Of a stretch of 32,371 nucleotides of DNA, positions 1-32,371 are shown in pieces; position 1 is the first letter of the stretch; every line of letters starts with the position of its first letter. The notes beneath the pieces were generated by a model. The model was not told where the DNA came from and did not search any database. It saw only the letters and a list, made by a program, of their open reading frames with translations. The position numbers were made by a program, and so were the translations under genes. The stretch lies in contig JAQWSL010000046.1 in assembly GCA_029243225.1 (NCBI GenBank), forward strand, positions 1-32,371, in the 5' to 3' direction. The DNA is from Flavobacteriales bacterium. GTDB taxonomy: Bacteria > Bacteroidota > Bacteroidia > Flavobacteriales_D > Parvicellaceae.

Positions 1-27
1 TGATGTATTTTTCTGTCAAATGTAAAA

Positions 28-56
28 TTTGTTCGTCTAAAAAATGCTTAAATTTG
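28..56 (+). promoter_or_regulatory. Bacteroidota-type promoter of the outer-membrane protein-nadE unit
   Basis: TTTG at 28-31, a 17-base spacer and TAAATTTG at 49-56 match the Bacteroidota TTTG / TAnnTTTG promoter consensus exactly. Transcription would begin a few bases after 56, giving a leader of about 15 to 20 bases before the ATG at 79. Confidence 0.65.
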
Positions 57-78
57 AATTTAAAATATTTGATTAGTT

Positions 79-945
79 ATGAAAAAAATTGTGATTACTT
101 CCTTATTAATACTTCCACTATTAAGCTTTATTGCTCAAGAAGAGGAGGGGAAAAAGTTTAGATTTGGCCTAATGGGTAATACTTCAATAGGGTGGTTAAC
201 ACCTGATGATGAACGTAAATTTTCATCTGGTGGTGTTGGGTTAGGATTAGGATGGGGACTTCAGATGGAGTTTAAACTTGGTAAAACTACCTCATTTGTT
301 ACAGGGCTTAATTTAGAATCTTACAAAGCGAGCTTAAATTATGATGATCCAGATTTATCTGCTACATCTAAACCAACATATTATGATTTAAACAGTGATT
401 TTGAATACGTTTCTTGGGAAGATTTGACTGATATTCCTAGGGCTAATCCTGATTCAAATTTACTATTTCAATTAACCAAAAGATCATATACCATTAATTA
501 TGTTAACATTCCTCTTATTCTTAAAATGAAAACTAAAGAAATTGGGTATTTTACTTACTTTGGTGAATTTGGTGCTGTTTTAGGTTTTAAGACAAAAGCT
601 AGAGTTGATGATGTCGCTAATGTTGTTTCTTATGATTCTTTATCTAGTGATCCCTTTACTATTGAAGATCCAAATTTTGAAGATAATATCGATTTAGATT
701 TGGCAAAAGGTACACAACCAATTAGGGCTGGATTAAGAGTTGGTGGTGGTGCCGAATATAATATTTCGGGTACTACATCTTTGTTTTTCTCTTTACATTA
801 TAATTATTTTATTACCAATGCTCTTACAAGAGCTAAATCAGAAGATTATTTAAGAAGCTATGATTCTGGTACTGGTGAGTTTGAAGCCGTTGGTGCTAAA
901 GCGATTCCAGGAAGTGTAAGCTTAACAGTTGGGGTTCTTTTTTAA
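79..945 (+). CDS. outer-membrane beta-barrel protein (PorT-like family)
   Basis: The protein has 288 residues and a hydrophobic signal peptide at about 1-19 that ends near SFIAQ. The mature part consists of alternating amphipathic strands rich in Gly, Tyr and Asp, with a GLGLGWGLQMEFKLG strand near the start. It ends in a hydrophobic strand with a terminal Phe (SLTVGVLF), as barrel proteins do. This is the general build of the Bacteroidota outer-membrane beta-barrel domain family; no specific function can be read. It lies 6 bases upstream of nadE, so the two are probably cotranscribed from the promoter at 28-56. There is no Shine-Dalgarno sequence; the ATG follows an AT-rich stretch. Confidence 0.75.
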   Translation: MKKIVITSLLILPLLSFIAQEEEGKKFRFGLMGNTSIGWLTPDDERKFSSGGVGLGLGWGLQMEFKLGKTTSFVTGLNLESYKASLNYDDPDLSATSKPTYYDLNSDFEYVSWEDLTDIPRANPDSNLLFQLTKRSYTINYVNIPLILKMKTKEIGYFTYFGEFGAVLGFKTKARVDDVANVVSYDSLSSDPFTIEDPNFEDNIDLDLAKGTQPIRAGLRVGGGAEYNISGTTSLFFSLHYNYFITNALTRAKSEDYLRSYDSGTGEFEAVGAKAIPGSVSLTVGVLF

Positions 946-951
946 TTTTAA

Positions 952-1728
952 ATGCAGCACCAAAAAATAGTAGATCATATTAAACTTTGGCTTACTGATT
1001 ACTTAACTAAATCTAATTTGGAAGGTTTTGTTGTTGGCGTTTCAGGAGGAGTAGACTCTGCCTTGACAGCCACATTAGCCGCTTTAACTGGTCAGCCTAC
1101 CATTTTGGTTAATATGCCTATTTTTCAATCAAAAAAACAATTTGAAAGAAGCTTGCAACAGATAAAAAAATTAGAAAATAGTTGCGCGAATGTTAAAAGC
1201 TATGAAGTTGATTTGACGCCTGTATTTAAATCTATGACTGATAACTTTCCTGATCATGTTCAAGACTCTTTATCCATGGCTAATGCTAGAGCTAGATTAC
1301 GAATGACTACTTTGTATACTTTTGCTAGTGCTCATAAATTACTTGTTGTAGGTACTGGAAATAAAGTAGAAGATTTTGGTGTTGGTTTTTATACAAAATA
1401 TGGTGATGGAGGTGTGGATCTTTCACCTATTGCAGATTTAATGAAATCAGATGTTTTTTCATTGGCTAAACATTTAAATGTATTGCCTTCAATCCTTGAT
1501 GCGAAGCCTACAGATGGATTGTGGGGTGACGATCGATCAGATGAAGATCAGCTTGGTGCAACTTATCCGGAGTTGGAATGGGCAATGAAAAATATAGAAA
1601 ACGAGGACACATCAAATTTTTCTAAACGCCAAACGGAGGTATTATTAATTTACAAAAGATTAAATAAAGCAAATCAACATAAAATGGTGCCAATTCCAGT
1701 TTGTGAGATCCCTGAAAGTTATAAATAG
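952..1728 (+). CDS. nadE: NAD+ synthetase, ammonia-dependent type
   Basis: The product makes NAD+ from nicotinic acid adenine dinucleotide, ATP and ammonia in the cytosol. The ATP-pyrophosphatase P-loop SGGVDSA is at residues 31-37. Further family signatures are GTGNKVEDFGVGFYTKYGDG and DLSPIADLMKSDVF, and the late WGDDRSDEDQLGATYPELE segment. The length of 258 residues fits the short ammonia-using form; there is no N-terminal nitrilase (glutaminase) domain, so ammonia must come from solution or another enzyme. It starts 6 bases after the barrel-protein gene and ends 6 bases before the stop of the convergent ferredoxin gene, with no room for a separate terminator. Confidence 0.95.
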   Translation: MQHQKIVDHIKLWLTDYLTKSNLEGFVVGVSGGVDSALTATLAALTGQPTILVNMPIFQSKKQFERSLQQIKKLENSCANVKSYEVDLTPVFKSMTDNFPDHVQDSLSMANARARLRMTTLYTFASAHKLLVVGTGNKVEDFGVGFYTKYGDGGVDLSPIADLMKSDVFSLAKHLNVLPSILDAKPTDGLWGDDRSDEDQLGATYPELEWAMKNIENEDTSNFSKRQTEVLLIYKRLNKANQHKMVPIPVCEIPESYK

Positions 1729-1734
1729 CATCTT

Positions 1735-2079
1735 TTACCAATCTTCATCAGTAGCTGTTTCGGGAGCTAATTTAACTATTAATCCATTTAGTTGAGTTGT
1801 TAATTTGATTTGACAACCAAGCCTGCTATTTTCTTGCACATTCCACGCTTCATCCAGCATTGCTTGTTCATCTTTACTTCTTTCTAGGGAAACATGATTA
1901 CTTTCAATATATATTTGACAAGATGCACACATGGCCATGCCTCCACAAGTTCCTTCTACCGGAAGTTCATAGCTTTTACAAAGCTCCATTAAATTCATGT
2001 TCATATCAGTTGGAGCTTCTAAATGATGCTCTTTACCTAGTCTATCAATAATAATTATTTTAACAAAATTACTTTCCAT
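1735..2079 (-). CDS. [2Fe-2S] ferredoxin, adrenodoxin-like
   Basis: With the ATG at 2079 the protein has 114 residues. The cluster ligands are C45, C51, C54 and C89, i.e. C-x5-C-x2-C-x34-C, the adrenodoxin/ISC-ferredoxin spacing, in the segment GTCGGMAMCASC. It is an electron carrier. The gene directly follows an NAD(P)H:ferredoxin reductase-like gene, the probable electron donor. In-frame GTG (2112) and ATG (2103) codons lie further upstream and would overlap the reductase end at 2090. I chose 2079 because related ferredoxins begin just before the first beta strand (here VKIIIID). The acceptor protein cannot be read from the context. Confidence 0.85.
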   Translation of the reverse strand: MESNFVKIIIIDRLGKEHHLEAPTDMNMNLMELCKSYELPVEGTCGGMAMCASCQIYIESNHVSLERSKDEQAMLDEAWNVQENSRLGCQIKLTTQLNGLIVKLAPETATDEDW

Positions 2080-2089
2080 TGAAAAGGAT

Positions 2090-3103
2090 TTAATCAAATC
2101 CATTAACCCCACTCACAGTAGTGTATTTTAGAACATTTTTTTTATTGGGATGAATTTTTTTAAAAGCAGCCTGAGTCATTATCGTTGCTTCGTGAAAGCC
2201 ACATAGAATAAGTTTAAGTTTGCCTGGATATGTGTTTACATCACCAATAGCATAAATTCCATCAATATTTGTTGAGTAATCTGTAGCGTTATTTACAACG
2301 ATTGCATTTTTTTCAATTTCTAACCCCCAATTAGCAATTGGTCCTAATTTTGGTGTGAGACCAAATAAAGGCAACCAATAATCAGTTTCAATAACTATTT
2401 CTTCATGGGATTTATTTTTAACAGTTATTTTTTCCAGTTTATTATAGCCATCTAATCCAATAACTTCAGAATCTAACATAAGATTTATTTTCTCTTTTTC
2501 TGCCATATTCATTGCCTGTTGCACAGAATCTAAGTGAGCTCGAAAACTTTGGCTTCTGTGAATTAAGGTTACTTTGCTTGAGAAATTATTTGCAAAAAAC
2601 AAAGCCCAATCCAAGGCACTATCTCCTCCTCCAGAAATCACAATTTTTTTATTTCTATAAATTTCAGGATCTTTTACAATGTAAGCAACTCCTTTGTTTT
2701 CATAGTCAAGAAGGTTAGTAATCGGAGGTTTTCTCGGTATAAAAACACCTAATCCTCCAGCAATAGCTACTACAGGAGCCATGTGTTTGGTTCCTAGTTT
2801 AGTTGTTACAACAAATTGATTGTCTTCAGATTTTTCAATTTTAGATGCTGCTTCACCTAAAGTAAACCCTGGCTTAAATGGTTTAATTTGTTCCATTAGG
2901 TTTTTAACCAAATCTCCTGCTAAAATTGAAGGATGTCCAGGGATATCATAGATCGGTTTTTTAGGGTATATTTCGGAACATTGTCCACCTGGTTCTGCAA
3001 GAGAGTCTATTAAGTGGCATTTTAATTTGAGTAACCCCGCTTCAAATACTGTAAAAAGTCCTACAGGACCAGCACCTATGATTATGATATCTGTTTTAAT
3101 CAT
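2090..3103 (-). CDS. thioredoxin reductase-like ferredoxin-NAD(P)+ reductase
   Basis: This is a two-dinucleotide-domain flavoprotein of 337 residues. The FAD site is DIIIIGAGPVGL (GxGxxG at 10-15), the NAD(P)H site is VISGGGDSALDWA (around 155-167), and the C-terminal FAD segment is YAIGDVNTYPGKLKLI. There is no redox-active CxxC pair in the NAD(P)H domain, which separates it from true thioredoxin reductases and matches the YumC / Chlorobium-type FNR. It probably passes electrons between NAD(P)H and the ferredoxin encoded immediately downstream. It is 4 bases from purE, suggesting one transcript purE-FNR-ferredoxin from the promoter at 3631-3660. Confidence 0.88.
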   Translation of the reverse strand: MIKTDIIIIGAGPVGLFTVFEAGLLKLKCHLIDSLAEPGGQCSEIYPKKPIYDIPGHPSILAGDLVKNLMEQIKPFKPGFTLGEAASKIEKSEDNQFVVTTKLGTKHMAPVVAIAGGLGVFIPRKPPITNLLDYENKGVAYIVKDPEIYRNKKIVISGGGDSALDWALFFANNFSSKVTLIHRSQSFRAHLDSVQQAMNMAEKEKINLMLDSEVIGLDGYNKLEKITVKNKSHEEIVIETDYWLPLFGLTPKLGPIANWGLEIEKNAIVVNNATDYSTNIDGIYAIGDVNTYPGKLKLILCGFHEATIMTQAAFKKIHPNKKNVLKYTTVSGVNGFD

Positions 3104-3107
3104 TTAA

Positions 3108-3614
3108 TTATGATACTCTAAATTTGAATTGGTGTTGCTTCAAATCTTCATTTGCTTTCACAATTTTACCCTTTAAGTTTTCTTTGTATGAGACAGTTTT
3201 GTTAAAAATTTCGGCATCATTGGTACCTAACATTTGAGCTGCTAGAACGCCTGCGTTTAATGCACCATTTATTGCAACTGTTGCTACAGGTATTCCTGGA
3301 GGCATTTGAACAATAGCTAATAGGGCATCAAGACCATCTAAAGATGCTTTAATTGGAACCCCGATAACAGGTATTGGTGTCATAGCAGCTACTACGCCTG
3401 GTAAATGAGCTGCCATTCCAGCACCAGCAATAATGATTTTAATTCCATTGTCATGAGCATTTTTTGCAAATTTTTCAACTTGCTCAGGTGTTCTATGAGC
3501 AGAAAGTGCATTTATTTCAAAAGGGATTTCCATTTCATTTAAGAAATTAGCAGCCTTTTCCATAACTGGATAATCTGATGTGCTGCCCATAATTATGCTA
3601 ACTAGTGGTTTCAT
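3108..3614 (-). CDS. purE: N5-carboxyaminoimidazole ribonucleotide mutase
   Basis: The enzyme rearranges N5-CAIR to CAIR in purine synthesis. The 168-residue protein carries GSTSD (10-14), SAHR (38-41, with the catalytic His) and the long AGAGMAAHLPGVVAAMT loop of class I PurE. An upstream in-frame TTG at 3647 is possible on paper, but it lies upstream of the predicted transcription start from the promoter at 3631-3660. The ATG at 3614 also gives the usual PurE N-terminus just before the first beta strand. No purK is adjacent. It is first in a minus-strand unit with the ferredoxin reductase and ferredoxin. Confidence 0.95.
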   Translation of the reverse strand: MKPLVSIIMGSTSDYPVMEKAANFLNEMEIPFEINALSAHRTPEQVEKFAKNAHDNGIKIIIAGAGMAAHLPGVVAAMTPIPVIGVPIKASLDGLDALLAIVQMPPGIPVATVAINGALNAGVLAAQMLGTNDAEIFNKTVSYKENLKGKIVKANEDLKQHQFKFRVS

Positions 3615-3630
3615 TTGGTTGTTTTTTTTG

Positions 3631-3660
3631 CAAATGTAATTCACCAAATTGAAGAAACAA
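3631..3660 (-). promoter_or_regulatory. promoter of purE (minus strand)
   Basis: Read on the minus strand: TTG (3660-3658), a 19-base spacer and TACATTTG (3638-3631), a perfect TAnnTTTG box. The predicted start of transcription near 3624 leaves a leader of about 10 bases before the ATG at 3614, supporting that start codon. Confidence 0.6.
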
Positions 3661-3685
3661 TTATTTTTCAGTAAAATGAATTAAT

Positions 3686-3693
3686 TAACTTTG
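3686..3693 (+). promoter_or_regulatory. -7 box candidate for hpt-adk-obg
   Basis: TAACTTTG matches the TAnnTTTG consensus and lies 17 bases upstream of the hpt ATG. There is no clear TTTG element 17-19 bases further upstream (only a T-rich run at 3664-3668), so this is weaker than the divergent purE promoter beside it. Confidence 0.4.
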
Positions 3694-3710
3694 AAGCCCT
3701 AAACATTCAT

Positions 3711-4247
3711 ATGGAAATTGTACAACTACACGACAAAGTTTTTAAAAGATTCATTTCAAATAATGATATTCAATTAAGTATTAATAAAATTGCTGAAAAA
3801 ATCAATGTTGATTACATTAATAAACAACCAATTTTTATTGGAGTTTTAAATGGATCTTTTCTTTTTAGCGCTGATTTAGTGAAAAAATTCAATTCTTCAT
3901 GTGAGGTTGCGTTTATTCAATTTTCATCATACAAGGGGATTAAGTCTACTGGAAATGTAAAAGAGCTAATGGGTTTAAGTATTGATATTAAAAATAGAGA
4001 TGTAATTATTTTGGAGGATATTGTTGATACAGGAAATACTTTAGAAAAACTTATGATTACTTTAAAAAAACATGCTCCAAGTTCAATTAAAATAGCAACT
4101 TTGCTTTTTAAACCAAACGCATATAAAAAGAACATTCCAATAGATTATGTAGCCATTGAAGTAGGGAATGAATTCCTTGTAGGATATGGTTTGGATTATG
4201 ATGGAATTGGAAGAAATTTAGAACATATTTATAAAATAGAAGAATAA
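3711..4247 (+). CDS. hpt: hypoxanthine phosphoribosyltransferase
   Basis: The enzyme salvages hypoxanthine (and probably guanine) to the nucleotide with PRPP. The 178-residue protein has the PRPP-binding motif ILEDIVDTGNT at 100-110, a GVLNGSFLF loop near 44-52 that matches the family, and a late VGYGLDYDG segment that shapes the base pocket. It is divergent from purE across 96 bases, so de novo and salvage purine genes share one control region. Eight bases separate it from adk; the two are probably cotranscribed. The base preference between hypoxanthine and guanine cannot be settled by eye. Confidence 0.93.
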   Translation: MEIVQLHDKVFKRFISNNDIQLSINKIAEKINVDYINKQPIFIGVLNGSFLFSADLVKKFNSSCEVAFIQFSSYKGIKSTGNVKELMGLSIDIKNRDVIILEDIVDTGNTLEKLMITLKKHAPSSIKIATLLFKPNAYKKNIPIDYVAIEVGNEFLVGYGLDYDGIGRNLEHIYKIEE

Positions 4248-4254
4248 ATTAGTT

Positions 4255-4827
4255 ATGTTAAACATTGTTTTATTTGGCCCTCCTGGAGCTGGAAAAGGTA
4301 CTCAAGCAGAAAAGTTAACTCTTAAATATGGGCTTGTCCATTTATCAACTGGCGATATTTTTAGATCTAACATCAAAGGTGAAACTGAATTAGGTAATTT
4401 GGCTAAAAGTTACATGGATAAAGGTGAGTTAGTTCCTGATTCTGTTACTATTAAAATGCTGGAGCAAGAAGTCGTAAAGTATAAAACCCCTAAAGGGTTT
4501 ATATTTGATGGGTTTCCAAGAACTACTAACCAGGCAAATGCATTAAGTGTTTTTTTAGAATCTATCAACACAGAAGTTTCCTTAATGTTAGCACTAGATG
4601 TTCCTAAAGAAGAGTTGGTGAAAAGACTTTTGCTTAGAGGTGAGAAAAGTCAAAGAGCTGATGATCAAGATGCATCCATTATTGAAAATAGAATAAGAGT
4701 GTATTTGGAACAAACGGCTGTTGTTGCTTCTTATTACGAAGAAAAAAACAAATACCAATCAATTCACGGTTTAGGGTCTATAAATGAAATAACTGATAGG
4801 CTTTATCGAGTTATTGATTTAATCTAA
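4255..4827 (+). CDS. adk: adenylate kinase
   Basis: The enzyme interconverts ATP + AMP and 2 ADP. The P-loop [10 protein letters not shown] is at 8-17, the AMP-site segment LSTGDIFR at about 30-37 and FDGFPRT at 84-90. The LID is the short form without zinc cysteines ([16 protein letters not shown]), consistent with 190 residues. It sits between hpt and obg with gaps of 7 and 10 bases, in a nucleotide-metabolism/GTPase operon of a kind often seen in Bacteroidota. Confidence 0.95.
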
Positions 4828-4837
4828 AGTTGAACTT

Positions 4838-5830
4838 ATGGCTTCTTCTAACTTTGTTGATTACGTTAAAATCTGTTGTAGGTCGGGTAAAGGCGGTGCA
4901 GGTTCAACTCATTTCCATAGAGATAGAACTACTGCTAAAGGTGGACCTGATGGTGGCAATGGAGGAAGAGGTGGTCATGTTATTTTAAAAGGAAATAGTC
5001 AGATATGGACACTTTTAAATTTAAAGTATCGAAAACATGTAATTGCTGAGCATGGTTTGCCAGGTTCTAGTGGTTTGAAAACAGGAAAAAATGGAAATGA
5101 TGAGACACTTGATGTTCCTTTAGGTACAGTTGCTAAAGATGCTGAAACAGGAGAAATCCTTTTTGAGATTACAGAAGATGGTCAACAGGAAATATTGGTA
5201 AGTGGTGGTAAAGGTGGTTTAGGAAACGATAATTTTAAATCTTCAACTAATAGAACACCTAGATATGCTCAGCCCGGAGAAGATGGGAGAGAAGAATGGA
5301 AAATTCTTGAGCTTAAAGTTCTTGCAGATGTTGGATTGGTTGGATTTCCTAATGCTGGAAAATCTACGCTTTTATCTGTAGTTTCTGAAGCAAAGCCAGA
5401 AATTGCTAATTACCCTTTTACAACTTTAGTTCCCAATTTGGGTATTGTAGGTTATAGAGACCATCGTTCATTTGTGATGGCAGATATTCCTGGTATTATT
5501 GAAGGGGCACATTTAGGAAAGGGATTGGGACACCGTTTTCTAAGACACATTGAAAGAAATTCAGTTTTACTTTTCATGGTACCGGCAGATGCTGATCATA
5601 TTGATAAAGAGTATCAAATTTTATTGAATGAGCTTAAGCAATATAATCCAGAATTAATGGATAAAGAGCGAATATTGGCCATTACTAAATGTGATATGTT
5701 AGATGATGAGTTAATTGGTGAATTGTCAAATGAATTTCCAATTGATGTAAAGGTAGTTTGTATTTCATCTGTTGCTAATATTGGTATCATAGCATTGAAA
5801 GATTTAATTTGGTCTAAGATTAATAAATGA
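4838..5830 (+). CDS. obg: GTPase Obg (ribosome assembly)
   Basis: This is a conserved GTPase linked to 50S subunit assembly and growth control. Residues 1-160 form the glycine-rich Obg domain with repeated G-rich turns (for example [13 protein letters not shown]). The G domain follows with G1 GFPNAGKST (169-177), G2 around FTTLVPN, G3 DIPGIIEGA (216-224) and G4 TKCD near 282. The 330-residue length matches Obg proteins without a long C-terminal extension. The stop overlaps the ATG of the PAP2 gene (ATGA), indicating translational coupling. Confidence 0.96.
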
Positions 5831-6402
5831 ACTGGTTAGAGTTAGTTAAACATTGGGATAGCCAAATTTTATTAGCTATTAATGGGTTAAATTCTCCCTC
5901 TCTAGACTATTTAATGTGGATGATTAGCTCCCCATATTTTGGTATTCCTTTTTATGTTTTTTTTGTTTTTGTTTTGTTCAAAACTAAAAACTATAAAGAA
6001 GTTATTATATGTTTTGTTTTACTTTTAGTTGTGGTTGGATTAGCTGATTTAACAGCAAAATATTGTTTTAAAGAGATTTTTGAAAGGTATCGACCTACTC
6101 ATAATATGAATCTAAAAGAGCAGCTTCATATAGTTAATAATTATAGCGGTGGTAAATATGGATTTATTTCTAGTCATGCTTGTAACATGTTTGCCTTGTC
6201 TTTTCTTTTTTATCAATTCATTAAAATAAAATATCGTTGGTCTATATGGCTTCTTTTTTCTTGGGCTTCTTTAATTGGTTACAGTAGGGTGTATTTAGGA
6301 GTTCACTATCCTTCAGATATATTGGTGGGGGGTGTGGTTGGTATTGTCATTGCTCAAATTCTTTATTATCTTTCACAAGAATTTAATTGGGTTAAATGCT
6401 AA
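5827..6402 (+). CDS. PAP2-family membrane phosphatase
   Basis: The 191-residue integral membrane protein has about five or six hydrophobic segments. The three phosphatase motifs are present: KEIFERYRP (K-x6-RP), the SSHA segment with its His, and [12 protein letters not shown] (SR-x5-H-x3-D). Family members dephosphorylate lipid phosphates such as undecaprenyl diphosphate or phosphatidic acid derivatives; the substrate here cannot be told. The first two residues of the usual PSGH motif are replaced, giving SSHA. The start overlaps the obg stop by 4 bases, and the 3' end overlaps crcB by 7 bases. Confidence 0.88.
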
Positions 6403-6767
6403 TATATTTATATGTATTTATAGGAGGAGGACTTGGAGCTGTTTCTAGGTTCGGTGTGGGAAAGTTTTCAGCTTTACTTTTAGGAGATAATTTTCCTTTT
6501 GGCACTCTTATATCTAACTTTTTAAGCTGTTTAATTGTGGGTGTTTTACTTTACTATTCAATGGGCTTAAAGTGGTTTTCAGATGAAATGAAATTTTTTT
6601 TAATTGCTGGATTTTGTGGCGGGTTTAGCACTTTTTCTACATTTAGTTTAGAGACTGTTGAATTAATTAAATCAGGACACAACAGCTTGGCAATTCTAAA
6701 TGTTTTACTTAGTTTTTGTCTTTGTTTTGGGATAATATTTATTTTGATAAATAAGCAAAGAATCTAA
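6396..6767 (+). CDS. crcB: fluoride channel Fluc/CrcB
   Basis: This small membrane protein of 123 residues with four hydrophobic helices acts as a dimer that exports fluoride. The family signatures are GGGLGAVSRFG near 10-20, the GTLISNF segment around 37-43 with the pore Asn, and GFCGGFSTFSTFS, with the phenylalanines that line the fluoride path. It overlaps the PAP2 gene by 7 bases and is the last gene of the plus-strand unit. Its stop abuts the stop of the convergent lipoprotein gene. I see no fluoride riboswitch before it; it depends on the upstream operon. Confidence 0.92.
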   Translation: MLIYLYVFIGGGLGAVSRFGVGKFSALLLGDNFPFGTLISNFLSCLIVGVLLYYSMGLKWFSDEMKFFLIAGFCGGFSTFSTFSLETVELIKSGHNSLAILNVLLSFCLCFGIIFILINKQRI

Positions 6768-7007
6768 TTAGTCTTTATTTTTTTTAATCATACAATCTAG
6801 TAATATATCCGCCATTTGTTTTTCATTGTCAGAAATTTCAGCAAAGCTTTTGTATTCTTTTTTTACTTTTTCAATTGCACAATCGCAAAATTCTTTTTCC
6901 CATTTTGTTTTTTCACATTGTTCTAAGAATTTGGCAGAATCATCATCAGACCATTGATTGCAAGAAATTAACAGGGTTGAGGCAAGAATTAGTGATAAAT
7001 TTTTCAT
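6768..7007 (-). CDS. small cysteine-containing lipoprotein, function unknown
   Basis: The 79-residue protein has a lipoprotein signal: a hydrophobic stretch ending in LLISC, with Cys16 as the lipidated residue. The mature part has a C-x11-C-D-C-A-I-E-K-V-K-K-E-Y arrangement and one further Cys near the C-terminus, probably for disulfide bonds in the periplasm. Its start overlaps the DUF4296 gene by 4 bases, so it is the last gene of the GT2-pyrC-DUF4296 operon. I do not recognise a function. Its stop codon abuts that of crcB on the other strand. Confidence 0.7.
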   Translation of the reverse strand: MKNLSLILASTLLISCNQWSDDDSAKFLEQCEKTKWEKEFCDCAIEKVKKEYKSFAEISDNEKQMADILLDCMIKKNKD

Positions 7008-7411
7008 TTGTTAAATATTCTTTTTTTGTTAATAGTTCTCAATGAATCAGAATTCATTTCAGGATCATCAGAGTCTGGTAGTGTGAGCTCAATTGCTAAT
7101 AGGTTTTCTTTTACCTGTAGATACAATTGGTGGTAATTATCGGGAAAGTTAGAATAGTAATCTAGCGATTGATTGAAATCTTCTTCTCTTACATTGTGCT
7201 TCAAAAAGATCATTTCTTTAAACACATTAAGGCTGTCTTTATTTTTTGCTAAATTAATTTCTAATTGATTAATATGCACTTCTATAATGTGTAAATCTGT
7301 TAACACTTTTGACAATGTTTTTTCATCTAAGGTAGATTTGTTTTGTTCAAATGAAATTTTATTTGAACAACCAATTAAAAATGATATTAATAATATTGTT
7401 AAACCTCTCAT
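7004..7411 (-). CDS. DUF4296 lipoprotein
   Basis: The protein has 135 residues and a lipobox LIGC with Cys15. The mature part is predicted helical, with LTDLHIIEVHINQLE and an HNVREEDFNQSLDYYSNFPDNY segment that is typical of DUF4296 as I remember the family. Family members are envelope lipoproteins of Bacteroidota with no known role. It overlaps pyrC by 4 bases upstream and the small lipoprotein by 4 bases downstream, so synthesis of all three is coupled. A DUF4296 gene next to a dihydroorotase gene is a recurring arrangement in this phylum. Confidence 0.75.
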   Translation of the reverse strand: MRGLTILLISFLIGCSNKISFEQNKSTLDEKTLSKVLTDLHIIEVHINQLEINLAKNKDSLNVFKEMIFLKHNVREEDFNQSLDYYSNFPDNYHQLYLQVKENLLAIELTLPDSDDPEMNSDSLRTINKKRIFNK

Positions 7412-8745
7412 CTGTCGAAAAGTAATCTCATACCTTTAGTTTCTTCTTTAAATGCTCCGTTACAATAAACTAATTTGCCATTTACAAGAGTACACTTTAT
7501 TCTAGAATTAAATTCAAAATCATCAAATGGAGACCAATTGCATTTATAGTATAAACTATCTTTTGTTACTTTTTGTTTGTCATTTAAATCTAATAAAACT
7601 AAATCTGCATAGTACCCTTCTCTTATGTATCCTCTTTTGTTAATCTGGTATAAATCGGCTACTGAGTGACTTGTTTTTTCTACTACTTTTTCTAAAGTTA
7701 GGTTGCCTTTCTTAACTAATTCTAATAAGGCTAGAATAGCGTGCTGAACCATTGGTCCTCCTGAAGGAGCGTTAAAGTAGGAGTTGTTTTTTTCATCTAA
7801 TGTATGAGGTGCATGATCTGTAGCAATAACATCTATTTTATTTTCGTTTATGCCATTTATAATTGCAAGTCTATCTATTTCAGTTTTTACGGCAGGGTTC
7901 CACTTAATAAATGTGCCTTTTTTATTGTAATCACCTTCATTGAACCATAAATGATGAATACATGCTTCAGCGGTTATTTTTTTTTGAGATAAAGGAATGC
8001 TGTTGTCAAAAAGTGCTAATTCTTTTGCAGTTGATATGTGAAGAACATGTAGCTTGGTGTTGTGCTTAGTTGCCAATTCAACAGCCATTGAAGAAGATTT
8101 GTAACAAGCTTCCTCACTTCTTATTGATGGATGATATTTTACTGGTAAGTTTTCTCCGTATTGTGCTTTGTAAAATTTAGTGTTATTAATTATAGTTTCT
8201 TCATCTTCACAATGAGTAGCTATCAGTAAATTGCAGTTTTTAAAAATAGTCTCTAAAGTAGATTTATTATCAACTAACATATTTCCGGTAGATGATCCCA
8301 TAAATATTTTAACACCACAAACAGTTTTAGGATCTGTTTTTAAAACTTCATCCAAATTATTATTAGTAGCTCCCATGTAAAAAGAATAATTTGCAAGAGA
8401 ATTAGCTTTGGCGATATTGTATTTATCTTCGAGTAAATCTTGAGTAATTGTATTTGGAACAGTATTAGGCATTTCCATAAAAGAGGTAATGCCACCAGCA
8501 ATTGCAGCTTTAGATTCGTTATAAATGTCGGCTTTATGAGTTAATCCAGGTTCTCTAAAATGAACTTGATCATCTATCATTCCTGGAATTAAATGGAATC
8601 CTTTGCCATTAATTGTTTGATCAAAATCTCCAGAAATCTCTTCGGAGGATATTTTTTTTATCTGTGAATTTTCGATTAATACATTTCCTGTGAATGAAAT
8701 ACCCTCATTTACAATCTTAGTGTCTTTGATTAAAATAGAACTCAT
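7408..8745 (-). CDS. pyrC: dihydroorotase (class I-like)
   Basis: The enzyme closes carbamoyl-aspartate to dihydroorotate in pyrimidine synthesis. The 445-residue amidohydrolase has the substrate Arg in DDQVHFREPG (R64), the probable carboxylated Lys in CGVKIFMGSSTGN (K146), metal ligands His178 (THCEDE) and His236 (HVLHIST), and the catalytic Asp310 in ATDHAPHT. The first metal motif reads Q60-V-H62 instead of the usual H-x-H. From memory this Gln is common in Bacteroidota dihydroorotases, so the gene is probably functional with a modified metal site. An allantoinase is a less likely reading. It overlaps the GT2 gene upstream and the DUF4296 gene downstream by 4 bases each. Confidence 0.88.
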   Translation of the reverse strand: MSSILIKDTKIVNEGISFTGNVLIENSQIKKISSEEISGDFDQTINGKGFHLIPGMIDDQVHFREPGLTHKADIYNESKAAIAGGITSFMEMPNTVPNTITQDLLEDKYNIAKANSLANYSFYMGATNNNLDEVLKTDPKTVCGVKIFMGSSTGNMLVDNKSTLETIFKNCNLLIATHCEDEETIINNTKFYKAQYGENLPVKYHPSIRSEEACYKSSSMAVELATKHNTKLHVLHISTAKELALFDNSIPLSQKKITAEACIHHLWFNEGDYNKKGTFIKWNPAVKTEIDRLAIINGINENKIDVIATDHAPHTLDEKNNSYFNAPSGGPMVQHAILALLELVKKGNLTLEKVVEKTSHSVADLYQINKRGYIREGYYADLVLLDLNDKQKVTKDSLYYKCNWSPFDDFEFNSRIKCTLVNGKLVYCNGAFKEETKGMRLLFDR

Positions 8746-9455
8746 TTAAATTTTTTATTACGCAACTTAAGAACCCCCCAAAATGCTTCCTTAAAAATAC
8801 TCATGTTCATTTTAGATTCACCAAGCTGTCTATCTTTAAATGTAATCGGAACTTCAGTTAGTTTAAAGCCTAGTTTATAAGCTGAATATTTCATTTCTAT
8901 TTGAAAAGCATATCCCATGAATCTGATGTTATCTAAATTTATTTTCTCTAAAACACTTCTTCTGTAACATTTGAAACCAGCTGTTGTGTCTTTAATGTTA
9001 ATGAATAAAACCATTCTAACATATATTGATGCGAAGTATGACATTAGCCACCTTGTTTTAGGCCAATTTTCAACTCTACCACCTTTAACATATCTAGAGC
9101 CAATGCTTAAATCAAAACCACCAGTTGAACAGGCGTCTAAAAGTTTTGGTAAATCGTTAGGGTCGTGAGAGAAATCGGCATCCATTTCAAAAATAAATTC
9201 ATAACCATTTTCAAGAGCCCACTTAAACCCCATAATATACGCAGTCCCAAGGCCTAGCTTAGATTTTCTTTCAATAATGTGAAGACTTTCCTTAAATTCT
9301 TTCTGAAGTTGATGAACTATTTTAGCTGTTCCGTCTGGAGATCCGTCATCCACAATTAATACATGAAGCTCAATTTCTAATGAAAAAATAGATCGAATAA
9401 TATTTTCGATATTTTCTTTTTCATTGTAAGTGGGAATGATGACTAGACTCTTCAT
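8742..9455 (-). CDS. GT2 glycosyltransferase, polyprenol monophosphomannose synthase-like
   Basis: The 237-residue protein begins directly with the GT-A fold: VIIPTYNEKENI, VDDGSPDGTA (nucleotide-sugar site) and MDADFSHDP (the DxD-type metal motif). A long C-terminal part contains KDTTAGFKCYRR. The build matches Dpm1-like enzymes that move mannose (or another sugar) from the GDP-sugar to polyprenyl phosphate. There are no C-terminal membrane helices. The ATG at 9455 is preferred to a TTG at 9461. It is the first gene of the minus-strand unit that includes pyrC. Donor and acceptor are inferred from the family only. Confidence 0.85.
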   Translation of the reverse strand: MKSLVIIPTYNEKENIENIIRSIFSLEIELHVLIVDDGSPDGTAKIVHQLQKEFKESLHIIERKSKLGLGTAYIMGFKWALENGYEFIFEMDADFSHDPNDLPKLLDACSTGGFDLSIGSRYVKGGRVENWPKTRWLMSYFASIYVRMVLFINIKDTTAGFKCYRRSVLEKINLDNIRFMGYAFQIEMKYSAYKLGFKLTEVPITFKDRQLGESKMNMSIFKEAFWGVLKLRNKKFK

Positions 9456-9591
9456 TGGCAAACGAAGATAAATTAATATCTTAAATGATTAATCTAATTT
9501 TTATTCATTTTATATCACTTAACGAAATCTTAACTTTTTTTAACTAATTAAACATATTAAAAACTCACGATTTCTTTCATAACTTAGTAAA

Positions 9592-10938
9592 ATGAAGTAT
9601 GTCACTTTCTTTTTTGTTTTTAGTCTTAGTTTTTATTATCCACAATCCGAGAATGTTTCTTATTTAGATTCATGGACAACCACTGGTCTGCCAGTTACAA
9701 GTGATGGTGAGTCAGTTTTTAATGAAGTTTGGGGTTTTGTTCAAGGGGGGTTAGAATATGCCGTAATAGGTTCTACAGCTGGCACTCATGTTTTTCTTGT
9801 TAATCAAAATGATGAGTTAGACTCTATAGGTTTTGTTCAAGGAAAACATGTTTCAACTGATGCTGTTCATAGAGATTACCATGATCACAACGGCTATTTA
9901 TATGCAGTTTGTGATGAAGGTTCAAGCTCATTACAAATTATTGATCTTCAATTCTTACCAGATAGTTTGTCTTTAGTTTACGATAATGATTCTTTAATGG
10001 TAAGGGTTCATAATATTTTTATAGATAGTAGTAAATCAAAATTGTACGCATGTGGAGTTACAAAACTAAACGGTGGCTTTCCCATGTCTGTTTATGATAT
10101 TTCTAGTCCTACTGAGCCCAATTTTTTATCTAATTATGAATTTGTTAATTATGTCCATGATGCATATGTAAGAAACGACTCAGCATATCTTAATTGTGGT
10201 TCAGAGGGGTTAGTTGTGGCAGATTTTTCTATTCCATCGATGCCTATTCCTTTAGGAAGTTTAGAGTTTTATCCTGATAAAGGTTATAATCATTCAGGTT
10301 GGTTAAGTGAAGATGCAAAAACATATGTTTTGTGTGATGAAACAAAATCTATGCGCGTTAAAGTATTAGATGTTTCAGATTTATCAGATATTAAAGTTGC
10401 CTCTTTATTTACAACTGGATTTTACGATGAGACTCTTCCTCATAATGTCATTCTAAAGAATGGTATTGCATATATTAGTTATTACAACGATGGATTGCAA
10501 ATTTTCGATGTCAGAGATGTAAACCTTCCTAAAAGAGTTGGGTATTACGATAGTTATCAAGGTTCTAATTTAGGATTATACAGAGGAGTTTGGGGGGTGT
10601 ATTCTAATTTACCTAGCGGCAGATTGTTGATTTCAGATAGAAAAAATGGACTTTTTTTACTTGGGTTTAACCCACCGCCACAAATAAATTCAGATGAAAG
10701 TTTTCTTATTTTCCCCAATCCAGCTAGTAATTATATTTATTTTAATCATACACATTTAGGTGATCCAGATTATATTATTGAGGTTTTTAATTCTTTAGGA
10801 CAACTTGTAGATTCATTTAATGGTTACCAAGATTTTATGTTTATTGATGTTTCTAACTACAGTATTGGGAATTATATTTTAAAATATAGCTCTAATCTTT
10901 CTGAAACAGAATTTGCAGGCAGCTTTATTAAAAATTGA
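9592..10938 (+). CDS. secreted LVIVD-repeat (choice-of-anchor B-like) protein with T9SS sorting domain
   Basis: The 448-residue protein has a signal peptide at about 1-18. The body is a beta-propeller-like repeat protein with recurring units such as LQIIDLQFLP, YLNCGSEGLVVADFS, VKVLDVSDLSDIKVASLF and GLQIFDVRDVNLPKRVGYY, typical of LVIVD repeats. From about residue 370 comes a type IX secretion C-terminal domain: FLIFPNPASNYIYF, then IEVFNSLGQLVDSF and a final strand ending in AGSFIKN. It is exported to the cell surface or released. The stop overlaps the TTG start of the next gene (TTGA). The preceding 130-base gap shows no convincing promoter. Confidence 0.85.
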   Translation: MKYVTFFFVFSLSFYYPQSENVSYLDSWTTTGLPVTSDGESVFNEVWGFVQGGLEYAVIGSTAGTHVFLVNQNDELDSIGFVQGKHVSTDAVHRDYHDHNGYLYAVCDEGSSSLQIIDLQFLPDSLSLVYDNDSLMVRVHNIFIDSSKSKLYACGVTKLNGGFPMSVYDISSPTEPNFLSNYEFVNYVHDAYVRNDSAYLNCGSEGLVVADFSIPSMPIPLGSLEFYPDKGYNHSGWLSEDAKTYVLCDETKSMRVKVLDVSDLSDIKVASLFTTGFYDETLPHNVILKNGIAYISYYNDGLQIFDVRDVNLPKRVGYYDSYQGSNLGLYRGVWGVYSNLPSGRLLISDRKNGLFLLGFNPPPQINSDESFLIFPNPASNYIYFNHTHLGDPDYIIEVFNSLGQLVDSFNGYQDFMFIDVSNYSIGNYILKYSSNLSETEFAGSFIKN

Positions 10939-11267
10939 AGATCACTAATTTTAATAAAGATGTTATTGAGCTTGTTTGGTTAATCCCGAAAGGTAGAGTT
11001 ACATCGTATGGGGCAATAGCAAATTATTTGGGAGCTAAAAAAAGTTCTAGAATGGTAGGCTGGGTGTTGAATTCAACTTTTAATATTCCTAATTTCCCAG
11101 CCCACAGAGTGGTAAATAGATTTGGTTTGTTAAGTGGTAAGGCTCACTTTTGCTCTTTAACCAAAATGGAAGAATTGTTATTAATTGATGGTGTTAAAGT
11201 TGAAAATGATTTAGTTGTTAAATTCAATGAAATCTTTTGGGACCCAATGATTGAACTTAAACTTTGA
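10935..11267 (+). CDS. alkyltransferase-like (ATL) DNA-lesion-binding protein, catalytic Cys replaced
   Basis: The protein has 110 residues, the size of the MGMT C-terminal DNA-binding domain alone. It has the helix-turn-helix with Tyr25 (RVTSYGAIA) and the Arg finger (SSRMVGWVLN, R39). The active-site motif is PAHR (55-58) instead of PCHR, so it cannot accept an alkyl group. It belongs with the alkyltransferase-like proteins that bind O6-alkylguanine and hand it to nucleotide excision repair; as I recall, Thermus ATL also has Ala here. The start is a TTG overlapping the stop of the upstream gene; no ATG precedes the conserved region. Confidence 0.88.
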   Translation: MKITNFNKDVIELVWLIPKGRVTSYGAIANYLGAKKSSRMVGWVLNSTFNIPNFPAHRVVNRFGLLSGKAHFCSLTKMEELLLIDGVKVENDLVVKFNEIFWDPMIELKL

Positions 11268-11291
11268 TGTCATTAAATCTTTGTATTTTTG
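11263..11291 (+). promoter_or_regulatory. promoter of mrp-nfu
   Basis: TTTG (11263-11266), a 17-base spacer and TATTTTTG (11284-11291) match the Bacteroidota consensus. The upstream element overlaps the stop codon of the preceding gene. The predicted leader is about 20 bases. Confidence 0.6.
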
Positions 11292-11316
11292 AACCTAAAT
11301 ATTCTAAATAATATTA

Positions 11317-12426
11317 ATGAATAAAGATAGTCTGTTAAAAGCGCTCTCAAATGTAGCCGAGCCAGATCTTAGAAAAGATATTGTTTCTTTAGATTTAATC
11401 TCAGATTTAACTATTTCAGGAAGTCGTGTAAGTTTTACTGTCTCCATTCAAAATGCTGCATTACATGCACGAAAAAGAATGACAGAGGCTTGTGAATTCG
11501 CTATCGAACGTTTTTTTGATGAAAAATTTGAGATTTCTGTTAAAGTTGTAGGGATGAAAAAATCAGAGGCTTCTCAAAAGGTTCTTCCAAACATAAAGAA
11601 TATTATAGCCGTAACATCTGGAAAAGGAGGAGTTGGAAAATCTACTGTTGCCAGTAATCTTGCAGTTGGTCTTTCAAAAAAAGGATTTAAAGTTGGTTTA
11701 ATTGATGCAGATATTTACGGGCCTTCAGCTCCATTGATGTTTGATTGTCAACACTACAGACCTGTTTCTAAAGTTGTAGATGGTAAACAAATGATCGTTC
11801 CAGCTGAAAACTATGGAGTTAAAATTTTATCTATTGGTTTTTTTGCAGAATTAAATCAAGCAATTGTATGGCGTGGACCTATGGCTGTTAAAGCGTTAAA
11901 TCAGCTTTTGTTTGATGCCGTATGGGGAGATTTAGATTATTTAATTATTGATTCTCCACCAGGGACAGGTGATATTCATTTGTCTATCGTTCAAGCACTT
12001 CCTTTAACAGGAGCAATAATAGTTAGCACTCCCCAAAACATTGCATTAGCTGATGCTAGAAAGGCGATAGGGATGTTTAAATTAGACAACATTAATGTTC
12101 CAGTTTTGGGTATTGTTGAAAACATGTCTTGGTTTACACCTAAAGAACTTCCAGATTCAAAATATTTTATTTTTGGAAAAGAAGGCGCAAGTCAGCTTGC
12201 TGAAAAATTTGAAATACCACTACTTGGAGAAATTCCATTAGTACAATCAATAAGAGAAAGTGGTGACGCTGGAAGACCTGCGGTACTTCAGCAAGATACA
12301 CCCTCTCAAAAAGCTTTTATGCAATTGTGTAATAATGTTATTGACAGAATTGAATGGAGAAATAGCAATGTTGAGCCAACTAAGGTTGTCCCAGTTGAAT
12401 ATGGTGAACCTAAATGTTCTACATAA
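11317..12426 (+). CDS. mrp: Mrp/ApbC/NBP35-family iron-sulfur cluster carrier ATPase
   Basis: The 369-residue protein has an N-terminal MIP18/DUF59 domain (1-85) and a P-loop ATPase domain with the deviant Walker A GKGGVGKST (102-110). Further motifs are GLIDADIYGPSAPLM, DYLIIDSPPGTGD and VSTPQNIALADARKA. Family members assemble and transfer Fe-S clusters. The C-xx-C that usually follows ENMS is absent: here the stretch reads ENMSWFTPKELPDSKYFIFG. From memory this variant is common in Bacteroidota. A single Cys sits near the C-terminus. One base separates its stop from the downstream Nfu-type gene, which does carry a CxxC. Confidence 0.92.
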   Translation: MNKDSLLKALSNVAEPDLRKDIVSLDLISDLTISGSRVSFTVSIQNAALHARKRMTEACEFAIERFFDEKFEISVKVVGMKKSEASQKVLPNIKNIIAVTSGKGGVGKSTVASNLAVGLSKKGFKVGLIDADIYGPSAPLMFDCQHYRPVSKVVDGKQMIVPAENYGVKILSIGFFAELNQAIVWRGPMAVKALNQLLFDAVWGDLDYLIIDSPPGTGDIHLSIVQALPLTGAIIVSTPQNIALADARKAIGMFKLDNINVPVLGIVENMSWFTPKELPDSKYFIFGKEGASQLAEKFEIPLLGEIPLVQSIRESGDAGRPAVLQQDTPSQKAFMQLCNNVIDRIEWRNSNVEPTKVVPVEYGEPKCST

Positions 12427-12427
12427 A

Positions 12428-12667
12428 ATGGAAAATGAATTAAAAGATAAAGTTCTTCAAGCAATAGAAGATTTAAGGCCCTACTTAAAAAATGATGGTG
12501 GAGATATGGAACTTGTTGAAATTACACCAGAAAAAAAAGTGATGATTCGCTTTTTAGGTGCATGTCAGACTTGCTCTGTTAGTCCAGTTACATTGAGAGC
12601 TGGTTTAGAAGAGTCTCTTAAGAATGTTGCACCTGAAATAACAGGTGTAGAGGCGATTAATAATTAA
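12428..12667 (+). CDS. Nfu/NifU C-terminal-domain Fe-S scaffold protein
   Basis: This 79-residue single-domain protein has the NifU C-terminal signature: IEDLRPYLKNDGGDMELV, then FLGACQTCSVSPVTLRAGLE with the cluster ligands C46 and C49. It probably holds and delivers [4Fe-4S] clusters, together with the Mrp ATPase encoded one base upstream. The in-frame open region extends upstream into mrp, but ATG 12428 gives the normal domain start. Its TAA overlaps the stop of the convergent TonB receptor gene by two bases. Confidence 0.92.
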   Translation: MENELKDKVLQAIEDLRPYLKNDGGDMELVEITPEKKVMIRFLGACQTCSVSPVTLRAGLEESLKNVAPEITGVEAINN

Positions 12668-15087
12668 AATTCAAATTGTAGACCAATAGAGGGTAATAGT
12701 GTTCCAGACACATTTTCTATTAATTTTGTTTGGTACCTACTTGGATCATTCGAATTAATTAATCTGTTGCCATTGTCATCAGTTGGAACAATCAAACTTG
12801 GTGCAGTTTCTGATTGAAAATTATAAGCATTTTGAATGTCTAAGTAAAGATTAAGTGCCATTTTTTTCCAATACCATTTTTTGTCTATTCTGATATCTAG
12901 TCCATGATTTGCTTTTAGTCTAAGTTCATTTAATTGATTGTAATCTAATAGCCCCATGTTAGCGACATCCCAAACTTGTATGTAAGATGAGTTTAAAGTA
13001 TCGAATGGAGTATAAGGAGATCCGCCTGAAAATCTGAATTTCACACCAATCTCCCAATTTTTCTTAAATTTTTTACCTGCAGTTAAACTAATTATATTGC
13101 CATTGTCCCAAGCTGAGGGTTTGTAATTGTTGTTTTGATCTTTAAATTCACTTCTAACCCATGTGTAGGCAAGTATGCCATAAAAACTTTTACTTAATTT
13201 TTGTTGGGCTAAAAATTCTACTCCATAAGCCCGACCTTGAGAAGAGCTTGTAACCTCTTCGTTTCCAATAACACCAAAATCGCCACCCAGATTTGCTAAC
13301 GACACATTTTTATTTACTAAAAAAGGATAATTATTATAATTTTTATAAAACCCTTCAATAGTTATTTTGTTAAATGTGGCTGGATTGAATTCTAACCCAG
13401 CCACTATATGATCATTAGATATATAGGTAATTTCATTTTCTTTATTTACTAACAAATTGTTATTATCCCTGTAACCCATAACAGTATATGCAGGAAGTTG
13501 GTAATACCTACCAACATTAAAGTTGAGGCTCATTTTGTTAGTTAATGCATAAGCTGCACTAAATCTTGGCGATAATTGTTTAATAGGATTAGCCATTTGT
13601 TTTGAGTAGGAGTTGTGGTCAGCTCTAACTCCTAAGGATAAGATTAGCTTATTGTTGATTAATTTTTTACTTCCTTGAGCAAAGTAGGAAAATTTGTGAA
13701 AAGCTAAATCAGATTCAAAATCTACGATTGTATTGGAATCGCCAAGTGGAATTTTAAGAAATGTACTGTTTGTGTATTCTGCATATTCATAACCAAATCC
13801 AAAATTTAATTTCCATCCATTTTTCCTTAGCGTGTTTTCAAACCTCAGTTTGTTTTCAATTTCTTGCGAATTGTAATCTTGAAGGAGGTTTTGATTTGTT
13901 TCAACGTTCTCTGCATATTTTTTAGATGTGTTATTGAGGTGGTTTCTTGAAATAACTAGGGTTTGAAAGCTGTGTTCTTTAAAGTGTGTCCATTTACCAC
14001 CGAAAGTGTAATTCCATTGTGTTGACACAGGTAGGTATCCCAATATGTATTCATTTCTTTCGTATGTGTCAGGGTCAGAAATGTTTTCATTCAAACCTAA
14101 ATTTAATTTAAATTCATCTATAGCACCTAAACCTATAAAAGTTAAATTATTTTTCTCGTTTAGTTTAATGCTTTGCTTAAATTGAATGTCGTTGTAAGTT
14201 GGTAAAAAAGGCAGCTGAATAGCTTTAAATAAAAATTGTAAATAAGATCTTCTAGCAGATAAAACAAAAGTTGACTTTTTACCTATTGGTCCGTCTAATG
14301 TTAGTCCTATATCGCTAGATCCAATTGTAAATGAAGAAGCTAATCTCTCGTTATTGCCTTCAACTTGTTTAAATTCTAAAACCGAACTTAGTGTATTCCC
14401 TCTATTTGCTGGAAAAGCTCCAGAATATAAATCTACTTCACTAATAAAATTAACATTAATCATGCCTACAGGTCCACCACTTGAGCCTTGTGTTGCAAAG
14501 TGATTAATATTTGGCACTTCAATTCCATCTAAATAAAATCTATTCTCATTAGGTGCTCCACCTCTAATTATAATGTCGTTCCTAAAAGAAACTGTAGATG
14601 CAACACCTGGAAGAGATTGAATAACTTTCGAAATATCTCTGTTCCCCCCTGGATTTCTATATATTTCTGTAGCACTTATATTTCTTTTACTTACTGGACT
14701 TTCTTCAGATTTTGTAAATGGAGATGCTTTTATTTCTATTTCTTCAAGAGATGTAGTTGTTTCAATAAGACCTGCATTAATAGTTGTTGGTTTGTTAGGA
14801 GCTACTATTACTTCTGATGCGGTGTATGTTTGATATCCAATAAATGAAAATGTTACATTATAAGTGCCAGACATAACATCTTTAATAATGAAATTCCCTT
14901 CAAAGTCAGAAGAAATACCCCTTTCAATTTCATTTATGTAAATGTTGGCAAAAGGAATAGGTTCATTGTTAATGTTGTTAAATACTCTTCCTTTAATGAT
15001 TCCGTTTTGAGCAAATAAATTAGAAAATATTGTAAAAATTAAAGTTACTAATAAAGCAAATTTGTAATAGTTTGAATAGTTAATCAT
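12664..15087 (-). CDS. TonB-dependent outer-membrane receptor with carboxypeptidase-like N-terminal domain
   Basis: The 807-residue protein has a signal peptide at about 1-26 (ending FAQNG). A carboxypeptidase-regulatory-like domain spans about 28-112 (IIKGRVFNNINNEPIPFANI, then SFIGYQTYTA). A TonB plug follows with NPGGNRDISKVIQSLPGV, IIIRGGAPNENRFYLDGIEVP and the SEVDLYSGAFPANRGNTLSS segment. The rest is a 22-strand-type barrel ending in SIGLQFEF with a terminal Phe. No SusD partner is adjacent, so a SusC role is unlikely; the substrate is unknown. The gene is divergent from a MerR regulator, and its predicted promoter overlaps an arm of the inverted repeat there. Confidence 0.92.
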   Translation of the reverse strand: MINYSNYYKFALLVTLIFTIFSNLFAQNGIIKGRVFNNINNEPIPFANIYINEIERGISSDFEGNFIIKDVMSGTYNVTFSFIGYQTYTASEVIVAPNKPTTINAGLIETTTSLEEIEIKASPFTKSEESPVSKRNISATEIYRNPGGNRDISKVIQSLPGVASTVSFRNDIIIRGGAPNENRFYLDGIEVPNINHFATQGSSGGPVGMINVNFISEVDLYSGAFPANRGNTLSSVLEFKQVEGNNERLASSFTIGSSDIGLTLDGPIGKKSTFVLSARRSYLQFLFKAIQLPFLPTYNDIQFKQSIKLNEKNNLTFIGLGAIDEFKLNLGLNENISDPDTYERNEYILGYLPVSTQWNYTFGGKWTHFKEHSFQTLVISRNHLNNTSKKYAENVETNQNLLQDYNSQEIENKLRFENTLRKNGWKLNFGFGYEYAEYTNSTFLKIPLGDSNTIVDFESDLAFHKFSYFAQGSKKLINNKLILSLGVRADHNSYSKQMANPIKQLSPRFSAAYALTNKMSLNFNVGRYYQLPAYTVMGYRDNNNLLVNKENEITYISNDHIVAGLEFNPATFNKITIEGFYKNYNNYPFLVNKNVSLANLGGDFGVIGNEEVTSSSQGRAYGVEFLAQQKLSKSFYGILAYTWVRSEFKDQNNNYKPSAWDNGNIISLTAGKKFKKNWEIGVKFRFSGGSPYTPFDTLNSSYIQVWDVANMGLLDYNQLNELRLKANHGLDIRIDKKWYWKKMALNLYLDIQNAYNFQSETAPSLIVPTDDNGNRLINSNDPSRYQTKLIENVSGTLLPSIGLQFEF

Positions 15088-15178
15088 GTGTTTAAGCTTT
15101 GAGTTTTTAAAAAAGAGTTTATAAGTTTTATATTTTAACTTTTTTATAATGTTTAACTTATATATGTTTATTTTTTTT

Positions 15179-15211
15179 CAAAAATAGTTAAACAAACGCT
15201 TTGTTTTACAA
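15179..15211 (-). promoter_or_regulatory. promoter of the TonB receptor gene, overlapping the inverted repeat
   Basis: On the minus strand, TATTTTTG (15186-15179) is a perfect TAnnTTTG box. TTG at 15211-15209 lies upstream with a 22-base spacer, at the long end of the known range. The box overlaps the left arm of the inverted repeat at 15181-15228. The leader would be about 85 bases. Confidence 0.45.
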
Positions 15212-15228
15212 TTTTGTTTAACTATTTT
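15181..15228. promoter_or_regulatory. 48-base operator candidate: perfect 16-base inverted repeat between the TonB receptor gene and the MerR gene
   Basis: The left arm AAAATAGTTAAACAAA (15181-15196) and the right arm TTTGTTTAACTATTTT (15213-15228) are exact reverse complements, with a 16-base spacer. Related TTAAACAAA half-sites occur again at 15238-15246 (exact), at 15200-15208 inside the spacer on the other strand (one mismatch), and in part at 15150-15156. Each arm contains the -7 box of a candidate outward promoter. The position is right for autoregulation by the MerR protein and joint control of the TonB receptor gene. Binding is inferred. Confidence 0.6.
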
Positions 15229-15230
15229 AG
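15200..15230 (+). promoter_or_regulatory. promoter of the MerR regulator and crt operon
   Basis: TTTG (15200-15203), a 19-base spacer and TATTTTAG (15223-15230), one mismatch from TAnnTTTG. It overlaps the right arm of the inverted repeat. The predicted leader is about 11 bases before the ATG at 15247, and a third half-site (15238-15246) lies inside it. Confidence 0.45.
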
Positions 15231-15246
15231 CACAAAATTAAACAAA

Positions 15247-16125
15247 ATGTCGATATATTCAATAGCAGATTTAGAAAAATTGTCGGGAATTAAAGCCCAT
15301 ACTTTAAGAATTTGGGAGAAAAGGTATAATATAGTTGAACCCAATAGGACAGATACTAACATTAGATTTTACAATGATGATCAATTAAGAAAAATTCTTA
15401 ATGTTTCGTTTCTTATCAATCAGGGATTTAAAATAAGTAAAATTGCTAAACTTGACACTACTAATTTAGCTTTAAAGGTTAAAGAAAGTAGTTCGTTTTC
15501 AACAAGTCATGAATCATACATTAACGATTTAATCGTTTCATCGCTAACTTTCGATTCTGAACTTTTTAATAAATCATTTGATGAGGTGATTAACAAGCTT
15601 GGTTTGTCAATTACATACGAATCAATCATCATTCCAAGTCTTAACAAAATCGGTTCTTTATGGACTGCAGGCGATTTATTTCCCGCTCAGGAACATTTTT
15701 TATCTAACCTTATAAAGCAAAAGCTTTATCATATTTTAGAAGAAAGGAGGTCTAAAACTAATATTGGTAAAACTATTTTGCTCTTTACACCTCCTTGGGA
15801 AAGCCATGACTTCGCACTAATTTATGCAGATATTATTCTTCAAGAAAGAGGTGTCAATGTTTGTAACATTGGTAGGGCCTTTTCTAAAGAAATTATTTAT
15901 GAATGTATAGAGAATACTAAGCCAGACTATATATTTACTACAATCATTGTGGGACATAAAGTTACCGAAATTCAAGAGCTTTGCGACCGCATTAACTCTT
16001 GTAAGAAGAATAGCAAGTTTCTACTTGGTGGTAATATGAATCTATTAAAGTTGGTCAATTCTAACGCACACTTATTTAATTCGTGTAAAGAATTTGAAAC
16101 GTATGTTAAATTTCAAATTAATTAA
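15247..16125 (+). CDS. MerR-type regulator with cobalamin-binding-like domain (CarH/LitR-like)
   Basis: The 292-residue protein has a MerR winged helix (1-75: SIADLEKLSGIKAHTLRIWEKRY). A four-helix region (about 85-165) carries W139-x9-E149-H150, and a B12-fold-like Rossmann domain (about 174-292) includes E185-S-H187. In CarH photoreceptors the W-x9-E-H motif caps adenosylcobalamin and the E/D-x-H-x-x-G histidine binds cobalt. Here H187 is kept, but the Gly is Ala190, and the residue after Trp139 is Thr where Thermus CarH has its light-state His. The ATG at 15247 gives the normal MerR N-terminus; a TTG at 15214 lies inside the operator. It is first in the crt operon and probably represses it. 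Confidence 0.85.
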   Translation: MSIYSIADLEKLSGIKAHTLRIWEKRYNIVEPNRTDTNIRFYNDDQLRKILNVSFLINQGFKISKIAKLDTTNLALKVKESSSFSTSHESYINDLIVSSLTFDSELFNKSFDEVINKLGLSITYESIIIPSLNKIGSLWTAGDLFPAQEHFLSNLIKQKLYHILEERRSKTNIGKTILLFTPPWESHDFALIYADIILQERGVNVCNIGRAFSKEIIYECIENTKPDYIFTTIIVGHKVTEIQELCDRINSCKKNSKFLLGGNMNLLKLVNSNAHLFNSCKEFETYVKFQIN

Positions 16126-16128
16126 GTT

Positions 16129-17595
16129 TTGAAAAGAGTTGGTATTATTGGCACAGGTTTTTCAAGTCTAACTGCAGCTATAGAACTTTCTAAAATGGGT
16201 TTTGAAGTTGATGTTTTTGAGAAAAATTCATCTCCAGGTGGAAGGGCTAGGCATTTCAAAGTTGATGGTTTTACGTTTGATATGGGTCCTAGCTGGTATT
16301 GGATGCCAGACGTTTTTGAAGATTTTTTTAATAAACACAATAAAAAAATTTCTGATTATTATGATTTAGTAAAGTTAAATCCTGGTTTTTCTATTTATTA
16401 TGAAGATCAAAACAGACTCGATATCCCAGAATCTTTTGAAGAGTTAACTAAAGTCTTTGAATCAATAGAAAAGGGGAGTAGTGAAAGACTCGAGAAATTC
16501 ATAAAAAGAGCTGAGAAAAAATATGATATAGGAGTTAGGAATTTAGTTTACAAACCCTCAAAATCAATTTTAGAATTTTTAAATATTAAAGTAATCAAAG
16601 GTGCTTTTCATCTAGATATATTCACTGTTTTCAGCAAATATGTTAGGAGATATTTTAAGCATCCAAAACTTGTGAAACTTATGGAGTTTCCTATTTTATT
16701 TTTAGGTGCTCTTCCAAGCAATACTCCAGCAATGTATAGTTTAATGAATTATTCTGCTTTAAAGCAAGGGACGTATTATCCCATTGGTGGCTTTTTTAAA
16801 ATTATTGATTCTCTAGTTAAAATTGCTGAAGAAAGTGGTGTCAAATTTCATTACGATTCTGAAATAACCAAGATTAATGTATCAAAAAAAATAGTTGAAA
16901 GTTTTGAAATTAATAACAAAAAAATACCTGTAGATATTGTAGTTGCAGGTGCAGATTATCATCATGTAGAAACAAATCTTTTACAAAAAAAATATAGAAA
17001 TTATGATGATAAATATTGGGATTCTAGAAAATTAGCACCTTCAAGTTTATTGTTTTATTTAGGTGTTAACAAAAAACTTTCAAATGTTAACCATCACACC
17101 TTGTTTTTTGATCAAGATTTCGCAATTCATGCAGCTGAAATTTACGAAACTCCTAAATGGCCATCTTCTCCACTTTTTTATATGAGCTGTCCGTCTGTTT
17201 CAGATGAAACCATTGCTCCAAAGGGAATGGAGAATCTAATGCTGTTAATACCATTGGCTCCAGGTCTTGAAGATACTCAAGAAATGAGAGAAAAGTATTT
17301 CAATATTATGATTGAAAGAATTCAAAAGCTGACCGGTAACGATTTTAAAGAAAATATAGTTTATAAAAAATCATATTGTGTTAAAGACTTTGAGAAAGAT
17401 TATCATGCTTACAAAGGAAATGCCTACGGCTTGGCAAATACATTAAATCAAACAGCTATCCTAAAGCCTAGTTTAAGAAATAAACAAATCAAGAATCTAT
17501 TTTATACAGGACAACTTACTGTTCCTGGCCCTGGTGTTCCACCATCCATTATTTCCGGTCAAGTTGTTGCGAGTGAAATAAATAAACATTTTTAA
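16129..17595 (+). CDS. crtI: phytoene desaturase, TTG start
   Basis: The product converts phytoene to lycopene. The 488-residue FAD enzyme begins with the dinucleotide site VGIIGTGFSSLTAAIELSKMG and E31, followed by SPGGRARHFKVDGFTFDMG, and ends with the CrtI signature FYTGQLTVPGPGVPPSIISG. The start is TTG at 16129: an in-frame TAA at 16123-16125 excludes anything upstream, and the next Met would remove the FAD loop. It starts three bases after the regulator stop, so TTG may lower or couple its translation. Ten bases separate it from crtB. Confidence 0.94.
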   Translation: MKRVGIIGTGFSSLTAAIELSKMGFEVDVFEKNSSPGGRARHFKVDGFTFDMGPSWYWMPDVFEDFFNKHNKKISDYYDLVKLNPGFSIYYEDQNRLDIPESFEELTKVFESIEKGSSERLEKFIKRAEKKYDIGVRNLVYKPSKSILEFLNIKVIKGAFHLDIFTVFSKYVRRYFKHPKLVKLMEFPILFLGALPSNTPAMYSLMNYSALKQGTYYPIGGFFKIIDSLVKIAEESGVKFHYDSEITKINVSKKIVESFEINNKKIPVDIVVAGADYHHVETNLLQKKYRNYDDKYWDSRKLAPSSLLFYLGVNKKLSNVNHHTLFFDQDFAIHAAEIYETPKWPSSPLFYMSCPSVSDETIAPKGMENLMLLIPLAPGLEDTQEMREKYFNIMIERIQKLTGNDFKENIVYKKSYCVKDFEKDYHAYKGNAYGLANTLNQTAILKPSLRNKQIKNLFYTGQLTVPGPGVPPSIISGQVVASEINKHF

Positions 17596-17604
17596 AATTT
17601 AGCC

Positions 17605-18441
17605 ATGAAAAAATTATATGATGACATATCCTTCAGTTCAAGTAAGCTAATTACTAAAACCTACAGTACAAGTTTTTCTTTAGGAATTTATTTTTTAAAT
17701 AAAAAAATACATAATGCAATTTATGCAATTTATGGTTTTGTTAGGTTAGCAGATGAAATTGTTGATTCTTTTCATGATTATCCAAAAGAGAAGTTACTTA
17801 AAGAATTTAAAGAAGAAACATTTAAAGCTCTAGAAATGGGGATTAGTATCAATCCTGTAATTAATTCTTTTCAAAAAATTGTAAATGAATATAATATAGA
17901 TCACGAGCTTATTCATATATTTTTAAGAAGTATGGAACAAGATTTATCTAAAATTGAGTATTCTAATGAAAAAGAAAAATATGATCAATATATTGTAGGT
18001 TCTGCAGAGGTTGTAGGTTTAATGTGTTTAATGGTTTTTGTTAATGGAGATAAAGAAATGTATGATTCTTTAGAAAACTCAGCTAGAAAATTAGGTGCAG
18101 CTCTTCAAAAAGTGAATTTCTTAAGAGACGTTAATGCTGATTTTAATTCTTTAGGAAGATCATATTTCCCTAAAGTAGATTTAAATAATTTTTCAAAGGA
18201 AGATAAGATAAGTATTGAAGAGGATATTGACGCTGATTTTAAGTTTGCTTATGAGGGTATTAGAAAACTTCCAAAGTCTTCTAAATTAGGTGTCTTTATT
18301 GCCTACACATATTACATTTCATTATTTAAAAAAATCAAAGCTTTACCTCCAACACAGATGATGAGTTCTAGAGTAAGAATTAATAATTCTAAAAAATTAT
18401 ATTTAGCTTGCAAGTCAATGTTGGTATATAAGTTGAATTAG
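17605..18441 (+). CDS. crtB: phytoene synthase
   Basis: The enzyme condenses two geranylgeranyl diphosphates head-to-head into phytoene. The 278-residue protein has both Asp-rich metal motifs: VRLADEIVDSF (D50-x3-D54) and NFLRDVNADFNSLGRSYFP (D175-x3-D179). The early SKLITKTYSTSFSLG segment is typical of the trans-isoprenyl synthase family. It lies between crtI and crtZ with gaps of 9 and 2 bases. Geranylgeranyl diphosphate must come from a prenyl transferase encoded elsewhere, since no crtE is in the window. Confidence 0.95.
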   Translation: MKKLYDDISFSSSKLITKTYSTSFSLGIYFLNKKIHNAIYAIYGFVRLADEIVDSFHDYPKEKLLKEFKEETFKALEMGISINPVINSFQKIVNEYNIDHELIHIFLRSMEQDLSKIEYSNEKEKYDQYIVGSAEVVGLMCLMVFVNGDKEMYDSLENSARKLGAALQKVNFLRDVNADFNSLGRSYFPKVDLNNFSKEDKISIEEDIDADFKFAYEGIRKLPKSSKLGVFIAYTYYISLFKKIKALPPTQMMSSRVRINNSKKLYLACKSMLVYKLN

Positions 18442-18443
18442 TC

Positions 18444-18905
18444 ATGATTTTTTTTAATGTTTTTATCTGCATAATTACCTTTTTTCTTATGGAAGGTGTT
18501 GCTTGGTTTACTCATAAATATGTGATGCACGGATTCTTATGGAAGGTTCATAAAGACCATCATGTTAAAACCACAAAATCTTTTTTTGAAAATAATGATT
18601 TGTTTTTTTTAATTTTCGCAATTCCCGGTTCCTTGTTTATTATTTATGGTTCAATAATTGGATATTCACAACTCTTGTTTTGGGTCGGACTAGGAATCAC
18701 AATTTATGGTGCAGCATATTTTTTTGTTCACGATTTATTTATTCATCAAAGAATTAAAGTTCTTAAGAATTCAAAAAACCCATATTTATTAGCAATAAGA
18801 AGAGGGCATAAGGTTCATCATAAACATTTAGGAAAACAAGATGGTGAGTGCTTTGGTATGTTGTTAGTCCCGTTCAAGTATTTCAAACACTATTCTAAAA
18901 AATAA
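18444..18905 (+). CDS. crtZ: beta-carotene 3-hydroxylase
   Basis: This di-iron membrane hydroxylase of 153 residues adds hydroxyls to both beta-ionone rings, giving zeaxanthin. All four histidine boxes are present: HKYVMH (H-x4-H), HKDHH (H-x2-HH), HDLFIH (H-x4-H) and HKVHH (H-x2-HH). Hydrophobic segments lie at the N-terminus and in the middle. It is 2 bases from crtB and shares one base with crtY (TAATG), which indicates strong translational coupling. Confidence 0.94.
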   Translation: MIFFNVFICIITFFLMEGVAWFTHKYVMHGFLWKVHKDHHVKTTKSFFENNDLFFLIFAIPGSLFIIYGSIIGYSQLLFWVGLGITIYGAAYFFVHDLFIHQRIKVLKNSKNPYLLAIRRGHKVHHKHLGKQDGECFGMLLVPFKYFKHYSKK

Positions 18906-19588
18906 TGTTTACATACTTATACTTACTTATTGATTTTTTTGTAATTCTAATTCCTCTATTTTTCACTTTTCATAAAAGACTGAATTTCTTCCGAAATTAC
19001 CCTCCATTTTTCATTTCAACATTTGTTGTTGGTGCTGTGTTTGTTGTTTGGGATGTTTATTTTACCAATTTGGGATATTGGGGATTTAATCCCAATTATT
19101 TAACAGGGGCTAATCTTTTTTCATTGCCAATTGAAGAAGTTTTATTCTTTTTTTGTATTCCATATGCCTGTGTTTTTTCTTATCATGTCTTAGAGAAAAT
19201 CTACCCTGTTTCTGATTCACATTATGTGAAGAAATTTAATTATTTCCTTTCTTTAGTTTTATTTGTTTTTGGGCTGGTTTTTATTGAAAAATATTATACA
19301 TCTATAACATTTATTTCATTGTCAATCATTTTATTAATAGCCCCATTTTTTATAAATCTTAAAATGTTTTATAGAGCTTATGGTATTTTATTGTTTCCTT
19401 TTTTAATTACCGATGGGTTATTAACTGGTTCTTTTATTGAAGATCAGGTTGTTTGGTATAATGATGATTATAATCTTGGGTTTCGGATTTTAACAATCCC
19501 TGTTGAAGATGTTTTTTATGGGATGTTGCTGATACTTTTGAATGTGATAATTTATGAGAAGTTAAGAAATTCTGTTTTTAAGAGTTAG
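18905..19588 (+). CDS. crtY: lycopene beta-cyclase, fused heterodimer-type (CrtYc-CrtYd)
   Basis: The 227-residue membrane protein consists of two homologous halves. Each contains the cyclase motif: NLFSLPIEEVLFFFCIPYA in the first and ILTIPVEDVFYGMLLIL in the second. This is the fused version of the CrtYc/CrtYd cyclase, unrelated to the FAD-dependent CrtY. It forms the beta rings of beta-carotene, the substrate of CrtZ. It is the last crt gene. Its 3' end overlaps the 3' end of the convergent aquaporin gene by 27 bases, leaving no space for an ordinary terminator between them. Confidence 0.9.
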   Translation: MFTYLYLLIDFFVILIPLFFTFHKRLNFFRNYPPFFISTFVVGAVFVVWDVYFTNLGYWGFNPNYLTGANLFSLPIEEVLFFFCIPYACVFSYHVLEKIYPVSDSHYVKKFNYFLSLVLFVFGLVFIEKYYTSITFISLSIILLIAPFFINLKMFYRAYGILLFPFLITDGLLTGSFIEDQVVWYNDDYNLGFRILTIPVEDVFYGMLLILLNVIIYEKLRNSVFKS

Positions 19589-20305
19589 CTTAAAAGTTAA
19601 TGCTCCTAAAACTCCTCCAATTAGTGGTGCTAGAATGTAAACCACTAACCAACCAATTCCGTTGTGGTTAAATGTAAATTGTTCCCATCCGTTTAAATGT
19701 GCTATTATTCTTGGAGCAATATCTCTTGCTGGATTCATACAGCATTGGGTATAAGGAGCGACTACATATATTATAATGCCCACTGATAGCCCAATTAAAG
19801 TAGGGCTTAATTTTTTTATTTTTGAGATGTTGGTAATAATGAATATTAGGTATACAAGGGAAAAAGTAGCTAATATTTCAATGAAACAAGCTATTGGAAG
19901 ACTTACCCAGTCTAGGTTTTCAAATGTTGGGTTGGGGAAATATTCGCCAAAAATACAAGCAGTTTTTAAATCGTAAACTTCAATGTCATTCTTTATTAGT
20001 TTGAAAAGTATGAAGCCAGCAATTAACGCTCCTATAAATTGAGCGATTAGGTAGTAAAAGAATTCGCTCAGTTTTATTTTTTTTTCAGTTAGCATTGCTA
20101 TAGATACTGCAGGGTTCAAGTGTGCTCCAGATAATTTAGATGAGCAGTAAATCCCTAATATTACTCCGAGCGTCCAAAAAAGAGCAACTTCAAAAAGTGA
20201 ATTTATAATTTCATATATTATTGCTAACGAAACGGAACCACACCCTATGAAAACTAAAATAAATGTACCTATTATTTCACCTGTAAAAATTCTTTTAGTA
20301 CTCAT
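19562..20305 (-). CDS. aquaglyceroporin (MIP family), probable arsenite channel
   Basis: The 247-residue protein has six membrane helices and the two half-helix loops GAHLNPAVS (N64-P-A66) and CCMNPARDIAPR (N191-P-A193). Asp195 after NPAR marks the glycerol-conducting branch rather than a pure water channel. It lies one base downstream of the arsenate reductase gene. In Sinorhizobium an aquaglyceroporin (AqpS) beside arsC lets arsenite leave the cell downhill. The same role is inferred here because no ArsB or Acr3 pump is in the window. Glycerol uptake is the alternative. Confidence 0.88.
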   Translation of the reverse strand: MSTKRIFTGEIIGTFILVFIGCGSVSLAIIYEIINSLFEVALFWTLGVILGIYCSSKLSGAHLNPAVSIAMLTEKKIKLSEFFYYLIAQFIGALIAGFILFKLIKNDIEVYDLKTACIFGEYFPNPTFENLDWVSLPIACFIEILATFSLVYLIFIITNISKIKKLSPTLIGLSVGIIIYVVAPYTQCCMNPARDIAPRIIAHLNGWEQFTFNHNGIGWLVVYILAPLIGGVLGALTFKLTLKNRIS

Positions 20306-20306
20306 C

Positions 20307-20732
20307 TTAAAAGTTGTCGGTTAAGTATTTTTTGCTAAATAATTTTATTTCCTCTCTTGTTTTTTTAAAAGCACTGTTAATAGTTTCTGTTGAACCCGTA
20401 GCCTTTGTTGGGTCTATGAAGTTTTTGTGTGTTTTCATTACTTTTTCTGAGAAAATTGGGCAATATTCATTTGCATGGTCGCATACGGTTATAATATGAG
20501 TTATGCCAGTATTGATGTAGTCTTCAATTTTGTTTGAGGTTTGCTGTGAGATGTCTATTTGATCTTCTTTTAGTGTCTCAATTACTTTTGAATTTACACC
20601 ATGAGCTTCAATTCCAGCGCTAAATATTTCGGCATTAATATTTTCTTCTTTACAGAAGAATCTTAGGTAAGCCTCTGCCATCTGACTTCGGCAGCTATTC
20701 CCTGTGCATATAACTAAAATTTTCGTATACAT
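20307..20732 (-). CDS. arsC: arsenate reductase, thioredoxin-coupled low-molecular-weight phosphatase type
   Basis: The enzyme reduces arsenate to arsenite. The 141-residue protein has the phosphatase loop CTGNSCRS (C9-x5-R15) and the Cys pair C84 and C91 in TVCDHANEYCPIF, with the same six-residue separation as C82 and C89 of the staphylococcal ArsC. The full thioredoxin-linked cysteine relay is therefore present, which argues against a plain tyrosine phosphatase. A start at 20771 is possible, but ATG 20732 places the first strand as in the family. No ArsR repressor is adjacent. Confidence 0.88.
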   Translation of the reverse strand: MYTKILVICTGNSCRSQMAEAYLRFFCKEENINAEIFSAGIEAHGVNSKVIETLKEDQIDISQQTSNKIEDYINTGITHIITVCDHANEYCPIFSEKVMKTHKNFIDPTKATGSTETINSAFKKTREEIKLFSKKYLTDNF

Positions 20733-20783
20733 AATTGTTAGAAGAAGGTCTAAATTAATATATTTCAACATATAATAAAATCC

Positions 20784-20812
20784 TTGGACTTTTGATTTAT
20801 TACTTAATTTTG
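20784..20812 (+). promoter_or_regulatory. promoter of the histidine kinase gene, possibly leaderless
   Basis: TTG (20784-20786), an 18-base spacer and TAATTTTG (20805-20812). The box ends only five bases before the ATG at 20818, so transcription should begin at or next to the start codon. Confidence 0.45.
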
Positions 20813-20817
20813 TGATA

Positions 20818-21864
20818 ATGAAAATAATAAGAACACCCTTGCAGTTTGCTTTTTTTGTAGCAACAATTATTTTAGTCTTGGTTCTTTTCTTGCAGATTGT
20901 TTACTCTGAATTATCTGATTCAAATTTGGATTATTTTTATTTTACAATTCTTTCCGTTTCAATCTGGCTTGTGTGCTTCGCTGTTGTTTATTTTTTACTA
21001 GAGAAATTGATTACTCAGAAAATAAGAATGCTTTACAGAACAATTCATAATTATAAAATAACTAAAGAAAATTTTCCAATTAGTATGAATGAAGATCTTT
21101 TGTCCGCTGCAGAAGATGAGGTTTTACAGTGGGCAGAATCTAATAGAGAAGAAATTACTAAGCTTAGAGAGCAAGAGATTTTTAGAAGAGAGTTTCTGGG
21201 GAATTTGTCTCATGAACTAAAAACACCAATTTTTAGTATTCAAGGTTATATTTTAACTCTTTTGGAGGGAGGCTTGGAGGATGTAGATGTGAATAGAGAG
21301 TTTTTGAAAAGAGCTTCAAAAGGAGTAGATAGAATGACAAAAATTGTTGAAGACTTAGATGTTATTACAAAATTTGAATCAGAAAAAATAAAGCTTGATT
21401 TAAAGAATTTTGATGTCGTTCAACTAGCTAAGGAGATAATGGATGAGCTTGAGATTAGGGCAAGTAATGGGAATATTAAACTTATTTTTAATAAGAGTTA
21501 CCGTGAACCAATGATGGTCATGTGTGATAGAGACAAAATTGGTCAAGTGTTTCAAAACTTAATTATTAACGCTATTAATTACTCTGAAGAAGGCAAAGAA
21601 GTTGAAGTTAGATTTTATGATATTGAGGAAAACTTTCTAATTGAGGTTTCAGATCAGGGACTTGGAATTGAAGAAAAGCATTTGGCTAGATTATTTGAAA
21701 GATTTTATAGGGTTGATAAAAGCAGGGCAAGAAATAAAGGAGGGACGGGTCTAGGATTGGCAATTGTAAAACATATTGTTGAAGCTCATAATCAGTCTAT
21801 TAGTGTTAGAAGTTCAATAGGGAAGGGATCTACTTTTTCATTTACTCTAAAAAAGGTTAAATAG
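20818..21864 (+). CDS. sensor histidine kinase, PhoR-like, with almost no periplasmic loop
   Basis: In the 348-residue protein, two membrane helices (about 10-29 and 39-60) are joined by only some nine residues, so there is no extracytoplasmic sensor domain. A short linker follows without a clear HAMP. Then come the phospho-acceptor H132 in LSHELKTP, the N box NLIINAINYS, G1 VSDQGLGIEE and G2 GGTGLGLAIVKHI. It resembles intramembrane-sensing kinases in topology. No response regulator is adjacent, so its partner lies elsewhere. ATG 20818 is preferred to GTG 20812, which lies inside the promoter box. Confidence 0.9.
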   Translation: MKIIRTPLQFAFFVATIILVLVLFLQIVYSELSDSNLDYFYFTILSVSIWLVCFAVVYFLLEKLITQKIRMLYRTIHNYKITKENFPISMNEDLLSAAEDEVLQWAESNREEITKLREQEIFRREFLGNLSHELKTPIFSIQGYILTLLEGGLEDVDVNREFLKRASKGVDRMTKIVEDLDVITKFESEKIKLDLKNFDVVQLAKEIMDELEIRASNGNIKLIFNKSYREPMMVMCDRDKIGQVFQNLIINAINYSEEGKEVEVRFYDIEENFLIEVSDQGLGIEEKHLARLFERFYRVDKSRARNKGGTGLGLAIVKHIVEAHNQSISVRSSIGKGSTFSFTLKKVK

Positions 21865-21888
21865 TGAAATCACAATTAAATTCACTAT
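21861..21888. terminator. hairpin over the histidine kinase stop codon
   Basis: ATAGTGAA (21861-21868) and TTCACTAT (21881-21888) form a perfect 8-base stem with a 12-base loop that includes the TAG stop. Only ATTTT follows, so it is at best a weak terminator; an operator for the downstream lipoprotein gene is an alternative. Confidence 0.25.
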
Positions 21889-21929
21889 ATTTTGGGTCTA
21901 TTTACGAAAATTTAAAAAATTAATTTACT

Positions 21930-22778
21930 ATGAAAAATATTAAAATATCATTATTGTTAATTGCAATAATTTCAATGGCTTCATTTTCTTCTTGCAAAAA
22001 AAAGGGATGTACAGACCCTGTAGCATGTAATTATAATGAAAAAGCTAAAAATGATGATGGTAATTGTGACTATGAATGTATCTTTGAAGCAAATAAATCT
22101 ATGGCTTTAGTAACTAAAATGACTGCAACATGGTGTGGCTCATGTGGAAGTTGGGGCTGGATTACTAATGAAGAAATTATTGACGAACTAGGAGGTAAAG
22201 CTGTAGTAATGAGTCTATACCAGCCATCATCTCTTAATAATCCTACTGCAACTGAATGGATTGCTGATTTTAATACTCAAGGAACTCCAAATTGGGCTGT
22301 TAATGGGAATAATAGAACAGCATATTCACCTACTGGGGGGATTTATACATCAACAACAAAATCAAATTGTGTTAATGCATCAGACTCTACGTATTCTGCC
22401 TCTCCTGAAGCGCAAGCGATTTATGGTGCATTTACAACTGAAGGTTCAACCATTACAGTGAATACTCTTACTCAATTTTATGGATCTCCTAGTGGTGAAT
22501 ATTATTTAGGAGCTTATATAGTTGAAAATGGTGTTATTGCTGATCAGTCTGGTGATGCAGGGCCTAATGCATCTCATCCTTATGTCTTGAGGGGCTCTAT
22601 GGATGGTAATTCATATGGTACGTTATTGGTTAATGGCTCAACAGGCACTGAACTAATGGAAAATACATTTTCTATGACAATGGAAACTGAATGGGTGACA
22701 GAAAATATTAGTGTTGCTTTGGTTATATGGAAGAAAGTAGGTGGATCTTATACTTTCGTAAATGCATTTACTAACTAA
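21930..22778 (+). CDS. Omp28-like surface lipoprotein with thioredoxin-type CxxC
   Basis: The 282-residue protein has a lipobox FSSC with Cys22. Next comes a Cys-rich module, GCTDPVACNYNEKA...DDGNCDYEC (26-50), a repeat unit often found in Bacteroidota surface proteins. A thioredoxin-like start follows, with TATWCGSCGSWG (C69, C72) and the long beta-rich part typical of Omp28-related proteins. The QGTPNWAVNG segment holds the Pro that normally faces the CxxC. A role in disulfide chemistry or surface binding is inferred. The gene is probably monocistronic and ends at a strong terminator. Confidence 0.78.
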   Translation: MKNIKISLLLIAIISMASFSSCKKKGCTDPVACNYNEKAKNDDGNCDYECIFEANKSMALVTKMTATWCGSCGSWGWITNEEIIDELGGKAVVMSLYQPSSLNNPTATEWIADFNTQGTPNWAVNGNNRTAYSPTGGIYTSTTKSNCVNASDSTYSASPEAQAIYGAFTTEGSTITVNTLTQFYGSPSGEYYLGAYIVENGVIADQSGDAGPNASHPYVLRGSMDGNSYGTLLVNGSTGTELMENTFSMTMETEWVTENISVALVIWKKVGGSYTFVNAFTN

Positions 22779-22830
22779 GTATTTAATTTCTTTTAATGTA
22801 TAATATTAAGAGCATTCGATTTTTTGGTTT

Positions 22831-22857
22831 AAAAAGGGGCTTTTGCCCCTTTTTTTT
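22831..22857. terminator. bidirectional intrinsic terminator
   Basis: AAAAAGGGGC (22831-22840) pairs fully with GCCCCTTTTT (22845-22854) around a TTTT loop, followed by more T. The A run before it and T run after it make it work in both directions, for the Omp28-like gene and the convergent glycosyltransferase gene. It is the only textbook terminator in the window. Confidence 0.92.
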
Positions 22858-23902
22858 ATAGCCCTACTTTGGTGAATTCTTTATCCAATAAATAATTTAT
22901 TTTAGATGTTATTGTTTGTCCAAAATCACTATCTCCATTAATCTTAAATTCTTGCTGATTTATCCACTTAACAGATGATTTATTAGTATGATACTTTGCT
23001 AAATATTCTTGTTCTGTTTGGCCAGGTGTTGGTACTAGAAGTGCTTTTTTATTTAATACAGAAAGGTCCATAATGTTACTATATCCAGATCTACATATTA
23101 GGAATTCAGAAACATTAACAGTGTTCAAAAAGTCATCTGTTTTTAAGTGACAGAAGTAATCAATGTTGTTTTTTGAGTATTGCTTTCCTAGAGGATTTCC
23201 ACCTATTATAGCACATGGTTCATGTTGCTTAGAAAATGCTTTTAAAATTATTTTTTCAAAAATGGTTCTTTGGGGTTCTGGGCCAGAAAGAATAGCAAGA
23301 TATTTGTATTTATATGGAATAATATTCTTTGATTTTTTAAATCTAGATAAAGGCCCAATAAAAGAATAATTGTTGAGCCCAGGATTTTTTGATAAATCTC
23401 CGGCAAGAGAATTAGTGTCATTATAGTCTGGGATCCAACAATTGTCAAATTGATTTATATAGCTAGAATTTATTTTATAAAATATTGGTTTTAATAACCA
23501 AGGGCCTTGAATATGAATTTGATGAGAGATTATAATATTAGTTGTTTTAGAGGATCTAAAGCCAAATCTATTATCTGAAATAATAATGTCTAAATTTAAC
23601 TTACTTGCTAAGTCTTCGGCAATTTTTTTTTCATTTTTAATTTTAAATATAAACTTTGGAGTTTGAAGAGCCATTGACAGTGCCTGGCTGTTTCTTCTGC
23701 TGTATTTAACATTATAACCTGATATTATAATGTGTTTTATTTTAGGGAAATGTTCTTTAAAAAGCTGCTCGCTTTCTTTGTTTCCACATGTAAATACGGT
23801 GTGGCCGTTTTTTAATAATTTCTCAATTATTGGAATGCACCTTGTAATGTGACCTAATCCCCAATCTAAAGGGGCTACTAAGATTCTTTTTTTAGAGCTC
23901 AA
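22856..23902 (-). CDS. GT-B-fold glycosyltransferase, MurG/UGT-like
   Basis: The 348-residue protein has the GT-B N-terminal pattern ILVAPLDWGLGHITRCIPI (the G-x-GH loop used by MurG and UDP-glucosyltransferases), then SDNRFGFRS. The C-terminal donor half has LAILSGPEPQRTIFE and the late acidic/Gly segment LICRSGYSNIMDLSVL, followed by LVPTPGQTEQEYLA, which resembles the nucleotide-sugar site. Donor and acceptor are unknown. MurG itself is unlikely, because murG normally lies in the dcw cluster that starts at 26551. It is last in the glsA-glsB-engB unit and overlaps engB by 4 bases. Confidence 0.75.
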   Translation of the reverse strand: MSSKKRILVAPLDWGLGHITRCIPIIEKLLKNGHTVFTCGNKESEQLFKEHFPKIKHIIISGYNVKYSRRNSQALSMALQTPKFIFKIKNEKKIAEDLASKLNLDIIISDNRFGFRSSKTTNIIISHQIHIQGPWLLKPIFYKINSSYINQFDNCWIPDYNDTNSLAGDLSKNPGLNNYSFIGPLSRFKKSKNIIPYKYKYLAILSGPEPQRTIFEKIILKAFSKQHEPCAIIGGNPLGKQYSKNNIDYFCHLKTDDFLNTVNVSEFLICRSGYSNIMDLSVLNKKALLVPTPGQTEQEYLAKYHTNKSSVKWINQQEFKINGDSDFGQTITSKINYLLDKEFTKVGL

Positions 23903-24498
23903 GGTTTGAACAATGTGTTTGTTCCATTTATAAATTCATATATGGAATCTTTTCCCATCTTTGATTTTGAGGAGGTGATGAAAATTTCAGGAAGTGTTTC
24001 CCAATTTTCAAGCATTGATGCTTTGTATTCTTCAATGTTTTTGTCTAATTCTTTGGGCTTTAATTTATCTGCTTTAGTAAAGCACATAACAAAGGGGATT
24101 CCCTTTATACCACAATACTCCATGAATTCTAAATCAATTTTTTGAGGTTTTATTCTGGAGTCAATTAAAACAAATACACACATTAAGTTTGTCCTATTCT
24201 CTAAAAATTTCATTGTAAAGTCAGCAAATTTAGCCCTACTTTTTTTTGAAACTTTAGCATATCCATATCCAGGTAAGTCAGCTAAGTAAAAGTTGTTGTT
24301 AATTATAAAATGATTTATAAGTTGAGTTTTTCCAGGTGTTCCCGATATTTTAGCTAACGATTTTCTTTGTGTTAGCATATTAATTAGTGATGATTTTCCA
24401 ACATTAGACCTTCCAATTAAAGCGTATTCTGGGAGTTTTGGGTTGGGGCATTTTTTCCAATCTGTGTTGCTTTCTATGAAATTTGCAGTTATTGACAT
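23899..24498 (-). CDS. engB: ribosome-biogenesis GTPase EngB (YihA/YsxC)
   Basis: This 199-residue GTPase is needed for late assembly of the large ribosomal subunit. G1 GRSNVGKSS lies at 29-37, G2 lies within the SGTPGKTQ segment, G3 DLPGYG at 74-79, G4 TKADK near 141-145 and G5-like TSSKS near the C-terminus. The length is normal for the family. It sits three bases after glsB and overlaps the glycosyltransferase start. Confidence 0.95.
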   Translation of the reverse strand: MSITANFIESNTDWKKCPNPKLPEYALIGRSNVGKSSLINMLTQRKSLAKISGTPGKTQLINHFIINNNFYLADLPGYGYAKVSKKSRAKFADFTMKFLENRTNLMCVFVLIDSRIKPQKIDLEFMEYCGIKGIPFVMCFTKADKLKPKELDKNIEEYKASMLENWETLPEIFITSSKSKMGKDSIYEFINGTNTLFKP

Positions 24499-24501
24499 TT
24501 C

Positions 24502-25425
24502 TTAAGAGTTAATGTAGCTGTTGATGTGTCTTTCTTTCTTTGCTTCAAAAATATCATTTATAGCAATTAAAATCCCAGTTTCTTCTACTTCTCCAAAGCT
24601 GTTGTTTAGAGATGTTCCAAAAGTTTTCATTGTTGAAGATAAGTTCATGTATGCTGATACTAAAGGGGGGATATTGACGCCTAAATCTCTTACTTTAAGT
24701 TGTAATAGTTTGAATGCATCGTTATAGTTTAAAGCTTGAATCTCGTCAATAAATGGTTTGATGTCTGTATGATAGCTTAAAGGGGTTATTGTTGAAATTA
24801 AATTATTGTTGTCGGGAAAGAAATGATACATGAAGCCTAAAATTAAATCTCTTGCTTCTTTATTGAAGTCTAAGTACATTGTTATTTTCCCAAAAAAGTA
24901 GTTGATTTTTGGTTCGTCTACAACAAGTGATCCTAGTCCATCCCATAAATTGTCTAAAGAAAAGATGCCTCTTCTGCTTCCTTGAGACGGTTGAAAGTTT
25001 GGTTGAACAAAAGATCGGCCAAGTTCTATTGTCTTGGGTAAGTAATCTTTTTCAAATTCATTTGAAAATTCAAACAATCCGTTTGTTGCTAAATTCAAAT
25101 TACAACTCAAAGCTTTCTCACATTTAATAAATCGATATCCACCGATTATTTCTTTTGACTCAGGAGCCCAAACAATTAATTGTTCATAGTATGCATTTTC
25201 ACGAATATCAAAACTGTCAAGGTCACAACTTTTTCCAGTTCCTCCACCAGCATTTCTAAAAGTAATTTCCCTTAATCTTCCAATTTCTCTTATTGTATTG
25301 GGGCTGTTGTGATGATTTAAGATGTAAATTTCATTATTTGCATTGTTTGTTTTTCTAACAAACCGTTTTTTAGTGAGTTCTTTTTCTAAAAGTTTAACGG
25401 GAATTGGAGCTATTATTTTTTCCAT
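24502..25425 (-). CDS. glsB: GNAT N-acyltransferase, GlsB/OlsB-like (glycine or ornithine lipid synthesis)
   Basis: The 307-residue protein matches the family often labelled hemolysin: REIGRLREITFRNAGGGTG, then the strand EIIGGYRFIKCEKA, and IELGRSFVQPNFQPS, the acyl-donor and catalytic region of OlsB-type enzymes. These attach a 3-hydroxy-fatty acid from acyl carrier protein to the amino group of an amino acid. It is followed by the normal C-terminal half with NLWDGLGSLVVDEPKINYF. The partner acyltransferase lies 5 bases upstream, as in Bacteroides glsB-glsA. Glycine versus ornithine as acceptor cannot be read from sequence; glycine is favoured by the phylum. Confidence 0.82.
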   Translation of the reverse strand: MEKIIAPIPVKLLEKELTKKRFVRKTNNANNEIYILNHHNSPNTIREIGRLREITFRNAGGGTGKSCDLDSFDIRENAYYEQLIVWAPESKEIIGGYRFIKCEKALSCNLNLATNGLFEFSNEFEKDYLPKTIELGRSFVQPNFQPSQGSRRGIFSLDNLWDGLGSLVVDEPKINYFFGKITMYLDFNKEARDLILGFMYHFFPDNNNLISTITPLSYHTDIKPFIDEIQALNYNDAFKLLQLKVRDLGVNIPPLVSAYMNLSSTMKTFGTSLNNSFGEVEETGILIAINDIFEAKKERHINSYINS

Positions 25426-25430
25426 AACAA

Positions 25431-26303
25431 TTAGTTTTTTTCTGAAAAGATGTTGTGCTCGTTATGCTTTAGAGTGTAAACGAATTTTTTTACTTTTTGA
25501 GCCCACTTTAGGTTATCTATTTTTTTGTTAAATGTGTGCCATGGTATTGGTTTGCCAAATTTAAAGATAATAGTGTTCCCTTTTTGTTTAAACATCTCAT
25601 CTGCTAAAAATAACATTTCAATATTAGCTTTTATGCCAATTTTTTTTCTCCAATAAGCAATGTTGTAAAATCGTTTTGAATTTTCTCCATTTACATATGC
25701 TGGAATAACATCCCTTTTGTGTTTTATTGATTTTGTAATGAAACTTTTTTTCCATTCTAAATCTTCTATTTTTTTATGTTGTTGCCTTCTGGAAACCATT
25801 CCGGCTGGAAATAATATAATGCACTTGTTAGATGCGTATAGATTGTCAATGTAGCTAAGATTGGTTCGAGAGTTTTTCCCGTGTTTGTTAATTGGGACAA
25901 ATATTGGCTTAAAGTTTTTTATTTGAAGTAAGATGTCGTTCACTAATATGTGAACATCACTTCTTACTTTTCCTACTTCATTTATTATTGCCACGCCATC
26001 AAGACCTCCAAGTGGATGATTTGCAACAATTATTATTCCGCCAGATTTAGGAATGTTGTGTTCTCCTATAGATTTTGTTTTAACGCCCATGTGGTCTAAC
26101 CCTTTTTTTGAAAAATCTAGACCTGTTTTGTCACTGTATGTATTGATTATTTCATTGAGCTCATCTTGATGAATTAGCTTTTTTAATTTTTTGAAAATAA
26201 AAGCAGGGATTATTTTGTAAAGCGAAGGGTTTTTGACGTTGAATGCTTTTTCAATGTCAATTAAGTTGGATTTGTCACTAATGGAAGAGTTTTTATTGTC
26301 CAT
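25431..26303 (-). CDS. glsA: lyso-lipid O-acyltransferase, GlsA/PlsC-like
   Basis: The 290-residue protein has the acyltransferase active-site segment IIVANHPLGGLDGVAII (catalytic His in NHPLGGLD, one residue longer than the usual H-x4-D). The later motif CIILFPAGMVSRR corresponds to the FPEGxRS block. It probably adds the second acyl chain to the hydroxyl of the N-acylated amino acid made by the GlsB-like enzyme downstream. It is the first gene of the minus-strand unit, with a promoter at 26318-26347. General PlsC activity cannot be excluded. Confidence 0.82.
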   Translation of the reverse strand: MDNKNSSISDKSNLIDIEKAFNVKNPSLYKIIPAFIFKKLKKLIHQDELNEIINTYSDKTGLDFSKKGLDHMGVKTKSIGEHNIPKSGGIIIVANHPLGGLDGVAIINEVGKVRSDVHILVNDILLQIKNFKPIFVPINKHGKNSRTNLSYIDNLYASNKCIILFPAGMVSRRQQHKKIEDLEWKKSFITKSIKHKRDVIPAYVNGENSKRFYNIAYWRKKIGIKANIEMLFLADEMFKQKGNTIIFKFGKPIPWHTFNKKIDNLKWAQKVKKFVYTLKHNEHNIFSEKN

Positions 26304-26317
26304 TTTTTATAAGCGTT

Positions 26318-26347
26318 CAAAGTTAAGGAAATTAACTTTAATTGAAA
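26318..26347 (-). promoter_or_regulatory. promoter of the glsA-glsB-engB unit
   Basis: On the minus strand, TAACTTTG (26325-26318) matches TAnnTTTG exactly. An 18-base spacer precedes it, and TTTC (26347-26344) differs from TTTG by one base. The leader would be under 15 bases. Confidence 0.5.
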
Positions 26348-26374
26348 TAAATGTTGATAATTATAATTTAATCT

Positions 26375-26388
26375 CCACATTTTCCCAC
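26375..26388 (-). promoter_or_regulatory. inverted copy of the MraZ-box segment
   Basis: CCACATTTTCCCAC is the exact reverse complement of 26493-26506. On the minus strand it reads GTGGGAAAATGTGG, giving one TGGG box and, ten bases on, a degenerate TGGA. The two copies face each other across about 104 bases in the gap between glsA and mraZ. Confidence 0.5.
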
Positions 26389-26472
26389 AGTTATTTTGAT
26401 ATAATTTTTTACCTGTTATTTGTTCTATTTTCTATTTTTATGCAACAAAAATTAACTATATACCGTTGAAAG

Positions 26473-26481
26473 TTATCCACA
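26473..26481 (+). promoter_or_regulatory. DnaA-box consensus
   Basis: TTATCCACA matches the consensus DnaA box exactly. On the other strand 26510-26502 reads TTACCCACA, one mismatch from consensus. The two lie just upstream of mraZ. A single exact nine-base match in AT-rich DNA can arise by chance, so binding is uncertain. Confidence 0.4.
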
Positions 26482-26493
26482 TTTATTAAAAAG

Positions 26494-26507
26494 TGGGAAA
26501 ATGTGGG
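26494..26507 (+). promoter_or_regulatory. MraZ box pair upstream of mraZ
   Basis: TGGG at 26494-26497 and again at 26504-26507 are ten bases apart, the period of the TGGGN-N5 repeats that MraZ binds in other bacteria. The pair lies 44-57 bases before the mraZ ATG, as expected for autoregulation of the dcw cluster. Confidence 0.6.
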
Positions 26508-26550
26508 TAATTTTTTTTAGCTTTACATCTGATAACGATAGAGTTTAATT

Positions 26551-27012
26551 ATGACTGGTTTTATTGGTGAATATCATTGCAAGATTGATTCAAAAGGAAG
26601 ATTGATGCTTCCTTCTGAACTGAGAAAGCAATTGGATCCATTAGACCAGGAGCAATTTGTGATTTCTAGAGGTGTTGATGAGTGTTTGTCTATGTATACG
26701 ATGTCCGAATGGGCTGTTGTTGTGGGTAAACTCAGAGACTTAAATCGGTTTAAGGTAAAGGATAGAAAATTTGCCCGAATGTTTCAGAAGGGAGCGACTA
26801 AAGTTCCTGTAGATTCAAGTAGCAGAATTCTTTTGCCTAAAAGTCTTTTAGGTTGGGCGGGTATTCAGAAGGAAATCGTAATTGTAGCAAATGTCGACTT
26901 ATGGGAAGTTTGGGACAAGTCAAAGTATGATGCTTTGATGAGTGAGAACTGGGATGGGTTTGATGATTTAGCTGCGGATGTTATGGGTGGATCTTCTGAA
27001 AATGATCGATAA
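26551..27012 (+). CDS. mraZ: transcriptional regulator MraZ
   Basis: The 153-residue protein has two SpoVT-AbrB-like swapped-hairpin domains: FIGEYHCKIDSKGRLMLPSELR (residues 4-25) and TKVPVDSSSRILLPKSLLGW (about 81-100). MraZ forms rings and represses its own dcw operon by binding TGGG repeats; such a pair is present at 26494-26507. It is the first gene of the division/cell-wall cluster, and its 3' end overlaps rsmH by 11 bases. Confidence 0.95.
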   Translation: MTGFIGEYHCKIDSKGRLMLPSELRKQLDPLDQEQFVISRGVDECLSMYTMSEWAVVVGKLRDLNRFKVKDRKFARMFQKGATKVPVDSSSRILLPKSLLGWAGIQKEIVIVANVDLWEVWDKSKYDALMSENWDGFDDLAADVMGGSSENDR

Positions 27013-27925
27013 CGGTTATCACATACCAGTTCTTTTACATGCTGCTGTAGATGGTTTAGTGTTGAATCCAAATGGAATTTATGTTGATGTAACTTTTGGT
27101 GGTGGAGGGCATTCAAGAGAAATCTTGTCTAGGCTTGAAAAAGAGGGTTGTTTGATTGGTTTTGATCAAGATGCCGATGCTAATAACAACAAGTTAGATG
27201 ATGATCGTTTTACATTGATTGGTCAAAACTTTAAATTTTTGCAAAATAATTTAAAATTAATGAAGCTTAATCCAGTCGATGGGATATTAGCCGATCTAGG
27301 CGTTTCTTCTCATCAATTTGATTCTGCTGAAAGAGGTTTTTCTTTTCGATTTAATTCTCTATTAGATATGAGAATGGATAAGAGTGTTGATTTAGATGCG
27401 ATTACCGTTCTAAATGAATATTCTGAGCAGCAAATTGCTGCTGTTTTTTGGGATTATGGAGAGTTGAGAGAGAGTCGAAGAATTGCAAGAAGAATAATTG
27501 AGCTAAGGAAAACCGAACAGATTAATAATTCAAAACAGATTATAGGTTTGGTGAGGGGTCTTGTTCCTAGGCAAAAAGAAAATCAATTTTTAGCTAGAAT
27601 ATTTCAGGCAATTAGAATTGAAGTTAATCAGGAGATGGAGGTTCTGAAATCTATGCTTAATCAAACTGTTGAGATGTTGAAACCTGGAGGTCGATTAGTG
27701 GTGATTACCTATCATTCTTTGGAAGATAGAATGGTTAAAAGATTTTTCAAGTCAGGAAATGTGAAAGGAGTAATTGAAAAAGACATTTATGGTAATTCAA
27801 ATTGTCCTTTTAAAGAGATAAATAGAAAACCAATTCTACCAGCAAGTGAAGAAATAGAAGAAAATAATCGTGCGAGAAGTGCAAAATTAAGAATAGCTGA
27901 ACGAAAAATAGAAAAACAACAGTGA
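27002..27925 (+). CDS. rsmH: 16S rRNA (cytosine-1402-N4)-methyltransferase
   Basis: The 307-residue protein begins YHIPVLLHAAVDGL and then has the SAM-binding segment DVTFGGGGHSREIL. The family motifs ILADLGVSSHQFD, GFSFRFNSLLDMRMD and VITYHSLEDRMVKRFF follow. It methylates C1402 of 16S rRNA in the decoding centre. An ATG at 26978 is also in frame, but ATG 27002 gives the usual short N-terminus. It overlaps mraZ by 11 bases, and its stop overlaps the ftsL start (GTGA). Confidence 0.95.
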   Translation: MIDNGYHIPVLLHAAVDGLVLNPNGIYVDVTFGGGGHSREILSRLEKEGCLIGFDQDADANNNKLDDDRFTLIGQNFKFLQNNLKLMKLNPVDGILADLGVSSHQFDSAERGFSFRFNSLLDMRMDKSVDLDAITVLNEYSEQQIAAVFWDYGELRESRRIARRIIELRKTEQINNSKQIIGLVRGLVPRQKENQFLARIFQAIRIEVNQEMEVLKSMLNQTVEMLKPGGRLVVITYHSLEDRMVKRFFKSGNVKGVIEKDIYGNSNCPFKEINRKPILPASEEIEENNRARSAKLRIAERKIEKQQ

Positions 27926-28233
27926 ATCCATTTAAAGAAATTATATCAGGTGAGCTTTTACAAAGAGGAAGAGTTATGAAGAATCTCCCCTTTTTATTAT
28001 ATCTGACATTTTTGATGCTTCTCTACATAGGATATGGATACTATGTTGATAATTCAGTTAGAAGAATAAATGATCTTAACGAAAAAGGTGAGGAGTTGTA
28101 TTCAGAGTTGCAGTCTGTATTAGAGTTGTATGATCAGGAGAGTTTGCAAAGTAAAATTGCAGAAAAAACATCAAAATGGGGTGTTTATGAATCAAAAGAT
28201 CCTCCAAAAAAAATTGAATTGAGCTATGAGTAG
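27922..28233 (+). CDS. ftsL: FtsL-like division protein
   Basis: This 103-residue bitopic membrane protein has a short cytoplasmic N-terminus, one membrane helix (about 23-41, LPFLLYLTFLMLLYIGYGYY) and a periplasmic coiled-coil-like stretch (NDLNEKGEELYSELQSVLELYDQESLQ). Topology, size and position between rsmH and ftsI match FtsL, part of the FtsQLB complex that activates septal synthesis. The sequence itself is poorly conserved. The start is GTG overlapping the rsmH stop, and the 3' end overlaps ftsI by 8 bases. Confidence 0.82.
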   Translation: MNPFKEIISGELLQRGRVMKNLPFLLYLTFLMLLYIGYGYYVDNSVRRINDLNEKGEELYSELQSVLELYDQESLQSKIAEKTSKWGVYESKDPPKKIELSYE

Positions 28234-30307
28234 TAGGGAGTCCATAGTGAGAGTTTATTTGATCTATATTTTGATCTTGGTGTTTGCTCTATTTGTTATT
28301 GTAAAGATAGTTTCAATACAATTTTTTAATGGAGGAGAGCTTGTGGAGCAAGCAGAAAAACAGACCTATAAGCTGAAGAAGGTTAAGGCACCTAGAGGAA
28401 ATATTTTTGCAGATAACGATCAAAAAACATCTCTAGCTCTTTCGGTTCCTAGATATGAAATTCGCATGGATTTAATTACAGTAAAAGAGAGCGTTTTTGA
28501 TGAGAGAATTCATGAATTAGCTGATAGTTTATCAGCAATGTTTAATCATAAATCTAAAAACAGCTGGTTAAATGATTTGATAGCTCAACGAGATAAGAAA
28601 AATAGATATTATTTAATAAATAAATCCATTAGAAACGATGAGTTAAAAAGGTTAGAGAAATTCCCAATTTTTAATTTAGGTCAATACTCTGGGGGTTTAA
28701 TTGTTTTAAAGGAAAACAAAAGAGTTAAACCATATAATAAACTTGCAGCAAGAACAATTGGATATGTAAGAGAGGGTCAGGGAAAATATGTGGGCATTGA
28801 GGGTGCTTTTAATGATGAGTTAAAGGGCAGAGATGGAGAAATGCTAATGCAACGAATAAGAGGAAATGATTGGAAGCCAATTAAAAGTGAGTTTTCCAAA
28901 GAGCCTATTCCTGGTTGCGATATTTACTCAACTATTGATGTAAATATTCAAGATGTAGCTGAAGCAGCTTTGATGAAACAATTAAAGAATCAAAAAGCTC
29001 TTAGGGGATGTGTTGTTCTAATGGAAGTTGAGACAGGTTACATTAAAGCCATCGCAAATCTAACCCAGGATTCTGATAAGATAGAATATAATGAGAGTCT
29101 TAATCATGCGGTTGGGCTAGCTTCAGAGCCTGGGTCCACTTTTAAGTTGGCTTCGTTAATGGTTGCTTTAGATGATGAGAAAATTAAAATAACTGATAGT
29201 GTTTTAATGAATGGTACTTATCAGTTTTACAAAAAATTTAGTTTAACTGATGGGAATAAGGTGTATGGTAAAAATACTATTCAAGCTGCATTTGAAAAAT
29301 CATCTAATATTATTAGTAAAATAATAGATGATAATTATAAAGAAAACCCTCAACAATTTATTGATGGGCTTAAAAAAATAGGTTTAGACAAGAAGCTTGG
29401 ATTACCAATTATTGGTGAGGGTGTTCCATATATTAAAGATGTTGATGACCCTCTATTCTCGGGAATATCTCTTCCTTGGATGTCTATTGGTTACGAAGTT
29501 AAAATTACTCCTCTACAAACATTAGCATTTTACAATGCTGTCGCAAATAATGGTGTTATGGTGAAGCCACAGTTTGTAAAAGAAATTAGGTTTGGAAATG
29601 AAGTAAAATCAACATTTGAAAAAGAAATTATAAATCCAAAAATTTGTAAAAGCTCCACTTTAAAAGATGTTCAAATCATGCTAAAAGGAGTGGTTGAAAG
29701 AGGGACAGCTAAAAACATAAAGGCAAGAGGCTTTGATATTGCTGGAAAGACTGGAACTTCCAAGATAGCAATAAACTCTAAAGGTTATGGGTCTAAATAT
29801 CAGGCATCTTTTTGTGGCTATTTCCCAGCAGACAATCCTATGTATTCATGCATAGTGGTAATTCAAGGTCCAACAACAAATATCTATGGCTCTATCGTAT
29901 CGGGAACTGTTTTTAAAGAAATAGCAGACAAAGTATATGCTTTAGGTAACATGGAAAACAAGGAGTTGCAAATGGAGGATTTGTATTATCCATTCTCTAA
30001 ACATGGCAATAAGAAAGATTTCGTTTTTGCAAGTTCCAAAATGAAAATACCATTGAAAAAAGAATCGGGCGTTGGAAAGTGGATACATACAATTGCAAAT
30101 CAAGATGGTGTAAATGTTAAAAATAAAAGAGTTGTGAATGACAAGATTCCAAATGTTATTGGAATGGGGCTAAATGATGCTCTTTTTTTATTAGAAGATC
30201 ATGGTTTACAGGTTAAGGTTTCTGGTAGTGGTTTTGTAAGAAATCAATCAATAAACCCCGGTCAAACAATTATAAAAGGACAATTAATAACAATTGATTT
30301 AAGCTAA
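28226..30307 (+). CDS. ftsI: division penicillin-binding protein (FtsI/PBP3 type) with PASTA domain
   Basis: The 693-residue class B transpeptidase has a membrane anchor at about 9-31, then the PBP dimerisation domain (KAPRGNIFAD). The catalytic domain has the active-site S304-T-F-K307, S359-S-N361 and K508-T-G-T-S. A single PASTA domain ends the protein (about 635-693: IPNVIGMGLNDALFLLEDHG). It cross-links septal peptidoglycan. The C-terminal PASTA is usual for Bacteroidota FtsI. It shares one base with murE (TAATG). Confidence 0.95.
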   Translation: MSSRESIVRVYLIYILILVFALFVIVKIVSIQFFNGGELVEQAEKQTYKLKKVKAPRGNIFADNDQKTSLALSVPRYEIRMDLITVKESVFDERIHELADSLSAMFNHKSKNSWLNDLIAQRDKKNRYYLINKSIRNDELKRLEKFPIFNLGQYSGGLIVLKENKRVKPYNKLAARTIGYVREGQGKYVGIEGAFNDELKGRDGEMLMQRIRGNDWKPIKSEFSKEPIPGCDIYSTIDVNIQDVAEAALMKQLKNQKALRGCVVLMEVETGYIKAIANLTQDSDKIEYNESLNHAVGLASEPGSTFKLASLMVALDDEKIKITDSVLMNGTYQFYKKFSLTDGNKVYGKNTIQAAFEKSSNIISKIIDDNYKENPQQFIDGLKKIGLDKKLGLPIIGEGVPYIKDVDDPLFSGISLPWMSIGYEVKITPLQTLAFYNAVANNGVMVKPQFVKEIRFGNEVKSTFEKEIINPKICKSSTLKDVQIMLKGVVERGTAKNIKARGFDIAGKTGTSKIAINSKGYGSKYQASFCGYFPADNPMYSCIVVIQGPTTNIYGSIVSGTVFKEIADKVYALGNMENKELQMEDLYYPFSKHGNKKDFVFASSKMKIPLKKESGVGKWIHTIANQDGVNVKNKRVVNDKIPNVIGMGLNDALFLLEDHGLQVKVSGSGFVRNQSINPGQTIIKGQLITIDLS

Positions 30308-31770
30308 TGAAGTTATTGAAAGATATTATATATGGTGTAAATATGTTAGAGCTTAAGGGTTCAACAAACATAGCTATAGAATATCTAGCTTACGATTCAA
30401 GAAAGGTCGGAAAGTTCACCCTTTTTGTTGCAGTTAAGGGCACACAAGTCGATGGTCACGATTATATAGAGTCAGCAATTTCTAGTGGTGCTGTATGTAT
30501 ATTATGTCAGCAAATGCCCAAAAAAATTCACGAAGAAATTACTTATGTTTTGGTTGATGATGCTTCGAAATCTTTAGGCCTTATAGCATCAAATTTCTAC
30601 AATTCACCATCAGATAAGTTGAAACTTGTTGGTGTGACTGGAACTAATGGTAAAACAACATCAGTTACACTACTTTACAATTTGTTCAGGCTAATGGGCT
30701 ATAAAGTTGGTTTGATTTCAACTGTTGTCAATAAGGTTCATAACGAAATAGTTCCTTCAACACACACAACGCCAAGTTCGTTAGAGTTAAACGAGCTTCT
30801 AGAAAGAATGGTTCAAAAGGGTTGTCAATTTGCATTTATGGAAGTGAGTTCGCATGCTGTTGATCAACATAGAATTGCAGGGGTGAATTTTGAAGGTGCT
30901 GTTTTCACTAATATTACAAGGGACCACTTAGATTACCATCAAACATTCGATAATTATATAGCCGCAAAAAAATCATTTTTTGATCAGCTTGGTTCCAATT
31001 CTTTTGCACTCTTTAATGTAGACCAAAAGCACGGAGAAACAATGGTGTTAAATACTGCTGCTAAAGTGTTTTCTTATGGCATGAATTCAGTATGTGATTA
31101 TAAAGTTAAAATTTTAGAAAACAGATTTGATGGAATGACTTTAGATTTAGATAACACTGAAGTTCATACAAAATTAATTGGTGATTTTAATGCTTATAAT
31201 TTATTAGCAGCCTATGCTGTTGGCAGGCTTCTTTCTCAGGAAAAAATAGATGTTCTAACAACTCTTAGTGGATTATCTGCCCCAGAGGGTAGGTTTCAGC
31301 ATGTTGCTTCAGAGTCTAAAATCACTTCAATTATAGATTATGCTCATACTCCAGATGCATTACAGAATGTTCTTAAAACAATTCAAAAAATCCGAGTAGG
31401 AAATGAGATGGTAATTACGATTGTGGGTTGTGGTGGAGATAGGGATAAGGGGAAGCGTTCAATGATGGCGGAAATAGCATGTGAACTGAGTGACCAAGTT
31501 ATTTTCACTTCTGATAATCCAAGGTCAGAAAACCCAGAAGACATAATACGAGATATGGAAAAAGGGGTGCCTAGTGAAGGCCTTAAAAAAACACTTTCAA
31601 TTGTAAATAGAAAGGAAGCTATTAAAACAGCATGTAGTATGGCTCATAGTGGAGACATTCTTTTAATTGCTGGTAAAGGACATGAGAAATATCAAGAAAT
31701 CAAAGGAGAGATTATTCCTTTTGATGATTTAGAGGTAGTAATAGAAACTTTAAAAATTATGAATAAATAA
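30307..31770 (+). CDS. murE: UDP-MurNAc-tripeptide synthetase, meso-diaminopimelate-adding
   Basis: This 487-residue Mur ligase has the ATP loop VTGTNGKTT (110-118). The carbamylated-Lys region lies around YIAAKKSFFDQL, preceded by TNITRDHLDYH. The D403-N-P-R406 motif in TSDNPRSENPEDI recognises meso-diaminopimelate rather than lysine. It adds the third residue of the peptidoglycan stem. It is coupled by one-base overlaps to ftsI upstream and mraY downstream. Confidence 0.95.
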   Translation: MKLLKDIIYGVNMLELKGSTNIAIEYLAYDSRKVGKFTLFVAVKGTQVDGHDYIESAISSGAVCILCQQMPKKIHEEITYVLVDDASKSLGLIASNFYNSPSDKLKLVGVTGTNGKTTSVTLLYNLFRLMGYKVGLISTVVNKVHNEIVPSTHTTPSSLELNELLERMVQKGCQFAFMEVSSHAVDQHRIAGVNFEGAVFTNITRDHLDYHQTFDNYIAAKKSFFDQLGSNSFALFNVDQKHGETMVLNTAAKVFSYGMNSVCDYKVKILENRFDGMTLDLDNTEVHTKLIGDFNAYNLLAAYAVGRLLSQEKIDVLTTLSGLSAPEGRFQHVASESKITSIIDYAHTPDALQNVLKTIQKIRVGNEMVITIVGCGGDRDKGKRSMMAEIACELSDQVIFTSDNPRSENPEDIIRDMEKGVPSEGLKKTLSIVNRKEAIKTACSMAHSGDILLIAGKGHEKYQEIKGEIIPFDDLEVVIETLKIMNK

Positions 31771-32371
31771 TGCTATATCACTTATTTCAATACCTACAAG
31801 AGGTTTCAGATTTTTCTGGGGCAGGATTGTTTCAGTACATATCATTTAGAGCGGGTATGGCAATAATTACATCACTGATTATTTCAATGGTTTTTGGTGG
31901 AAGGCTAATTAAGTTATTACAAAAAAAACAAGTTGGGGAAAGTATTCGAGATCTAGGTTTAGATGGTCAGATCGAAAAAGCAGGTACGCCAACAATGGGG
32001 GGGCTAATAATTTTAGCTGCAATTCTAATTCCTACTTTATTATTTGCAAAGCTTGATAACATTTATACAATTACCATGCTTATTGCAACTGTATGGTTAG
32101 GAGTTATCGGTTTTATAGATGATTATATAAAGGTCTTTAAAAATAACAAAAAGGGCCTAGCCGGAAAGTTTAAAATTGTTGGTCAAGTAGGTGTTGGAAT
32201 TATAGTGGGTTCCTTACTTTATTTTAGTGATGAAGTTGTTGTTCAGCAAAAAGTAGAAATCAATAATACAACCATTGATAGTGTTAATTCAACACAGAAC
32301 AATTCATTTGAATGGGTAGAATCTAAATCAACTAAAACAACCATTCCTTTTTTTAAAAATAATGAATTTGA
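31770..32371 (+). CDS. mraY: phospho-MurNAc-pentapeptide transferase, 5' part (cut by window end)
   Basis: The first 200 residues are present and open to the window edge. They show hydrophobic helices, KAGTPTMGGLIIL (the MraY signature near residues 71-83) and the Asp-rich FIDDYIKVFKNNKKGL catalytic segment. The enzyme makes lipid I from UDP-MurNAc-pentapeptide and undecaprenyl phosphate. After residue 150 a Ser/Thr/Asn-rich loop begins, as in the longer Bacteroidota MraY proteins. The start overlaps the murE stop by one base. Confidence 0.95.
   Translation, partial: MLYHLFQYLQEVSDFSGAGLFQYISFRAGMAIITSLIISMVFGGRLIKLLQKKQVGESIRDLGLDGQIEKAGTPTMGGLIILAAILIPTLLFAKLDNIYTITMLIATVWLGVIGFIDDYIKVFKNNKKGLAGKFKIVGQVGVGIIVGSLLYFSDEVVVQQKVEINNTTIDSVNSTQNNSFEWVESKSTKTTIPFFKNNEF

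Follow-up and report, generated by a model that had tools for sequence, protein, structure and literature searches.

Two back-to-back inverted-repeat operators probably switch a TonB-dependent receptor gene and the crt operon together in a Flavobacteriales bacterium

In a contig of a Flavobacteriales bacterium (the whole stretch of 32,371 nucleotides analysed here is called the window), a 159-bp gap separates the gene of a TonB-dependent receptor on the minus strand from that of a MerR-type regulator on the plus strand. It was found that this gap carries two inverted-repeat operators, T and R, which are 18 bp apart and each contain the −7 box of one of two divergent promoters. A CarH/LitR-like repressor acting on the two back-to-back operators probably switches the TonB receptor gene and the crt operon together, along with a light-type regulon. 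I infer the identity of the binder, repression rather than activation, and light as the signal. The features of the locus are as follows.

12664..15087, minus strand: TonB-dependent receptor (CarboxypepD_reg and Plug; Pfam), 807 aa, divergent from the regulator gene
15164..15195, minus strand: operator T (TonB side), TTGTTTAACTATTTTTGAAAAAAAATAAACAT, with half-sites 15195-15188 (perfect) and 15171-15164 (two mismatches)
15179..15186, minus strand: predicted −7 box TATTTTTG of the TonB promoter, inside operator T, from the sequence; TTG at 15211-15209 is a possible −33 element with 22-nt spacing
15181..15196, no strand: left arm of the 16-16-16 repeat, which is the inner half of operator T (repeat search)
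15213..15228, no strand: right arm of the 16-16-16 repeat, which is the inner half of operator R (repeat search)
15214..15245, plus strand: operator R (regulator/crt side), TTGTTTAACTATTTTAGCACAAAATTAAACAA, with half-sites 15214-15221 and 15238-15245, a 16-bp spacer and no mismatch to TTGTTTAA-N16-TTAAACAA
15223..15230, plus strand: predicted −7 box TATTTTAG of the MerR-crt promoter, inside operator R, from the sequence; TTTG at 15200-15203 as the −33 element with 19-nt spacing
15247..16125, plus strand: MerR-type regulator with B12-binding_2 and B12-binding regions, CarH/LitR-like, 292 aa (Pfam, Foldseek)
16129..17595, plus strand: crtI-type phytoene desaturase (NCBIfam CrtID, above the cut-off)
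17605..18441, plus strand: crtB-type phytoene synthase (Pfam)
18444..18905, plus strand: crtZ-type hydroxylase (FA_hydroxylase; Pfam)
18905..19588, plus strand: lycopene cyclase (Pfam, NCBIfam)

The first-pass annotation of this DNA had described an exact 16-16-16 inverted repeat carrying two mirrored divergent promoters. Both were found: the arms AAAATAGTTAAACAAA (15181-15196) and TTTGTTTAACTATTTT (15213-15228) flank a 16-nt spacer, and −7-like boxes are present on both sides. The arm pair is the longest perfect inverted repeat in the window with a spacer of up to 60 nt. Dinucleotide shuffling of the whole window with the same spacer limit produced arms of at least 16 nt in 1% of cases; for the 159-bp intergenic region alone, with its 17% GC, the figure was 0.04%. 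The repeat search also revealed a larger mirror, overlooked in the annotation, with 32-nt arms (15165-15196 and 15213-15244; 88% complementarity), and each of these arms is itself an inverted repeat of the form TTGTTTAA-N16-TTAAACAA. The 16-16-16 repeat had been taken for one operator. Rather, it consists of the facing halves of two inverted-repeat operators, which have 16-bp spacers of their own and of which the outer half-sites are integral parts. The single-operator reading was rejected because relatives retain two operators with a variable gap between them. As for the extra half-sites proposed earlier, TTAAACAAA in the regulator leader (15238-15246) is the outer half of operator R, and the weak ATGTTTAT (15164-15171) is the outer half of operator T, but the sole match in the central spacer is a degenerate TTTGTTTTA, which coincides with the −33 element and is better read as that element than as a half-site. 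A terminator or an RNA element was also rejected, as there is no terminator-like site and no Rfam match. Weak sites that lie within coding genes and have two mismatches (28701-28732 in the window, for example) were taken as chance.

Flavobacterial sigma-A promoters have the consensus TTG-N17-23-TAnnTTTG. The predicted promoter of the plus side agrees with it within one mismatch, and that of the minus side has a perfect −7 box. The TTG and TAnnTTTG elements are named in PMC3587595. Is a −7 box common inside such operators? For 122 distinct operators, the orientation was taken from a gene start at most 60 bp away. In 44 of the 122, a perfect TAnnTTTG runs in the direction of the gene, versus 8 of the 122 in the reverse direction, and the boxes within one mismatch start most often at operator position 6, inside the first half-site. 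It appears that the operator typically encloses the −7 element while its second half-site lies near the predicted start, an arrangement that fits repression by occlusion. At this locus, transcription is predicted to start around 15236 on the plus strand and 15173 on the minus strand.

The operator pair is present in all of the 16 relatives that carry the TonB–MerR gene pair (the window's own genome counted), which belong to four genera (g1, g4, g5, and g9), with 0-2 mismatches per operator. In all 16, the operator on the regulator side is found 32-33 bp ahead of the MerR ATG, and the second operator is upstream of the first. In g1 the two are 18 bp apart; in g4, g5, and g9 they are separated by 29-30 bp. 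Positions relative to the TonB ATG in g8, a fifth genus, correspond to gaps of 17 and 28 bp. In several relatives, the outer half-site is only 2-3 bp from the start of the TonB gene. The annotation had proposed to check the arms and the spacer in relatives, and what is conserved is the pair of operators, not the exact 16-nt arms or the 16-bp gap. Because the two gap classes differ by 11 bp, or about one helical turn, they suggest, though do not prove, cooperative binding on one face of the DNA.

The TonB receptor itself is 52-95% identical across the relatives examined as loci. Where its gene is back-to-back with the regulator gene (g1, g4, g5, g8, and g9), it has an operator of its own. Among 12 orthologues located elsewhere in their genomes, 11 have no operator, and the one in G049 has an operator with two mismatches. 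For a further orthologue, that of G051, the coordinates place a site with one mismatch about 20 bp upstream. Since the orthologues away from the MerR gene are mostly without a site, control of the transporter seems to be lineage-specific and bound up mainly with the divergent gene order, and TonB control as an order-wide feature was rejected. The proposal that mirrored sites of one regulator link a TonB receptor to the crt genes is supported by these orthologues and by the pair in 16 of 16 relatives; joint control of the transporter and pigment genes is thus well supported by comparison. A cobalamin riboswitch for the TonB gene and its identity as a known B12 receptor were both rejected, with no Rfam match, no relative of solved structure up to an E of 0.001 and no specific NCBIfam family.

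The regulator is the sole close homologue in its own genome (one genome match). Pfam finds MerR_1 and B12-binding_2 above the cut-off, while B12-binding reaches 27.2 bits against a cut-off of 32.1. The AlphaFold model (mean pLDDT 89) is best matched by Foldseek to Thermus CarH (5c8e, E 4e-14, and 5c8d) and to the MerR cobalamin photoreceptor domain 8jbt (TM-score 0.81). The regulator has the CarH/LitR class I architecture, namely a MerR winged helix, a B12-binding_2 helix bundle, and a B12-binding Rossmann fold. The Wx9EH motif, which contacts the adenosyl group, is present, with W139, E149, and H150 unchanged across 18 sequences. The published lower-axial B12 motif is D/ExHx2G/P (PMC9304148), and the light signature GxxH and the motif definitions are given in PMC9304148 and PMC11796333. 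The regulator departs from both motifs: E185 and H187 are kept, HDFA replaces HxxG/P, and WESH replaces GxxH. The same change (GxxH to WxxH, HxxG to HxxA) was found in g1, g4, g5, and g9, while most other lineages keep GxxH...G. At residues 184-190, W-E-x-H-D-F-A stands in place of G-x-x-H-x-x-G also in loci L002, L003, L004, L010, and L015, with Wx9EH intact. The altered motif may reflect a change of the light sensor in this lineage. The NCBIfam equivalog TransRegCarH is not reached (78.9 bits against a cut-off of 400). The host could make AdoCbl, because a cobalamin adenosyltransferase gene is present in the genome. MliR, a MerR-like iron regulator of Bizionia, was rejected as the same protein, as MliR is without an effector domain (PMC9478572).

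I surveyed 80 named Bacteroidota loci around regulator homologues (788 kb). Of 89 inverted TGTTTAA/TTAAACA pairs in these loci, 58 have a spacer of exactly 16, while the reversed-motif control gave 3 pairs in all and none at spacer 16. A site with at most two mismatches is present in 65 of the 80 loci. Its placement depends on the lineage: before the regulator gene, before crtI, or, in Algoriphagus and others, before the gene of an ECF sigma factor downstream of the regulator. In the Algoriphagus loci L109, L113, L120, and L142, an operator pair 44 bp apart precedes the ECF sigma factor gene about 1.0-1.1 kb after the MerR start. This may be a cascade variant of the MerR switch.

The same signal was followed in 120 genomes of the order, of which 103 have the regulator gene and 17 do not, with at most one mismatch allowed. 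Genomes with the MerR gene have a mean of 3.14 sites, against 0.55 in the control; for those lacking it the mean is 0.35, against 0.53. The Mann-Whitney p is 5e-8, and 3e-7 outside the own family, values that ignore phylogeny and treat relatives as independent, which they are not. The contrast is also seen within genera (e.g. g33, g44, and g23). Some of the genomes with a MerR homologue among the 120 have no excess of sites (e.g. G042, G052, G055, and G076). In the own genome and its relatives, the genes adjacent to sites include PTPS-folE (divergent from a PnuC-type transporter gene), photolyase-type genes (site before or near), and genes for fasciclin-domain, SOUL, and DUF429 proteins, glutathione peroxidase, and microbial rhodopsin. 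Between the divergent PnuC-type transporter and PTPS-folE genes of the own genome (contig C23; L047, 1466-1532), twin operators are only 35 bp apart.

For rhodopsin, the 20 genes of the order with enough upstream sequence were searched within 250 bp. An operator with at most two mismatches lies upstream of 15 of the 20, versus 0.14 expected from shuffles, and one with at most one mismatch upstream of 11 of the 20. Such operators precede the rhodopsin genes at L196, L197, L198, L183, L189, and others, which covers the majority of the order's genomes that bear rhodopsin; several of these genomes have them as a pair 44 bp apart. A rhodopsin gene was not found in the own genome (86.5% complete), and a genome of the same genus has one with a site. 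Taken over these genomes, the repeat is very probably part of a shared light-response switch. The wider significance of the operator pair would lie in this light-type regulon, which reaches rhodopsin in relatives: one operator appears common to rhodopsin, carotenoid, photolyase-type, and pterin genes. Expression of rhodopsin in marine flavobacteria is reported to be light-responsive (PMC9040609), and the shared operator with its candidate repressor makes this control directly testable. The link to the TonB receptor suggests that the light state also alters cell uptake.

The following mechanism is proposed. The adjacent MerR/B12-type (CarH/LitR-like) regulator would bind both operators, as one dimer per operator or perhaps as one tetramer on the four half-sites. 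With the outer half-site near the predicted transcription start, the bound regulator would bar RNA polymerase from both promoters. The TonB receptor gene would be repressed on one side and the regulator gene with crtI-crtB-crtZ-crtY on the other. By analogy with CarH/LitR, light or photo-oxidative conditions would release the repressor, and both sides would come on together. PTPS-folE/pnuC and photolyase-type genes elsewhere, and rhodopsin and glutathione peroxidase genes in relatives, would be co-induced. A bolder version, to which I give slightly less than an even chance, makes a single CarH/LitR-derived repressor, possibly cobalamin-independent in this clade, the light switch for rhodopsin photoheterotrophy in Flavobacteriales. 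This repressor would directly repress rhodopsin, carotenoid, photolyase-type, pterin, and outer-membrane transporter genes through the inverted repeat around −7, with paired operators bound cooperatively on one face of the DNA.

What the regulator senses is the point on which another reading competes most. The operators and the repressor logic may be the same, while the regulator of this clade no longer senses AdoCbl, being CarA-like or driven by a partner as class II LitR is by a LOV protein; the input would then be photo-oxidative stress or something else. The replaced residues in g1, g4, g5, and g9 fall within the published B12 motif and the GxxH signature kept by most other lineages, and B12-independent relatives exist (PMC9304148, PMC9758184), but Wx9EH and the axial His are intact and the adenosyltransferase gene is present. 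I regard this loss as a serious possibility that falls short of an even chance. It is unlikely that the operators belong to another transcription factor, with the MerR gene merely one of its targets. The MerR-positive genomes without excess sites would suit that explanation; against it, sites stay at the background level where the MerR gene is absent, they cluster beside the MerR gene across orders even though the neighbours differ, and the half-site fits the TnnACA of CarH.

Activation from the site, in the manner of classical MerR proteins, would be expected from the family at large, as most of its members activate at long-spacer promoters (PMC9478572). Classical MerR sites, however, lie between −35 and −10, whereas the inverted repeat here encloses −7 and reaches the start region, and the relatives CarH, LitR, and CarA are repressors (PMC8156234, PMC9304148). 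Activation instead of repression is accordingly improbable. The low GC content of the region could prompt the idea that the repeat arose by chance in AT-rich DNA, or else is an RNA hairpin or terminator. This idea can be practically dismissed: arms of 16 nt are that rare in the intergenic shuffles, nothing resembling a terminator or an Rfam element was found, and the conservation of half-sites at a fixed spacing already refutes it.

How does the CarH/LitR-like repressor proposed here compare with known systems? The B12-dependent light repressors CarH/LitR of carotenoid genes in Thermus thermophilus, Myxococcus xanthus, and Streptomyces share the MerR DNA-binding domain, the helix bundle, and the B12 fold, and likewise have their gene beside crt genes and a site overlapping the promoter. 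In the CarH operators described to date, TnnACA occurs in 11-bp direct repeats set in tandem (PMC8156234, PMC9304148). The half-site TTAAACA contains this consensus (PMC9304148), but here the half-sites are inverted, with 16 bp between them, and the −7 box is enclosed. Such a design would extend what is known of the DNA-binding plasticity within the CarH family. The cobalamin motif, which may mark a lineage with a changed light sensor, also differs, as does the site regulon, which includes rhodopsin and the TonB receptor. CarA of M. xanthus, a B12-independent paralogue of CarH, represses the crt promoter as two cooperating dimers (PMC8156234). CarA keeps the B12 motif and lacks the Trp of Wx9EH (PMC9304148), whereas in the present regulator Wx9EH is intact and it is the glycines of the B12 motif that have changed. 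The annotation held that no such architecture had been described. This understates the context: control of divergent carotenoid promoters by a CarH operator was inferred in the myxobacterial Sorangiineae and Nannocystineae (PMC9304148), and in Sorangiineae two divergent promoters would be controlled, as proposed here. What is new is the operator in Bacteroidota, together with its regulon. In the accessible literature, no paper describing this operator was found, and a prior prediction in subscription papers or regulon databases is possible.

Similar gene neighbourhoods are on record in the same phylum. The accessible parts of two papers report merR-rpoE-crt clusters in Cyclobacteriaceae (Echinicola, PMC8683446) and a merR-crt cluster in Nonlabens (PMC11855829); the genes are named there, but neither an operator nor a regulon or TonB link is mentioned. 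The operator described here precedes the sigma gene in the Algoriphagus loci; in the window the crt operon directly follows the regulator gene. In Dokdonia MED134, light induces rhodopsin, photolyase, and retinal genes, as summarised in PMC9040609. This is likewise a flavobacterium, with light-responsive rhodopsin and photolyase. The available part of that text names neither regulator nor operator, for which the operator here is a candidate. A named regulator of light-responsive rhodopsin in marine flavobacteria was not found in the accessible literature.

The crt operon of the window has the order regulator, crtI, crtB, crtZ, and lycopene cyclase. The desaturase (16129-17595) exceeds the NCBIfam threshold of CrtID, a bifunctional phytoene desaturase/3,4-desaturase, and the pigment could therefore carry 3,4-desaturation. 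The opposite strand just beyond the operon (window 19562-20771) holds a gene of the aquaporin family (major intrinsic protein) beside a low-molecular-weight phosphatase/arsenate reductase-like gene.
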